Below are positions 1-64,000 of a DNA stretch of 64,000 nucleotides, one piece after another (the first letter of the stretch is position 1; every line of letters begins with the position of its first letter). This DNA comes from Hyphomicrobiales bacterium (lineage in GTDB: Bacteria > Pseudomonadota > Alphaproteobacteria > Rhizobiales > Rhizobiaceae), in NCBI GenBank assembly GCA_900473795.1, contig UCMT01000058.1, positions 1 to 64,000 on the forward strand. The letters are read 5' to 3'. Under the pieces are notes generated by a model that saw nothing but the letters and a program-made list of their open reading frames with translations, did no database searches and was not told where the DNA came from. The position numbers and the translations under genes were made by a program.

Positions 1-534
1 CCCAAATATCCCCGCCCCCAACACCGCCGCTACACTCATCCCGTTCCGCCCACGGATACGCTGCCAGCCGTGGCAGTCAGGCGGGGCCGGCGCCGGTTTC
101 AGGGAAAGGACGGAAGTCCTTGGCATCGGGGTTCGCGAGAAGGTTCCCCTCCGCAGGCCGATGCTGCTGCAGGCGTGCAATCGCACAGAGGGCCGACGAG
201 GCCGTAGCGGAACGAGTTTGCGGGCAAAAACCGCCGAACGGGGCCCTGAGAGGTGTCACCTATTCTATTTTCACGAGGCAGCTTTCAGCGCCCCGTCCGA
301 TACCTGAAGCCCAAGACACGGCGAGCGATCGCGCGTGGACGATGGCGTTTGGGGGGCAGCAGACGCCGGACTACCCCCTCCCCCTTGTGGGAAGGGTTGG
401 GGAGGAGTAGCGCCACGAACGCGGAGCCCCTCGCGGCCTCAGACAAGGGAGGGAAAACGGGACCCGAACCCTTGTTTTCCCCATCGGCGCCGGTTGTGCT
501 AGGCTCCAGTGTCAAAGGGGCGGATGGCGTAGTC
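1..534. other. gene-free 5' flank of the cyclase gene
   Basis: I find no convincing gene here. Open frames exist on both strands, including the in-frame upstream extension of the cyclase from 253, but they lack ribosome binding sites and recognisable domains. The segment holds a GC-rich palindrome at 371-410 and probably the cyclase promoter, which I could not pin down. Confidence 0.5.
371..410. repeat. palindromic intergenic element
   Basis: An imperfect inverted repeat: a C-rich left arm (CTACCCCCTCCCC) and a G-rich right arm (GGGGAGGAGTAG) flank about 15 nt. Such C-rich/G-rich hairpins are scattered through rhizobial intergenic regions. It lies in the presumed leader of the cyclase gene and could affect its transcription or simply be a dispersed repeat. 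Confidence 0.5.
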
Positions 535-2721
535 ATGACACGCGCGCAGCAAGTTGGCGTCATTGTCGGTCTGGTGATCGTAGCGATCCTGACGATCCTG
601 CGGGCGAGCGACCCGCAACTGATGCGGCAGGCCCGCGAAGTGGCATTCGACGAGTATCAGCGCATTGCGCCGCGGGCGTTCCAGGACCTGCCGGTGCGGG
701 TGATCGACATAGACGAAGCGTCGTTGAAAGAATTCGGCCAGTGGCCATGGCCGAGGGACCGCATGGCCAGGCTGGTGGACAGGCTGTCGGACATGGGCGT
801 GGCGGCGATCGCCTTCGACATCCTCTTCTCCGAACCCGATCGCCTGTCGCCACGCACGGTCATGCGCGATGTCGTCGGCGTCGATCCCTCGATCGTTGCG
901 CGGCTGCCGGACAATGACGAGATTTTCGCCCGCTCGATTGCCGAAAAGCCGGTCGTGCTCGGCTTTGCGCTCTCCAACGATGGCAACGCCCGGCCCGAGA
1001 TGAAGGCCGGCTTTGCCTTCACGGGCGAACCGCCCTTCCACGCGCCGCCCCGCATCACCGGCGCGACGCCCCTGCGGCCGCAGCTTGAGGCCAATGCCGC
1101 CGGCATCGGCCATATCAGCCTCAATCCCGGCGATCCGTCAGCAGTGGTGCGCACCGTGCCGCTGTTGCTGAGCGACGGGCAGCAGCTCTACCCGAACCTT
1201 GCCATCGAGGCGCTGCGCGTGGCGCTCGGCGCTTCGACCTATGTGCTGGCCAATGCTCCGGATATTCCCGACACCATCACCCTGATCAGGATCGGCGATT
1301 TCGTCGTCCCGGTGACCGGCGCAGGCGCGCTCTGGCTCTATGTCACCCCCGACAGGGCCGACAGGTATATTTCGGCGCGACAGATACTGGCCGAAAAAGG
1401 CGTGTCGCCTGAAACACGTGCGGCCATGGAAGGCAGCATCGTCTTCGTCGGCACCTCGGCCGCGGGCCTCCAGGACATTCGCACGACGGCGCTCGGGCAG
1501 AACGTACCCGGCGTCTCGCTCCAGGCGCAGATCGTCGAGCAGATCCTGTCCGGGCGCTTTCTCTCGCGGCCCGACTGGGCCGATGGCCTCGAAATCCTGT
1601 CGATTGCCGTGGCCGGCACCCTGCTCGTCGTCCTGACCACCTTCGTCAGTCCCGCCATGGCGCTGGTCTGCGGCCTGCTGATCACGGCGCTCGCCCTTGC
1701 CGCCTCCTGGCTCGCCTTCCTCTACGGCGGCCTGCTCCTCGATCCGCTGGCACCGATCATCAGCGGCTCGATCACACATTTCGCGGCCACCGCATTCCGC
1801 TTCCTGGTGATCGACCGGGAACGCCGCGAGGTCCGGCTGGCCTTTGGCCACTATCTCTCCCCTTCGCTGCTTTATCGCATCGAACACACACAGGACGCCC
1901 TGCGTCTCGGCGGCGACGACCGCGAACTGACGGTGATGTTCGTCGATATCCGCAACTTCACCGAGATCAGTGAACGGTTGGCGCCGACCGCCGTGGTCAC
2001 ATTCCTCAACACGTTTCTCGACGCCCTCAGCCGCCACATCATCGCCAATGAAGGCACCCTCGACAAGTTCATCGGCGATTCGATCATGGCCTTCTGGAAT
2101 GCGCCCGTCGATGTCGGCGACCATGCGGCCAAGGCCGTTCACGCCGCATTGGCCATGCGCGAAACGCTGGCCCGCCTCAATGCCGAGGACGCATTCGGCT
2201 TTGGCAATGGCCAGACGGTCGGCATCGGCATCGGCATCCATACCGGCCTTGCCTGCGTCGGCAACATGGGAGCGGAAACCCATTTCAACTATTCGGCGGT
2301 CGGCGACACGGTCAATGTCGCAGCCCGCATCGAGGCTGCCTGCAAGGATGTCTGTTTCGATATCCTCGTATCGGAAAGCACGGCGAACCTGGCGCCGCGC
2401 TATGCCCTGCTCGAGGCAGGCGCGCTCGCCCTCAAGGGCAAGAGCACGCGGACCCGCACCTTCGCCGTCGTCGGCGACGAGCATTTCGCCGCGTCGGCCA
2501 ACTTTGCCGCACTGAAGCATGTCCACGGGCGGCTGATCGACGCGCTGGCGGCACAATCGCCGGCCGCCCGCGAAATCCTGCGCGAAGCAAAACGCCATAC
2601 CGGCGGATTGTCGGCAGATCTGGCGGAGTTCTATCGCCGCATCGCGCGCCGGGCAGACCACTTTCTCCAACGTCCCGCCCCAGCGCCGCACGTCCTTCCG
2701 GGCGGCAAGACGCTACACTGA
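535..2721 (+). CDS. CHASE2-domain adenylate/guanylate cyclase
   Basis: Membrane-bound class III nucleotidyl cyclase that should make cAMP (or cGMP) in the cytoplasm in response to an extracytoplasmic cue. 728 residues: N-terminal membrane segment (about 7-25), periplasmic CHASE2 sensor (about 30-320), closely spaced membrane helices (about 345-430) and a catalytic domain (about 460-650). The metal-binding aspartates are seen in MFVDIRNFTE (near residue 470) and FIGDSIMAFW (near 513). The frame stays open upstream to 253, but the ATG at 535 places the first membrane helix at the N terminus, as the family requires, and keeps the palindrome at 371-410 outside the gene. It converges on a FecR-domain gene, a pairing I recall from other rhizobia; the signal is unknown. 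Confidence 0.9.
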   Translation: MTRAQQVGVIVGLVIVAILTILRASDPQLMRQAREVAFDEYQRIAPRAFQDLPVRVIDIDEASLKEFGQWPWPRDRMARLVDRLSDMGVAAIAFDILFSEPDRLSPRTVMRDVVGVDPSIVARLPDNDEIFARSIAEKPVVLGFALSNDGNARPEMKAGFAFTGEPPFHAPPRITGATPLRPQLEANAAGIGHISLNPGDPSAVVRTVPLLLSDGQQLYPNLAIEALRVALGASTYVLANAPDIPDTITLIRIGDFVVPVTGAGALWLYVTPDRADRYISARQILAEKGVSPETRAAMEGSIVFVGTSAAGLQDIRTTALGQNVPGVSLQAQIVEQILSGRFLSRPDWADGLEILSIAVAGTLLVVLTTFVSPAMALVCGLLITALALAASWLAFLYGGLLLDPLAPIISGSITHFAATAFRFLVIDRERREVRLAFGHYLSPSLLYRIEHTQDALRLGGDDRELTVMFVDIRNFTEISERLAPTAVVTFLNTFLDALSRHIIANEGTLDKFIGDSIMAFWNAPVDVGDHAAKAVHAALAMRETLARLNAEDAFGFGNGQTVGIGIGIHTGLACVGNMGAETHFNYSAVGDTVNVAARIEAACKDVCFDILVSESTANLAPRYALLEAGALALKGKSTRTRTFAVVGDEHFAASANFAALKHVHGRLIDALAAQSPAAREILREAKRHTGGLSADLAEFYRRIARRADHFLQRPAPAPHVLPGGKTLH

Positions 2722-2807
2722 AGCAGATGATGGTTACCGGCACTTTGGCGGCCTATTCCGGCGGCGGGGAACATCGCAGACGTCATGCCCCGCAACGACG
2801 CTCCGCC

Positions 2808-3824
2808 TCACTTCCCGTTCCGGCCTTTGTCGCCGCGGCCCCCGCCGCGATGATCGCCGTCGCTGCGGTCCTTGTCGCGGCCGCGATGATAGCCGTCGTC
2901 GTGGTCGCCGTGATGCTGGCTGCCGTCGTCGACACTGTGCCCGTCGCGATCATGATGGTGGTGGCCCTTGTCGCGGTCGCGCGGCTTGTCTGGCTTTTCG
3001 TAATCGGGCTTCTCGGGCTTGTCGTGGTCGCGCGGCTTGTCGGGCTTGTCGTCCGGCGGCTTGTCGTCCGGCGGCCTGTCGTCGTCTGGTTCGACTATCG
3101 GCTTGACGGGAGCAGCGCGTTTCTCCTTGATTGGAGGCTTGTCCTGCGGCTCCGCAAGGCTCGCAAGGCCGCAACCGCCGCCGCCAATGCCCGAAAGCTT
3201 CTGATTGCCCGAGAGGAACGGCAGCGCCTTGGTATTGCCGAGCGTGTTGAAGATACCGCGATTGACCTTGCTGGTATCGGTCAGGCTCCCGTTGGGCTTG
3301 GCAACCACGCAGTCGCAGCGCCGCGTAAGTTCCCTGCAGCCGCCCGGGCCGCAAAAACTGGCGGATCCGCCCAACAGCACGATCGCCGTCGTGCCGTCGG
3401 CACCGATGTAGAAATCGAAGACGGTGCCGCGAACGCCGATCGTTCCCGCCGGCGTCAATATCTCGTAGGCCGCATGCTTGGAATTGCCGCTGATCCAGCG
3501 AAACGTGCCCTTGGCCGCCTTGACGGTGAGCTTCTTCACCGAGCGCGAGCCATCGAAGACGAACTTGTCGATGACCACGGACGAGCCCCAGCCGACGGCG
3601 AGCTTGGTGCCGTCGCGGAAGACAAACTGGCCGAGCCCCGATTTGGACGTGCGAATCCGTTCGTCCTGATAGACCGGATCGTCGACCGCAAGCTCGCCGC
3701 TCGCCCCCGTCACAGCCGTCTTGATGTGGACGGCCTTGCCGATCGACTGCGCGGCAACGGACGGCGTTGCGGCGGAGAGCAGAACACTGAACGCGGCGAC
3801 AACAACCCGATCTGGAGCAAACAT
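2808..3824 (-). CDS. FecR-domain periplasmic protein with charged low-complexity tail
   Basis: 338 residues. A signal peptide (about 1-25, ending near VAAQ) is followed by a FecR-like domain (about 45-170) with the typical GQFVFRDGTKLAVG and GTIGVRGTVFDF segments. From about residue 225 to the end the protein becomes a low-complexity tail rich in Asp, Lys, Pro, Arg and His, with DDKPP and DKPRD repeats. FecR domains usually bind or sense in the periplasm, but this protein has no anti-sigma membrane anchor and no sigma factor neighbour, so it is not a classical iron regulator. It lies tail to tail with the CHASE2 cyclase, so a shared role is possible but inferred. A 389-codon open frame on the opposite strand is a composition artefact. 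Confidence 0.8.
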   Translation of the reverse strand: MFAPDRVVVAAFSVLLSAATPSVAAQSIGKAVHIKTAVTGASGELAVDDPVYQDERIRTSKSGLGQFVFRDGTKLAVGWGSSVVIDKFVFDGSRSVKKLTVKAAKGTFRWISGNSKHAAYEILTPAGTIGVRGTVFDFYIGADGTTAIVLLGGSASFCGPGGCRELTRRCDCVVAKPNGSLTDTSKVNRGIFNTLGNTKALPFLSGNQKLSGIGGGGCGLASLAEPQDKPPIKEKRAAPVKPIVEPDDDRPPDDKPPDDKPDKPRDHDKPEKPDYEKPDKPRDRDKGHHHHDRDGHSVDDGSQHHGDHDDGYHRGRDKDRSDGDHRGGGRGDKGRNGK

Positions 3825-3914
3825 CTCCCCCCTCCTCGAGAGGGAGGCACATTAGCATATCGTAATTTATATGTCTCGCGCATCCGCAGACGTTAATGCG
3901 AGCGCAGACAGTGT

Positions 3915-5063
3915 CTAGGCGCCCTTGGAAAACAGCGAGGCGAGCGTCTTCTTCGGTGCGGAGAAGCCGCCCTTCATGCTGTTGACGATGACCATATGCG
4001 TGATCTCGCCGCGCTTGAAGGCTTTGAGGAAGCGCGGATATTCCTCGAAGGCGACGCAGCCGTGCGAGTCGCCCCGGTTGCGCAGGAGATAGCTATGGGC
4101 AAGCAGACCGACGCGGCCATGCGGCGCGACCCCGTTGACCGGCGTCAGACGCACGGCCGCGACGCCGTGGAACAGCGCTTCGCGCATCGTCACCTTGTAG
4201 GTGCCGGGCGGCGTCGGGCCTTTCATCTTCACATGGACGTAGGCGGGATTGTCGCGCATCTTGCCGATGCCGGAATGTGCCTCGAGCTTCTCGCCGTTCG
4301 GCATGTAAACCACGCCGGCCGAGATATCGTAATAGGCAACACCCTTGCGGCCGCGGAAGGTCGGACGAACCTCGTCCTCATCGTCCATGGGAAAATCCGG
4401 CTTGGCGTAGGCAAGCTCCTTGGTCGCCGGCTTTGTGCCATCGGCAGGTTTACGGGCGCTGTGGGCAAGGCTCTTCGGCTTGGAGAGCGGCAGCGGCCCC
4501 AAATCCGGGAGCATGCCGTTCAGCGACGAGGCCGGTTCCTGCATCACCAGACTGAAGGGCTTGCCCAAGCCTTCCTTGAGCGGGACGTTTTCAACGAGCG
4601 CATTGGCCACCATGGGCGTCGAGCCGGTGGTTACGTCGTCGCCCTTCGCCGCAGCCGCCTTCGCCAGCGCCAGAACCTGTGTCTTTTCGATAAAGTCGAC
4701 GGGGGGCTTCGCCAGGGCAACGGCCGCAATGCTCTTTTGTGGCACAAGCTTGGAGGCCAGATGGATCGGCGGCAGGACTGTCAGCCGCGAGAACTTGGCA
4801 AGCCGCACGACGCGCTGCTGCTGTGGGGCAGCGCGCACGATCGCGTTGAGCCCCAGGGACGCTTCCAGGCGCGGATTTTTGTCTGACGGCAGCGACGGTC
4901 CCATGGTTTGCATGGCCGCGAAGGTCGCGATCATCCAGATCGACGCAGCGATGCCAACACCGATAAAGGTCGCTCCGGAAACGAGAGATAGCGCCTTTTT
5001 CGAGCGGCCTGCCGGTTTGCCGGATGAGGCGACATGACTGAACTTTTCGACCGCAAACGCCAT
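3915..5063 (-). CDS. DUF2778 (Tlde1-like) cell-wall enzyme, membrane anchored
   Basis: 382 residues. A cytoplasmic N terminus and one membrane helix (about 25-50) are followed by a Pro/Lys/Ala-rich linker and a C-terminal DUF2778 domain (about 260-370). The domain has the HSYLLRNRGDSHGCVAF segment, whose His and Ser-His-Gly-Cys resemble the active site of L,D-transpeptidases. DUF2778 proteins are related to Tlde1 toxins that cut or exchange D-amino acids on peptidoglycan stem peptides; here, with no secretion-system neighbours, a housekeeping wall function is more likely. The frame is open to 5402, but the ATG at 5063 starts just before the basic residues and the anchor. It precedes the FecR gene by 90 bp on the same strand. 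Confidence 0.8.
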   Translation of the reverse strand: MAFAVEKFSHVASSGKPAGRSKKALSLVSGATFIGVGIAASIWMIATFAAMQTMGPSLPSDKNPRLEASLGLNAIVRAAPQQQRVVRLAKFSRLTVLPPIHLASKLVPQKSIAAVALAKPPVDFIEKTQVLALAKAAAAKGDDVTTGSTPMVANALVENVPLKEGLGKPFSLVMQEPASSLNGMLPDLGPLPLSKPKSLAHSARKPADGTKPATKELAYAKPDFPMDDEDEVRPTFRGRKGVAYYDISAGVVYMPNGEKLEAHSGIGKMRDNPAYVHVKMKGPTPPGTYKVTMREALFHGVAAVRLTPVNGVAPHGRVGLLAHSYLLRNRGDSHGCVAFEEYPRFLKAFKRGEITHMVIVNSMKGGFSAPKKTLASLFSKGA

Positions 5064-5851
5064 GATACTCGTTACCCAAAACGCATTACACAATCCGAAG
5101 GCAACGGAACGCATTGCCGAGGAGGCCGGTCCAATGCTTGAGGGGCGCCATACTCTGCGCTTTCCCGGGCATGCCGATCGATCAGAAGAATGACAAAGTA
5201 TGGTAACCAATTCCTTTACGCTGGCCCCGCGAAATAGCGAGGAGAGGGAGGCGGGAAGACGGGCAGCATTTGCGGCATATAAAAAGGCGAAGAAGGCCAT
5301 GCCCTCCCCGCCCGCGACATCATGGTCCAGCGGACATGCGGTATGCATCGACGGCAGCACGGAACCCAAGGTTCGACAGTCTGCGTTTGCGCTTGGTCTC
5401 AAACCTTAATTTTTGGCGATATTATGGACGCCAAGCGGCGGGCGGGGTTTTTCTCGGCATGACTGTATCGCTCGGCGACCGAACCATTCCATCGCATTTC
5501 CTCCTTCCAGGGCGACGCGGCCACACCGATTGGCCTGTTTTCGGATCCGTTTTCACAGAGCGCAGTCTGCAGTTTCCAGTGCGCTCGAAATGTGCGGCAG
5601 GCTCCGCAATGCCAGATCGGCGTCTCGCCGATGACGCGCATGCGGGCTTGCGACGCCTAAATCAGGGGTAGCGAACGGCAATTCATCGTTCGATGTGCGA
5701 ATGGCGGTGGAAATTGGGGGGAAGTAATCGGTTTGGATAAAATTGCAGCGAATTTCGGCCGGAAAAATTAAAGTGCCATGACTACGAATTCAGGCTTATC
5801 CGCGCAAACGGACCAAACCTTTTAAGCGCCGCCCGGCAGGAATTCGCCCCC
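5064..5851. other. gene-free intergenic region
   Basis: 788 bp between divergent genes. Short open frames on both strands (for example 5399-5641 minus and 5413-5634 plus) overlap one another, lack ribosome binding sites and have no recognisable content. The last 150 bp before the GGDEF gene are AT-rich and probably hold its promoter. No RNA hairpin series or repeat was recognised. Confidence 0.5.
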
Positions 5852-7102
5852 ATGAGTTTTCTTTCCGCCATCGCAGTCATTTCCCTTGCAGTAATGTTTC
5901 CCGTGCTGCTGTTGCTGCGCAAGAGCGGCGTGCCGGGTGTTGGCAGTTTCACCCTCGCCTGCGTTTTCTCGACGCTTTACGCCGGCGCCAGCCTTGCATC
6001 GACAATTACGCCCCCCTGGTTCAATTTGGTGGTCGGATCGACGCTGATGGTCGCTGCGTCTCTGGCCGCCTTGAACGGCTTTCGGGAATTCCTCGGGCGA
6101 AGGCCCCTCAGATTGACGCTGCTCGTCGCAACCCTTGCCTGCACGATCATTGTCCTCGGCGTCTTCAGTCAAGTGTTCGAAAATCCGGAACCGTCTTTCG
6201 CTTTCAGTGCCGCCCTGGCAGGGCTGGTCTATTTCCTCACCGGTGTCACGATCCTGCGTCATTGGTCGGGGCAAAGGGCGATCGCCCCTTATGTGCTGTT
6301 CTGCTGCTTGTCCGCCTTCGCAGTGACTGCCCTGCACGCCATTCGGATCATCGGCGTAGCCACCGATCTGGGCAGCGCCATCGAACCGCAGCTATGGATA
6401 ACGGCGCTCGTGGCTGCCCGGCAACTGATGATGCCGCTGTTTCTGCTCGGCGTCGTCCTGCTGTTGCACGGTTGGGTGATTGCCAATCTCCGTCATTTGA
6501 TCGCGCATGACGAACTGACGGGCGCCCTGTCGAGGCGGGCCTTCATGGCCGAATGCGAGCGGATGTCTCACGCTGCCGCCGGATTTGGGCACCAGACCGC
6601 ATTCATGCTGCTGGACCTCGACAGGTTCAAGCAGATCAACGATCAGCACGGCCACGCCGGCGGCGACGCGGCGCTTGGACATTTCACCAGGATCGTCAAA
6701 CAGACACTTGCCGGGCGGGGCTTTCTGGGGCGTTTGGGCGGCGAAGAATTCGGCATCGTGCTGACCGGCGTCGGCCGCCCGGAAGCGGTCGCCGTCGCCG
6801 AGGCGATCTGTTCAGCGGTCAGAACAACGCCAGCCAGCAACGGCAAAGGCAGGGCGATACCGCTGACGGTCAGCATCGGCATTGCCATCGCCGAGCCTGG
6901 CGGCGCATTGGCCGATCTGATGATGCAGGCGGATCTCGCGCTCTACGAGGCCAAGGCGACGGGACGCGACCGGTTGAGTATAGCCAACAGCCTGGAAGCG
7001 GCTTCCTCGGCCAGCGCCCGGGCACTGGCCGGTGCCGCCGCGCAGATGCGCGCGGCGGCCATGGCGGTTACCTCGGTGCAGCCCCTGTCGAACGTTGGCT
7101 GA
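5852..7102 (+). CDS. membrane GGDEF protein (diguanylate cyclase)
   Basis: Likely makes the second messenger c-di-GMP from two GTP. 416 residues: an N-terminal block of six or more membrane helices (about 1-215) without a named sensor domain, then a GGDEF domain (about 225-385) opening with DELTGALSRRAF and carrying the active-site variant GGEEF in GRLGGEEFGIVL. GGEEF is a catalytically competent form. The RxxD product-inhibition site expected five residues before the motif is absent, so feedback control by c-di-GMP may be missing. The C-terminal 30 residues are Ala-rich. Stands alone with its own upstream region. Confidence 0.88.
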   Translation: MSFLSAIAVISLAVMFPVLLLLRKSGVPGVGSFTLACVFSTLYAGASLASTITPPWFNLVVGSTLMVAASLAALNGFREFLGRRPLRLTLLVATLACTIIVLGVFSQVFENPEPSFAFSAALAGLVYFLTGVTILRHWSGQRAIAPYVLFCCLSAFAVTALHAIRIIGVATDLGSAIEPQLWITALVAARQLMMPLFLLGVVLLLHGWVIANLRHLIAHDELTGALSRRAFMAECERMSHAAAGFGHQTAFMLLDLDRFKQINDQHGHAGGDAALGHFTRIVKQTLAGRGFLGRLGGEEFGIVLTGVGRPEAVAVAEAICSAVRTTPASNGKGRAIPLTVSIGIAIAEPGGALADLMMQADLALYEAKATGRDRLSIANSLEAASSASARALAGAAAQMRAAAMAVTSVQPLSNVG

Positions 7103-7193
7103 TACCGACGCTGCCGGCGGTTCTGCCCGCCATGCGGCTTGCATTGCCAGGCGGCCATCCTATGTCAGGGATACCGCCTCTGGAGAACAATCG

Positions 7194-7691
7194 ATGCCGA
7201 TTCCCCTTCGTCTTCTCACCGCCTGCGCGCTTATCGCGGCAAGTGTCGCATCCCTGCCGGCGCAAGCCGAAACCGTCGGCGAGGTCGGCGTCGACTGGCT
7301 CGGCAACGACATCCTGATCGATGCGGTCACCGATCCGAAGGTGGCCGGCGTCACCTGCCATGTCACCTATTTCGACCGCAGCGTCATCGACCGCCTGAGA
7401 AAGGGCAACTGGTTCGAGGACCCCTCCAACAACTCGATCGCCTGCCGCCAGACCGGGCCGGTGACGATCGGCGATATTGATCTCGGCCAGGAGGGCGAGG
7501 AAGTGTTTCGCGAAGGGCTTTCGCTGATCTGGAAGAAACTCGTCGTCAACCGGATCTACGACAAGAAAAACAATACCCTGATCTATCTCGCCCACTCGCG
7601 CGAATTGACCGATGGTTCCGCCAAGATGTCGATCTCGACCATTCCGCTTTACGGACAGCCGGTGACCTGGACGAACGGCGCGCCGAAGTAG
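7194..7691 (+). CDS. creA: CreA family periplasmic protein
   Basis: 165 residues with a clear signal peptide (about 1-24, cleavage after PAQA) followed by the CreA domain, including VGEVGVDWLGNDI and KVAGVTCHVTYFDR. CreA is a widespread exported protein of unknown biochemical function, named for its position beside creBCD in E. coli; no creBCD genes are present here. The open frame extends upstream to 7032, but the ATG at 7194 fits the signal peptide. The stop lies only 5 bp from the end of the convergent nicotinamidase gene, so the two transcripts probably overlap at their 3' ends. Confidence 0.88.
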   Translation: MPIPLRLLTACALIAASVASLPAQAETVGEVGVDWLGNDILIDAVTDPKVAGVTCHVTYFDRSVIDRLRKGNWFEDPSNNSIACRQTGPVTIGDIDLGQEGEEVFREGLSLIWKKLVVNRIYDKKNNTLIYLAHSRELTDGSAKMSISTIPLYGQPVTWTNGAPK

Positions 7692-7696
7692 CCGCG

Positions 7697-8326
7697 TCAT
7701 CGCTCTGCGAAGACATCCTTGGACGTAATGATGCGAACGCCTGCAGCCGCCATTTCGGTAGTTGCGGCCTGCACGCCGGCGGGATCGATGCCGCGGCTTG
7801 CATCGGTAATGAATCGGACGTCAACGCCGGGCATCATCGCCTTGGCATCAAGCGCCGTAGCCTTGACGCAATAATCGGTCGCCAACCCGCAGATATCGAG
7901 CGTGCCGACGCGCGCTCGCGTGAGGTAGCCGGAGAGCCCGGTCAGGGCGGCGTGATCGTTGTCGCGAAAGGCAGAGTAACTGTCGACCTCGCGGTTCTCG
8001 CCCTTGCGCTGGACATGGTCGATGCCTGCGAAGTTCAGACCGGGATGAAACTGGGCATCGCGGGTGCCCTGGACGCAATGATCCGGCCACAGCATCTGCG
8101 GCTTGCCGTTTAGCGCGCCCATCTCGAAAGGCTTCTTTCCGGAATGCTGCGAGGCAAAGCTGCCATGATCGGCCGGATGCCAGTCCTGCGAGGCGACGAC
8201 GAGATCATACCTGCCCTGTGCGATCAGCCGGTTGGTGACCGGCACCACATCTTCGCCATGCGGGACGGCAAGGTTGCCCCCCGAGCAGAAGCCATTCTGG
8301 ATATCGACGAGCAGAAGGCATCTCAC
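7697..8326 (-). CDS. pncA: nicotinamidase (pyrazinamidase)
   Basis: Hydrolyses nicotinamide to nicotinate and ammonia in NAD salvage. 209 residues, the usual size. Isochorismatase-fold features are seen: Asp8 in VDIQNGF, the metal-binding set in SQDWHPADH (about 47-54), a lysine near 108, and the nucleophilic Cys153 in CGLATDYCVKA. It converges on creA with a 5-bp gap and has about 130 bp before the terminator of cheW upstream, so it is probably transcribed alone. Confidence 0.93.
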   Translation of the reverse strand: MRCLLLVDIQNGFCSGGNLAVPHGEDVVPVTNRLIAQGRYDLVVASQDWHPADHGSFASQHSGKKPFEMGALNGKPQMLWPDHCVQGTRDAQFHPGLNFAGIDHVQRKGENREVDSYSAFRDNDHAALTGLSGYLTRARVGTLDICGLATDYCVKATALDAKAMMPGVDVRFITDASRGIDPAGVQAATTEMAAAGVRIITSKDVFAER

Positions 8327-8455
8327 GGCAGTCTCCTATCATTGCAACAGCAGATTCGGGCAGAAAACGGCGCCCGCATTTCGCATCGCACAATAGACGG
8401 AGTGTCGGGAAAAACCAGCCGGCTTCTGCCAACGACCAATCTATCACGAACGCAG

Positions 8456-8484
8456 CAAAACACCGCGCGGTTTCCCGCGCGGTG
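8456..8484 (-). terminator. Rho-independent terminator after cheW
   Basis: A perfect 10-bp inverted repeat (CACCGCGCGG/CCGCGCGGTG) with loop TTTC at 8461-8484. On the minus strand it is followed by GTTTT, the right place to end the chemoreceptor-cheW transcript, 25 bp past the cheW stop. Confidence 0.75.
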
Positions 8485-8508
8485 CCTGCCCTTCTCGTCA
8501 ATGACAGC

Positions 8509-8973
8509 TTAGGCCGCCTGCGCCAGTTCGTCGGCAATGACCGTGTCGAGGTTGAGGAAGCAGACCATGGTCTTTTCCAGAGCGACGATGCCGCGGCAGA
8601 AGGCACGCTGTGCCTCCGGAATGATCTCCGGCGCCGGCTGCAGATCTTCGCTCTTGATGGTCATCATGTCGGAGACCTGCTCGACCAAAAGGCCGACCAG
8701 CTTGCCGGCGATATCGGTGACGATGATCGCCGAGCGCTCCGACGGCTCGGTCATCTTCATGCCGAGCCGGCAGGCCATGTCGATGACCGGGATGACGGCG
8801 CCGCGCAGGTTGATGAGGCCGAGAACGTAAGGCGGCGTGTGCGGCATCGGCGTCACTGGCGCCCAGCCGCGAATTTCGCGGATCGCCATGATGTCGATGC
8901 AGAATTCCTGATCGCCCAGGTGGAACGAAACGATTTCGAGATAGGCACCGGACTGCTTGATTGCGTTTGACAT
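8509..8973 (-). CDS. cheW: chemotaxis adaptor CheW
   Basis: Couples chemoreceptors to the histidine kinase CheA at the inner membrane. 154 residues forming one CheW domain, with IVSFHLGDQEFCIDIMAI at the N terminus and VLGLINLRGAVIPVID in the middle, as usual. I chose the ATG at 8973; a TTG two codons upstream (8979) would overlap the chemoreceptor stop. With the ATG, only 2 bp separate it from the chemoreceptor gene, so the two are translationally linked. No cheA, cheY or cheB lies nearby, so this pair plugs into a chemotaxis system encoded elsewhere. Confidence 0.93.
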   Translation of the reverse strand: MSNAIKQSGAYLEIVSFHLGDQEFCIDIMAIREIRGWAPVTPMPHTPPYVLGLINLRGAVIPVIDMACRLGMKMTEPSERSAIIVTDIAGKLVGLLVEQVSDMMTIKSEDLQPAPEIIPEAQRAFCRGIVALEKTMVCFLNLDTVIADELAQAA

Positions 8974-8975
8974 GA

Positions 8976-10952
8976 TCAAAACTCTTCCCAGTTTTCGGCG
9001 GAACCCGATGCCTTCGGCACGGACGACGCGGGGCTGTTAAAGGCGCCCGCCAGCTTGCCCATCAAGGCCTTGGCGGGAGATGGCGCGGGGCGCGCCGTGG
9101 CCGATGTGGCGACGCGAACCGGTTGACGGATTTGCGGGGCGGACACGCCACCGCCGAGCTGGAACTGGCCGATCAACGCGGTCAGGCCTTCGGCATCCTG
9201 TGCCAGCGTATGGCTGGCGGCATTCGTCTCCTCGACCATTGCCGCATTCTGCTGGGTCATCTGATCCAGTTGGCCGATGGCCGTATTGATCTCCTGAAGA
9301 CCGGTCGACTGCTCGCGGGCGGCCATCACGATCGACGTCATGTGCTCGTTGATGCGAACCACATCCGTGCCGATGCGACCGAGCGCCTCGCCGGTTTCCT
9401 GCACCAGACGGACACCGGTTCCAACCTCGGTGCTGGAGCGCCCGACCAGAGCCTTGATGTCCTTGGCGGCGCCTGCTGCCCGCTGGGCGAGCTCGCGCAC
9501 TTCCTGCGCCACCACCGCAAAGCCCTTGCCGGCTTCTCCGGCACGGGCGGCTTCGACCCCGGCATTCAGCGCAAGCAGGTTGGTCTGGAAGGCGATCTCG
9601 TCGATCACATTGATGATCTTGCCGATCTCGGACGAGGCGTTTTCGATCCGGGCCATGGCGTCGACCGCTTCGCGAACGATGCGGCGCGACTCTTCCGCAT
9701 TGGTGCGCGTCTCGCCGACCATCTGGCTCGCTTCCTCCGCGCGCTGGGTAGCGGTGCGCACGGTGACGGTGATCTGGTCGAGCGCTGCCGAGGTTTCTTC
9801 CAGGGAGGCTGCCTGTTGCTCGGTCCGCTTGGCGAGATCGTCTGCGGCGCCGCGCATCTGCTGGCTGTTGGACTGGATCGAGCTGCTGTTTTCGCGGACG
9901 CTGGCAAGCGCGCTCTGCAGCTTTTCGACCGTGTGGTTGAAATCCTGACGCAGCGATTCGAGATCGGCACGGAACGGCTGGTCGATCGTTGCCGTCAGAT
10001 TGCCTTCCGAGAGGCGGTTCAGACCTTGCCCAAGCGCGGCAACCGCAGTCTGCACCTGCCGTACCTCTTCTGCACGGGCTGCTTCGCCCGCTGCGCGCTC
10101 GGCTTCATTTTCGCTGCGGCTTGCAGCAGCCGAGCGTTCAAGATCGCGTTTTTCGACAGCGGCGACCCGGAACATCTCGACGGAACGGGCCATTTCACCA
10201 ATCTCGTCGCTGCGCTTGACCGCCTCTACCGCGGTTTCATAGTCGCCTTTCAGGATGCGCTGCATGCTGTCGCGCACGGCAAAAACGCCACGGCGAAGGA
10301 CGTTGCCGTGGAAATAGAGCATGCCCAGAAGCGACGCCATGGCGAAGAGCCCAACGACAATCTGGAACAGGAGGGATTCGTGCGAGCGGTCGGTTGCATC
10401 GGCGACACGCGCACCAAGCGCCAGGCCAGCCTCTTCATACAATTTTCCAAGCGTTACGGCCATGCGCTCGCCGGCGCCATCAATCGTATCGTCGATAGCG
10501 CCGTATGCATCCGCAGGAGCGCCCTCTTCCACCATTTTCTTCAGGTCCACCTGAATAGCCTTGGTTATCTCGGCGAGATCGGCATCAAACGTTGCCATGA
10601 TCTCCGGCTTGCCTAGAGATGCGGCCAATTCCATTGCGGCCGGCTTTCCGGCATTCAGTGCGGAGATGAAATCGGCGACCGCCTTCACCCGTTCCGGCGC
10701 GACCTGACGCTCCTCGCGATCGACGATCGTATCCATCGCCACCAGGGTCAGCTCGACGCTGGCAAGCCGCATGGCTCCGGCATTCTTGATGGCATCCTGC
10801 GCGATGATGGCTTTGTCGAGCGCCTGGTTGACATGCGAATTCTGATACCAGCCAACAGCCAGCATCGAACCAAAGCCGATGAAGGCAGCGAAACCCAGAG
10901 TGCCGAGCCGCTGGCTGACGGAAAGTTTACGGTCGAGTTGTGCAGACGTCAT
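8976..10952 (-). CDS. methyl-accepting chemotaxis protein with NWEEF tail
   Basis: 658 residues: first membrane helix (about 17-35), periplasmic ligand domain of about 155 residues (helical, four-helix-bundle type), second helix (about 190-212), HAMP domain, and a long cytoplasmic coiled coil with the signalling tip around EIAFQTNLLALNAGVEAARA. The protein ends in NWEEF, matching the C-terminal pentapeptide (NWETF/NWEEF) that tethers the CheR methyltransferase and CheB, so this is a self-sufficient major-type receptor. The frame is open to 11114, but the ATG at 10952 gives the normal short cytoplasmic N terminus. Transcribed with cheW. The ligand cannot be read from the sequence. Confidence 0.92.
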   Translation of the reverse strand: MTSAQLDRKLSVSQRLGTLGFAAFIGFGSMLAVGWYQNSHVNQALDKAIIAQDAIKNAGAMRLASVELTLVAMDTIVDREERQVAPERVKAVADFISALNAGKPAAMELAASLGKPEIMATFDADLAEITKAIQVDLKKMVEEGAPADAYGAIDDTIDGAGERMAVTLGKLYEEAGLALGARVADATDRSHESLLFQIVVGLFAMASLLGMLYFHGNVLRRGVFAVRDSMQRILKGDYETAVEAVKRSDEIGEMARSVEMFRVAAVEKRDLERSAAASRSENEAERAAGEAARAEEVRQVQTAVAALGQGLNRLSEGNLTATIDQPFRADLESLRQDFNHTVEKLQSALASVRENSSSIQSNSQQMRGAADDLAKRTEQQAASLEETSAALDQITVTVRTATQRAEEASQMVGETRTNAEESRRIVREAVDAMARIENASSEIGKIINVIDEIAFQTNLLALNAGVEAARAGEAGKGFAVVAQEVRELAQRAAGAAKDIKALVGRSSTEVGTGVRLVQETGEALGRIGTDVVRINEHMTSIVMAAREQSTGLQEINTAIGQLDQMTQQNAAMVEETNAASHTLAQDAEGLTALIGQFQLGGGVSAPQIRQPVRVATSATARPAPSPAKALMGKLAGAFNSPASSVPKASGSAENWEEF

Positions 10953-11106
10953 ACAGCAGTATCCAGTTCGTGAGTGCGGCAGCGAGCGTCGCGCGCGCAG
11001 GAAAAGGGAGCGATGATGCGGGAAACCGGACTGATGCAAACCGGCGACGTCATGTCGGCAAGGGGATTCGCACCCCTCCACGCACTTAGAACATGGCAAA
11101 CACAAA

Positions 11107-11121
11107 TTAACCATTCGCTAA
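11107..11121. promoter_or_regulatory. possible CtrA binding site upstream of the chemoreceptor
   Basis: TTAA-N7-CTAA, one mismatch from the CtrA consensus TTAA-N7-TTAA, with the first half extended as TTAACCAT. It lies about 155 bp before the chemoreceptor start. CtrA controls motility genes in many alphaproteobacteria. A match this short can arise by chance. Confidence 0.3.
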
Positions 11122-11220
11122 AATGAGCGCCGAATTCTCGGGATTCGAATGCCCCGGACCGCGCCGGAAACGTGCCATCCACACCTTTCAATCTTCGACG
11201 CTGCCGGGTAACATGGCGGC

Positions 11221-11379
11221 ATGCAGGATAATGCGAAAAAGCACCCGCCAACCCTGATGGTCACCGCCCTTGCCGGCGGGGGCCTCGTTCTGCTTCTCGC
11301 CGCATTTCTCGGATGGATCGTTCAGGGACCGGAGATATTCCTGACCATGGCCGAAAACGGCCTTTCCTGGTGTTTCTGA
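11221..11379 (+). CDS. small single-span membrane protein, 52 residues
   Basis: A short open frame starting MQDNAKKHPPTLMV and ending ENGLSWCF. Residues about 12-36 form one hydrophobic helix rich in Ala, Gly and Leu, so it should sit in the inner membrane. It lies 102 bp before the SCO1/SenC gene on the same strand and may share its transcript. Peptides of this look occur as hypothetical proteins in other rhizobia, as far as I recall. A role in copper or oxidase assembly is only suggested by the neighbour. Confidence 0.55.
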   Translation: MQDNAKKHPPTLMVTALAGGGLVLLLAAFLGWIVQGPEIFLTMAENGLSWCF

Positions 11380-11481
11380 TCCTGCCTGCCGCATATTGAC
11401 GCTGGCTGCCCGAACGTTTGCAACCTTCGGTGCGAAGGTCTATCTGGTCATAAAGATTGGTTAAATGAACCGGACATCATC

Positions 11482-12084
11482 ATGAAAGCACTTCGCATCG
11501 TTCTTTGGGCCGCCGTGGCCGTCGTCGCGGCTGCCCTCGGCTGGATGACCTATCAAATGACCGCCTCGAAGGACCAGATCGCGGCCGGTCCTTTCGGCGT
11601 GCCATTCGAGCTCGTCTCCCAGACCGGCCAGCCGATCTCGGAAAAGGCTTTCACCGGCAAGCCGACTGCTTTGTTCTTCGGCTTCACCCATTGCCCGGAG
11701 GTCTGCCCGACGACCCTGTTCGAATTGAACGGCTGGTTGGAAAAGGTCGACCCGGACGGTACCAAGCTGCAGGCCTACTTCATCAGCGTCGATCCCGAAC
11801 GCGACACGCCTGAAGTCCTTGGCCAATATGTCTCGAACGTTTCCAAGCGAATCATCGGCATTTCCGGTCGGCCGGACAAGGTGATGGAAATGGTCAAGGG
11901 TTTCCGGGTCTACGCCAAGAAAATCCCGCTGGACGAGAAGAAGCCGGACGGCGATTATACGATGGACCACACCGCCTCCGTTTTCCTTCTCGATTCCGAA
12001 GGCAAATTCACCGGCACCATCGCTTATGGCGAAAATCCGGACACCGCGGTCAAGAAACTGGAAAATCTGCTGAAGACATCGTGA
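11482..12084 (+). CDS. SCO1/SenC copper chaperone
   Basis: Membrane-anchored periplasmic protein that delivers copper to, or reduces, the CuA site of cytochrome c oxidase. 200 residues: N-terminal membrane anchor (about 5-25) and a thioredoxin-like domain. The copper ligands are visible: Cys71 and Cys75 in HCPEVCP and His163 in YTMDHTASVF. Length is normal. The next gene begins 17 bp downstream, so co-transcription with the FAD monooxygenase is likely. No oxidase genes lie nearby. Confidence 0.92.
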   Translation: MKALRIVLWAAVAVVAAALGWMTYQMTASKDQIAAGPFGVPFELVSQTGQPISEKAFTGKPTALFFGFTHCPEVCPTTLFELNGWLEKVDPDGTKLQAYFISVDPERDTPEVLGQYVSNVSKRIIGISGRPDKVMEMVKGFRVYAKKIPLDEKKPDGDYTMDHTASVFLLDSEGKFTGTIAYGENPDTAVKKLENLLKTS

Positions 12085-12100
12085 TCGTCGCGAGGGGCTG

Positions 12101-13231
12101 ATGGGGGAGCGCACCGGAAGGTCAATTCTGATTGCCGGTGCGGGGCCTACCGGACTTGCTCTGGCGCTCGAACTTGCGCGGCGCGGCTATCGGCCCCGTC
12201 TGGTGGCAAACGCCCCAGGACCGGCACCAATCAACGAGAGCCGGGCGCTCGGTATCAACGCCAGAACCCTGACGCTTCTGGAAGCCTGCGGCGCCACTGC
12301 CCTGATCCTGGCTGAAGCCCGTCGCTTGACCGAATTCAAGATATCTTCGGCAGGCAAGTTGCTGCTGACGATCGACACCGAAAAATTCCGCGGCCCCTAT
12401 TGCCCGATCTACGCATTGCCACAGGGCCAAACGGAGCGATTGCTGCTCCAGCGGCTGTCGGCTGTCGGCATCAGACCTGAGTGGTCAACGCACCTTCAGG
12501 CGGTGTCCGGCGATGTCAGGAACCCGATCGTGACGCTTCTGCACGTGAACGGCGGGGCAGAGACGGTGCTGCCGGACGTGCTGATCGGTGCGGACGGCGC
12601 CCATTCCGCCGTGCGCAAGGCCTGCGGTTTCGCTTTTCCGGGCGATGCGATCGAAAGCCGATTTTTCCTCGCCGATTACCGCTATGCCCAGCAGGTCGAT
12701 ACCAGCTTCGTCCAGATGAATTTTCTCAATCCGGGCGTGCTCGGACGCCTGCCGGTGTGCGAAGATACGCTGCGTTACGTATCGACGATCGAGGATTTCG
12801 AAACGCGCATCGATCATCCGGCCACGGTCCTGGAACGGACTTGGAAATCGGACTTCACCATCAGTTTCCGCCACGTCGAAACGATGAGCCGCGGCAATGT
12901 CTTTCTTGCCGGCGACGCCGCCCATGTGCATTCGCCGGCTGGCGCCCGTGGCATGAACCTCGGCATCGAGGACGCCTGCTGGCTCGGCTGGCTGATTTCC
13001 GAAGGGCGGGAACAGGACTATTCCAGCCTGAGAATGCCCGTCGTCAAAACCGTGCTCAAGGAGACGCGGCGCAACACCACCTTCATCACCCTGAAGAATC
13101 CGCTCCTGACCGGTGTGCGTGCACGGTTGATGCCGCTGTTGAACAGCATCCCCGGTTTCACCGCGGCGGCGTTGCGCAATGTTTCCGGCCAGGACACGCC
13201 GCCGCCGCCCTGGATTCCCGACGCCAGGTAG
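12101..13231 (+). CDS. FAD-dependent monooxygenase (UbiH/PHBH-type)
   Basis: 376 residues. The N-terminal Rossmann motif GAGPTGLALALELARRGY binds FAD, and the second FAD motif is LAGDAAHVHSPAGARGMN (about 265-285), typical of aromatic-ring hydroxylases. VLIGADGAHSAVRK (about 160-175) is the conserved DG motif. The family adds oxygen to aromatic substrates using NAD(P)H; the substrate here cannot be told. It follows the SCO1 gene by 17 bp and precedes prmA by 71 bp. Alternative: a geranylgeranyl reductase-like oxidoreductase, which is less likely. Confidence 0.8.
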   Translation: MGERTGRSILIAGAGPTGLALALELARRGYRPRLVANAPGPAPINESRALGINARTLTLLEACGATALILAEARRLTEFKISSAGKLLLTIDTEKFRGPYCPIYALPQGQTERLLLQRLSAVGIRPEWSTHLQAVSGDVRNPIVTLLHVNGGAETVLPDVLIGADGAHSAVRKACGFAFPGDAIESRFFLADYRYAQQVDTSFVQMNFLNPGVLGRLPVCEDTLRYVSTIEDFETRIDHPATVLERTWKSDFTISFRHVETMSRGNVFLAGDAAHVHSPAGARGMNLGIEDACWLGWLISEGREQDYSSLRMPVVKTVLKETRRNTTFITLKNPLLTGVRARLMPLLNSIPGFTAAALRNVSGQDTPPPPWIPDAR

Positions 13232-13302
13232 TCCTGCGCTTTACCTTTGATCGGCGGGCATGCTAGAGCGCGCAAGCCGCCCGCCGACCAAGGATAAAGA
13301 CA

Positions 13303-14181
13303 TTGAGCGACCTTCGCCTGTTCATCACCACGACCGAAAAGCAGTCGGAAGTCATCATGGACCTGATGACCGAAGCGTTCGAGGATGACGGCTACGCCAT
13401 CGCCACCATGGAGATGGATGAAAAGAAGGACATCTGGGAGGCGTCGCTCTACATCGATTTCGACGAGGAAGACGAGATGCGGGTGCGCTTCGCCGAAGTC
13501 GTCGCGCCACATTTTCCGGATGCGACGATCGAGCGGGAAGTCATTCCCGATGTCGACTGGATCGCCAAGTCGCTGGAGGGCCTGTCGCCCGTGCGCGCCG
13601 GCCGTTTCCTCGTGCACGGCTCGCATGACCGCGACAAGGTGCGGGCCAACGACATCGCCATCGAGATCGATGCCGGCCAGGCGTTCGGCACCGGCCATCA
13701 CGGCACGACGGCGGGCTGCCTCGAAGTCATCGAAACCGTCATGCGCGCCCGCAAGGTCCGCAACGCGCTCGATCTCGGCACCGGCAGCGGCGTCCTGGCG
13801 ATCGCCGCGCGCAAGCTGAAGCCGGTTCCGGTGCTGGCAACCGACATCGACCCGATCGCGACGCGTGTCGCCGCCGAGAATGTGCGCCGCAACGGCATCG
13901 CCACCGGCATCGCCACCGTGACCGCCGCCGGCTTCCACTCGCCGGCCTTTGCCGCCCATGGTCCCTTCGACCTGATCATCGCCAACATCCTCGCCCGCCC
14001 GCTGATCAAGATGGCGCCGCAGCTTGCCGGCCATCTGGCGCCCGGCGGCTCGGTCATCCTGTCAGGCATTCTGGCGTCGCAACGCTGGAAGGTGCTGTCC
14101 GCCTATAATGGTCAGCATCTGCGCCATGTTCGCACCATCTGGCGCAACGGCTGGGTGACGATCCATCTCGACCGTCCCTGA
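13303..14181 (+). CDS. prmA: ribosomal protein L11 methyltransferase
   Basis: Transfers methyl groups from S-adenosylmethionine to the N terminus and lysines of ribosomal protein L11. 292 residues: an N-terminal substrate-recognition domain (about 1-100) and a Rossmann-fold methyltransferase domain with the SAM motif ALDLGTGSGVLAIAA (about 160-175) and NILARPL (about 227-233). The start is TTG at 13303, preceded by AAGGA at a good distance; no ATG in frame fits better. A bidirectional terminator lies 30 bp after the stop. Confidence 0.92.
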   Translation: MSDLRLFITTTEKQSEVIMDLMTEAFEDDGYAIATMEMDEKKDIWEASLYIDFDEEDEMRVRFAEVVAPHFPDATIEREVIPDVDWIAKSLEGLSPVRAGRFLVHGSHDRDKVRANDIAIEIDAGQAFGTGHHGTTAGCLEVIETVMRARKVRNALDLGTGSGVLAIAARKLKPVPVLATDIDPIATRVAAENVRRNGIATGIATVTAAGFHSPAFAAHGPFDLIIANILARPLIKMAPQLAGHLAPGGSVILSGILASQRWKVLSAYNGQHLRHVRTIWRNGWVTIHLDRP

Positions 14182-14210
14182 GGGATGGCATTTTAAACCT
14201 CCGGACAATG

Positions 14211-14247
14211 AAAAACCCGCCTGTCCGTCATGGACAAGCGGGTTTTT
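14211..14247. terminator. bidirectional Rho-independent terminator
   Basis: Arms AAAAACCCGC-CTGTCC and GGACA-A-GCGGGTTTTT enclose a 5-nt loop. U-runs follow on both strands, so it can end prmA on the plus strand and the candidate small RNA on the minus strand. Confidence 0.85.
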
Positions 14248-14458
14248 CAAAACAAAGGCGATGCCGAAGCACCGCCCGCTGACCGGCAAGCCGGTCATGT
14301 CCGCGAGCTTGAGGAGGAGGAGCGCTCAAGCGGACTCTTCATGATCTGAAATTGGCCACCCGGAGGGAGGAGGAGAAGGGCGACCAACCATATTCAGACC
14401 ATGCAGCTCTTGCCTTTCGGCATTCGCGTGAACAACAGATTTGCGTCCGCGTTCGTTG
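14211..14458 (-). ncRNA. candidate structured small RNA with CU-rich loops
   Basis: The minus strand shows five successive hairpins. A: 14354-14385, 8-bp stem (GGTCGCCC/GGGTGGCC) with a 16-nt loop containing CTCCTCCTCCC. B: 14299-14335, inner stem CTTGAG/CTCAAG plus outer GTCCG/CGGAC, with loop CGCTCCTCCTC. C: 14281-14296, GACCGG-CTTG-CCGGTC. D: 14257-14276, 8-bp stem with a UUCG tetraloop. E: the terminator. Loops A and B are complementary to Shine-Dalgarno sequences, a pattern known for rhizobial alpha-r14 (NfeR1-type) and related riboregulators, so trans-acting translational repression is the inferred role. The 5' end is estimated from the promoter at 14465-14493. No protein gene follows. 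Family membership cannot be assigned by eye. Confidence 0.6.
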
Positions 14459-14464
14459 AGTGGG

Positions 14465-14493
14465 TTTATAGACTATTTTTGAAACGGGTCTAG
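14465..14493 (-). promoter_or_regulatory. putative sigma-70 promoter of the small RNA
   Basis: On the minus strand CTAGAC (14493-14488) and TATAAA (14470-14465) are separated by exactly 17 nt. This resembles the housekeeping promoter (CTTGAC-N17-CTATAT) reported for rhizobial small RNAs. Transcription would begin near 14458. Confidence 0.5.
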
Positions 14494-14568
14494 GTGCATT
14501 GCAGCATGGGAGCCATGCACACGACGCATAAGTATGATAATTGTGACGGTTCAGACGCTGGAGGATGG

Positions 14569-15096
14569 ATGCTGGCGACAATCATACCTCTCATCGGCCT
14601 TATGCTGATCGTCTGGGTTCTCGGCGCGGCCCTCTGGTCAATGCGTGGCGGGAAAAGGCAAAGCCAGACAAAATGGCCGCCCTACCCTGTCATCAACGCC
14701 TCGGAAGAGGAGATGCAGCGCCGGCATCTCGAATGCCGCGACCGTCTCAGTCACGCGGCCTACGGCGAGGCAGCCGCGCGATCGCTGTGGCAGAAGCTGA
14801 TGACATGCGAGCCGGGCACGGGCCTTATCCACCAATTCCACCGCGACTATTGCGGACATGGCCTGATCCGCACCGGCAACACGATTACGCTGCGCGAAAT
14901 CTACGACGGCAGTGCCGGCGATCCGCTGGCGGCGTGGCAGACAGAAGCCGATTTCGTCGCCTTCTTCTCTCGCCAGTCGGATTTCAGTTGTAGCGGCTTC
15001 GACCCGGGGGAGCCGGTATTCTTCACCGACGACCGCTGGTCGCAGAACAATCAACGGCTGACATGGGAGATTATCCGGAAATTCGTCGAAAATTGA
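14569..15096 (+). CDS. hypothetical protein with N-terminal membrane helix
   Basis: 175 residues. The first 25 residues (LATIIPLIGLMLIVWVLGAA) form a membrane helix; the rest is soluble, with His/Cys-containing stretches such as FHRDYCGHGL and no fold I recognise. I chose the ATG at 14569 because a GGAGG stands 4 nt before it and the helix then begins the protein; the frame stays open to a GTG at 14494. It is convergent with the orphan gene at 15134-15580. Coding character is supported by strong GC bias at third positions. Function unknown. Confidence 0.6.
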   Translation: MLATIIPLIGLMLIVWVLGAALWSMRGGKRQSQTKWPPYPVINASEEEMQRRHLECRDRLSHAAYGEAAARSLWQKLMTCEPGTGLIHQFHRDYCGHGLIRTGNTITLREIYDGSAGDPLAAWQTEADFVAFFSRQSDFSCSGFDPGEPVFFTDDRWSQNNQRLTWEIIRKFVEN

Positions 15097-15133
15097 ATAG
15101 GCGCGTTCACAAACACACAAAGGTCGCGGGTGA

Positions 15134-15580
15134 TCAGACGCCGCCGATAAGCAGATAAGGATAGCGGTGGAGCAGTGACCGTACACGCGTCTCAAACTGG
15201 TCTAGAAATCTGAGGAGTGTCTCTCGCTGGAACTCATGTCGATCATGCAGAAACGCAGGGGTGACGACATATTTGCCGATGATTGCATCCAGATGAACCC
15301 CAGCACTTACATCGCCTCGCAGCTCTGGAAAGTGGGAGAGCACGTCAATCCATATCTCCTTCGAAAGCCAGGCGATGCCCCAATGGTAACCATCGCTCCA
15401 TGCCGGGAACGCGCGAGCGACCATGCCCTCTATGAAAAGGAAGGCCTCCTCACTCACACTAAAAACGTCAGAACCCTCGCGGTCGTAATCGTATTGACCG
15501 GCAAAAGCGTGGTCACAGGGAATAAAGTCAAAAGTCAATCCGCCTTGCGGACCGTCGACAATCCGATAATCAATGCACAT
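15134..15580 (-). CDS. hypothetical protein, orphan
   Basis: 148 residues, acidic, Trp- and Phe-rich, without signal peptide or membrane helix (begins MCIDYRIVDGPQGG). It does not match a family I know. Its size, acidity and isolated position resemble immunity-type proteins, but nothing in the sequence proves that and no toxin gene is adjacent. Base composition is visibly less GC-rich than the surroundings, suggesting acquisition. No good ribosome binding site precedes the ATG, so expression is uncertain. An overlapping plus-strand frame at 15236-15766 looks less natural. Confidence 0.5.
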   Translation of the reverse strand: MCIDYRIVDGPQGGLTFDFIPCDHAFAGQYDYDREGSDVFSVSEEAFLFIEGMVARAFPAWSDGYHWGIAWLSKEIWIDVLSHFPELRGDVSAGVHLDAIIGKYVVTPAFLHDRHEFQRETLLRFLDQFETRVRSLLHRYPYLLIGGV

Positions 15581-15914
15581 GAAAAAATGCGGACACCGCG
15601 TGCCGCTTACTGTTTCCTAAGCCTTCATAACAAGGCTAGGCACGATCCGGCAATTGTATTCGTTGGGGCGATCGCGAATGAATGCAATTGTTGGATATCG
15701 GAGATTGCGAATCCAGCCGGAAAATTCGACGTGGCTTTTCCGGAACTGCTTCGATTCCCGGATTAGTTCTAGATAACAACCGAGCAAAACACAGGCTTTC
15801 GCTGTTATATCATTTTCCGCTAGAGTGCCCGTACCCTTCAGGAATCGGCCAGTTCCTTCGCGCACGCGATCCCGACCCAGCGGCTCTTCTTCGGGCCTAT
15901 CGCAGGAAAATCAG
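15581..15914. other. intergenic region before aminopeptidase P
   Basis: 334 bp, lower in GC than neighbouring DNA in its first two thirds. It carries small open frames on both strands (15617-15865 minus, with a GTG start) that I do not accept as genes. It should contain the promoters of the divergent orphan gene and the aminopeptidase gene; no clear consensus was picked out. Confidence 0.4.
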
Positions 15915-17750
15915 ATGTTCCAGTCTTTCGAAGTCACCTCCACTCCCCAGTTCGGCAAGGAGCGCGTCACAGCATTGCGCGCCGCGCTCGCCGCCCTGAA
16001 CATCGACGGCTTCCTCGTTCCCCGCGCCGACGAATTCCAGGGCGAATATGTGCCTGCGTCGGCCGAGCGCCTGTCCTGGCTGACCGGCTTCACCGGGTCC
16101 GCCGGCATTGCCCTCATCACGCAGAGTCAGGCGATTGTCTTTGTGGATGGCCGTTACGTCACCCAGCTCAAGGAGCAGGTGGACGGCACGGTCTTCGAGG
16201 GTGGCGACCTGGTCGGCGAACCGCCGCATCTCTGGCTCGAGCGGCACGGCAAGAAAGGTTTTCGCCTTGGCATCGACCCGTGGCTGCATACCGGCGCCGA
16301 GGTGCGCAAGCTCCAGAAGGCGCTGGAAGGACTAGGGGGCACGCTCTCCTTCCTCGACCACAATCCGCTCGACCGGCAGTGGGCTGACCGGCCCGCAGCG
16401 CCGCTCGGCCGCGTCAAGATCCAGCCGCTGGATCATGCCGGCGTGCTCGCCAAGGACAAGCTCGCGACGATGGCACAGGACGTTGCCAAGGCAGATGCCA
16501 GTGCCGTGGTGCTGACCGACCCCTCGTCGATCGCCTGGACCTTCAACATCCGCGGCAGCGACGTGCCGCACACGCCGCATCCGCTGGCCCGCGCCATTGT
16601 TCATGCCGATGGCAAGGCCGAGCTGTTCCTCGACAAGCGCAAGACCGGCATCGAGGAGGAAGCCTATCTCACCCAGCTTTCGAACCTCGAGGCTCCCGCC
16701 TCGTTCGAGGATCGTGTCGCAGCGCTCGCAGCGACCGGCGCAAAGATCATGATCGATCCGGACCACGCAGCCTTTGCGCTTGCCGAACGCATCCGCAGCA
16801 GCGGCGGCACGGTGATCGAGGCGATCGATCCCGCCCGCCTGCCCCGCGCCCGGAAAAACGGCGCGGAACTCGAAGGCTCCGCCCGCGCCCACCTGCAGGA
16901 CGGTGCAGCCATGGTCGAGTTCCTTGCGTGGCTTGACGGTACACATCCCGGAACTGTCACGGAGATCGCCGCAGTCGAAAAACTCGAAGCCTGCCGCGCG
17001 GCCGTCGGCGAGCGGATGCAGAACCCGCTCAAGGACATTTCCTTCGACACGATCTCGGGCGCCGGCGAACACGCCGCGATCATGCATTACCGGGTGACGA
17101 CGGAGAGCGATCTCACCATCGCCGACGGAACCATGTTCCTGATCGATTCCGGCGGCCAATATGTCAACGGCACCACCGACATCACCCGCACCGTCGCGAT
17201 CGGCACCGTGCCGGAAGAACAGCGGCGTTTCTTCACACTGGTACTGAAGGGGATGATCGCCATCAGCCTCGCCCGCTTTCCCAAGGGCTCGCGGGGCGTC
17301 GATCTTGATCCGCTGGCGCGCATTGCGCTGTGGAAAGCAGGCGCCGACTTTGCCCATGGCACCGGCCACGGCGTCGGCTCCTATCTCTCGGTGCATGAAG
17401 GCCCGCAACGCATTTCCCGCGCTTCGATGCAGGAACTGCTGCCCGGCATGATGCTGTCGAACGAGCCCGGCTATTATCGCCCCGGTTCCTTCGGCATCCG
17501 CATCGAGAATCTCGTGCATGTGCTGGAGACAACCCCGATCGACGGCGGCGACCTGCCGATGCTCGGCTTCGAGACGCTCACTTTCTGCCCCATCGACCGG
17601 CGTCTTGTCGTTACCAGCCTGCTGACGGACGAAGAACTTGCCTGGCTGAACGCCTATCATACCGAGACGCGCGAAAAACTGTCGCCGCTGATCCCGGACG
17701 AAAAAGTGCTGGAGTGGTTGAAGGCGGCGACGGCGGCGCTGGACCGCTAA
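15915..17750 (+). CDS. Xaa-Pro aminopeptidase (M24B family)
   Basis: Metallopeptidase that removes an N-terminal residue preceding proline, in the cytoplasm. 611 residues, the long aminopeptidase P form: two creatinase-like N-terminal domains (about 10-310) and a C-terminal pita-bread catalytic domain. Dinuclear metal ligands are visible in LIDSGGQY and GTTDITRT (two Asp), GTGHGVGSYLSVHEGP (His), NEPGYY (Glu) and RIENLVHV (Glu). The frame opens at 15825, but the ATG at 15915 gives the family's usual N terminus. It converges with azlD across a palindromic repeat. Confidence 0.92.
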   Translation: MFQSFEVTSTPQFGKERVTALRAALAALNIDGFLVPRADEFQGEYVPASAERLSWLTGFTGSAGIALITQSQAIVFVDGRYVTQLKEQVDGTVFEGGDLVGEPPHLWLERHGKKGFRLGIDPWLHTGAEVRKLQKALEGLGGTLSFLDHNPLDRQWADRPAAPLGRVKIQPLDHAGVLAKDKLATMAQDVAKADASAVVLTDPSSIAWTFNIRGSDVPHTPHPLARAIVHADGKAELFLDKRKTGIEEEAYLTQLSNLEAPASFEDRVAALAATGAKIMIDPDHAAFALAERIRSSGGTVIEAIDPARLPRARKNGAELEGSARAHLQDGAAMVEFLAWLDGTHPGTVTEIAAVEKLEACRAAVGERMQNPLKDISFDTISGAGEHAAIMHYRVTTESDLTIADGTMFLIDSGGQYVNGTTDITRTVAIGTVPEEQRRFFTLVLKGMIAISLARFPKGSRGVDLDPLARIALWKAGADFAHGTGHGVGSYLSVHEGPQRISRASMQELLPGMMLSNEPGYYRPGSFGIRIENLVHVLETTPIDGGDLPMLGFETLTFCPIDRRLVVTSLLTDEELAWLNAYHTETREKLSPLIPDEKVLEWLKAATAALDR

Positions 17751-17793
17751 GCCCCCCTAAAAGCCGGATCACGGGCACGAGAGTTTGCGATTG

Positions 17794-17874
17794 GCCCCTC
17801 ACCCTAACCCTCTCCCCGCAGGCCTTCTCCCCGTCAGAACGGGGAGAAGGTGGCCGACAGGCCGGATGAGGGGC
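17794..17874. repeat. rhizobial palindromic intergenic element
   Basis: Nested inverted repeats: outer arms GCCCCTCA (17794-17801) and TGAGGGGC (17867-17874), inner perfect 11-bp arms CCTTCTCCCCG (17823-17833) and CGGGGAGAAGG (17840-17850). This sequence type is highly repeated in rhizobial genomes between genes. It sits between two convergent genes and may also terminate transcription. Confidence 0.7.
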
Positions 17875-17895
17875 AACGCTGACGTGATTCGCTCC

Positions 17896-18207
17896 CTACA
17901 CGGTCAAATACCGAATCGTCATGACGACGAGCCAGCCGACCGCCAGCATCCAGAGCGACGAAACCCGCAAACCGACGGCGAAGGCGACGAGCATGGCGGC
18001 TGCCACATCGAAGCCGCCATAGACGAAGGCAGGAGCAACCAGCGTCGAGAGCACGGCGGCGGGCACTGAATTCAGCGCCGCCTCCATGCGCGGCGGGATG
18101 CGCTTCATCTGCGTAATCATCACGTAGCCGCCGATGCGGGTGAGAAAGGTCGCAACGGCGGCCGCGAGGATGATGTAGATCAGCTGCATGTGCTCTGAGC
18201 TATCCAT
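17896..18207 (-). CDS. azlD: AzlD family branched-chain amino acid export subunit
   Basis: Small subunit of the AzlCD exporter, a system shown in other bacteria to export branched-chain amino acids or their analogues. 103 residues, almost wholly hydrophobic, with three or four membrane helices and the conserved TRIGGYVMITQ near the first helix. It begins 2 bp after the azlC stop, so the two subunits are co-translated. Substrate in this organism is not known. Confidence 0.87.
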   Translation of the reverse strand: MDSSEHMQLIYIILAAAVATFLTRIGGYVMITQMKRIPPRMEAALNSVPAAVLSTLVAPAFVYGGFDVAAAMLVAFAVGLRVSSLWMLAVGWLVVMTIRYLTV

Positions 18208-18209
18208 GG

Positions 18210-18926
18210 TCAGACCTCGTGTTCCAGCGTGACGGGCTCTTCGTGCTGTTTCGGCAGCGGCAGGCAGGCGGCAAGCGCGATGCCGGCGATGGCACCGATG
18301 CTGACATGCCAGGGCGAACCAACGAAATGCATGGCCGCGATGGATGCCAGCGAACTGGCGGCGACGACCGGCAGCCAGTTGTCCCGCTTGCGGAAGCCGA
18401 GAACCAGACCCATGAAGTAGATCGACAACAGCACGTCGAGACCGATCGCACGCGGTTCGCCGATCATCTGCCCGAAGATCGCCCCGAGCAGCGTCGTGAT
18501 CTGCCAGGGTATGTAGATGATCATCGCAAAGCCGAGATACCAGGCGAAGCTCACCGGTTCGCCGCGTTCGGCCCGCTTCTCGGTTTCAGCATATTGCGGA
18601 TCGACCAGCAGGAAGAAGGTGAAGAACTTCTGCACGCCGGAAAAATGGCGGATATGCCGGGCGATCGATGCCGAATAGAGGATATGGCGGAAATTGACCG
18701 CGAAGATCGAAAGCACGATCAGCCACGGCTGGACCTTGTGGCCGAACAGCTCGATGCCGACCATCTGGCTGGCGCCCGCATAGAGCGTGGCGCTCATGAA
18801 CACCGCATCGAAAACCGAAAAGCCGTTGTCGATCGCAAGCGCGCCGAACAACGCCCCAAACGGGGATGCCGACACCATGACGGGAAAACCGCCGCGAACA
18901 CCCTGCCAGAAATCGTCTTTGGTCAT
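18210..18926 (-). CDS. azlC: AzlC family branched-chain amino acid permease
   Basis: Large subunit of the AzlCD inner-membrane exporter. 238 residues with about six to eight membrane helices; the family signatures are SASPFGALFGALA near the N terminus, ATLYAGASQMVGIELFG and NFRHILYSASIARH. The frame is open to 19028, but the ATG at 18926 (MTKDDFWQGVRGG) matches the family start. Leads the azlC-azlD operon; 176 bp separate it from the preceding panB. Confidence 0.9.
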   Translation of the reverse strand: MTKDDFWQGVRGGFPVMVSASPFGALFGALAIDNGFSVFDAVFMSATLYAGASQMVGIELFGHKVQPWLIVLSIFAVNFRHILYSASIARHIRHFSGVQKFFTFFLLVDPQYAETEKRAERGEPVSFAWYLGFAMIIYIPWQITTLLGAIFGQMIGEPRAIGLDVLLSIYFMGLVLGFRKRDNWLPVVAASSLASIAAMHFVGSPWHVSIGAIAGIALAACLPLPKQHEEPVTLEHEV

Positions 18927-19102
18927 GAAGGAACTTTCCGGAACGCTGGGACCAAAGGCCAAGCCACGTTTTCCCGCACCGTGCGTGAGGTGGAACGCAC
19001 AGATAGGCCGCGACCGGCCAGGGAACAATTCAATAAGATTGATGCAGCGATCCGAATTTCTGATCGAAGCGGACCGGGACAGAACCCCGCCCGCAGCGCA
19101 AA

Positions 19103-19924
19103 TCAGCGCTTGACCTGAAACGTGTGCTCGATGCCGGGAAATGTCCGTGCCTTGACCTCGTTGGCATAAGCCTCGAAAGCTGCGGAAATCTGCGGCGCCA
19201 GTTCGGCGAAATGCTTGACGAAACGCGGCTTGAAGTCGCTGAAGATGCCCAGCATATCATCCGACACGAGGATTTGCCCATCACAGGCCGGCGACGCGCC
19301 GATGCCGATGGTCGGCGCTCTAAGCTCCGCCGAAATCTCGCGCGCCAGCGGTTCGATCGTGCCCTCGACGACGATGGCAAAAGCCCCCGCATCGTCGATG
19401 GCCTTTGCGTCGCGTCTGATCTTCGCCGCTTCCTTGTCGTTGCGGCCAACCGAGCGGTAACCGCCCATGGTGTTGACGAGCTGCGGCATCAGGCCGACAT
19501 GGCCGAGCACGGGGATGCCGCGCTGGGTGAGGAAATCGACCGTCTCGGCCATCTCCGCGCCCCCCTCGAGCTTCACCGCGCTGCAGCCTGTCTCCTTCAG
19601 CACGCGCGCTGCGGTGGCGAAAGCCTGCTCCTTGGACTCCTGGTAGGAACCGAAGGGCAGATCGACGACGACGCAAGCCTTCTCGGAGCCACGCATGACC
19701 GCCTGGCCATGGGCGATCATCATGTCCAGCGTGACGCCAACGGTCGAATCCAGGCCGTAAAGCACCATGCCGAGCGAATCGCCGACCAGCATGAAATCGA
19801 CATGCGGATCAAGCAGCCGGGCGATGGGCGTGGTATAGGCCGTCAGGCTGACGATCGGCCGTTCGCCCTTGAGCGCCTCGATGTTGCCCGGGCTCAGGCG
19901 ACGCTTCATTGCCTGTACACTCAT
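19103..19924 (-). CDS. panB: 3-methyl-2-oxobutanoate hydroxymethyltransferase
   Basis: First committed step of pantothenate (vitamin B5) synthesis: transfers a hydroxymethyl group from 5,10-methylenetetrahydrofolate to alpha-ketoisovalerate, giving ketopantoate. 273 residues, normal length. The metal and substrate motifs are seen: [35 protein letters not shown] and [13 protein letters not shown]. It begins 2 bp after panC ends, so panC-panB form one operon. Confidence 0.95.
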
Positions 19925-19926
19925 GC

Positions 19927-20802
19927 TTAGGCCACCTTTGCAAATTTTGCGGTTTTCGGCGTGAAAACCCGGTTATCGAGCAGTTTCGTGCTCCCGAAAC
20001 GGACAAAAAGCAACAGAAGAACCGGTTTTTCGCCGATTTCCGTCAATGTGTGCAGTGTTTCCGGATCACGAAGGGCGACCACTTCCGGCGTTGCCAGAGG
20101 CTCCGCAGCGATGAAATCCGCAATCGCCTTTTCAACGGCTGCGACATCCGTCAGCCCGCCGGCGATCCGCCGTTCGGCCTCGTCGAGTGCCTTCGGCACG
20201 ATCGCCGCGGCGGTCCGTTCGGCGGGTGTCAGATAGACGTTGCGCGACGAGCATGCGAGCCCGTCGACTTCCCTCACGGTGGCAACGCCGACGATCTCGA
20301 CCGGCTGCGCCAGATCCTCGACCATCCGGCGAATGATCTGCAACTGCTGGAAATCCTTCTCGCCGAAATAGGCGCGGTCCGGCTGGACGATGTTGAAGAG
20401 CTTGGTGACGACCGTGGCGACGCCGGCGAAATGGCCGGGCCGGACAGAGCCTTCGAGCTCGCTGCCAAGCGTTGGCACATCGACCACGGTTTCCATCGAC
20501 CGCGGATACATGTCGGAGACGCCGGGCGCAAAGAGGAAATCCGCGCCAGCTGCAACGAGCATCGCCTGATCGCGGGCGAGATCGCGCGGATATTTCGCCA
20601 GATCCTCGTTGACGCCGAACTGCAGCGGATTGACGAAGAGGCTGACGACGACGATGTCGTTCGCCGCCCTCGCGCGACTGACCAGTTCCATATGGCCGAC
20701 ATGCAAATAACCCATGGTCGGCACCAGGCCGATGGTCTTGCCGGCGCGGCGATGGTCCGCCAGGCGCGCGCGCAACGCTGCAATCGTGGTGATCGTTTCC
20801 AT
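19927..20802 (-). CDS. panC: pantothenate synthetase
   Basis: Joins pantoate and beta-alanine with ATP to make pantothenate. 291 residues. The nucleotide-binding motif HVGH lies in [14 protein letters not shown] (about 27-40), followed by [12 protein letters not shown]; the KMSKS-like region is [13 protein letters not shown] chose the ATG at 20802, which has GGAGG 8 nt upstream; a TTG at 20817 would start inside that ribosome binding site. First gene of panC-panB. Confidence 0.94.
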
Positions 20803-20856
20803 CCCGGGATCCTCCAATCCGTCAAGGCTGCCGCCTTAGCGTGGCGGCTGGCTCTT

Positions 20857-20889
20857 GCCGGATTTCACGGGCTCCCCGCAAAATCCGGC
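20857..20889. repeat. 9-bp perfect inverted repeat before panC
   Basis: GCCGGATTT (20857-20865) and AAATCCGGC (20881-20889) separated by 15 nt, between the FAH-like gene and panC. There is no adjoining U-run, so it is not a standard terminator; it may be a leader hairpin or operator. Confidence 0.35.
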
Positions 20890-20971
20890 GCGATTTCCCT
20901 AACGTGTGCAGTGCAAAAAGACAATTCAAGAATTGCCTGCGGAGAAATAGGGGCCCGGCGTGCCGGGACAA

Positions 20972-21727
20972 TCATCTGCCGCGCGTTTTGACCGTCTGCT
21001 CGATGGCGCCGAAGATGGAGTGTCCGGTCCGATCGTTCATCTCGATGCGAAGGGTATCACCGATGGAAAGGGCGCTCTCTGTCTTGCCGAGACCTGTTCC
21101 AACGCTGCTGCCGGCGAGCAGCGGATGAAGGGTTGCAGCCGCTGCGACGGCGCCCGCAGCCTCCTGCTTGCCGCTGCTGCCGCCATCGACGGCCTTTCCG
21201 TTCCGGCGGACGAGCAGTGAAAGGTCGCCCCTGTTCCAGCCCTCGTCCAGCTCGTCAGGCGTGACGGCGACAGGAGAAAACGTCGAGGCCGCGTTCGCAT
21301 TGCCAACCGAAACGTCGCTGGCGAGCAGGACGAGCAGTACAGCATCCTTCGCATCGGCACTGGCGACCTGCGCTTCGACATCGCCGGTAATGACGGCGAC
21401 CTGCGCGGTGACAGCGATGTCGGATGCCCCCTCGGCAAGCGAAAGGGAATCGCGCGGCCCGGAAAAGCCACCCGAGCCACCGGTCCAGAAGAAGGCGCGC
21501 GGCAATGGCGAAGCCGCATCATGCTCATGGAACCGCATGGTCGGCTGCGAGCCGCTTTCCACGCCGATCGCGACCTGTTGCAGGCGGGGGGCGACGTAGG
21601 CCCAGTCGTCCAACGCCGCCTGCAGTGTGCGGGCGATGTGGCCGACTTCCGAGCAGCGCGTGAGATCCTTCGATACCACGACGAGTTTTCCGTCCCGGGT
21701 CGAATCCTTCAGGGTAGCAAGCTTCAT
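20972..21727 (-). CDS. degenerate fumarylacetoacetate hydrolase-like protein
   Basis: 251 residues, against about 330 for the bacterial FAH proteins it resembles. The start (MKLATLKDSTRDGKLVVVS) and the segments ASPLPRAFFW, FSGPRDSLSL, FSPVAVTPDELDEGW and LSIGDTLRIEM match the family. However, the metal-binding Glu-x-Glu expected in the DFEAEIAV position reads AVTAQVAV, so both glutamates are gone, and the stretch between PRAFFW and GFSGPRD, which normally carries the catalytic histidine, is missing. Ordinary FAH activity is therefore unlikely. Codon use looks normal and the frame is intact. The frame extends to 22021, but the ATG at 21727 matches the family N terminus. Confidence 0.7.
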   Translation of the reverse strand: MKLATLKDSTRDGKLVVVSKDLTRCSEVGHIARTLQAALDDWAYVAPRLQQVAIGVESGSQPTMRFHEHDAASPLPRAFFWTGGSGGFSGPRDSLSLAEGASDIAVTAQVAVITGDVEAQVASADAKDAVLLVLLASDVSVGNANAASTFSPVAVTPDELDEGWNRGDLSLLVRRNGKAVDGGSSGKQEAAGAVAAAATLHPLLAGSSVGTGLGKTESALSIGDTLRIEMNDRTGHSIFGAIEQTVKTRGR

Positions 21728-21947
21728 GGATGGGTGTTCCTCGGTTCCGTTCAAAAACGGCGGCTCTGCGGTCGCCTGCACCCATAGGACACTATTTGGC
21801 GGCGGGTGTCGCGCCGAATTTGCGGCCCTGCCGGGGTGCGACGAGAAATCGGCAATGTTGTCCTCGTCGCACAGTAGAGATTGCAACGGCAGCCAGCCAA
21901 ACTTGACGAGGTTCAGTGCCGGCAGCGGGGCCGCCGGCAGCCCTCGG

Positions 21948-22949
21948 CTAAAACGCCGAGGCGACGAAGTAAAACAAGGCGGAGATCGCGGCAGCCGACG
22001 GCAGCGTGACGATCCAGGCAATCACGATATTGCCGGCAAGCCCCCAGCGCACGGCCGAGACACGCCGTGCTGCACCAACGCCAATGATGGCACCGGTGAT
22101 CGTGTGCGTCGTCGAGACCGGGATACCGAGCCAGGTGGCGCCGAACAACGTGATGGCGCCGCCGGTTTCCGCGCAAAACCCCTGCATCGGATTGAGCCGG
22201 GTGATCTTCGAACCCATCGTGTGGACGATGCGCCAGCCGCCGAAGAGCGTGCCGAGCGCCATGGCCGACTGGCAGGTGATCACAACCCAGAACGGCACGT
22301 GGAAGGTCGGCCCGAGATGACCCTGGCTGAACAGCAGCACTGCGATGATGCCCATGGTCTTCTGCGCGTCATTGCCGCCATGGCCGAGCGAATAGAGCGA
22401 GGCTGAAATGAACTGCAGGCCGCGAAAGCTGCGATCGACGGCAAACGGCGTCTGGCGCAAGCAAATCCACGAGACGACGAGAACGAGCATGAGCGCCAGG
22501 AAGAACCCGATCATCGGCGACAGGAAGATCGCGCCGACCGTTTTCAACAGGCCGCTGAGCACGATCGCATCGCCGCCGGTCCTCGCAAGGCCCGCACCGA
22601 CCAGTCCGCCGACCAGCGCATGCGACGAACTCGACGGGATGCCGAAGATCCAGGTGACGATGTTCCAGATGATCGCGCCCATCAACGCGGCGAAAATCAG
22701 CTGCGGATTGACGATCGCCGGGTCGATGATCCCCTTGCCGAGTGTTTCGGCGACATGCAGGCCGAAGAAAAGGAAGGCGATGAAATTGAAGAACGCCGCC
22801 CACATCACGGCATATTGCGGCCTCAGCACGCGCGTCGAAACAATCGTGGCGATCGAATTCGCCGCGTCGTGCAGACCGTTGAGGAAGTCGAAGAACAGCG
22901 CAATGCCGATCAGACCCGCAAGCAGCGGAAGCGCGAGCGTGGCCTCCAT
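21948..22949 (-). CDS. pit: PiT family inorganic phosphate transporter
   Basis: Low-affinity phosphate (metal-phosphate:H+) symporter of the inner membrane. 333 residues with about ten membrane helices and the two duplicated PiT signatures: FDFLNGLHDAANSIATIVSTR near the N terminus (start of the motif) and GGNDAQKTMGI in the second half, where a GANDxxxAxG-like motif is expected. It overlaps the preceding DUF47 gene by one base (TGATG), so the two are translated together. In Sinorhizobium meliloti the equivalent orfA-pit operon is repressed by PhoB under phosphate starvation; the Pho boxes upstream suggest the same here. Confidence 0.93.
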   Translation of the reverse strand: MEATLALPLLAGLIGIALFFDFLNGLHDAANSIATIVSTRVLRPQYAVMWAAFFNFIAFLFFGLHVAETLGKGIIDPAIVNPQLIFAALMGAIIWNIVTWIFGIPSSSSHALVGGLVGAGLARTGGDAIVLSGLLKTVGAIFLSPMIGFFLALMLVLVVSWICLRQTPFAVDRSFRGLQFISASLYSLGHGGNDAQKTMGIIAVLLFSQGHLGPTFHVPFWVVITCQSAMALGTLFGGWRIVHTMGSKITRLNPMQGFCAETGGAITLFGATWLGIPVSTTHTITGAIIGVGAARRVSAVRWGLAGNIVIAWIVTLPSAAAISALFYFVASAF

Positions 22950-23593
22950 CAGACGTTCTCGATCAGGATGCCGCTGATTTCATTGGCGACGTCTTCGAAG
23001 CGATCGACAACTTTCTCAAGCTCGCCGTAGATTTCGCTGCCGATGATATAGGCCATCGGGTTCGACGTGCCGTGACGACGGAACAGGTCCTTCAGACCTT
23101 CTTCATGCAGTTCGTCGGAACGCCCCTCGACGCGGGTGATCTCCTCGGCGATAGCGCTGAGGCGCGCGGCATTCGTGCCGATCCGATCGAGCAGCGGGAT
23201 CGCCTCGGCGATCAACCGGGCGGCGTCGACGACGAGGACGCCCATCTCGCGCATGCCGGGATCGAAACTTTTCTGCTCGAACAGGCGGATGGTCTTCACC
23301 GTCTTGTGCATCATGTCGATGGCATCATCCATCGACTGGATCAGATCCTTGATGTCGCCGCGGTCGAACGGTGTAATGAAGCTGCGCCGGACGGCCAACA
23401 TCACCTCGCGCGTGATATTGTCGGCCTCGTCTTCCAGCGCGATGATGCGATCGCAATGCGCGTCATGATCGCCCTCGCCTGCAAGCAGCGCCTTCAACGC
23501 ATCGGCAGCGCCGGCCACAGTGCGCGAATGCGCATCGAAAAGTTCGAAGAACTTGTCTTCACGCGGCAGGAGTTTGCGAAACCAACCCAGCAT
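22949..23593 (-). CDS. DUF47 / PhoU-like phosphate transport regulator
   Basis: 214 residues, mainly alpha-helical, resembling PhoU and the TIGR00153 group. It begins MLGWFRKLLPREDKFFELFD and has the acidic IIALEDEADNITREV and KDLIQSMDDAIDMMHKTV helices that bind metal clusters in PhoU folds. Such proteins are nearly always encoded with a Pit transporter and are thought to control it. This is the S. meliloti orfA counterpart by arrangement. Its upstream region contains tandem Pho boxes. Confidence 0.9.
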   Translation of the reverse strand: MLGWFRKLLPREDKFFELFDAHSRTVAGAADALKALLAGEGDHDAHCDRIIALEDEADNITREVMLAVRRSFITPFDRGDIKDLIQSMDDAIDMMHKTVKTIRLFEQKSFDPGMREMGVLVVDAARLIAEAIPLLDRIGTNAARLSAIAEEITRVEGRSDELHEEGLKDLFRRHGTSNPMAYIIGSEIYGELEKVVDRFEDVANEISGILIENV

Positions 23594-23616
23594 TGTTCAA
23601 TCACCCGTCTTCGCCA

Positions 23617-23645
23617 TTGTCACGAAACTGTCATAAATCTGACAG
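23617..23645 (-). promoter_or_regulatory. tandem Pho boxes (PhoB site) of the DUF47-pit operon
   Basis: Three half-sites repeat every 11 bp as read on the plus strand: TTGTCA (23617-23622), CTGTCA (23628-23633) and CTGACA (23639-23644). Any two adjacent ones resemble an 18-bp Pho box (consensus CTGTCAT-N4-CTGTCAT type). They lie 24-52 bp before the DUF47 start codon, where PhoB binding would block transcription. This fits the negative control of orfA-pit established in S. meliloti. Confidence 0.7.
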
Positions 23646-23700
23646 TCCACATAAAGAAGACAGCGGCGCAAGGGAAGCTTTTCAAGCTGTTGAAGCGCAG

Positions 23701-26000
<2,300 letters not shown>

Positions 26001-26043
26001 TGGAGCATCGCTCCGACCCTCCCCCTCAACGGAAGGGTGAAAA

Positions 26044-27717
26044 CTAAACGTTCCCGGCCAGCAGTCTTACTGCCGCCGCCCTCGCCTCGTCGGTCACGGA
26101 GGCCCCGGCGAGCATGCGGGCGATTTCCTCGGTGCGGGCCCTGTCGTCCATGCGGGCGACGCGGGTGGCGATGGCTTCGGATTTTTCCGCCGATGGCCCC
26201 TTGGAGATCAGCAGATGCGTCGCGGCGCGGGCCGCCACCTGCGGGGCGTGGGTCACGGAGAGCACCTGCACGTTCTTAGACAGGCGCTTCAGCCGCTGGC
26301 CGATGGCGTCCGCCACCGCGCCACCGACGCCGGTATCGATTTCGTCGAAGACCAGGGTCGGCGCCGAACCGCGATCGGCAAGCGCCACCTTCAGCGCCAA
26401 AAGGAAACGCGAGAGCTCGCCGCCCGAAGCCACTTTCATGATCGGGCCTGGGCGCGTCCCCGGGTTGGTCTGCACGTGGAACTCGACCACGTCGATGCCA
26501 TCCGCTGTCGCAGAATCCGGTTCAGAGGTGACTTCCGCCATGAACCGGGCACGCTCGAGCTTCAGCGCTGGAAGCTCGGCCATGACGGCCTCGGAAAGAG
26601 CCGTTGCGGTGTTGTGGCGCTTGGCGGAGAGTGCGGCGGCAGCGGTATCGAAGGCGCGCTTGGCGAGGCCAAGCTGCGCGTCGAGTTGCTTCAGCTTCTC
26701 CTCGCCGGCATCGAGATCGGCAAGGTCGGAAATCATCTTCACGGCCAGAGCCGGAAGCGCCGTTACCGGCACGGAATATTTGCGCGCGGCGGCCCTGAGT
26801 GCAAACAGGCGCTCCTCGACGCGCTCCAGTTCCTTCGGATCGTATTCGGTTTTCCGAAGTGCTGCCTCGACCGCCATCTGCGCATCGGAGAGATGGTTGA
26901 GCGCGGTGTCGAGATATTCCACGGTTTCTTCGAGAAGCCCCGGCGCTTCATGGCTCTTGCGCTCGAGCCGGCGCACCAGCGAGGCGATCAGCGGAACCGG
27001 CGAGGCATTGCCGTTGAGGAATTCGCTCGCCTCGTTGATATCGACGGCGATGCGCTCGGCCTTCATCATCCGCGAACGGCGTTCAGCGAGATCGTCCTCC
27101 TCGCCATCCTGCGGCGAGAGGGTCTCCAGTTCATCCACCGACGACCGCAAATAATCGGCTTCGCGGGCGGCCGCCTCGACCTTCTCGCGGTGCTTCTTCA
27201 GCGTGCGCTCGGCGTCCTTCCAGATGCGATAGAGGCCCGCGACGTTCTCCGCCTCTTCGGCAAGGCCGCCAAAGGCATCGAGCAACGTGCGGTGGGCATG
27301 GGTATCGACGAGAGCGCGGTCGTCGTGCTGGCCGTGGATTTCGACGAGCAACTGCCCCGCCTGGCGCATCAGCTGGACGGAAACGGGCTGGTCGTTGACA
27401 TAGGCCTTGGTGCGGCCGTCGGCCGATTGCACCCGGCGGAAAATCAGGTCGCCGTCGTCGTCGATGCCGTTTTCGCGAATCATGATGCGAGCCGGATGGC
27501 TCATGCCGACATCGAAAACCGCCGTCACCTGCCCCTTGTCGCCGCCGTGACGCACCAGCGAACCATCGCCGCGCCCACCGAGCGCCAGCGAGAGGCTGTC
27601 GAGCAGGATCGATTTTCCGGCACCGGTTTCCCCGGTCAGAACCGACAAGCCGGCGTCGAAGGACAGATCAAGCCGTTCGATCAGGACGATATCGCGGATC
27701 GAAATCTGTGAAAGCAT
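26044..27717 (-). CDS. recN: DNA repair protein RecN
   Basis: SMC-like ATPase acting early in double-strand break repair. 557 residues: N-terminal Walker A motif GETGAGKS (29-36), central coiled coil (about 160-360), and C-terminal ABC signature and Walker B region (GGELSRFLLALK, then LVFDEIDTGVGG). Length is normal for RecN. The gene starts 20 bp after bamD ends, so the two are likely co-transcribed. Confidence 0.95.
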   Translation of the reverse strand: MLSQISIRDIVLIERLDLSFDAGLSVLTGETGAGKSILLDSLSLALGGRGDGSLVRHGGDKGQVTAVFDVGMSHPARIMIRENGIDDDGDLIFRRVQSADGRTKAYVNDQPVSVQLMRQAGQLLVEIHGQHDDRALVDTHAHRTLLDAFGGLAEEAENVAGLYRIWKDAERTLKKHREKVEAAAREADYLRSSVDELETLSPQDGEEDDLAERRSRMMKAERIAVDINEASEFLNGNASPVPLIASLVRRLERKSHEAPGLLEETVEYLDTALNHLSDAQMAVEAALRKTEYDPKELERVEERLFALRAAARKYSVPVTALPALAVKMISDLADLDAGEEKLKQLDAQLGLAKRAFDTAAAALSAKRHNTATALSEAVMAELPALKLERARFMAEVTSEPDSATADGIDVVEFHVQTNPGTRPGPIMKVASGGELSRFLLALKVALADRGSAPTLVFDEIDTGVGGAVADAIGQRLKRLSKNVQVLSVTHAPQVAARAATHLLISKGPSAEKSEAIATRVARMDDRARTEEIARMLAGASVTDEARAAAVRLLAGNV

Positions 27718-27737
27718 CCTGTTTCAAATCTCTTCGC

Positions 27738-28604
27738 TCAGACGCCGAGAATTTTCTTGCCCGCGCGCGAAATCCACGAATTGCCGCTTTCGCGCGGCTC
27801 AAGGCCGCCGGTCTGCAGCAGCTTGTAAGCATCGGCGTACCACTGGCTGTCCGGATAGTTGTGGCCGAGAACCGCCGCCGCCGTCTGCGCTTCGCTGGTG
27901 ATACCCATGGCGAAATAGCTTTCCACCAGCCGCGACAAGGCTTCTTCCACCTGGTTGGTGTTCGGATACTGCTCGACCACGGTACGGAAGCGCGTGATCG
28001 CGGCGAGATATTCCTTGCGCTCGAGGTAATAGCGGCCGACCTGCATTTCCTTGCCGGCGAGCTGGTCCTTGGCAAAGCGGATCTTGGCCTCGGCATCCTC
28101 GACATAATCCGAATCCGGATATTTGGTAACGACAACCTGCATCGCCTCGATCGTTCGCATGGCCGGCTTCTGGTCCTGCGTCACCGCCGGAATCTGCTTC
28201 GAATAGGCCAGGCCGACGATGTATTGCGCATAGGCCGCATCTTCGGATTCAGGATAGAGATTGAGATAGCGGGTCGCGCCGTTGATGGCGTCCTGATACT
28301 GGCCGTTGCGGTAGTTGACGAAGGACCGCATCACCAGCGCCTTGCGGGCATATTCCGAGAAGGGATGCTGCTGGTCGATCGCATCGAACTTGCGCGCCGC
28401 TTCCGTCGTCTTGCCGGCATTCAGGTTGGCAAGCCCCTGATTGTAGAGGACATCCGGCGGATCCGTTTCCGCAGCCAGCTTGGTGATATCGATGTCGGGA
28501 TCGTTCTGGCAGGCGGTCACCAGCACACTGGTCGCGGAAGCCGCAAGCGCGATGACGGCAACACGCGCCATCTTCTTCAATTCAAACTGGCCTGCAAATA
28601 CCAT
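27738..28604 (-). CDS. bamD: outer membrane assembly lipoprotein BamD
   Basis: Essential lipoprotein of the BAM complex, which inserts beta-barrel proteins into the outer membrane. 288 residues: signal peptide with lipobox LVTAC (lipidated Cys32), then five TPR-like repeats (about 50-270) as in BamD, for example [17 protein letters not shown] and [15 protein letters not shown]. An in-frame ATG at residue 12 (MARVAVIAL) would give a tidier signal peptide and is a real alternative start. Placed between lpxC and recN, the common rhizobial order. Confidence 0.93.
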
Positions 28605-28730
28605 TCGTAAATCCCAACTCGCACAGCGGTAAGAATACCGCCGCCTATGAACCGCGTTTTAGATCAAGATGCAACAAGACCGCAACGTCATGATGATCGA
28701 TTAACGCAATTTTGTGGCGGCGGAAGCATG

Positions 28731-28757
28731 AAAAAGCCGGTCGAAAGACCGGCTTTT
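28731..28757 (-). terminator. Rho-independent terminator after lpxC
   Basis: Seven-bp stem GCCGGTC/GACCGGC with GAAA loop, extended by A-run and T-run (AAAAA before, TTTT after), about 50 bp past the lpxC stop. It should end the lpxC message before bamD and could work in both directions. Confidence 0.8.
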
Positions 28758-28804
28758 GGCAAAATCAGCACTGGTTTTCCGCCTCCGGAAGAGCCGAATC
28801 CGAC

Positions 28805-29743
28805 TTACGGAGCGCTGACGGCGATCCCTTCGCGCGGGGCTGCGCGCTGGCGCCGCGTTACGGTCTCGACGATTTCATAAGCCGTCGGATCGCTCATCAG
28901 CGCCTTCAGCGCGTTCGCATTCATCTTGTGGCCGCCGCGATAGGAACGGTAGCAGCCGATAAACGGTGCACCGGCAAGGGCCAAGTCGCCCACCGCGTCC
29001 AGCGTCTTGTGGCGAGCGAATTCGTCCGTGTAACGCAGACCCTCGACGTTGATCACCGTGTCGTCGTCAGAGATGACGACTGAATTCTCGAGCGATGAGC
29101 CAAGACCACGGCCTGCCGCCCACATGCGCTCGACATCGCGCATGAAACCGAAGGTGCGGGCGCGCGACAGTTCGGTCTTGAAGACCGACGGCGTGAGGTC
29201 CCCCTTCCAGGCCTGACGGCCGATCAGCGGGCAATCGAAATCAATCTCCACTTCGAAGCGCATGCCGTCATAGGGCGTGAATTCCGACCAGGAAGAGCCC
29301 GATTCGATGCGGACCGGCTTGAGGATACGGATATAGCGGCGCTTGACGGCAAGGGCCTTGAGACCCGTCTGTTCAATCGCCTCGATAAAGGGAGCCGAAC
29401 TGCCGTCCATGATCGGCATTTCGGCGCCGTGTACCTCGATGAGAAGGTTGTCGAGGCCGAGCGCGTAAATCGCCGCCATCACATGCTCGATCGTCGCGAT
29501 CGAGGTGGCAGGAGAAAAGCCGAGAACGGTGCAGAGATCGGTGTTGCCGACCTGCGAGGAGACGGCCCTGAATTCACTGATCGCCTGATCGCCGTCCATC
29601 CGCTGAAAGACGATACCGCTGTCGGCTTCCGCCGGATGGAACGTGATTGCAACTTCGGCGCCTGAGTGAACGCCTGTGCCGCTAAGAGTTACAGAGTTTG
29701 CAATCGTTGTCTGAAACCCAAGCAGTCCAATTCCCATTCCCAT
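28805..29743 (-). CDS. lpxC: UDP-3-O-acyl-N-acetylglucosamine deacetylase
   Basis: Zinc enzyme for the committed step of lipid A synthesis. 312 residues. Zinc-binding and catalytic residues lie in ATIEHVMAAIYALG and HKTLDAVGDLALAG, and the two-domain duplicated fold is evident from TLSGTGVHSG near the start and FIGCYRSYRGGHKMN near the end. The frame is open to 29869; I chose the ATG at 29743, with a second in-frame ATG two codons later (29737) equally possible. Downstream of ftsZ but behind its terminator, so it has its own promoter. Confidence 0.93.
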   Translation of the reverse strand: MGMGIGLLGFQTTIANSVTLSGTGVHSGAEVAITFHPAEADSGIVFQRMDGDQAISEFRAVSSQVGNTDLCTVLGFSPATSIATIEHVMAAIYALGLDNLLIEVHGAEMPIMDGSSAPFIEAIEQTGLKALAVKRRYIRILKPVRIESGSSWSEFTPYDGMRFEVEIDFDCPLIGRQAWKGDLTPSVFKTELSRARTFGFMRDVERMWAAGRGLGSSLENSVVISDDDTVINVEGLRYTDEFARHKTLDAVGDLALAGAPFIGCYRSYRGGHKMNANALKALMSDPTAYEIVETVTRRQRAAPREGIAVSAP

Positions 29744-30081
29744 GCTTCTCGCCTTCAAAATGCTTCCTGGCGTTTCCGCCGAATTTCTCAAGGGCCCCGG
29801 GCCGCACGCTTTCAAACGCCGCAAGACACACAGTCGGACAGCAGCGCCACGCACCGCCAACCGGTCCAATCTGCAGCCAGCGATGCATCGAATCGCGGTT
29901 CAGCCCCATCAGTCCCAAGCGTGAAGATAATTGCACCCGGCCGTCATTCCAAATCACTGTTCGTTTCGGTTTGTTACGCTGGGTAAGGAACAACATTAGC
30001 CACTGAAAACAATCGATAATCCATAAAAAATGCCCGGGCGCGAACCCGGGCATTTCGGCAAGGTGGAAGGCGGGTAAAAAA
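29744..30081. other. intergenic region between ftsZ and lpxC
   Basis: 338 bp that contains the ftsZ terminator at 30025-30055 and must hold the lpxC promoter. Open frames here (for example 29682-30197 minus) are upstream extensions of lpxC or composition artefacts, with no ribosome binding site or domain. Confidence 0.5.
30025..30055 (-). terminator. Rho-independent terminator after ftsZ
   Basis: Perfect 11-bp stem AAATGCCCGGG/CCCGGGCATTT around the 6-nt loop CGCGAA, followed on the minus strand by a run of six T. It lies 27 bp past the ftsZ stop and should end the dcw transcript. Confidence 0.88.
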
Positions 30082-31878
30082 TCAGTTCGACTGACGGCGC
30101 AGGAACGCCGGGATTTCGAGCTGATCGTCTTCATGCACGCGCGGCTGCGATGCAGCGCGGGCACGGTCGTCCAAGGGAGCAGCCCGGCGCGGCGCATAGA
30201 CGCTTGCTTCCGGAGACAGCGGGCGACGCTGCTGCGAGGCGGCGCTCGGCGCGCCTGCGGTCATGTCCGCCGTGACATTGTGGTCTTCCTCGTCGCGGCG
30301 TCCGAGCGAACTGGTGATTCGCTTCAGCAGACCCATCGGGCCACGTTCTTCCTGCGGCACCGGCTGGGCGCGATGCTCGGCCTCGGCCTTCACCATCGGC
30401 GGAAAGTCTTCCACCTTCGGCATGCGGACCGGCTCGGCCTGCTGGCGGATCACCGGAGCGATCGGCTCCTGACGAACCTGGGCAATCGGCGCCTGAACGG
30501 CAGGCTGCGGCTGGTAAGCCACCGTTTCAACGGTGCGCTGGACCGGGGCAGCGGCCTGGACGGCCGGCTGCTCAATCGCAGCAGCGCCACCGAAGAGCTT
30601 GCTTTGCGGGCGGAACTCTTCCTGCGCCTGCTGAACCGGAGCGGCGGCACCTCCGCGCGGCATCGACAGGAACAGTTCACGTTCGAGTTCGGCTTCGCGG
30701 ATCGCGCGGGCGATGTCGTCGGAGGTCTGCGGAGCTGCCTGAGCGACTGCCTGCTGGACGACCGGAGCCGGCTGGACAGCAACCGGTGCCGGCTGCGGCT
30801 GAACGGCGACCGGCGCGTGCTGGACGGGAGCTGCCGGGATGGCGGCCGACGGACGAACGATCGGCCTTGCTACCGGACGAAAGTCAGCGGAGCGACCAGC
30901 CACCTCCGCGGCCGTACGATCGATACCCGTTGCCACAACCGAAACGCGGATGAGGCCTTCGAGTTCTTCGTCGAACGTTGCGCCGAGGATGATGTTGGCA
31001 TCCGGATCCACTTCCTCGCGGATGCGGGTCGCAGCTTCATCGACTTCAAACAGCGTCAGGTCGCGGCCGCCGGTGATCGAGATCAACAGACCCTGAGCGC
31101 CCTTCATCGAGGTTTCGTCGAGCAGCGGGTTGGCGATCGCAGCTTCGGCTGCGGCCATGGCACGGCCTTCGCCGGATGCTTCGCCGGTGCCCATCATGGC
31201 GCGGCCCATCTCGCGCATCACCGAACGGACGTCGGCGAAATCGAGGTTGATCAGGCCTTCCTTGACCATCAGGTCGGTGATGCAGGCAACGCCCGAATAG
31301 AGAACCTGGTCGGCCATCGCGAACGCGTCGGCAAACGTGGTCTTGTCATTGGCGATCCGGAACAGGTTCTGGTTCGGGATGACAATGAGGGTGTCGACCG
31401 ACTTCTGCAGCTCGGCGATCCCCTGATCGGCCAGGCGCATGCGGCGCTGGCCTTCGAAATGGAACGGCTTGGTGACGACGCCGACCGTCAGGATGCCCTT
31501 GTTGCGGGCCGCCTGGGCGACCACCGGAGCAGCACCCGTGCCGGTGCCGCCGCCCATGCCGGCGGTGACGAAGCACATATGCGTGCCGTTCAGGTGATCG
31601 ATGATCTCATCGATGCACTCTTCAGCGGCAGCCCGGCCGACCTCCGGCTGCGAGCCGGCGCCGAGACCTTCGGTCACCGCGACACCCATCTGGATGATGC
31701 GTTCGGCCTTGGTCATGGTCAGCGCCTGGGCGTCGGTGTTGGCGACGACGAAATCGACGCCCTCGAGGCCTGCGGTGATCATGTTGTTGACAGCGTTGCC
31801 GCCGCCGCCGCCGACACCGAAGACGGTGATGCGAGGCTTCAGCTCGGTGATATCCGGCTTTTGCAAGTTGATCGTCAT
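30082..31878 (-). CDS. ftsZ: cell division protein FtsZ
   Basis: Tubulin-like GTPase that forms the Z ring at midcell. 598 residues. The GTP-binding signature GGGTGTG is at 109-115, and the T7/synergy loop sequence [11 protein letters not shown] follows in the C-terminal domain (about residue 210). After about residue 320 comes a long Ala/Pro/Gln-rich disordered linker of about 250 residues, then the conserved tail [13 protein letters not shown] that binds FtsA. The long linker is typical of rhizobial FtsZ1. The frame extends to 31986, but the ATG at 31878, with AAGGAA upstream, gives the conserved start [10 protein letters not shown]. Last gene of the division cluster. Confidence 0.97.
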
Positions 31879-31964
31879 TGTACCCGTTCCTTCCTGGTTT
31901 CTGGCCGCCTTGCCGAGCCGGCCACTAAATTCCGTATTGCATCCCCCCGGCTGAGCCGAAGGGA

Positions 31965-33296
31965 TCAGAAGCTTTCCTTCAGCCATTGGCCCACGCGGGC
32001 GATACGGCTGTTGTTTCCTGCGAGCGACGAGAGCAGACCGCCCTGCGCCGCATGTGTTTCCATGTCCGCGACCTGCGGATAGATCATCAAGCCAACGGCC
32101 GTCGAAAAGGCCGGCCCCTTGGCCGCCGCCGGCAGGCCCGACACGCCGAGCGGGCGGCCGATGCGAACGTTGCGGGCCAGGATGCGGCGCGCCGCTTCCG
32201 GCAGACCCGTGAGCTGGCTGGCGCCACCCGTCAGAACGACGCGCTTGCCGACGATCGGGCTGAAGCCCGAACGCTGGATACGGTCGCGGATAAGTTCGAG
32301 CGTCTCTTCGATGCGGGCGCGCACGATGCGCGAGACAAGCGCGCGCGGCACATGCGTCGGCTGGTCGCGGTCGTCCTCGCCGATCGGTGCGACCGAGACG
32401 ATGTCGCGTTCGTCGGCGCTGTTGGGCAGAGCCGAACCGTGAACCACCTTCAGCCGCTCGGCATCCTCGATGCGGGTCGAAAGGCCGCGTGCCAGATCGG
32501 TGGTGACGTGATGACCGCCCAGCGAAACGGCGTCGGCGTGCACCAGCTTGCCTTCGGCGAAGACGGAGATCGTCGTCGTGCCGCCGCCCATGTCGATGGC
32601 GGCGCAGCCGAGTTCGACTTCATCGTCCACCAGCGCTGCGAGACCGCTGGCGTAAGGTGTTGCAACAATGCCTTCGACCGACAGGTGCGCGCGGTTGATG
32701 CAGAGTTCGAGGTTCTTCAGCGCGGCGCGTTCGGCCGTCAGCACGTGCATGTCGACGCCAAGCGAATCGCCGAACATCGCCAGCGGGTCGCGGATGCCGC
32801 GCTCGCCGTCGAGCGAAAAGCCGGTCGGCAGTGAATGCAGGATGACGCGGTCCTGGCGCTGCGATTGCTGGCCGGCAGCGGCGAGAACCTTCTTCAGGTC
32901 GGCAGCATCGACTTCCTGGCCACCGAGATCGATGGAGGCCGTGTAGACATCGCTCTGCAGGCGGCCGGCGGAGATGTTGACGATCAGGCTGTCGATCGTC
33001 AGGCCCGCCATGCGTTCGGCGGCATCAACGGCGAGACGAACGACGCTTTCGGCGGCATCGAGATCGGCGATCACGCCGTTCTTCATGCCGCGCGACTTGT
33101 GATGGCCGATGCCGATGATCTCGATCGAATGCGTGCGACCGGGCAGGATCTGGCTCTCGGCGCGCGGCGTCAGCCGGCCGATCATGCACACCACCTTGGT
33201 GGAGCCGATGTCCAGAACCGAAACGACGTGAGACCGCTTGGAATTAAGCGGCTTCAGGCGGGGCAGACCAAAATTCGAAGAACCGAAAAGACTCAT
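31965..33296 (-). CDS. ftsA: cell division protein FtsA
   Basis: Actin-like ATPase that anchors FtsZ filaments to the membrane and recruits late division proteins. 443 residues, with an N-terminal extension before the first actin-family motif [17 protein letters not shown], the second phosphate motif [16 protein letters not shown] (about 235), and a C-terminal amphipathic membrane-targeting helix ([13 protein letters not shown]). The start overlaps the ftsQ stop by 4 bp (ATGA). ftsZ follows after 86 bp. Confidence 0.96.
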
Positions 33297-34225
33297 GTAC
33301 GGTTCTCCTGTTCCTGCTTCTTCAGCATCTTCGTGCGCGCTTCCAGAACCACCTGCCGGCGGGCGGCGGCTTCGGGCGTCAACTGTATCGTCGTGCGATC
33401 CTCCAGCCGCAGATCGACCGCGGCGATATCGCGCTCCAGCAGTTGCTGCCCCTCTTCCATTGTCGAGAGAACCTGCATGGCGCGATCGAGATCGTGTTCA
33501 GGCAACTTGATGGTGATGCCGTTGTTGAGCATCAGGTCCCAGCGGCGGCCGGCAACACGAACATAGGCTTTGACGCGCTTTGCGATTTCCGGCCACTGCG
33601 AGAAACGCTCGTAGAACTCGGCGGCAGCCGTCTCGGCGTCGCGACCGACGAAGAGCGGCAGGTCCGCGAACTTGTTGTCGCGCAACGGCGCAATCACGCT
33701 GCCGCTCGCCTCGATCAGCGACAGGTCCGTGCCGTGCTGCCAGATACCGAAGGCCTTGCGCTCCTTGAGGCTGACTTCGATCGTACCGGGATAGACCTTG
33801 CGGACAGCAACGTCCTCGACCCAGGGCATTTCGCTGATCAGCTTGCGGGCGACATTGATGTCGAGCGCCACCAGCGACGTCGCGCCGTCGAGGCCGATTT
33901 GCTGCAGGATATCGATTTCCGAGGTCTGCTCATTGCCGGAGACCTTGACGTCCTCGATCGCAAAGCCGGCGGCCGTGGTCGTCGTCTGCGCGAAATCCTG
34001 GCTGTGACCACCGAGCGACATGCCGTAGAAACCGGTCGCGGCCAGGAAGGCCAGCGCCGAGACGGTGCCGGTATGCGGAGCGAAATGGATGCGGCCGGTT
34101 CCAAGGCTGACGAGGAAGCGCACGACGCGGCGCAGAGGGCGCGGCAGAACGCGCTGACCGTCGAGATCAGCCGCCTCTAGCGGAGCCCGCACTCTTGCTG
34201 CTTTCCTGCCTTTCAACGCAAACAC
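33293..34225 (-). CDS. ftsQ: cell division protein FtsQ
   Basis: Bitopic division protein linking early cytoplasmic and late periplasmic divisome components. 310 residues: basic cytoplasmic N terminus, membrane helix (about 50-72), POTRA domain (about 85-155, [17 protein letters not shown]) and FtsQ beta domain. I chose the GTG at 34225, which has GGAGG 7 nt upstream; a GTG at 34246 is also in frame but has no such site. The chosen start overlaps the ddl stop by 13 bp, so ddl and ftsQ are translationally coupled. Confidence 0.9.
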
Positions 34226-35139
34226 GACGCGTCCTCCACCATCCACCTGAGGAATTCACCGAACGTATGGCCGGCATGCGCCGCCATTTCAGGCACCAGA
34301 GAGGTTGGAGTCATTCCGGGCTGAGTGTTGACCTCCAGCCAGATGAGCTCTCCGTCTTCAGAGAAACGGTCGTCAAAGCGGAAGTCGGAGCGGCTTACGC
34401 CGCGGCATCCAATCGCCTGATGCGCCTTGACTGCGAGTGTTTGTATTTTTTGGTAAATATTCGGTAAAATATCCGCCGGGATGACGTGTTTTGAACCGCC
34501 TTTTACATACTTTGAATCGTAATCGTAGAAAGCGTGCCCCTGCGGGATGATTTCGGTCACGCCAAGCGCCTTGTCACCCATGACGCCGCAGGTCAGTTCA
34601 CGCCCATAGACATAGCGCTCGACCATCACGCGGTCGCCGTAGCGCCACTCGCTCGAGGTGATCACCTGCGGCGGATGGGACTGATCTTCCTTGACGATGA
34701 CAACGCCGAAACTCGAGCCCTCACAGACCGGCTTGACGACATAAGGCGGCTTCATCGGATGCCGCGAACCGAAATCGTGGCGATCCATGATGCGCGCCTC
34801 GGCAACCGGAATGCCGGCGGCACTTGCGACATGCTTGGCCTGCGCCTTGTCCATGGCGAGCGCCGACGCCAGGACGCCCGAATGCGTATAAGGGATTTCG
34901 AGATATTCGAGAATGCCCTGGATCGTCCCGTCTTCGCCGAAGGGGCCGTGCAGCGCATTGAAGGCGACGTCCGGGCGCAGATCGGCAAGCACGGAGGCGA
35001 CATTGCGATCGACGTCGATGCGGGTAACGCGATAGCCCTCGGCCTCGAGGGCGTCGGCGCACGCAGTCCCGGACGACAGGCTCACCGGCCGCTCCGAAGA
35101 AAACCCGCCCATCAGGACAGCGACGTGCTTACCACTCAT
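34213..35139 (-). CDS. ddl: D-alanine--D-alanine ligase
   Basis: ATP-grasp enzyme making the D-Ala-D-Ala dipeptide for peptidoglycan precursors. 308 residues, the usual DdlB size. Motifs: [13 protein letters not shown] at the start, [17 protein letters not shown] (about 65-80), [13 protein letters not shown] and [20 protein letters not shown] near the end. The ATG at 35139 was preferred to one five codons upstream because it gives the standard N terminus. Starts the distal dcw group ddl-ftsQ-ftsA-ftsZ. Confidence 0.95.
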
Positions 35140-35457
35140 AAAAACCCCCGACATTACGCCAGTCTTACAAATTTCCGCTTGCGCCTAGCTTGTTCACGCT
35201 CACGAGTCGCACCCCTCAGGCACAGACCCACTAGAACGGCATTATGGTTAATGAACCGTTTACTTTGGTTAACCCGATCCAAGGGATGGCCGAAATATTT
35301 GCTATCGAATCAACGGTCTGGTCGATTCATCGCTTGGAATCAGAGAGTTAAATCCAATGCAACTGATTTTCGGAAAAGGTGACCGATAAAAGAGAAAGGC
35401 CCCGCACAGTTGTGCGAAGCCTCCCTGCATTCGATTGACGGTAGTATTGCGGAGCTG
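35140..35457. other. intergenic region between aqpZ and ddl
   Basis: 318 bp, partly AT-rich with GTTAA-type repeats near 35247-35273, containing the aqpZ terminator and presumably an internal promoter for ddl-ftsQ-ftsA-ftsZ. I tested the TTAA pairs for CtrA spacing and they do not fit. Confidence 0.45.
35390..35421 (-). terminator. Rho-independent terminator after aqpZ
   Basis: On the minus strand GGCTTCGCACA pairs with TGTGCGGGGCC (two G-U pairs) around a very short loop, followed by TTTCTCTTTT. It lies about 40 bp past the aqpZ stop. Confidence 0.65.
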
Positions 35458-36144
35458 TCAGTCGCCTTCGCCGACAGCCTTCCAGACGATGCCGCCGATT
35501 GCCGCTCCGATGATCGGAGCAAGCCAGAACAGCCACAGCTGCTGCAGCGCCCAGCCGCCGACAAAGAGCGCCTGCCCCGTCGAGCGTGCCGGATTGACCG
35601 ACGTGTTGGTGACCGGGATCGAGATCAGGTGGATCAACGTCAGCGCCAGGCCGATGGCGATCGGCGCAAAACCCGCCGGCACGCGGCCGCTCGTGGCACC
35701 GAGGATGATGAAGAGGAAGAAGGCAGTGAGCAGCACCTCGATGACCAGCGCCGAGGTCAGCGAATAACCGCCTGGCGAGTGCTCGCCATAACCATTGGCC
35801 GCGAAGCCACCCAGCTGGAAGTCAGCCTTGCCGCTGGCGACCACGTAGAGGGCGCACGCCGCAACGATCGCACCCGCCACCTGGGCAATGATGTAACCGA
35901 TGAGCGAAGAGGCGGAAAACTTGCCGGCAACGGTCAGGCCAACCGACACGGCCGGATTGAAATGCCCGCCGGAAATGCCGCCCACCGCATAGGCCATCGT
36001 CAGCACGGTCAGGCCGAAAGCAAGGGAAACGCCGAGCAGACCGATACCGACGTCCGGAAAGGCTGCGGCCAGGACCGCGCTGCCGCACCCGCCGAAAACG
36101 AGCCAGAATGTTCCCAAAAATTCCGCAGAAAGCCTCTTGAACAT
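35458..36144 (-). CDS. aqpZ: aquaporin Z
   Basis: Water channel of the inner membrane. 228 residues, six membrane helices and both pore NPA motifs: [13 protein letters not shown] (NPA at 63-65) and [14 protein letters not shown] (near 184). The narrow-filter residues expected for a water-selective AqpZ (Phe near 43, His in helix 5, Arg after the second NPA) appear present, so water rather than glycerol is the likely substrate. It interrupts the dcw cluster between murB and ddl but has its own terminator. Confidence 0.94.
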
Positions 36145-36523
36145 GGTTTCCCCTCAAACGGAGCAAATGCTCCAATGGGCCTTTATGCGCATTTGCCGCA
36201 TTTTCCTCGGGCCCCCTGAACGAAAACACATGCGCATTCCAGCCAGCCTCGCCCATTCTCGGAGCGCACAACCCAAGATTTGCGACAAATCGATTCTGGT
36301 CAATGATTGTGCATCGAGAGAAATGCACGCGAGGCCGTTTTTGATCATTCCGCGGCTATCGAAGGCGCTTGACGCGCATGGATGACGACAGATCTGCAAC
36401 GAACAGGCCCCGAAATCTTGCCATTCGTTGCGTCTGACGGTTTTATTGAGGGACCGTCTGCGTTAAGAGCCGCGCAGCTGCCTCCCAAGACGGCAACAAC
36501 ATTCCCAATACGGACACACGACA
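36145..36523. other. divergent promoter region of aqpZ and the MFS gene
   Basis: 379 bp without a convincing gene. It must contain promoters for aqpZ (leftward) and the MFS transporter (rightward). No clear operator or hairpin was recognised. Confidence 0.45.
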
Positions 36524-37828
36524 ATGAGCGACACGACATCCACGTTGTCGCCGACTGCACAGCCGTTGAACAAGGGCGCGCTCAACTCGCCGGCGCGCGT
36601 TCTCCTGGCAAGCCTGGTCGGCACGACCATCGAATTCTTCGACTTCTACGTTTATGCCACGGCCGCCGTGCTGGTGTTCCCGACGCTGTTTTTCCCGAAC
36701 AGCGATCCGACCACGGCTCTGCTCGCCTCTTTCGCAACCTTTTCGATCGCCTTCTTTGCCCGCCCGCTCGGCGCGGTCGTCTTCGGCCATTTCGGCGACC
36801 GGGTCGGACGCAAGACGACCTTGGTTGCGGCGCTTTTGACCATGGGCATTTCGACCGTCATCATTGGCCTGCTTCCCTCCTATGAGCAGATCGGCGTCGT
36901 CGCGCCACTACTCTTGGCGCTGTGCCGCTTCGGCCAGGGTTTCGGGCTGGGCGGCGAATGGGGCGGCGCGGTGCTGCTTGCCACGGAAAATGCACCGGAG
37001 GGCAAGCGCAGCTGGTACGGCATGTTCCCGCAGCTCGGCGCGCCGGTCGGCCTCTTCCTGTCGTCCGGCGTCTTCTGGCTGCTCCTGCACGTCATCTCGC
37101 AGGACGCGCTCTTGAGCTGGGGCTGGCGTGTGCCGTTCATCGCCTCGATCATCCTGATCGCCGTCGGTCTCTGGGTGCGCCTGTCGATCACCGAAACGCC
37201 GGCCTTCCAGAAGGCGATCGACAGCCAGGAACGCGTCGAAGTGCCGGTCGCCGAACTCTTTCGCAACCACAAACGCAGTCTCGTGCTCGGCACCTTCGTG
37301 GCGCTGGCAACCTTCGTGCTGTTCTACATCGGTTCGGCCTATCTCTTGTCCTACAACGTCAAGGTCCTGAAGATCCCGTTCATCGACGCGCTGGAAGTCC
37401 AGATCCTCGGCTCGGTCCTGTTCGGCATCTTCATCCCGATCGCCGGCAAACTTGCCGAACGCTTCGGCCGCCGCGAGATCCTGGTCGCCACCACAGTTCT
37501 GATCGGCGTCTTCTCCTTCTTCCTGCCCGGCCTGATGACCGGCGGCGAAGGCAGCATCTTCGTCTTCGTCACATTTGCGATGGCGCTGATGGGCATGACC
37601 TACGGGCTGATCGGCACGGCGCTCGCCGCTCCCTTTCCGACCAATGTGCGCTATACGGGCTCGTCGATCACCTTCAACTTCGCCGGCATCTTCGGCGCCT
37701 CGCTCGCGCCCTATATCGCCACCTAGCTGCAGGCGAATTACGGCATGACCTATGTCGGCTACTACCTCGGACTGGCGACGCTGATCACGCTCGTCTGCAT
37801 CCTGCTTTCAGGCAAGGAAGAGGTCTGA
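36524..37828 (+). pseudogene. MFS transporter (MHS family) with in-frame amber codon
   Basis: Metabolite:H+ symporter-type major facilitator. The first frame gives 400 residues with the MHS signatures GTTIEFFDFYVYATAA, GHFGDRVGRKTTLV and RFGQGFGLGGEWGG, then stops at TAG (37724-37726). The same frame continues without another stop to TGA at 37826-37828 and encodes the missing last membrane helix (YVGYYLGLATLITLVCILLS). In relatives the broken codon would be Trp (ThrTrpLeuGln), so a single TGG-to-TAG change explains it. The product lacks transmembrane helix 12 and is probably impaired, unless the codon is suppressed or a sequencing error. Substrate unknown; the family carries organic acids and osmolytes. 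Confidence 0.85.
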
Positions 37829-37844
37829 GCCGTTCGCGGAAACG

Positions 37845-37882
37845 AAAAGACCGCCGCGAATCGCTCCGCGGCGGTCTTTTTT
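37845..37882. terminator. bidirectional terminator between MFS gene and murB
   Basis: A 14-bp stem AAAAGACCGCCGCG/CGCGGCGGTCTTTT around an 8-nt loop, T-runs on both strands. It can end the rightward MFS transcript and the leftward mur transcript. Confidence 0.88.
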
Positions 37883-37897
37883 CGTCCGAAGGTTGGT

Positions 37898-38872
37898 TCA
37901 GGCCGTCAGTTGGCCGAGAAATTCCCGCACCTCGTAGCCCGGCATGAAAGTGCCGATGCGCTTGATCTCCCATTCGAGCGTGATGCCCGAGGTTTCATAA
38001 ACCCGCTGGCGCACGGTCTCGCCGAGATATTCAAGCTCGTAACCGCTCGCCTGGCCCGTATTGATCATGAAGTTGCAATGCATCGGCGACATCTGCGCAC
38101 CGCCGATCATCAAACCACGGCAGCCGGCTTCGTCGATGAGCTTCCAGGCAGAATGGCCGTCCGGGTTCTTGAAGGTCGAGCCGCCAGTCTTTTCGCGGAT
38201 CGGCTGAACCGTCTCGCGGTGCTGGCGCACGGCGTCCATGTCGGCGCGAATCTTCGCCTTGTCTTCCGGATAGCCTTCGAAAACCGCGTGCGTGAAGATC
38301 AGATCGTTCGCGGCGGCCGAGTGCCGGTAGGTATAGCCCATATTGTCATTGGTGAGCACGTGCTTGTTGCCGCGGCGATCGACCGCGTGAACCTCCACAA
38401 CGCGCTCGCGCGTCTCGCCGCCGTTGGCGCCGGCATTCATGCGCAGCGCACCGCCGATTGAGCCGGGAATGCCGTAGTAGAAATGAAAACCGCCAATGCC
38501 GTGATCGAGCGTCATTGCCGCAAGGTTCTTGTCCGGGCAGATCGCGCCCGCTTTCACGCGGGTCTCGGAGACAAGCTCCACGTCGCCAAACCCCTTGGCC
38601 GAAAGGCGAATGACGACGCCCTTGATGCCACCGTCGCGGACGAGCAGGTTCGAGCCGACGCCTGCGACCATGACGGGCACTTCGTCCGGCAGCAGCTTCA
38701 GAAACGCGACGAGATCATCGGCGTCATGCGGCTGGAACATCAGCTCGGCAAGACCGCCGGCACGGAACCAGGTGACACGGTCCATCGGCGCATCCGGCGT
38801 CAGACGCCCGCGCAGTTGGTTTACGCTGTCCCCGAGAGAGGCCAGCAGCTTTGTACCATCAACCTGTTTCAT
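37898..38872 (-). CDS. murB: UDP-N-acetylenolpyruvoylglucosamine reductase
   Basis: FAD enzyme that reduces the enolpyruvyl group using NADPH to give UDP-N-acetylmuramic acid. 324 residues, the type II MurB length. FAD-binding sequences [16 protein letters not shown] and [20 protein letters not shown] are clear, and the catalytic serine lies in [12 protein letters not shown]. Overlaps murC by 4 bp (ATGA). Last gene of the upstream mur block, followed by a terminator. Confidence 0.96.
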
Positions 38873-40284
38873 GCGGAATTTCCTGAAATACCTGAGAGTT
38901 CCTTCGGAAGGGCGGCAGCCCAGTATGTGATGCTGCCAGCCCCCAAGAGAACCACAAAGTCACCCGGTTGCGCAATGGCGGAGACGATCGGCGCGATCGC
39001 GTCCGGGCCATCGATGAAGCGCGCATCGCGGTGACCGCCAGCCTTGATGCGGGAGACGAGCTCCGGCGAATTGACCCCTTCGATCGGGTCCTCGCCGGCC
39101 GAATAGACGGGCGCAAGCAGCACTGTATCCGCATCGTTGAAGCAGGCAGCAAAGTCCTCGAAGAGGCTGTGCAGCCGCGAGAAACGATGCGGCTGGTGCA
39201 CGGCAATGACGCGGCCCTTACAGGCCTCGCGGGCGGCCTTCAGCACCGCCTTGATTTCGACCGGATGATGGCCATAGTCGTCGTAGACGCGCACATCGTT
39301 CCACTCGCCGGTGAAGGTGAAGCGCCGTTTCACACCACTGAAGGCCGCAATGCCCTTGGCGATATCGTCGGGCTTGATGCCGAGGCGCTGGGCAACGGCG
39401 ATCGCAGCGGTGGCGTTCGAGACGTTGTGCCGCCCCGGCATCGGCAGGCGCAGATCGGGCAATTTGATGACCTGACCAGTGCGGCGGCGGCGGATTTCCA
39501 CGTCGAAGATCGACGTCGCCCCATCCATGCGGATATTGGAATAGCGCACGTCGGCCTGCGGGTTTTCGCCATAGGTGATGACCTTGCGATCCTCGATCTT
39601 CGAGACCATGGTCTGCACCTCGGGATGATCCAGGCACATGACGCCGAAACCGTAGAACGGCACGTTCTCGACAAACTGGCGGAAGGCGGCACGCACGGCA
39701 TCGAAATTGCCGTAGTGATCGAGATGCTCCGGATCGATATTCGTGACGACAGCGATATCAGCGGGGAGCTTCAGGAAGGTGCCGTCGGATTCGTCGGCCT
39801 CCACCACCATCCACTCGCCCTCGCCCATGCGGGCATTGGTGCCGTAGGCGTTGATGATGCCGCCGTTGATGACGGTCGGGTCGAGCCCACCAGCTTCGAG
39901 AAGCGATGCGACCATCGACGTCGTCGTGGTCTTGCCGTGGGTCCCGCCGATCGCGATCGCATTGCGGAAGCGCATCAGTTCGGCGAGCATTTCGGCGCGA
40001 CGCACCACCGGCAGCAGTTTTTCGCGCGCGGCGATCAGTTCCGGGTTGCTCTTCTTGATGGCGGTCGAGACGACGACGACTTCGGCGTCGCCGATGTTTT
40101 CCGCCTTGTGGCCGACGAAGACCTCGATACCCTTGTCACGCAGGCGCTGAACGTTGGCGCTGTCGGACTGGTCGGAGCCCTGCACCCTGTGGCCGAGATT
40201 GTGCAGCACTTCGGCAATACCGCTCATGCCGATACCGCCGATACCGATGAAATGAACCAGGCCGATCGTCTGCGGCATCTTCAT
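38869..40284 (-). CDS. murC: UDP-N-acetylmuramate--L-alanine ligase
   Basis: Adds L-alanine to UDP-MurNAc using ATP in the cytoplasm. 471 residues: N-terminal Rossmann domain ([16 protein letters not shown]-like start, residues 8-25), ATP motif GTHGKTT (114-120), and C-terminal mur ligase domain ending with [11 protein letters not shown]. Overlaps both murG (4 bp) and murB (4 bp), so these three are tightly coupled. Confidence 0.96.
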
Positions 40285-41405
40285 GAGCGTGTTTCCTTGA
40301 ACTGTGCAATCGTCGAACCGCTGGCAATAGCTTCAACCATGGCGGCAAGCAAGCGTGCGGCATCCGGTTTGCCCGCCTGTTTGGCGCTTGCGGCCATACC
40401 GGCGAGCTTGGCGGGGTTGTTCATGGCCTCCGTCAGGATACGGCTCAGTTTTTCGGCCGAAAGCTCTGCCTGAACGGTCACCTTGGCACCGCCGGTCGCG
40501 GCAAGTGCGGCCGCATTGGCCGCCTGATCGTGATCAAGCGCGTAAGGATAAGGCACCAGGATCGCCGGGCGGCCGATCACGGCTATCTCCGACACCGTGG
40601 AAGCGCCCGATCGGCAGATGACCAAGTGAGCCTTGGCGATCCGCTCCGCCATGTCGGTAAAGAACGGCGCAATGTCCGCGTTCATCTCGAGCTTGGCAAC
40701 GCAGCCTTCGACCATCGGCATGTCTTCGGCGCGGGCCTGCTGGGTGACGCGAAGGCGCGCCCGCAGGCTGTCGTCAAGCAGGCTGATTGCCGTTGGCACG
40801 CTCTTGGAAAAATACTGCGCGCCCTGGCTGCCACCGAAAACGACGAGGCGGAAATCTTCGCCTTCACCAGACGGCTGATACGGCACCTTGGCGGCGTCCA
40901 ACACCGCCGGCCGAACAGGATTTCCCGTCGTCACCGTCTTTGTCGCGTAGGGACCATTCGTTTCCGGCAGAAAACCGCCTGCGATAGCCTTGACGCGTTT
41001 GGCGAGTGCCTTGTTCGCCCGGCCCATGACGGCATTCTGCTCGTGGATCATCGAGGGAATGCCCATGCCGGTTGCGGCCAGCAGCGGCGGAATGGTCGGA
41101 TAGCCGCCGAAACCGACGACGACCTTCGGCCGGACCTTTGCCATCAATCGGCGGGCGATACGCACGCCGGACCAGAGCGTCCACAGCGAGCCGGCGACCT
41201 TCAACGGGTTCTTCGAGCCAATGGTTGCCGAAGGCACGACATGGATTTCATCGGCCGGGAATTTTCCCGCGTAGCGCTCCGCCCGACTGTCCGTCACCAG
41301 ATGGACGGAATAACCGAGCGCCTTCAACTCGTGCGCCAGCGCCTCCGCAGGAAACAGATGGCCGCCGGTGCCGCCGGCGGCGAGCATGATGATGCCTTTA
41401 CTCAT
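40281..41405 (-). CDS. murG: lipid I N-acetylglucosaminyltransferase
   Basis: Peripheral membrane glycosyltransferase that adds GlcNAc to lipid I, forming lipid II. 374 residues with the GT-B signature [16 protein letters not shown] at the N terminus (8-23), NAVMGRANK in the middle and the donor site [22 protein letters not shown]. Begins 9 bp after ftsW ends and overlaps murC by 4 bp. Confidence 0.96.
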
Positions 41406-41414
41406 GATCAGTCC

Positions 41415-42569
41415 TTACTCCGCCGGAACGCCCATGCCTGAGCGGAACAGGCTGCGCTCGACGGCGCGCTTTTCCGGGCGATGGCGGGTCAGCGCCAGGA
41501 TGAAGCCCGCCGTCACGCAGATCGCCACCATGGAGGAACCGCCATAGGAGATCAACGGCAGGGTCATGCCCTTGGCCGGCAGGAGCTCCAGGTTGACGCC
41601 GACATTGATCATCGACTGGATACCGATCTGCAGCACGAGGCCGGCAACGGCGAAGCGGGTGAAATCGTTGCGTTCGCGGAAGGCATGGGAAAGACCGCGC
41701 ATGACGAGGAAGGCGAAGATCAGCACGATGACCATGCAGAAGATAATGCCGAACTCTTCCGCCGCGACCGAGAAGATGAAGTCGGTGTGGCTGTCGGGGA
41801 TGATGCGCTTGACGATGCCCTCGCCCGGTCCCTGCCCCAGCCAGTCGCCGCGAATGATCGCCTCGCGCGCCGTATCCACCTGGAAGGTATCTCCCTCCCC
41901 GGTCAGGAACCGGTCGATACGGCCAGCCACGTGCGGCAGGATTGTGTAGGCGACCACCAGACCCCCGACCGCCGAACCGCCGAGCACGACGATCCAGAGC
42001 CAGGGCATGCCGGCCATGAAGAACATGCCGCCCCAGACAGCGGTCGTCAGGATCGTCTGGCCAAGATCGGGCTGCGCCACGAGCAGCGCCACGACGATGC
42101 CGTAAAGCAGGATGGCAAACAGGTTGCCTGGAATTTCCGGCTGGCGCGCATGCTCGGAGAACAACCAGGCGCAAACGACGACGAAGGCCGGCTTCATGAA
42201 TTCGGAAGGTTGAATCGAGAGACCCGCAAGCGAAACCCAGCGGCGAGATCCCTTGACCTCGGCACCGAAGAACAAGGCGAGCACCATGAGGGCAAGCGAA
42301 ACGAGAAGCAGGATCATCGCCGTTCGGCGCACCTGCCGCGGCGAGAGGAAGGAGATGCCGATCATCACCGCAAGCGACGGCAGAAGGAACGCGGCGTGCC
42401 TCTTGACGAAGTGGAAGCTGTCGAGATTGAGCCGCTCGGCCACCGCCGGGCTTGCGGCGAAGGACAGCATGAAGCCGATCCCCATCAACAGAATGAAGGT
42501 CGCCAGGAAGAACCTGTCGATCGTCCAGAACCAGTCGGCCACGGGGCCACGTTCGGCACGGCTTACCAT
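41415..42569 (-). CDS. ftsW: SEDS peptidoglycan polymerase FtsW
   Basis: Septal glycosyltransferase of the RodA/FtsW/SpoVE family, working with the class B PBP FtsI. 384 residues, about ten membrane helices, with QPDLGQTILTTAVWGGMFFMAG and the C-terminal SEDS signature LPLISYGGSSMVAIC. The conserved extracytoplasmic loop containing WLGQGPGEGIVKRIIPDSHTD holds catalytic residues. Lies between murD and murG. Confidence 0.95.
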   Translation of the reverse strand: MVSRAERGPVADWFWTIDRFFLATFILLMGIGFMLSFAASPAVAERLNLDSFHFVKRHAAFLLPSLAVMIGISFLSPRQVRRTAMILLLVSLALMVLALFFGAEVKGSRRWVSLAGLSIQPSEFMKPAFVVVCAWLFSEHARQPEIPGNLFAILLYGIVVALLVAQPDLGQTILTTAVWGGMFFMAGMPWLWIVVLGGSAVGGLVVAYTILPHVAGRIDRFLTGEGDTFQVDTAREAIIRGDWLGQGPGEGIVKRIIPDSHTDFIFSVAAEEFGIIFCMVIVLIFAFLVMRGLSHAFRERNDFTRFAVAGLVLQIGIQSMINVGVNLELLPAKGMTLPLISYGGSSMVAICVTAGFILALTRHRPEKRAVERSLFRSGMGVPAE

Positions 42570-42653
42570 CTCTTCGTCCCCTTCAACGGCGCGTCCGGCG
42601 CCAATCTGTCATCATCAGGGCCTATCGGCCCTCATAAACCGCAAGCTGCGGCC

Positions 42654-44045
42654 TCATATCAGCATCGTCACGCCGTCGATCGCAGCCACGTGACCGACGA
42701 AGGCATCGCCCCTGACTTCGAAGTTCTTATACTGGTCGAAGCTTGCGCAAGCCGGGGAGAGCATGACGGCGGATGGCCCTGCTTCGTCCTTCGCCGCGTC
42801 GGCAGCGGCATGGGCAACCGCCCGCTCCAATGTCCCGGAAATCTCGAACGGCACGGCCTCGCCCAGCATTGCCGCGAAAGCAGGCGCCGCCTCGCCGATC
42901 AGATAGGCCTTGGCGATCTTCGGGAAGAACGGCGACAGCGTCGTGATGCCGCCCTCTTTCGGCAGGCCGCCGGCAATCCAGTAGATCCGCTCATAGCTCG
43001 ACAAGGCGGGCGCTGCCGCATCCGCATTGGTCGCCTTGCTGTCGTTGACGAAAACCACCTGCCCCTTGCGGCCGACCGGCTGCATGCGGTGCTTCAGACC
43101 CGGGAAAGACGAGAGGCCCGTGAGGATGTCTGCCTGTGAGACGCCGACGGCAAGGCAGGCGGCAATCGCTGCCGCCGCGTTCTGGGCATTATGGCCGCCG
43201 CGCAGGGTCTGGATGCCATCGAGATCGGCAAACAGGCTGGTTGCTCCGGAAAGGGCCTGCAGGATCCGGCTGCCCTCGGCATAGAGACCATCCGCCAGCA
43301 CATGATGCCGCGAAATCCGCACGACCTTGGTGCCGGAGCGCTCGACCCGATCGGCGATCAGCCTCGAAAAACTGTCATCGACGCCGACAACGGCAACCCG
43401 GCTTCCGGCAACAAGACGTTCCTTGATATCGGCATAGTGCTGCATCGTGCCGTGCCGGTCGAGATGATCGGGCGTCAGGTTGAGCAGGATGCCGGCAGAC
43501 GGATTGATCGTCGGCGCAAGGTCGATCTGGTAGGACGAGCATTCGACGACGTAGAAGCGGCCGCTCTTCGGTGGATCGAGCGTCAAAACCGCCGTGCCGA
43601 TGTTGCCGCCGAGTTGGGTGTCGCGGCCGCTTGATTTCAGGATATGGGCAATCAGTGCCGTCGTCGTCGATTTGCCATTTGTGCCGGTAATCGCGATGAA
43701 AGGGCTATCCGGCGCATGGGCACGCCGTTCGCGCACGAAGAGTTCGACGTCACCGATGATCTCGACGCCGGCTGCATGAGCAAGATCGACGGTCCAGTGC
43801 GGCTTCGGATGCGTGAGCGGAACGCCCGGCGACAAAACGAAGGCGGAAAAGGCGCTCCAGTCCGCCTGTCGCAGATCAACGGTGCCGATGCCCTCGGAAA
43901 CCGCCTTGGCAACGCTCTCGGGATTGTCGTCCCAGGCTGTCACCTTGGCACCCCCGGCAACCAGCGCCTGCGCCGTCGCCAGGCCCGAACCGCCGAGGCC
44001 GAAAAGCGCGACCTGCTTACCCTGAAATGTCGTGACCGGGATCAT
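42654..44045 (-). CDS. murD: UDP-N-acetylmuramoylalanine--D-glutamate ligase
   Basis: Adds D-glutamate to UDP-MurNAc-L-Ala. 463 residues: N-terminal [17 protein letters not shown] motif [14 protein letters not shown] (about 115-128), [16 protein letters not shown] and C-terminal [17 protein letters not shown], all typical. Starts 6 bp after mraY ends. Confidence 0.95.
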
Positions 44046-44051
44046 CGGCTC

Positions 44052-45152
44052 CTACCTCAGCTTCAGGGTCGCGAGGCCGACCATCGCGAGGATGACCGCG
44101 ATGATCCAGAAGCGGATGACGACCTGGCTTTCGGTCCAGCCCTTCTTCTCAAAATGATGGTGGATCGGCGCCATCAGGAAGACGCGCTTGCCGGTGCGCT
44201 TGAACCAGAAGACCTGGATGATCACCGACAGGGTTTCGATGACGAACAGGCCGCCGATGATGACCATGACGATCTCATGCTTGGTGGCGACGGCGACGGT
44301 GCCGATCAGGCCGCCCAAAGCGAGCGAACCGGTATCGCCCATGAAGATCGCCGCCGGCGGCGCATTGAACCAGAGGAAGCCGAGGCCTGCGCCGATGACG
44401 GCGCCGAGGATGACGGCGAGTTCACCGGTGCCGGGGACGAAATGGATCTGCAGGTAGTTTGCAAACACCGCGTTACCGGCAAGGTAGGCGATGATGCCGA
44501 AGGAGGCGGCGGCAATCATCACCGGCACGATGGCGAGACCATCGAGGCCATCGGTCAGGTTGACCGCATTGCCGGCGCCGACGATGACGAAACCGCCGAA
44601 CAGGATGAAGAAATAGCCGAGATTGAGGGTGAAGTCCTTGAGGAACGGGAATGTCAGCGACGAGCCGAAGGTCGAGCCGCTCGTTCCCGCGGACAAGGCG
44701 GTCCGCATCATGAAGAAGACGGCAATGGCGGCGATGACGAATTCGATACCCAGACGGGCCTTGCCGGAGAAGCCCTTGTCCGACTGCTTCGTCACTTTGA
44801 GATAATCGTCATAAAAGCCGATGGCGCCGAAACCGAGCGTCACAAGCAACGTCGAAACCACGTAGACGCTGGACAGATCGGCCCAGAGCAGCGAACTGCA
44901 GACGATGCCGGCGAGGATCATCAGGCCGCCCATGGTCGGCGTGCCGGCCTTCTTGAAATGCGTCTGCGGCCCATCTGCACGGATCGGCTGGCCTTTGCCC
45001 TGGCGGACACGCAGCGACGAGATCATCCGTGGTCCGAACAGGAAGACGATGATTGCCGATGTGAACAGGGCGGCGCCGGTACGGAAGGTGATGTACCGGA
45101 AGAGGTTGAAGAATTGAAAATGGTCCGCCAGTTCGACAAGCCAGATGAGCAT
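44052..45152 (-). CDS. mraY: phospho-N-acetylmuramoyl-pentapeptide transferase
   Basis: Integral membrane enzyme that transfers phospho-MurNAc-pentapeptide to undecaprenyl phosphate, making lipid I. 366 residues, about ten helices. Active-site aspartates occur in [11 protein letters not shown] and [14 protein letters not shown], and the His cluster in [13 protein letters not shown]. Separated from murF by 123 bp, a slightly larger gap than others in the cluster, which may hold an internal promoter. Confidence 0.96.
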
Positions 45153-45275
45153 ATGGGACCTTTCCCCAAAGGTTCGTTGCAGGTGTCATCCATCAGAATC
45201 ACCGAATGGAAGAATAGCTGCGAAGTATCAAAAGTGTCAGCATGGAACATCGGCCGCGAAAGCCTTGTCCCAGCC

Positions 45276-46709
45276 TTATTCGGCGTGTCCCATCCCGGAT
45301 GAAGGCGGATATTTCTCAAGCAAAGCCGCAACGATCCTGCCGCAGCCGGTCCCCTTCGACGACTTGATCATCACCACGTCCCCGGCCGCGATCGAGCCGA
45401 GCGCAAATTGCTTCAGCTCATCGACCGTTTCACGGTATTCGACATGAAAATCCTCCGGCAGCGCATCGCGCAAATGCGCCATCTCCGGTCCGGCAAGCCA
45501 AACGTCGCGGATATCAGCTGCGACCAGCGGCACAGCAAGCTCGGCGTGAACCCTGCCCGCGAATTCGCCCATTTCCAGCATGTCGCCGAGAATGGCGATG
45601 CGCCGACCGCCTTCGGGCAGTTCGGCATCCTTGAGGAGCGCGATCGCGGCGCGCATCGATGCCGGATTGGCGTTGTAGCTTTCATCGATCAGAACGAGGG
45701 AACCCGATCCGATCGGCAGGCGGTGCCTTGCGCCCCGCCCCTTCTCCGGCTGCAAAGTCGCCAGAGCCGCAACCGCGGCATCCACGTCCGCCCCGGCGAG
45801 AGCCGCAGCGCCAATCGCCGCCAAGGCGTTCTCGCCAATGTGGCGGCCCGGCGCGCCCAGCTGGATCTCCAGCGTCCTGCCGCCGATCGCCGCCCAGAGC
45901 ACCGCCCCTTCCGACCCTCCGACAAACTCCACCATGCGGAAATCGGCCTTGGCGCTGCTGCCGAAGCTGTGCACATGGGCAACGCCCAGCGCGGTTGCCG
46001 CTTTTTCCAACGTATCGAACTGCTCGTTGTCGCGGTTGAGGATCACGTGGCCGTCGTCGACGAGGCCTTCCATGATCTCCGCCTTGGCAGAGGCGATCTC
46101 GCCGAGATCCTTGAAATTGCCGAGATGGGCCGCGGCGATCGTGGTGATGATCGCCACATGCGGACGGACCATATTGACCAGGGGCCGGATTTCATCGACG
46201 TGGTTCATGCCAATCTCGAAGATGCCGAAATCGGTATTCTCCGGCATGCGCGACAGGGTCAGCGGCACGCCCCAGTGATTGTTGAACGAGGCGACCGATG
46301 CATGCACGCGGCCGGACGGCGACAGCACGTGACGCAGCATCTCCTTGGTGGTGGTCTTGCCGACGGAACCGGTGACGGCGATGATCTTGGCGGCACTGCG
46401 GTCGCGAGCCGCACAGCCGAGCCGCACCATCGCCTCCAGCACGTCGTCGACGACAATCATCGGCGCGGTCAGCCGCCCGAGCGCCGGCAGTTTTGCTTCG
46501 CTGATGACCAGGAGCGCAGCTCCGTTGGCAATCGCGATGCCGGCATAGTCGTGGCCATCGACCCGGTCGCCCTTGATCGCAAAGAAAGCTTCGCCCTTGC
46601 CAATGGAGCGGCTGTCGATCGAGATGCCGGTGATGCCTTCAGGCAGGTTCCCCATCGGGCGACCGCGCATGGCCGCCATCAGGTCGCTTACTGTCCAGAG
46701 AAAGCTCAA
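45276..46709 (-). CDS. murF: UDP-MurNAc-tripeptide--D-alanyl-D-alanine ligase
   Basis: Adds D-Ala-D-Ala to the UDP-MurNAc tripeptide, completing the cytoplasmic precursor. 477 residues, ATP motif VTGSVGKTTTKEML (about 110-123) and MNHVDEIRPLVNMVRP, plus DESYNANPASMRAAI. The start codon is TTG at 46709, one base after the murE stop; no ATG fits the N-terminal sequence. This spacing suggests that ribosomes finishing murE re-start here. Confidence 0.94.
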   Translation of the reverse strand: MSFLWTVSDLMAAMRGRPMGNLPEGITGISIDSRSIGKGEAFFAIKGDRVDGHDYAGIAIANGAALLVISEAKLPALGRLTAPMIVVDDVLEAMVRLGCAARDRSAAKIIAVTGSVGKTTTKEMLRHVLSPSGRVHASVASFNNHWGVPLTLSRMPENTDFGIFEIGMNHVDEIRPLVNMVRPHVAIITTIAAAHLGNFKDLGEIASAKAEIMEGLVDDGHVILNRDNEQFDTLEKAATALGVAHVHSFGSSAKADFRMVEFVGGSEGAVLWAAIGGRTLEIQLGAPGRHIGENALAAIGAAALAGADVDAAVAALATLQPEKGRGARHRLPIGSGSLVLIDESYNANPASMRAAIALLKDAELPEGGRRIAILGDMLEMGEFAGRVHAELAVPLVAADIRDVWLAGPEMAHLRDALPEDFHVEYRETVDELKQFALGSIAAGDVVMIKSSKGTGCGRIVAALLEKYPPSSGMGHAE

Positions 46710-46710
46710 A

Positions 46711-48171
46711 TCATTGACCTCCCAATGCTTTTCTCAACTCGGCATGGTCGGAGAAAGGCAGGGTAACGGAGCCGATCGTCTGCCCTTCCTCATGCCCCTT
46801 GCCGGCGACAATGAGCGTATCGCCGGATGTCAACATGGCGACGGCAGCCTTGATCGCTTCCGCGCGGTCGCCGATTTCGGTCGCGCCCCTGGCCTCCGCC
46901 ATGATTTCGCTGCGAATGGTTGCGGGAACTTCCGAGCGCGGATTGTCGTCGGTGACGATCACCACGTCGGCAAGCCTTGTCGCTATTTCGCCCATGATCG
47001 GACGCTTGCCCTTGTCTCGGTCTCCGCCACAGCCGAAGACCAGGATGATCCGTCCGGTCGTGAACGGACGGACGGATGTCAGGACGTTTTCCAGCGCATC
47101 CGGCTTGTGGGCGTAGTCGACATAGGCCAGCGCGCCATCCCTGGTGTGGCCGACCAGTTCGAGTCGGCCTGACGCCCCTTGAAGCTTTTCGAGTGCCGCT
47201 ATCGCCGCCCTGGCGTCGACGCCGGTCGCCATGGCGAGACCGGCGGCAACGAGCGCATTGGAAACCTGGAAGTCGCCGGCCAGCGGCACATGCACCTCGA
47301 AAATCTCATCGCCGACATGAACCTCGGCGATCTGCTTGTGGCGGAAATGCTCGACGCGCTTCAGGCTCAGATAGTCGCCCTTGCGCCCGACGGTCAGAAC
47401 CTCGTGGCCGGCCGCCCTGGCTGCAGTGATCGCCGGTGCCGACCAGGCGTCGTCCGCGAAGATCACCGCCGGCGATCCTTTCGGCAGCACGCCGTCGAAC
47501 AGCCGCATCTTGGCCGCCATGTAGTCCTCGACGGTCGGATGGTAGTCCATGTGGTCGCGGCCGAGATTGGTGAACCCGGCGGCGGCAAGGCGCACGCCAT
47601 CGAGACGGCTCTGGTCGAGCCCGTGGCTCGACGCTTCCATGGCAGCGTGGGTGACGCCGGCATCGGCCAGTTCCGCGAGCAGCTTGTGCAAGGATACCGG
47701 ATCCGGTGTCGTCAGCGAGCCATAATCGTTGCGGCCGGGCGCGATGACGCCCGTGGTGCCGATCATTGCCGCGGCATGGCCGGAATGGGCCCATATCTGG
47801 CGGGTGAACGAGGCGACCGACGTCTTTCCGGCCGTCCCGGTGACCGCCACCATCGTCTGCGGCTGGCGCCCGTAGAAATTTGCAGCGGCAAGCGCCAGCA
47901 CGCGGCGGGGCGCCGAGGCGGCAAAAACCGGCGTTGAAGCATCGTTTGAGAGTTTAGCGCCTGCGACCACGGCGGCGGCGCCGCGCGCTATTGCGTCATC
48001 GATGAAGGTCTTGCCGTCGGCCCTGCTTCCCGAAAGCGCCACGAACAGCGCCCCGGGAACGACCTGCCGGCTATCCGCGGTGATGGCGGCAATGTCGATA
48101 TCGCCGGCGGCGGCGTTCAACTGCGCGGCAATTTCCGGGAAATCCTTCCCGATCAGGTCTTTGATCTTCAT
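46711..48171 (-). CDS. murE: UDP-MurNAc-L-Ala-D-Glu--meso-diaminopimelate ligase
   Basis: Adds the third amino acid to the stem peptide. 486 residues; ATP motif [13 protein letters not shown] (about 113-125) and, near residue 405, the DNPRSE motif whose Arg recognises meso-diaminopimelate rather than lysine, as expected for a Gram-negative cell. Separated from murF by one base and from ftsI by 63 bp. Confidence 0.96.
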
Positions 48172-48234
48172 GGATGCACTTTTCAGTTATACCGACCCGC
48201 CGGGCGGCGAATCCTCCAGATTGTCATTCCATGG

Positions 48235-49980
48235 TCAATAAGACACAAGCAAGGCAGAACCGTCTTCCCCGAACTTCGGCTCCACGCCAAGAAGCGGCGC
48301 AGAGCGGCTGATGATGTCGTGCACCATCGGAGCTGCCGTGTTGCCTGCAAGTGCTGCGCCATTGCCCTTGTCGGTCTTCGGCTCGTCGATGAAGGTCAGG
48401 ACCACATAGCGCGGATTGTCGATCGGGAAGCCGGCCAGAAAGGCGTTGAAATTGGCGGCGCTCGAATAACGGCCGTTCACGACCTTGTCTGCGGTCCCGG
48501 TCTTGCCGCCGACATTGTAGCCCGGCACGCGCGCGTTCTTGCCGGAGCCATTGACGGCGTTCCAGCGGAACAGGAAGCGCATATCGTCACTGGTCGATTT
48601 CTTGATGACGGTCGTCGAGGCGGCCTCGGCCTCCGCCGCCGTGCGCGGCAGGAAGGTCGGTTCGATGAGGTGCCCGCCGTTCAACAGGGCGGCACCCGCC
48701 ACTGCGGTCTGCAAAGGCGTCGTGGAGACGCCGTGACCGAAGGAGATGGTGATCGAGTTGATCTTCTTCCATTCGCGGGGCTGGCTCGGCATCTTCACTT
48801 CAGGCAGTTCCGTCTGCATCTTGGAGAGCAGGCCCATCCTGGTCAGGAACTCCTTGTGAGCCGCGATGCCAACGATATCGGCCATCTTGGCCGTTCCGAT
48901 ATTGGATGAATACTGGAAGATCTCCGGCACGGTCAGAACACGATGCTTGCCGTGGAAATCCTTGATGGTGAAGCCGCCGATACGAATCGGGAACCGGGCA
49001 TCGAAGCTGTCCTTCAACGTCACCTTGCCGGAATCGAGCGCCATCGCGGTCGTAAACGACTTGAAGGTCGACCCCATCTCGAACGTGCCGTTCGACATGC
49101 GGTTCATCCAGCCTTCCTTGGCGCCATCGGCGGGCTTGTTGGGATCATAGTCGGGATAGGACACCATGGCGAGAATTTCGCCGGTCTTCACGTCCATCAC
49201 CACGCCGCCTGCGGCTAGCGACTTGAACTTTCCCATGGCATCGACGACGACATCGCGCAGGATGTTCTGCACGCGCAGGTCGATGGAAAGCTTGACCGGC
49301 TCGAGCTTCGCGTCGCTGGTCATGCCGATGGCGGCAAGATCGGCCAGTCCTTGGTTGTCGATCCAGCGTTCCATGCCGGCGATGCCGCGGTTGTCGACAT
49401 TGACGTGGCCGACGACATGCGAGGCCGTCGCTCCGCCGGGGTAGAAGCGGCGCTTTTCCGGCCGGAAGCCGATGCCGGGAATGCCGAGCGCCAGGATTTC
49501 ACTCTGCTGTTTCGGCGTGAGCTGGCGGCGCAGCCACTGGAACCGCGATTTGGATTTCAGCTTGTTGTAGATTTCCGCGACGTTGAGATTGGGCAGGACA
49601 GTCGACAATTGCTCGACGGCCTCGTCGGCATCGACGATCTTGTGCGGCTCGGCGTAGAGCGAGACCGTGCGGATGTCGGTCGCCAGGATTTCACCGTTGC
49701 GGTCGAGAATATCCGGGCGCGAGGCCATGAGATTATCGGCGCGACCGATGCTGGAAACCGTGTCGGGCTTCGCCAGACCGTACTGCACGAGGCGGCCGCC
49801 GATGACGCAATAGACAGCAGCGAAGCTGACGATGACGATCGCGACACGGCTTCTTGCCTGGTTGCTGCTCTTCTTGCGCGTTCCCTGGAACGGGATGCGG
49901 AGATCGCCAGGATGATTGTTGCCGCCGGCGGAGAAATGGGCCTTGCTCTTGACGACCATGATGCGGGACAGAAAAGACAT
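48235..49980 (-). CDS. ftsI: septal transpeptidase FtsI (PBP3)
   Basis: Class B penicillin-binding protein that crosslinks septal peptidoglycan with FtsW. 581 residues: cytoplasmic tail of about 40 residues, membrane helix (about 43-65), PBP dimerisation domain, and transpeptidase domain with SxxK in MGSTFKSF (near 303), SxN in YSSNIG (near 361) and KTG in GGKTGTADK (near 490). Its start overlaps the ftsL stop by one base (TGATG). Confidence 0.95.
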   Translation of the reverse strand: MSFLSRIMVVKSKAHFSAGGNNHPGDLRIPFQGTRKKSSNQARSRVAIVIVSFAAVYCVIGGRLVQYGLAKPDTVSSIGRADNLMASRPDILDRNGEILATDIRTVSLYAEPHKIVDADEAVEQLSTVLPNLNVAEIYNKLKSKSRFQWLRRQLTPKQQSEILALGIPGIGFRPEKRRFYPGGATASHVVGHVNVDNRGIAGMERWIDNQGLADLAAIGMTSDAKLEPVKLSIDLRVQNILRDVVVDAMGKFKSLAAGGVVMDVKTGEILAMVSYPDYDPNKPADGAKEGWMNRMSNGTFEMGSTFKSFTTAMALDSGKVTLKDSFDARFPIRIGGFTIKDFHGKHRVLTVPEIFQYSSNIGTAKMADIVGIAAHKEFLTRMGLLSKMQTELPEVKMPSQPREWKKINSITISFGHGVSTTPLQTAVAGAALLNGGHLIEPTFLPRTAAEAEAASTTVIKKSTSDDMRFLFRWNAVNGSGKNARVPGYNVGGKTGTADKVVNGRYSSAANFNAFLAGFPIDNPRYVVLTFIDEPKTDKGNGAALAGNTAAPMVHDIISRSAPLLGVEPKFGEDGSALLVSY

Positions 49981-50378
49981 CAGCGTGCCACCGAACCTGT
50001 TGCAATGTTATCCGTCTTTGCTGCCGGCTTCTTCGACTTGCTCTTGGCCATCCCCATCACTTCGAGAACGTCCTCCGGCGGCGGCAGATCGGCCTTCAGC
50101 ATCGGCAGTTCTTCCGGACGGGCGATCTGGGTCGAGGCGGTCGGCGCGAGCTGCAGGTCCTGCTGGTAGACGGTCACCAGCTTTTCAAGACGATTGGGCT
50201 GGGTGAGCAGAGCCCAGTCGGCGCGCAGCAGGTCGATCGTGTCTTCCTCGAGCTTGATCTCGGCCTCCAGCTTGCGCACTTCTTCAAGCTTGTTTTCCGC
50301 CTGGTGCTTGATCGTGTAAGTGACGGTCGCTGCGGCCGTCATGACGACGATCAGGACGATGTCAAAGGTACGCAACAT
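49980..50378 (-). CDS. ftsL: cell division protein FtsL
   Basis: Small bitopic membrane protein that, with FtsB and FtsQ, activates FtsWI. 132 residues: a membrane helix at the very N terminus (about 4-22), a coiled-coil region (about 25-55, HQAENKLEEVRKLEAEI) and a Pro/Lys-rich tail. Identity rests on these features and its place between rsmH (3-bp gap) and ftsI (1-bp overlap), as the sequence of FtsL is poorly conserved. Confidence 0.88.
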   Translation of the reverse strand: MLRTFDIVLIVVMTAAATVTYTIKHQAENKLEEVRKLEAEIKLEEDTIDLLRADWALLTQPNRLEKLVTVYQQDLQLAPTASTQIARPEELPMLKADLPPPEDVLEVMGMAKSKSKKPAAKTDNIATGSVAR

Positions 50379-50381
50379 GTC

Positions 50382-51407
50382 TCAGCCCCCAATCTTTCCA
50401 AGGCTCGCAAGGTTCGGCAAATCGAAGATGGACAGATCATCTGCCTGAGGCGGGGCATCGGTGCGGGCGCCAACCCGCATCTTGGCGGACCGGGCGCGCG
50501 GGTTCCTGGACGCTTCGTCTTCACTGGCCGCCACCATAGACTTGCCAACTGGTGCGAAGGTTGCCGCACGCTCGTGCACCAGCGGCATGTGACGCGAACC
50601 GGAGGCCTTGCCGGCGCGATCCTGGAAGAACTTCTTGACGATCCGGTCTTCCAGCGAATGGAAGGTGACGACGGTCAGCCGCCCGCCGGGCTTCAGCACG
50701 CGCTCGGCAGCAAACAGCGCCCGGGCAAGCTCGCCGAGCTCGTCGTTGACGAAGATGCGCAGTGCCTGGAAGACTCGCGTGGCAGGATGAATCTTGTCCT
50801 TCGCCTTGCGCGGCGTGACGATCTCGATCAGCCCCGCGAGATCGCGCGTCGTGACGAATGGCTCTTCAAGCCGGCGCTTTTCGATGGCGCGGGCAATGCG
50901 GCCCGACTGTGGCTCTTCGCCGAGGAAGCCGAAGATGCGCGTGAGGTCCGAGACCTTGGCCCGGTTGACGACGTCTGCGGCGGAAACACCGTCCGACGAC
51001 ATGCGCATGTCGAGCGGGCCGCGCTTCTGGAAGGAGAAGCCACGCTCGGCCTCGTCGATCTGCATGGAGGAGACGCCGATATCGAGCACGACACCGTCGA
51101 GCCCGCCTTCGGGAGCATAACGCGCAAGATCGGAGAACCGCGAATGAATAAGGGTGAGATGACCTTTGTTGGCCTCAACCAGCGACTGCCCACCCTGAAT
51201 GGCTGCCGGATCGCGATCGAGTGCGATCACATCGGCACCGGCCGCCAATATGGCCGAGGTGTAACCGCCGGCGCCAAAGGTACCATCGAGAATGATCTTG
51301 CCGGGGCCGAGATCGAGACTCGCAAGCACCTCTGGGAGAAGAACCGGAATGTGACGGACCGGTCCGCCATCGGCATCGGGTAAACCTTCGCCTTGATCCG
51401 CCATCAT
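50382..51407 (-). CDS. rsmH: 16S rRNA m4C1402 methyltransferase
   Basis: SAM-dependent enzyme that N4-methylates C1402 of 16S rRNA in the decoding centre (formerly MraW). 341 residues with [16 protein letters not shown] motif [15 protein letters not shown] (about 39-53) and [20 protein letters not shown]. Two adjacent ATG codons (51407 and 51404) can serve as start; the first has GGAGA upstream. The frame is open to 52046 across mraZ, which is an artefact. 14 bp after mraZ. Confidence 0.95.
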
Positions 51408-51421
51408 TCCGCTTCTCCACT

Positions 51422-51862
51422 CTAGTCCGAACGCTGACCTCGCAACCTGCGTTCTTCCCGCGCCGCCGCCTGGCGTTCCAGAAACACCTGCGGCGCCCAC
51501 AACTGAAAATGATCCGCCCGCCCCACGAAGGTCACCTCCGTGGTGATGCCGGTGAAGTCGCGGATGAAATCCGTAACCATCAATCGGCCTTCCTGGTCGA
51601 GCTTCATGAAGACCCCGCCCCCATGAATCAGGAGCGACATCTGATTGGTCTGCGGCGAAAACGGATCCTCGCCGCCGATCTGCCTTTCGAAACGGTCCAG
51701 CAATTCCGGACCGCCGGCGCTGATAGCCGGAAAGACGAAATCCTGAAAGCAATAAAGCTCCCGAATATCGAGCGCCGACAGAACAGAGCGAAACATCGAA
51801 GGAACGGAAACCCGCCCCTTTGCATCGATCCGGTTTGTCGCATGCGATAGGAAGCGGTTCAT
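51422..51862 (-). CDS. mraZ: transcriptional regulator MraZ
   Basis: DNA-binding repressor of the dcw cluster, related to AbrB folds. 146 residues built from two SpoVT/AbrB-like repeats (about 1-55 and 75-130; the first includes [16 protein letters not shown], the second [16 protein letters not shown]). The ATG at 51862 gives the standard start [13 protein letters not shown]; longer frames upstream are not family-like. It heads the operon and its likely operator lies at 52036-52070. Confidence 0.95.
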
Positions 51863-52289
51863 GACGCGATACTGCCGTTTCCGGTAAACGCGCAAGCCCC
51901 AACGGCCCGTGCACACCTTCAAAACAAGGCACAACACTCCACCAGCGGGCGACATGCCCGTTCGAAAACCCTCCGAAGGGAGGTCCCGAAACTTGCGGTG
52001 AATCGGCCTGAATCAGCCCGTGTATTGTGCATGATTGGGATAACATGGGACCATATGGGCGTCAATGGGATTTGCTCTATTTCAGCACGCGTCGTCAGCA
52101 AATATTGATAGTCCGTTAAGTTTAACAAATGGTTACGACAGACCCCTCAACACTTTGGATTCACTGTCGAATCACCTCCAGTAAAAATTATTAGTTTAAA
52201 TATTAGCAATATATAAAAATAGTAATCATTCAAGCGGATACGCGATTTCAGGAATCGCGATCGCCGGGATCAAGGAAAAGGAGAATTTG
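51863..52289. other. regulatory region between rnpB and mraZ
   Basis: 427 bp without a gene. It contains the four TGGGN repeats at 52036-52070 and a strikingly AT-rich section at about 52130-52240, plus a 7-bp hairpin (CGCGATT/AATCGCG) near 52242-52260 that may be the rnpB 3' end or terminator. Confidence 0.5.
52036..52070 (-). promoter_or_regulatory. MraZ operator: four TGGGN repeats
   Basis: TGGGA (52036), TGGGA (52046), TGGGC (52056) and TGGGA (52066), read on the plus strand, recur exactly every 10 bp, that is with 5-nt spacers. In E. coli MraZ binds three TGGGN repeats separated by 5 nt before its own gene. Here the array lies about 175-210 bp upstream of the mraZ start and has a fourth copy, so autorepression of the dcw operon is expected. 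Confidence 0.8.
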
Positions 52290-52685
52290 CCAGTTGGCCT
52301 ATAAGCCGGGTTCTGTATGGCTCCGGCCCGAAAGCCGGAACGTGGCAGCCATTCATCTGGGACAACGCTTGCGCGCTGCCTCCTGCAACCCACCCGGATG
52401 ACTGGCCCGGAAAAGGCCGGAGCGCTTGCGCACTCCACGTCATCCCTATTCGGTCTTGCTCCCGGTGGGGTTTGCCTTGCCACCCATGTTGCCATGCGCG
52501 CGGTGGGCTCTTACCCCACCCTTTCACCCTTACCTGCCAAAGCAGGCGGTATCCTCTCTGTGGCACTTTCCCTGGGGTCACCCCCGCCGGACGTTATCCG
52601 GCACCGTTTTTCCGTGGAGCCCGGACTTTCCTCCCCCCGCAGCCTTTCGGCCCTAGCGGAGAGCGGCTGCCCGGCCAACTGGCAG
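52290..52685 (-). ncRNA. rnpB: RNase P RNA, bacterial type A
   Basis: Catalytic RNA that matures the 5' ends of tRNAs. Read on the minus strand it has the universal 5' core (GAGGAAAGTCCGGGCTCC near 52640-52620), the AGGGTGAAAGGGTGGGGTAAG region near 52530-52510, GGCAAACCCC and the 3' core ending GAACCCGGCTTATAGGCC with P1 pairing (AGTTGGCC-type ends at both termini). Exact ends are approximate. Convergent or overlapping open frames within it are not genes. Confidence 0.95.
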
Positions 52686-52754
52686 GCGGTGCATAGCCGA
52701 CGCATCCGCCAATTGCCATAGACAAAAGAAAATAAGGCGTCGCCGTCCGTGTTT

Positions 52755-53945
52755 CTACCGGTAGCAAACCCTGAAGTCCGTCTCGTATTCCGGCGCATCC
52801 AACTGGCCGTTTGCGAGCAGCAACGCCCCGAGCCGCGCGATCTCGTCCGAACTCTTTGCCGCCATGCCATTGCCGCCGGTCATGACGGCGATGCGATCCG
52901 ATCCGCTAAAGCCGATATAGGGATAACCGTGACGGGTGAAGGTCGTAACGCAAGGGCTCCATTTCAGCGATGCCGGCGTGAAGGACGGCATGGCACGAGA
53001 CAGCAACCCCTCCATATGCTCGGCCGCTGCTTGATTTGCGCCGCCACGGAACCAGGCCCGCACCTCACCCTCGCTCGCAAGATTGACGTCGCTCGGATCA
53101 CCACCGATCTTGATGTAGGACTTGCCATCGGGGTAGCGGATCGGCGGCAGCAGGTAGTAGCTCTCGTCCTGCCGCGGCGCGGACCCGATCAGGGACGGCA
53201 TGCCGGCAAAGCGGGGCAGATCATCTTCCGCCACCTCGGCAAACAGAACCGTCCGTGCCTTGACCACAAGATCAAGCGGCCGGGCAAATAAATGTTTGGA
53301 GATCGAAAACCCGCCGGCGGCAACGAGCACGCGGCCGCCGGTAAACGAGACGCCCGGCGCGGTGCCCACCGCGACGACTTCCCCGGTCTCCTCGACCGAG
53401 ACGACCTCCGAACGAATGATCGTGACGCCGGCCCTTTCAGCAAGAGCCACCTGCGCCTGTACCAGCGCCCGCGGGTTGATATGCCCGGCATTGCGGGGTT
53501 CGAACACGCCGCCGTAACCAACCGGAAAACGGAACCAGGGGAATTGATCGGCAAGATCGCGTTCCCCGACGAACGGTGCGTCGACGCCGAGGCGGTCGCG
53601 GGCGGAGATGACGTTGTCGAGATGGCCGTCCTCGCCACCCGGGAGAGGTGCAGCGATCAGGCAACCGGATTCGCTGTAGAAATCGACGCCGCTCTCGTTC
53701 GCGATCTCGGCGTAACGCTCGATGGACCGCCGGGCCAGCAGGGCCCACACGGGATCGGGATCGATCGTGCGCGTAATGCGGCCATTGTCGTAGTAGCTGG
53801 CGAAAACACCGTCGTGGCTCTGCCAGTTTTCCGGCTCGTCCGGTCCAATCAGCGCGATCTTGGCGCCGCTGCGGGCCAGATGGCGGGCGGCGGCCGCGCC
53901 CATCATGCCCTTGCCAACAATGATGAAATCGAAAGTTTCCGCCAT
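52755..53945 (-). CDS. FAD-dependent oxidoreductase, DAO/sarcosine oxidase-like
   Basis: Probably oxidises an amino acid or N-methyl amine with FAD. 396 residues. The N-terminal motif FIIVGKGMMGAAAARHLA replaces the usual GxGxxG with GKGMMG, a variant seen in this group. A substrate/FAD domain follows, and the C-terminal segment AVMTGGNGMAAKSSDEIARLG closes the FAD fold. The ATG at 53945 gives the normal N terminus; the frame opens at 54086. It lies between rnpB and a lytic transglycosylase; the substrate is unknown. Confidence 0.8.
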   Translation of the reverse strand: MAETFDFIIVGKGMMGAAAARHLARSGAKIALIGPDEPENWQSHDGVFASYYDNGRITRTIDPDPVWALLARRSIERYAEIANESGVDFYSESGCLIAAPLPGGEDGHLDNVISARDRLGVDAPFVGERDLADQFPWFRFPVGYGGVFEPRNAGHINPRALVQAQVALAERAGVTIIRSEVVSVEETGEVVAVGTAPGVSFTGGRVLVAAGGFSISKHLFARPLDLVVKARTVLFAEVAEDDLPRFAGMPSLIGSAPRQDESYYLLPPIRYPDGKSYIKIGGDPSDVNLASEGEVRAWFRGGANQAAAEHMEGLLSRAMPSFTPASLKWSPCVTTFTRHGYPYIGFSGSDRIAVMTGGNGMAAKSSDEIARLGALLLANGQLDAPEYETDFRVCYR

Positions 53946-54055
53946 GCCTGCCGTCCTTGAAAACGATCTGACGGAGATAGCATGGCATTTGCCGGCTGGC
54001 ATCTGCGAACTTGAGAAATGCCGGTACTCAAAACCTGATCCGGCATCCGGAGCGC

Positions 54056-54583
54056 TTAGTTGATGATGCTCTGGACCTTGCCGCAATAACGGCGCGACAC
54101 CGGATTCATCTTCGTGGCGCCGTGACCGGCATTGTAGCGCAGGATCGTGCCGCAGGTAAAACCGCCGGACAGTTCATGCGCCATGGCAAGATATTTCATA
54201 CCGAACTTGATGTTCGTCTCGGGATCGAACAGGCCACCCTTGCCCCCGGTATAACCCATCATCCGGGCCGTCGCCGGTTTGATCTGCATCAGGCCGATTT
54301 CGCCGGCGCTGCCGCGTGCCTTGGGATTGAAGTTGCTTTCGACCTTGACGACCGCATGGGCGAGATCGACCGGAACGCCGTATTGCTTTGCATAGGTCTG
54401 GATGAGTCCACTATAGGTCGTCGTCTCGAGGGAGGCGCCCGGCGCAGGATAACCGGTGGTTCTCGTGGCTGGCGTGATGGAGGAAGTGATGGTCTTGTCT
54501 ATGCCCGCGGCATACGACGTTTCAACCCCGGAAAAGAGCATGCAGAAGCATGCCGCAGTCGCAGCAAGATGCGATAGTCTCAT
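54056..54583 (-). CDS. exported lytic transglycosylase
   Basis: Cleaves peptidoglycan glycan strands with formation of 1,6-anhydromuramic acid. 175 residues with signal peptide (about 1-25, ETSYAA cleavage area) and one SLT domain (about 60-170). The catalytic Glu is in HAVVKVESNFNPKA (near 82), followed by GEIGLMQIKPATARMMGY and the ILRYNAGHG motif. Short for the family: no substrate-binding domain besides the catalytic one. About 110 bp upstream of the FAD oxidoreductase, same strand. Confidence 0.9.
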   Translation of the reverse strand: MRLSHLAATAACFCMLFSGVETSYAAGIDKTITSSITPATRTTGYPAPGASLETTTYSGLIQTYAKQYGVPVDLAHAVVKVESNFNPKARGSAGEIGLMQIKPATARMMGYTGGKGGLFDPETNIKFGMKYLAMAHELSGGFTCGTILRYNAGHGATKMNPVSRRYCGKVQSIIN

Positions 54584-54812
54584 TTAGCTTGAAATCTCCA
54601 CTTTCGGGCACAGCAGCATGTGGGCGCACCCCGCCCTGCCGTCTTGCATTCCGATCTTCGTCATCAGCAGGAAGAGGCGTTGCACCTCGAAATCACCTGC
54701 AATTCGGTACGGCCGCAAAAGACCCCGGCATCGTGACGATCATGTGGCGGTGCACAAATTTTGTGACAGGAAGGCTTCAGGCGATCTTCAAAACCCGTCT
54801 CGGCAAGTGCGC

Positions 54813-55577
54813 TCAGCGGCTGAAATCCGGCAGCGCCGACAGGAGCCTGTGGAGGGTATCGAGGGTCGAAATATCGGCGATGCCGTCGACCCGGGATTGG
54901 CGAAAATGGCGCTGGAAGGCGGCAACCGCCCCCTCCGTCCTCTCGCAAAAAATGCCTGTCACTTCAATTCCGTAGCCATAGAGCGACAGCATCGTCTGAA
55001 CCGCTTCGACGGGCTGCCCCTGATCTCCCTTTTGGAAAAATCGTCCGCCGCCGATCGGTGCTGGCGGAACGCAGTGCCCGACTCCCCTCGAATGGAGCGC
55101 TTCCCAAGGAAATTTTTCTCCCGGATCCACCTTGCGAATGGGAGCCACATCGCTGTGTGCAAGCACCCTTTCCGGGGCGATAGACCAGCGATTGCCACAG
55201 TCCAGACACAATTCGGCGACCGCTTCGATCTGTACGGGGGGGAAATCCGGTAGGCCGCCGAGGTGACCGGCATTGGCAATTTCGATGCCGATCGAGCGGG
55301 AATTGATGTCCGTCTCGCCCTTCCAGACGCTCTTGCCGGCGTGCCAGGCGCGACGATCCTCGGCAACGAGCTGGTCGATCCGCCCATCCTCATGGACGAA
55401 ATAGTGGCTGGAAACCTGGCTTTCCTCACGACAGAGCCAGTCGAGCGCGGCAGCCGCCGTCTCCATGCCGGTATAGTGCAGAATGATCATGTCCGGTTTC
55501 AGCCCGCCTGCCCTTTCGCCATGGTTGGGCGATGGTACGGCGCGCGCGGCCGGGTAGTCACAGACGAAGTGCGTCAT
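54813..55577 (-). CDS. N-acetylmuramoyl-L-alanine amidase (AmiD type)
   Basis: Zinc amidase that removes stem peptides from muramic acid. 254 residues: Amidase_2 domain (about 25-170) with the zinc ligands in IILHYTG and VLAHSDVAPIRKVDPG, then a peptidoglycan-binding domain (about 185-250, GQPVEAVQTMLSLYGYGI). No signal peptide is visible in this frame, so it may act in the cytoplasm on recycled muropeptides. Overlaps the TerB-DnaJ gene by 4 bp (ATGA). Confidence 0.9.
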   Translation of the reverse strand: MTHFVCDYPAARAVPSPNHGERAGGLKPDMIILHYTGMETAAAALDWLCREESQVSSHYFVHEDGRIDQLVAEDRRAWHAGKSVWKGETDINSRSIGIEIANAGHLGGLPDFPPVQIEAVAELCLDCGNRWSIAPERVLAHSDVAPIRKVDPGEKFPWEALHSRGVGHCVPPAPIGGGRFFQKGDQGQPVEAVQTMLSLYGYGIEVTGIFCERTEGAVAAFQRHFRQSRVDGIADISTLDTLHRLLSALPDFSR

Positions 55578-56281
55578 GCAGCGCGGCGTTCTTTCTCGAT
55601 CGCCTCATAGGCGGCATTGAGCGCAGCCATGCGATCATTGGCGATCGCATGCAATTCTTCCGGCACGCCGCGCGCAACCAGCATGTCTGGATGATTTTCC
55701 GAGACGAGCACGCGGTAGCGCTTGCGGATGATCGAAAAGTCGTCCTTCGGCGAGACACCGAGCACGTCGTAAGGATTGCTGCCGGACGGATGAACGTGGC
55801 GCGCCAAGATCTCCTGGAACTGCTCTTCGTCCATGCGGAAGATTTCGCCGACGCGCCTCAGGAACGCGATCTCCTTGTCGTGCAGGGCGCCATCCGACTT
55901 GGCGATATGGAAGAGCCCGTCGATGATGTCTTCCAGCACCGGGCAATGCTGCTCGCAGGAAACGCAGAGCGACGCCATCTTTTCGGCATAGGCCTCGTAG
56001 CCGGCGACGTCCTGGCGCGCGAGATTGTAGAGCCGCGCAACGTTTTGCGCCTGATCGTTCGGAAATTTGAAGATATCCCGAAAGGCGGACACCTCGGCCT
56101 CGGTGACGACGCCGTCGGCCTTTGCCATCTTGGCGGACAGCGCGATCATGGCGACCGAAAAAGCCACCTTGCGGCGCGTCTCCGGGTCACCTTCAAACAG
56201 CGTCCGGACCGCCTCGACCACGCCGGCAAGCGCGTTGCCCGCCGCAGTGACGATGCTGAGGATGCGATCCCAAAGTGACAT
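55574..56281 (-). CDS. TerB/DjlA-like co-chaperone with C-terminal J domain
   Basis: 235 residues: N-terminal hydrophobic/amphipathic segment (about 1-30), a TerB-like helical domain (about 40-145) with AKADGVVTEAEVSAF and IAKSDGALHDKEIAFLR, and a C-terminal J domain (about 170-230). The J domain HPD motif is present (SENHPDMLVARG), so it should stimulate a DnaK-type ATPase. Resembles DjlA. The ATG at 56281 gives MSLWDRILSIV; an ATG pair at about 56299-56302 is an alternative. Co-transcribed with the amidase. Confidence 0.87.
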   Translation of the reverse strand: MSLWDRILSIVTAAGNALAGVVEAVRTLFEGDPETRRKVAFSVAMIALSAKMAKADGVVTEAEVSAFRDIFKFPNDQAQNVARLYNLARQDVAGYEAYAEKMASLCVSCEQHCPVLEDIIDGLFHIAKSDGALHDKEIAFLRRVGEIFRMDEEQFQEILARHVHPSGSNPYDVLGVSPKDDFSIIRKRYRVLVSENHPDMLVARGVPEELHAIANDRMAALNAAYEAIEKERRAA

Positions 56282-56667
56282 AGGCACGTTCTTTCCCATC
56301 ATTGCTGATACACATTGCTTTCGGGAGGCGGCAGCACGGGCAAAGCGCCCATGGACGAGTGCGAAGAGGCAGACACAGCGGTGCGGCCGCAATAGGCGGG
56401 CGGCTCATGATGCAGCTTGAACAGATGTTGACGCGGATTGCAAGGCATGGAACCCGCCGAATCGGCCCAGATGACGAATTTGTGATGGCACCTCACTATT
56501 TCTATTCGGCGGGGTGATCCGTCGAATACAGGTCTGGCGCTCGGGCGCAAGGCGCGCATCGTATAAGCCCGCGCCTCTGCCTAAGTGACGGGATGTCATT
56601 TAACTTCCAAGGGATTTGCGCTAGAGAGACCTCGAACGATCTTGCCGAAATCCCCGAGGAGAAATTC
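56282..56667. other. divergent promoter region of terB-djlA and pfp
   Basis: 386 bp. A 36-codon frame at 56407-56517 (plus) was considered and not accepted. Promoters for both flanking genes must lie here. No repeat or clear regulatory motif seen. Confidence 0.4.
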
Positions 56668-57882
56668 ATGCCCAAACAGAAAGTTGCAATGCTGACCGCA
56701 GGCGGCCTCGCCCCCTGCCTGTCCTCCGCCGTCGGTGGCCTGATCGAACGTTACACCGACATCGCGCCGGATATCGAGCTCGTTGCCTATCGTTCCGGCT
56801 ACCAGGGTCTGCTTCTTGCCGACCGGATCGAAATCACGCGCGACATGCGCGAGAAGGCCCATGTCCTGCACCGCCACGGCGGCTCGCCGATCGGCAACAG
56901 CCGCGTGAAGCTCACCAACGCCGCAGACTGCGTCAAGCGTGGTCTCGTCAAGGACGGCCAGAATCCCCTGCGGGTCGCAGCCGAGCAGCTCGCTGCCGAT
57001 GGAATCACCATTCTGCACACGATCGGCGGTGACGACACCAATACGACGGCAGCCGATCTCGCCGCCTATCTCGGCGCCAATGGCTACGACCTCACCGTCG
57101 TCGGCCTGCCGAAGACGGTCGACAACGACGTCGTGCCGATCCGCCAGTCGCTCGGCGCCTGGACGGCGGCAGAATACGGTGCGAAGTTCTTCGACCATGT
57201 CAGCAACGAGCAGAGTGCTGCACCGCGCACCCTCGTCGTGCATGAAGTCATGGGTCGTCACTGCGGCTGGCTGACCGCCGCCACCGCCCGTGCCTACATC
57301 CAGATGACCGACGACAAGGAATTCGTCGACGGCTTCATGATGAACGCCAAGATGAAGAACATCGACGGGCTTTACCTGCCCGAAACCGCCTTCAACCTCG
57401 AAGCCGAAGCTGCGCGTCTGCGCGCCACGATGGACAAGGCGGGATTCGTCACGCTGTTCGTCAGCGAGGGCGCCTGCCTCGACGCCGTCGTTGCCGAGCG
57501 CGAGGCTGCCGGTGAGACCATCAAGCGCGACGCCTTCGGCCATGTGAAGATCGACACGATCAATGTCGGGGGCTGGTTCTCCAAGCAGTTCGCAGCCCTC
57601 CTCGGCGCCGAACGCTCTATGGTGCAGAAATCCGGATACTACGCCCGCTCGGCACCGGCCAACGGCGCTGACCTGCGCCTTATCCAGGGCATGGTCGATC
57701 TTGCCGTCGAAAGCGCGCTGAACAAGGTCTCCGGCGTCACCGGTCACGACGAGGATCAGGGCGGCAAGCTCCGGACAATCGAATTCCCGCGTATCCGCGG
57801 CGGCAAGCATTTCGACACCTCGGTCAAGTGGTTCGGCGAAGTGATGGATGTCATCGGCCAGAAGTGGTCTCCGGCGGGCTGA
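56668..57882 (+). CDS. pfp: pyrophosphate-dependent 6-phosphofructokinase
   Basis: Converts fructose 6-phosphate to fructose 1,6-bisphosphate, reversibly, with pyrophosphate as phosphoryl donor. 404 residues. The donor-site motif reads IGGDDTNTTAAD (near 120), where Asp replaces the Gly of ATP-dependent enzymes (GGDGT), the diagnostic feature for PPi use; catalytic PKTVDND follows near 150. The ATG at 56668 is preceded by GAGGAG; the frame opens at 56593. A perfect hairpin 27 bp past the stop may terminate it. Confidence 0.94.
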   Translation: MPKQKVAMLTAGGLAPCLSSAVGGLIERYTDIAPDIELVAYRSGYQGLLLADRIEITRDMREKAHVLHRHGGSPIGNSRVKLTNAADCVKRGLVKDGQNPLRVAAEQLAADGITILHTIGGDDTNTTAADLAAYLGANGYDLTVVGLPKTVDNDVVPIRQSLGAWTAAEYGAKFFDHVSNEQSAAPRTLVVHEVMGRHCGWLTAATARAYIQMTDDKEFVDGFMMNAKMKNIDGLYLPETAFNLEAEAARLRATMDKAGFVTLFVSEGACLDAVVAEREAAGETIKRDAFGHVKIDTINVGGWFSKQFAALLGAERSMVQKSGYYARSAPANGADLRLIQGMVDLAVESALNKVSGVTGHDEDQGGKLRTIEFPRIRGGKHFDTSVKWFGEVMDVIGQKWSPAG

Positions 57883-57909
57883 TTCCGCCGGCTGGCAAAG
57901 CCTATTGAC

Positions 57910-57966
57910 GGCTCCGTTTGCGCATGGCTTCCTCGATGGAACGCCACGTCCAAACGGAGCCTTTTT
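57910..57966 (+). terminator. long-stem hairpin after pfp, reaching the lysE start
   Basis: Perfect 11-bp arms GGCTCCGTTTG (57910-57920) and CAAACGGAGCC (57951-57961) followed by five T. It has terminator form for pfp, though the loop is 30 nt. The right arm contains the GGAG that would serve as the ribosome binding site of the next gene (ATG at 57968), so folding would also hide that site. Confidence 0.6.
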
Positions 57967-57967
57967 C

Positions 57968-58603
57968 ATGTCGATCGAACACTGGCTGGCCTTCGCCGCC
58001 GCATCGTCCATCCTGCTCGCGATTCCCGGCCCGACCATTCTGTTGGTGATCTCCTACGCGCTCGGGCACGGACGCAAGGTTGCAGGCGCCACGGTTGCCG
58101 GCGTCGCTCTTGGCGATTTCACGGCGATGACCGCCTCCATGCTCGGCCTCGGCGCACTGCTGGCAACGTCGGCGGCGATTTTTACCGTTCTGAAATGGGT
58201 GGGCGCCGCCTATCTCGTCTGGCTTGGCATCAAGCTTTGGCGCACGCCGATCGCGACCGAAACCACCGACGGGACGATGGCGGTTCCGGCCGAGAAACCG
58301 TTGCGGATTTTCCTGCACACCTATGTCGTCACGGCGCTGAACCCGAAAAGCATCGTCTTCTTCGTCGCCTTCCTGCCGCAGTTCCTTGATCTCAGCCGTC
58401 CGCTGTTCGGCCAGATGCTGATTTTCGAATCGACATTTCTGGTGCTCGCGGCGATCAACGCAACGGCCTATGCGCTGATGGCTTCGGCCGCCCGCAAAAC
58501 GATTCGAAAGCCGAAGGTTCAGACCATCGTCAACCGCGCCGGTGGCTCGCTGCTGATCGGCGCGGGCCTCCTGACGGCTGGCCTGCGGCGTGCCGGCGCC
58601 TGA
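57968..58603 (+). CDS. LysE family amino acid exporter
   Basis: Inner-membrane exporter of the LysE/RhtB group, removing excess amino acids or analogues. 211 residues with six membrane helices and family signatures AIPGPTILLVISYALGHGR at the N terminus and NPKSIVFFVAFLPQFLD in the middle. Frames opening at 57848 were rejected in favour of the ATG at 57968. Its Shine-Dalgarno GGAG lies within the 3' arm of the hairpin at 57910-57961. Confidence 0.9.
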   Translation: MSIEHWLAFAAASSILLAIPGPTILLVISYALGHGRKVAGATVAGVALGDFTAMTASMLGLGALLATSAAIFTVLKWVGAAYLVWLGIKLWRTPIATETTDGTMAVPAEKPLRIFLHTYVVTALNPKSIVFFVAFLPQFLDLSRPLFGQMLIFESTFLVLAAINATAYALMASAARKTIRKPKVQTIVNRAGGSLLIGAGLLTAGLRRAGA

Positions 58604-58720
58604 AAAGGCGTCCCGTGCTTGCGGTTCCCTGCCCCATGAGTTAATGAAGATTCATAGATGGCGGCTTTTGGCTGCTGATTTGCAGGGGGCTACGGGGCCT
58701 GACAGCACGAAAGCGACAGC

Positions 58721-59719
58721 ATGGCTAATTTCCGTTTTTCCGTTTCAAAACCGGCTGTTGCGGCCTGTGCTCTAGCCTCGGCGGCACTTGTTGGCGGATG
58801 CTCGAGCGTCGAGCGCACACCGATGGAACAGCTGATGGCGGTGCAGACGGTGACGCCGCTGCCGAAGCCCGGAACGGAAATGACGGCTTACGCTCTGCCG
58901 ACGCCCGACGGCGCAACGACCGCGACGGCGGCAGCGCTGGCGGCCGAAACCGCGATGATGCAGCCTGGCGGGAATCCAGCCGCAACACCGGTCGGCGCGA
59001 ACAATGAAGGCGTTCCGGCTACCACTCAGGTGGCCGTGGCCGTTCCCACAGCAAATCCGCTCGTCACCCCGCAGGCTTCGGCGACAGTGCAAGCCGCAAC
59101 GCCATCGGCGCTGCCGCAGACGGCAATGGCCATGGTGCCGGCGACTGCGGACCAGACCGCCACCTCGCTGTCTCCACAGATTCCCGAAGGCATGATGATG
59201 GCCGCGATGGAATCGGATTTCGACACCGGCGAACCGGTTGGCCTCGAGACCTTGGTCGCCAAGCGCATGATCGTGCCGGTGCAGAAGCCTTCGATGGCGG
59301 CGGCCGCACTTGGCGGTGCCAAGGAGATGCTGGCGTCGCTGACTGGCGCGGAAAAGCCGACCAGTTCGCGTCCTGAACTCGACCGGCTGATCGCCTATTA
59401 CGCGAAGCTCAACAATATTCCGGAAGAGCTGGTTCATCGCGTCGTGAAGCGCGAAAGCACCTACAATCCGCGCGCCTATCACGCCGGCAACTACGGCCTG
59501 ATGCAGATCCGCTACAACACGGCCAAGGGCCTCGGTTACGAAGGTCCCGCCGAAGGCCTGTTCGATGCCGAGACCAATCTGAAATATGCGACGAAATATC
59601 TGGCCGGTGCCTGGATGGTGGCCGACAACCAGAACGACGGCGCCGTCAAGCTCTATGCCAGCGGTTATTATTACCACGCCAAGCGCAAGGGCCTGCTTGA
59701 AACGCTGGGCATGAAATAA
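58721..59719 (+). CDS. lipoprotein lytic transglycosylase
   Basis: 332 residues: lipoprotein signal with lipobox VGGC (Cys at about 27), a long Ala/Thr/Pro-rich region (about 30-205) of low complexity that may reach across the periplasm, then an SLT domain (about 215-325). Catalytic Glu in HRVVKRESTYNPRA (near 245), followed by AGNYGLMQIRYNTAKGLGY. Probably anchored in the outer membrane and remodels peptidoglycan. It is the second transglycosylase in this window. Confidence 0.9.
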   Translation: MANFRFSVSKPAVAACALASAALVGGCSSVERTPMEQLMAVQTVTPLPKPGTEMTAYALPTPDGATTATAAALAAETAMMQPGGNPAATPVGANNEGVPATTQVAVAVPTANPLVTPQASATVQAATPSALPQTAMAMVPATADQTATSLSPQIPEGMMMAAMESDFDTGEPVGLETLVAKRMIVPVQKPSMAAAALGGAKEMLASLTGAEKPTSSRPELDRLIAYYAKLNNIPEELVHRVVKRESTYNPRAYHAGNYGLMQIRYNTAKGLGYEGPAEGLFDAETNLKYATKYLAGAWMVADNQNDGAVKLYASGYYYHAKRKGLLETLGMK

Positions 59720-59735
59720 GCCTCGCTAAAGCTGC

Positions 59736-59764
59736 TCCTTAAATCGGCGAATAGGATTTAAGGA
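59736..59764. repeat. 10-bp perfect palindrome of rhizobial type
   Basis: TCCTTAAATC (59736-59745) and GATTTAAGGA (59755-59764) with a 9-nt spacer, just after the transglycosylase stop. I recall this sequence as common in rhizobial intergenic DNA. It could end transcription or be a dispersed element. Confidence 0.5.
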
Positions 59765-59804
59765 CACAGGCAGTGCCGAAATCACCGGATTTCTTCAGAG
59801 GCGC

Positions 59805-61154
59805 TCAATTGACTGTCTCAACGACTTTCGCCTCCAGCATACGCACGTCATAGCCCAGGCTCGATGGCGTGAGCCCGAGACGAACCACGGCAAGCCCAAG
59901 CGACGGGGAAAGCATCACGGTCTGCCCGTCATGGCCCTGCAGCCAGTAGGCATCCGCAGGCAATGGCGGGCCGCCATCCTTGCCGAACTTCGTCCAGACA
60001 TGCCCTGCGCCATAGCGCCCGTTTGATGCCTTCGTGGGCGTGTGCATGAAGGTGACAAAATCCGGCGGCAGGATCTGCTCGCCGTTCCAGCTGCCGTTCT
60101 GCAGCAGGAAGAGAGCGAACCGGGCCCAGTCCCGTGCCGAGGCATACATATAGGAGGAGCCGACGAAAGTGCCGTGCGCATCCGGCTCCAGCACTGCGCT
60201 CGTCATGCCGAGCGGCCGGAACAGAGCCGCGCGCGGAAAGGTGAGCGCCTCACGGATGCTGCCGAAGCTGTCCATCCAGAGCCGCGAAAGAATGGTCGAC
60301 GTGCCGCTGGAATAGTTGAAGCGTTCGCCCGGCTGCGCCTCGAGCGGTTTCGACGCCGAGAAACTCGCCATGTCGCCCTCGAGAAACAGCATCCGGGTGA
60401 CGTCGGTCACATCGCCATAATCCTCGTTGAACTGAAGGCCGCTCTGCATGGCCAGAAGATCGCCGAGCTTTATCTGGCTGCGCGGGTCGTTTCGCCATTG
60501 CGGAAGCAACTCCGTACGATCGAGCGCCATCTGCCCTTCCCTGATCCGCAGGCCGATCAGCGCCGCCGTTACCGACTTGGTCATCGACCAGCCAAGCAGC
60601 GGCGTGCCGCTGTTGAAACCCTCGCCATAGCGTTCAGCAACGATCCTTCCATCCTTGACGACGACGATGGCGCGCATGCCAGGTCCGGCAAGCTGCGGAT
60701 CGGTCAGCAGCGTCTGCACCGCAGGATTGACGTTCGCGCCGCTGCCGTCCGGCCAAGCTTTGCCCTCATCGGATTGCGGCGGCCTGCGGCGAAGCTGCCG
60801 GTTGCCCGGAAACGCGGCGAACTCGCCTTCGGTGACATTGGTGCATCCGAGACCCTCGCGGTAGATCGCATGGCCCGGAGCGGCAAAGCCGAACATGCGG
60901 GCGGTCACCGCCTTGCGGTTTTCATCGACCGATATGCGCACGAGGCGCAGGAGAGGATGACCGGGCGCCTGGACGTCGTCGGCGAGAACCTCATTGGCAT
61001 CGCGCCCGGCCAGGAAAACACTGGAGCAGACGATCTTGGCGGCATAGCTGTCGCCGACGCGCAGCAGTTCCGGCGGCAGGACCACAAGCCAGCCGGCAAT
61101 CGCCGCAATGGCGACCGACACCGAGCCCGCGAGCCACAACAATCTTCTGCGCAT
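59805..61154 (-). CDS. serine hydrolase, beta-lactamase/PBP4-like
   Basis: 449 residues: N-terminal membrane segment (about 5-25), then a class C beta-lactamase-type domain with SxxK in LGWSMTKS (Ser near 190), YSSGTS (Tyr-x-Ser/Asn element) and HDG (in LQGHDGQTV) in the KTG-equivalent position. Proteins of this kind are esterases, peptidases or carboxypeptidases; hydrolysis of beta-lactams cannot be assumed. Start uncertain: ATG at 61154 has AGGGGCGG upstream and puts basic residues before the helix, while 61199 adds 15 residues with no clear ribosome site. Confidence 0.8.
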   Translation of the reverse strand: MRRRLLWLAGSVSVAIAAIAGWLVVLPPELLRVGDSYAAKIVCSSVFLAGRDANEVLADDVQAPGHPLLRLVRISVDENRKAVTARMFGFAAPGHAIYREGLGCTNVTEGEFAAFPGNRQLRRRPPQSDEGKAWPDGSGANVNPAVQTLLTDPQLAGPGMRAIVVVKDGRIVAERYGEGFNSGTPLLGWSMTKSVTAALIGLRIREGQMALDRTELLPQWRNDPRSQIKLGDLLAMQSGLQFNEDYGDVTDVTRMLFLEGDMASFSASKPLEAQPGERFNYSSGTSTILSRLWMDSFGSIREALTFPRAALFRPLGMTSAVLEPDAHGTFVGSSYMYASARDWARFALFLLQNGSWNGEQILPPDFVTFMHTPTKASNGRYGAGHVWTKFGKDGGPPLPADAYWLQGHDGQTVMLSPSLGLAVVRLGLTPSSLGYDVRMLEAKVVETVN

Positions 61155-61379
61155 ACGCACCGCCCCTGCTTCGCCACCGCCACAAAAACAGGATTCCATG
61201 CTTTTAGGAAGGGTTTATGGCAATCACTTTGGCGCGAGAAATGTTTCTAACCTATTGATCGCGCCGCTATCTCGGCTGTTCGTACCACAAACCGACGATC
61301 ATGTCCGCGGCTTAAACCGACCCGCCGCCGGCGAGATCGCTTCATCCAACATGTGCAAATGGGAGTTTGTATAAGCCCT

Positions 61380-61397
61380 CCGTCATCAAAGTGTAGC
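61380..61397 (+). promoter_or_regulatory. weak Pho-box-like site before btaA
   Basis: CCGTCATCAAAGTGTAGC agrees with the 18-bp Pho box at about 12 positions, with its first half-site nearly perfect. It lies 47 bp before btaA. Betaine-lipid synthesis is PhoB-controlled in S. meliloti, which makes this placement reasonable, but the second half-site is poor. Confidence 0.35.
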
Positions 61398-61443
61398 GGA
61401 CTCGTCTTAGAAGCCTTCCAACTTCAACAGATGGCAGGCTGAC

Positions 61444-62694
61444 ATGACCGATCTCGCCCCCGATGCAGGCTATGGCAAAAAGAACCACAAGCTTAAAACC
61501 GCGTTGATCCAGCACAAGGCGCTTACGCTCGACGGTCTGTCGGAACGGCTTTTCGGACTGCTTTTCACCGGTCTGGTCTATCCGCAGATCTGGGAGGACC
61601 CGGCTGTCGACATGGCCGCCATGCAGATCCGGCCGGAACACCATATCGTCACCATCGGCTCCGGCGGCTGCAACATGCTCGCCTATCTTTCCGCCGCACC
61701 CGAGCGCATCGACGTCGTCGATCTCAATCCGCATCACATTGCGCTCAACCGGCTGAAGCTTGCCGCTTTCCGACACCTGCCCGCCCACGCGGACATCGTT
61801 CGCTTCCTTGCCCGGCACGATGTTGCCAGCAACGTCCAGGCCTTCGATATGTTCCTTGCGCCCAAGCTCGACACCGCGACACGCAAATACTGGAACAGCC
61901 GCAGCCTGGCGGGCCAGCGCCGCATCCGGGTTTTCGGCAAGAACATCTACCGCACCGGCCTGCTCGGCCGCTTCATCAGCCTCGGTCACCTTCTGGCGCG
62001 CCTGCACGGCGTCGATCCGAGCGAACTTGCCAGTGCCCGCTCGATGCGCGAACAGCGCCAGTTCTTCGACGAGCGGCTGGCGCCCCTGTTCGACCGCCCG
62101 GTCATCCGCTGGATCACCAGCCGCAAGAGCTCGCTGTTCGGACTTGGCATTCCGCCGCAACAGTTCGACGAGCTTGCCAGCCTCAGCGAGGAAAAGTCGC
62201 TGGCCGGCGTGCTGCGCCAGCGTCTCGAAAAGCTTTCCTGTTATTTCCCGCTGAAGGAAAACTATTTCGCCTGGCAAGCCTTCGCCCGCCGCTATCCGCT
62301 GCCGCATGAAGGCGAACTGCCGGTCTACCTGCAGGCCAGCCGTCACGAGGCGATCCGCAACAATGCCGAACGCGTGCATGTCCATCACGCCAGCTTCACC
62401 GAGCTTCTCGCGAAGAAGCCGGCCGGTTCCGTCGACCGCTACGTCCTGCTCGATGCGCAGGATTGGATGAGCGACCGCCAGCTCAATGACCTGTGGAGCG
62501 AAATTACCCGGACATCGGCAGAAGGCGCCGTCGTGATCTTCCGCACCGCTGCGGAAGCCAGCATCCTGGAGGGCCGCGTATCGCAGGCCCTGCTCGGCCA
62601 GTGGCATTACGATGCAGACAAGTCGCAGGCCCTGAACCTCAAGGATCGCTCTGCCATCTATGGCGGCTTCCATATCTACAGGAAAACGGCATGA
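61444..62694 (+). CDS. btaA: SAM:diacylglycerol 3-amino-3-carboxypropyltransferase
   Basis: First step of betaine lipid (DGTS) synthesis: transfers the aminocarboxypropyl group of S-adenosylmethionine to diacylglycerol, giving diacylglyceryl homoserine. 416 residues, matching BtaA (DUF3419). SAM-binding sequence HIVTIGSGGCNMLAYLS (about 69-85) is followed by IDVVDLNPHHIALNRLK. Followed by btaB with ATGA overlap. In S. meliloti and Rhodobacter these lipids replace phospholipids when phosphate is scarce. Confidence 0.93.
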   Translation: MTDLAPDAGYGKKNHKLKTALIQHKALTLDGLSERLFGLLFTGLVYPQIWEDPAVDMAAMQIRPEHHIVTIGSGGCNMLAYLSAAPERIDVVDLNPHHIALNRLKLAAFRHLPAHADIVRFLARHDVASNVQAFDMFLAPKLDTATRKYWNSRSLAGQRRIRVFGKNIYRTGLLGRFISLGHLLARLHGVDPSELASARSMREQRQFFDERLAPLFDRPVIRWITSRKSSLFGLGIPPQQFDELASLSEEKSLAGVLRQRLEKLSCYFPLKENYFAWQAFARRYPLPHEGELPVYLQASRHEAIRNNAERVHVHHASFTELLAKKPAGSVDRYVLLDAQDWMSDRQLNDLWSEITRTSAEGAVVIFRTAAEASILEGRVSQALLGQWHYDADKSQALNLKDRSAIYGGFHIYRKTA

Positions 62695-63353
62695 CGGCGA
62701 TCGATACCGGCGCCAGCCATGCCGAGCGCATGGATCGGATGTACCGCACGCAGCGGCATTTCTACGACCTGACCCGCAAATATTATCTCTTCGGCCGCGA
62801 CACTCTGATCCGCGGGCTTGATGTTCCGGCCGGCGGCAGCGTGCTTGAAATCGGCTGCGGCACCGGCCGCAATCTCGCTCTGATCGGCCGGCGTTTTCCG
62901 CAGGCGCGCCTGTTCGGGCTCGACATCTCGGCTGAGATGCTCATTTCGGCCGAGGCGAAGCTGGGCAGGCCCGGGCGGACCAAGACGGTTCTGCGTGTCG
63001 CCGACGCGACCGATTTCCAGCCGTCGGAATTCGGCGAAACCGGCTTCGACCGCATCGTCATTTCCTATGCACTGTCGATGATCCCGGACTGGGAGAAGGC
63101 GATCGACGCGGCGATTGCGGCGCTCAATCCCGGCGGCTCGCTCCATATCGCCGATTTCGGCCAGCAGGAACGCCTGCCACGCCTGTTCCAGCGGGGGCTG
63201 CAGGCATGGCTGAAACGCTTTCACGTGACGCCGCGCAAGACGATGGTGACCGTGCTCAAGGCCAACGCCGCGAAATTCGGCGATGCGGTCGAATTCCGGC
63301 CGATCGGTCGTGGCTATGCCTGGCTGTTCGTCTATACCCGCTCGTCGAAATAA
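62691..63353 (+). CDS. btaB: diacylglyceryl homoserine N-methyltransferase
   Basis: Second step of DGTS synthesis: three SAM-dependent N-methylations of diacylglyceryl homoserine. 220 residues with class I methyltransferase motif VLEIGCGTGRNLALIGRR (about 48-65) and VISYALSMIPDW (post-II region, about 125). The frame opens earlier inside btaA, but the ATG at 62691 overlaps the btaA stop (ATGA), typical of this pair. Confidence 0.93.
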   Translation: MTAIDTGASHAERMDRMYRTQRHFYDLTRKYYLFGRDTLIRGLDVPAGGSVLEIGCGTGRNLALIGRRFPQARLFGLDISAEMLISAEAKLGRPGRTKTVLRVADATDFQPSEFGETGFDRIVISYALSMIPDWEKAIDAAIAALNPGGSLHIADFGQQERLPRLFQRGLQAWLKRFHVTPRKTMVTVLKANAAKFGDAVEFRPIGRGYAWLFVYTRSSK

Positions 63354-63573
63354 GCCGCCGCAAGCTCCGCATCACGCTCCCGCGCTAAGGGTCGGATCAA
63401 CCGGAAAGCCGCCTACCCTTCGGGATGGCGATGCCATTTCAACATTGCAGCTTGAAACTAACTCAATTTTTACGATGATATGACGAATATGGGGCTCACG
63501 CCTCCGGGGGATTCACATCAGCGGGCACCATCGTGTGAGGCATCATCGTCGATCGTTTCAGAACGGGAACCTC

Positions 63574-64000
63574 ATGCGCCGGCTATTCCTGGCTCTTCTG
63601 CCTATTGTGACGCTTCTTTCCGGCTGCACGTCGACGGACTACGATCTGGTTTCCACCGCATCGATCCCGCCCAAGTTCCAGGACAAGGACCCGCAGGATT
63701 TCGGCGCACGCACGCCGTATAATCACAATATCCACGGCGTCGACGTCTCGAAGTGGCAGGGCGATATCGACTGGGTCAAGGTGAAGGGATCCGGTGTTTC
63801 GTTCGCCTTCATCAAGGCGACGGAAGGCAAGGACAGGGTAGACGCGCGGTTCAACGAATACTGGCAGCGCGCCCGCGCCGCCGGCCTGCCCTATGCGCCC
63901 TATCATTTCTACTATTTCTGCTCGACGGCCGATCAGCAGGCCGACTGGTTCATCGCCAATGTGCCGAAGAGCGCGGTCTATCTGCCGCCGGTTGTCGATG
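63574..64000 (+). CDS. GH25 lysozyme-like lipoprotein, partial
   Basis: Glycoside hydrolase family 25 muramidase, cut by the window end after 142 codons. Lipoprotein signal (MRRLFLALLPIVTLLSGC, lipidated Cys18), a spacer of about 30 residues, then the domain start HGVDVSKWQGDIDW (about 51-64), which carries the first catalytic-site Asp, FAFIKATEGKD and PYHFYYF. Likely hydrolyses peptidoglycan from the outer membrane side. The C-terminal part is missing only because of the window boundary. Confidence 0.85.
   Translation, partial: MRRLFLALLPIVTLLSGCTSTDYDLVSTASIPPKFQDKDPQDFGARTPYNHNIHGVDVSKWQGDIDWVKVKGSGVSFAFIKATEGKDRVDARFNEYWQRARAAGLPYAPYHFYYFCSTADQQADWFIANVPKSAVYLPPVVD

Follow-up and report, generated by a model that had tools for sequence, protein, structure and literature searches.

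The window, by which we mean the whole 64,000-nucleotide stretch of DNA analysed, carries on its plus strand the gene prmA for the ribosomal protein L11 methyltransferase (positions 13303-14181; Pfam PF06325, 216.5 bits). Convergent with it, on the minus strand, lies a predicted small RNA of about 209 nt (14457-14249), both ends of which are placed from a promoter, a conserved structure and a terminator hairpin. On the far side there is a divergent plus-strand open reading frame of 175 aa (14569-15096) with a hydrophobic N-terminus; its start was picked by eye against the related locus L027, and it matches no Pfam family. Between the starts of this ORF and the small RNA is a near-palindromic box, TGCATGGCTCCCATGC (14519-14504, minus strand), which by its sequence and spacing is a putative LysR-type (LsrB/VtlR-like) site, and which could serve both.

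The promoter is read on the minus strand as a -35 hexamer CTAGAC (14493-14488) and a -10 hexamer TATAAA (14470-14465). The arrangement CTAGAC-N17-TATAAA is the sigma-70-like promoter with 17-nt spacing that an initial annotation of this DNA had described, and it is found where that annotation put it, although a strict sigma-70 consensus scan of the locus called no promoter. The -35 hexamer varies in relatives, and TATAA is present at the -10 in all 26 loci aligned from the genus. The position of the -10 places the start site at about 14457 on the minus strand.

Downstream of this start the minus strand forms a series of hairpins. The leader contains a hairpin with the ends GAAC...GTTC (14454-14430), which folds in every one of the 22 distinct leaders that 36 chosen loci supplied; since the search pattern required the GAAC and GTTC ends, only the inner stem counts as independent evidence. 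It is followed by a small hairpin, GCC-GAAA-GGC (14423-14411), whose stem is conserved and whose tetraloop is variable across the genus, the whole hairpin being missing in L025. Hairpin A (14404-14340) presents the loop CTCCTCCTCCC (as RNA CUCCUCCUCCC) at 14375-14365, and hairpin B (14335-14299), which has a near-invariant stem, the loop CTCCTCCTCCTC (as RNA CUCCUCCUCCUC) at 14322-14311. Then come hairpin C, GACCGG-CUUG-CCGGUC (14296-14281), in which paired changes are seen in relatives, and hairpin D with a UUCG loop (14277-14256), followed by the U tract TTTGTTTT that takes the element to 14249. The initial annotation had the hairpins, the two anti-Shine-Dalgarno (anti-SD) loops and the UUCG loop all in the right positions; its list lacked the two leader hairpins. 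It is worth adding that hairpin B has an alternative pairing, CUUGAG with CUCAAG inside the loop (read by eye), so that it may switch between two forms, and that the 10-mer CTCCTCCTCC is unique within the 64 kb on both strands. A leader peptide in the RNA of the window (ATG CCG AAA GGC ...) was considered and rejected: in the genus alignment its stop is not conserved (for example in L005 and L007), the variable letters fall mostly in the tetraloop, and L025 is without the piece.

The earlier estimate of the length, about 250 nt, has to be shortened. Hairpin D scores as terminator-like in a terminator scan, and the T-rich tail behind it is kept in 29 of the 30 aligned loci, the exception being L030; the RNA is therefore probably about 209 nt long, with hairpin D probably its terminator. 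The symmetrical hairpin E beyond it (14247-14211), which can be read on both strands and lies outside the covariance model, terminates prmA and may double as a back-up for the small RNA.

Folding is strand-specific. With hairpin E included, the 253-nt minus strand gives a fold z of -7.5, a value as good being reached by none of 200 shuffles, and the plus strand gives -2.7. Without hairpin E, the 209-nt core has a z of -4.8 on the minus strand (0 of 200 shuffles) and 0.0 on the plus strand (91 of 200). As a raw value, the fold energy of the core is not unusual, being matched by 35 of 320 sampled 209-nt windows from the same 64 kb, and we take conservation, not raw fold energy, to be the decisive evidence for the predicted RNA.

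Covariation was measured over 47 pairs in 30 loci (27 distinct sequences) aligned with MAFFT, using five measures and 500 shuffles. In this set 97.5% of cells are paired and there are changes on both sides at 24 of the 47 pairs; none of the 500 shuffles reaches any of the five measures, and slid partners pair in only 32-44% of cells. A wider set of 94 matches (90 distinct) was also used, for which the alignment was fitted to the covariance model; in this model-fitted set 96.3% of cells are paired and both-side changes occur at 44 of the 47 pairs. The hairpins behave differently. In the 30-locus set all 21 pairs of hairpin A vary, 18 of them with changes on both sides, and its stems differ among genera around a constant loop. 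In hairpin B, 8 of the 10 pairs are invariant in the 27 distinct sequences, and both-side changes appear at 9 of 10 in the wider, model-fitted set of 90. For hairpin C the corresponding numbers of both-side changes are 2 of 6 and, model-fitted, 6 of 6. All 30 aligned loci share the loop cores CUCCUCC (A) and UCCUCC (B) without change. The pairing is thus conserved in relatives with compensatory changes, and conserved pairing was one of the two points on which the initial annotation had let its proposal of a structured anti-SD RNA of the alpha-r14/NfeR1 kind stand or fall; covariation, loop conservation and synteny all back that proposal.

The RNA is widespread within one family. A match at E <= 0.001 was found in all 26 genomes searched from the genus, the source genome counted, and in 31 of 101 genomes overall. 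Of 394 genomes sampled from the family, the covariance model matched 90, belonging to 23 of 109 genera, with a single match in 89 of the 90 positive genomes. Across the order it matched 7 of 297 genomes, six of them from the same family; weak scores were obtained for the seventh genome (29.1 bits) and for one of the six (29.4 bits). Each of 12 chosen genomes gave one strong match, the next best having an E of 0.005 or worse. A pattern for hairpin B found at least 119 named stretches in the GTDB set, of which 116 were kept for locus counts; the other three (from a planctomycete, Eisenbacteria and Nitriliruptoraceae) were set aside as chance, none having prmA alongside. Of the 116 named loci among the matches listed, 110 have a convergent prmA on their 3' side. 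S. meliloti, R. leguminosarum and Agrobacterium likewise have the small RNA next to prmA, and it can be tested at once in those organisms.

The position of the LysR-type box is also well kept. In 28 of the 30 aligned loci the first letter of its GCATGG lies 48 nt ahead of a -10-like hexamer. Among the matches listed, the same 48-nt spacing is seen in 61 of the 65 named loci with a box, although the -10 pattern used is permissive, and no box was found by pattern in 54 of 119 named loci; the latter include lineages with the small ORF described below, in which the box has diverged, for example to GCATAGCTCCCATG. The window has the 13-mer GCATGGCTCCCAT at -61 to -49 relative to the predicted start. 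In S. meliloti AbcR1 is under LsrB, and the LsrB site of abcR1 is described between -61 and -49, its consensus being GCAT-N3-TG-N3-T (PMC8844928). The abcR1 gene of our source genome carries ACATGGCTGTCAT in the interval from -61 to -49 counted from its Rfam start, and 10 of these 13 letters are the same as in GCATGGCTCCCAT. It counts against LsrB control that the box departs from the consensus at one of the seven defined positions in 10 of the 30 loci, the window included, and at two in the other 20. The motif given for Brucella VtlR is CAATGCAGCCATGCA, and VtlR is described as a regulator of AbcR2 and of three DUF1127 proteins (PMC12595884). From the similarities we infer LsrB/VtlR-type control of the small RNA, with LsrB binding at the box.

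In many relatives the same hairpins are preceded by a small ORF. A search of the 420 nt upstream of hairpin B with a small-ORF profile (E <= 0.01) in the 116 named loci gave a match in 72 of those listed, none being detected in 44. There was no match at the window locus nor in any of the 26 genus loci (L001-L026), and by the same profile the ORF is present in L027-L029 and absent in L030. Among the matches listed, the carriers are Agrobacterium, Neorhizobium, Pseudorhizobium, Ciceribacter, Peteryoungia and Martinezella (the R. tropici group), together with one Martelella locus and 32 of the 43 loci labelled Rhizobium; R. leguminosarum is a carrier. Those without it are Ensifer, Sinorhizobium, Shinella, Pararhizobium, Mycoplana, Xaviernesmea and Ferranicluibacter, and the other 11 loci labelled Rhizobium, including R. 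giardinii and R. herbae. One Shinella leader (L200, Shinella sp. H4-D48) has an extra hairpin-like stretch with CTCCTCCTCCC ahead of hairpin A, at the position that the small ORF takes in other lineages, as though hairpin modules had been gained.

Where frames were read the ORF is 46-58 aa long. In a sample of 40 ORFs extractable by a simple rule, pN/pS is 0.29 (129 pairs, 57-codon frames) and 0.27 (29 pairs, 46-codon frames), and the relatives' ORF is under purifying selection. It has no Pfam or NCBIfam match, DUF1127 (PF06568) included. However, comparison of its profile with six DUF1127 stretches of the source genome gave an hhalign probability of 93.4, and a separate run of the comparison scored 30.2 with a probability of 89.4, compared with 18.2 for the best of 100 column shuffles and 11.3 for the reversed profile. 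Other parts of the source genome hold eight DUF1127 matches. The 5' arm of hairpin A is made up of the final codons and stop of the ORF in L028 and, judged by eye, in the Neorhizobium locus L182; translation could thereby control whether loop A forms.

The nearest published idea for this locus is that of the cuckoo RNAs and the CIN1 arrangement. Cuckoo RNAs are described as having at least two similar consecutive hairpins with a CCUCCUCCC loop and variable stems (PMC3927594), and the CIN1 locus as CcsR-like RNAs lying behind a short DUF1127 gene (PMC10253847). Examples are ccaF1-CcsR1-4 of Rhodobacter sphaeroides and, in S. meliloti, SmelA075, SmelA099 and the two-hairpin SmelC201. Our locus resembles these in its consecutive hairpins with anti-SD loops, in the presence of other anti-SD RNAs in the same genome, and in the DUF1127-like ORF that stands ahead in 72 of 116 relatives among the matches listed. 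Hairpin A has both the variable stem and the CCUCCUCCC motif; hairpin B has a near-invariant stem, and a loop that reads CCUCCUCCU here and CCUCCUCCC in some relatives. The differences are that the motif is on only two hairpins, that loop B in the window ends in CUC, that there are the extra hairpins C and D, that the RNA is single-copy and beside prmA in most relatives, and that the ORF is absent in the source genus: as noted, a CIN1-like DUF1127 ORF in the same transcript gave no profile match at the window or the 26 genus loci. The initial annotation had suggested a possible new family; with a DUF1127-like ORF upstream of the same hairpins in many relatives, as in cuckoo/CIN1 loci, this is too strong.

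Taking these features together, we consider it likely that the locus produces a free-standing, Rho-independently terminated, trans-acting translational repressor of about 209 nt, of cuckoo type, from a CIN1-like locus (a DUF1127 gene with a cuckoo RNA) that here lacks the protein-coding part. By analogy with NfeR1, loops A (CUCCUCCUCCC) and B (CUCCUCCUCCUC) would pair with the purine-rich ribosome-binding sites of chosen mRNAs and stop initiation, thereby blocking translation. Hairpin D would end transcription, the leader hairpins and hairpin C may shape or protect the RNA, and a LysR regulator of the LsrB/VtlR kind would probably activate it from the box at about -61 to -49. In NfeR1, identical anti-SD motifs are described as adding redundantly to the inhibition of translation (PMC8844928); it counts against the analogy that loop B here ends without the final CCC of the published CCUCCUCCC motif. 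Published rhizobial anti-SD small RNAs are described as acting on nutrient uptake and nodulation.

The slow change of the hairpin B stem beside the freely changing stem of hairpin A suggests another possibility, namely that the RNA mainly binds a protein through the stem of B (a DUF1127-type protein in trans, an RNase or a ribosomal factor), as a sponge or a maturation signal, with the anti-SD loops secondary. The eight DUF1127 matches elsewhere in the genome would provide candidate partners. However, the loop cores of A and B are invariant in the 30 loci too, and in more distant members the B stem does change pairwise, so that we regard this as unlikely.

If the RNA is a translational repressor, its targets should carry complementary ribosome-binding sites. 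The pattern GGGAGGAGGA-N3-9-ATG matches only three places in the genome, against none in the reversed control; they precede a periplasmic binding protein (PF13407), a zinc-dependent dehydrogenase and a 36-codon frame. Both validated targets of NfeR1 are reported to be of the periplasmic binding protein class (PMC8844928). Because the six alpha-r14 (ar14) copies of this genome share the loop A motif, the PF13407 gene is a lead only. For loop B the genome search gave no unique target: besides itself there are one one-mismatch place and five two-mismatch places, compared with four control matches. The sole other exact copy of TGCATGGCWCCCATGC in the genome (contig C57, 6439-6454; L047) lies about 240 bases before an ORF that by eye resembles a LuxR-type regulator.

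The patchy distribution of the ORF bears on how such an RNA came about. On a PrmA tree built by a quick method from 59 of 63 loci, with ORF labels set by eye, the trait needs at least 8 changes; resolution is weak, however, and the branches with good support require just one change, so that several separate losses are at most likely. Within this tree L027, which has the ORF, clusters among loci without it. We favour loss over gain as the direction of change; in the source lineage the protein gene was apparently lost while the RNA persisted. A fuller scenario, which we put forward tentatively as falling a little short of an even chance, is that this is a Rhizobiaceae family outside Rfam 15, derived from an mRNA whose 3' end was regulatory: in several lineages independently, that mRNA would have lost its DUF1127-like ORF and become a pure small RNA, keeping the promoter, the LsrB-type box, the loops and the structure. 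Lineages with and without the ORF would provide a direct test of the role of the DUF1127-like protein for the adjoining RNA, and inform how an mRNA becomes a small RNA.

That relatives have an ORF at the same place also allows another account, in which what is left here is no regulator of its own and is instead the 3' UTR remnant of a decayed small-protein mRNA, kept for its terminator or by slow decay. A remnant should drift, and in the genus the promoter, the box, the loops and the compensatory changes are all kept; the spacing from box to -10 is kept in most of the Ensifer, Sinorhizobium and Shinella loci examined, and loci without the ORF have a leader hairpin of their own. We consider this account quite improbable.

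No Rfam 15 family is matched at its cut-off, either at the window locus or at the loci of 12 relatives (0 matches), even though the RNA is present in S. meliloti, R. leguminosarum and Agrobacterium. The best matches below cut-off are P37, SorY and sX5, with ar14 lower. Elsewhere in the window lies a class A RNase P RNA (52286-52682, minus strand, 315.3 bits).

The closest likeness in mode of action is to alpha-r14/NfeR1 (RF02344), which shares the CUCCUCCUCCC loop and probably acts in the same way; LsrB-consensus-like sequence is also found upstream of some ar14 copies in the genome, as it is here. The shared loop, together with a weak full-length alignment to ar14 (17.1 bits, E 0.53), could be taken to mean that the RNA is simply an unlisted member of that family. 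We think this very improbable, as the initial annotation did in finding no fit to that family. The score is far under the cut-off of 58.8, the locus is outside the seven ar14 matches of the genome at E <= 1 (six of them over the cut-off), hairpin C and the loop of D are without the anti-SD motif, and the genomic place is different. Alpha-r14 is described as three hairpins, each with CCUCCUCCC in an unpaired part (PMC10746234); here only A has CCUCCUCCC, B has CCUCCUCCU, and C and D have neither. Nor does the size agree, the six copies in this genome being 118-126 nt long and NfeR1 115 nt (PMC8844928), against about 209 nt for the prmA-side RNA, in which the order of hairpins also differs. It is hardly credible that the locus is a chance product, with no RNA gene at all and nothing more than a plus strand rich in purines next to a prmA terminator that works in both directions: raw fold energies like that of the core are not rare in the region, but the covariation, the strand-specific folding, the occurrence in 23 genera, the synteny and the spacing of the box all speak against it.

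The prmA-side RNA also has likenesses to other trans-acting RNAs. AbcR1 and AbcR2 (alpha-r15, RF02345) bear anti-SD sequence as well, and abcR1 has a similar box at an equal distance; they are nonetheless different RNAs, with separate genes on contig C29 of the source genome. SorY (RF02651) gives a weak match over hairpins B-D (23.5 bits, E 0.012, cut-off 111 bits), which rests partly on the terminator hairpin. A search of main texts in the open literature found no paper on a prmA-linked small RNA or on the sequence of this RNA. The locus is possibly already on record among the small RNAs of S. meliloti, perhaps as SmelC201 (two hairpins), mentioned in PMC3927594 alone among the texts searched; as an earlier listing of the place is possible, we do not call the RNA a new family. 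Three other S. meliloti RNAs were considered as counterparts and rejected: SmelC023 adjoins the DNA polymerase I gene, SmelC289 adjoins the prolyl-tRNA synthetase gene, and for SmelC549/sm4 the gene orientation differs.

The ar14 copies of the source genome deserve a note of their own. The six over the Rfam cut-off (L031-L036) are on contigs C31, C5, C18, C45 and C34. Within the 150 nt examined upstream, the LsrB consensus GCAT-N3-TG-N3-T is complete for L034 and L035, has one departure before L032 and L033, and is absent before L031 and L036; as raw upstream matches counted without a chance rate, these hint that some NfeR1-type RNAs may be under LsrB control. The copies on C5 and C18 are just 3' of DUF1127 genes, and on C31 two ar14 copies are followed by two DUF1127 genes.
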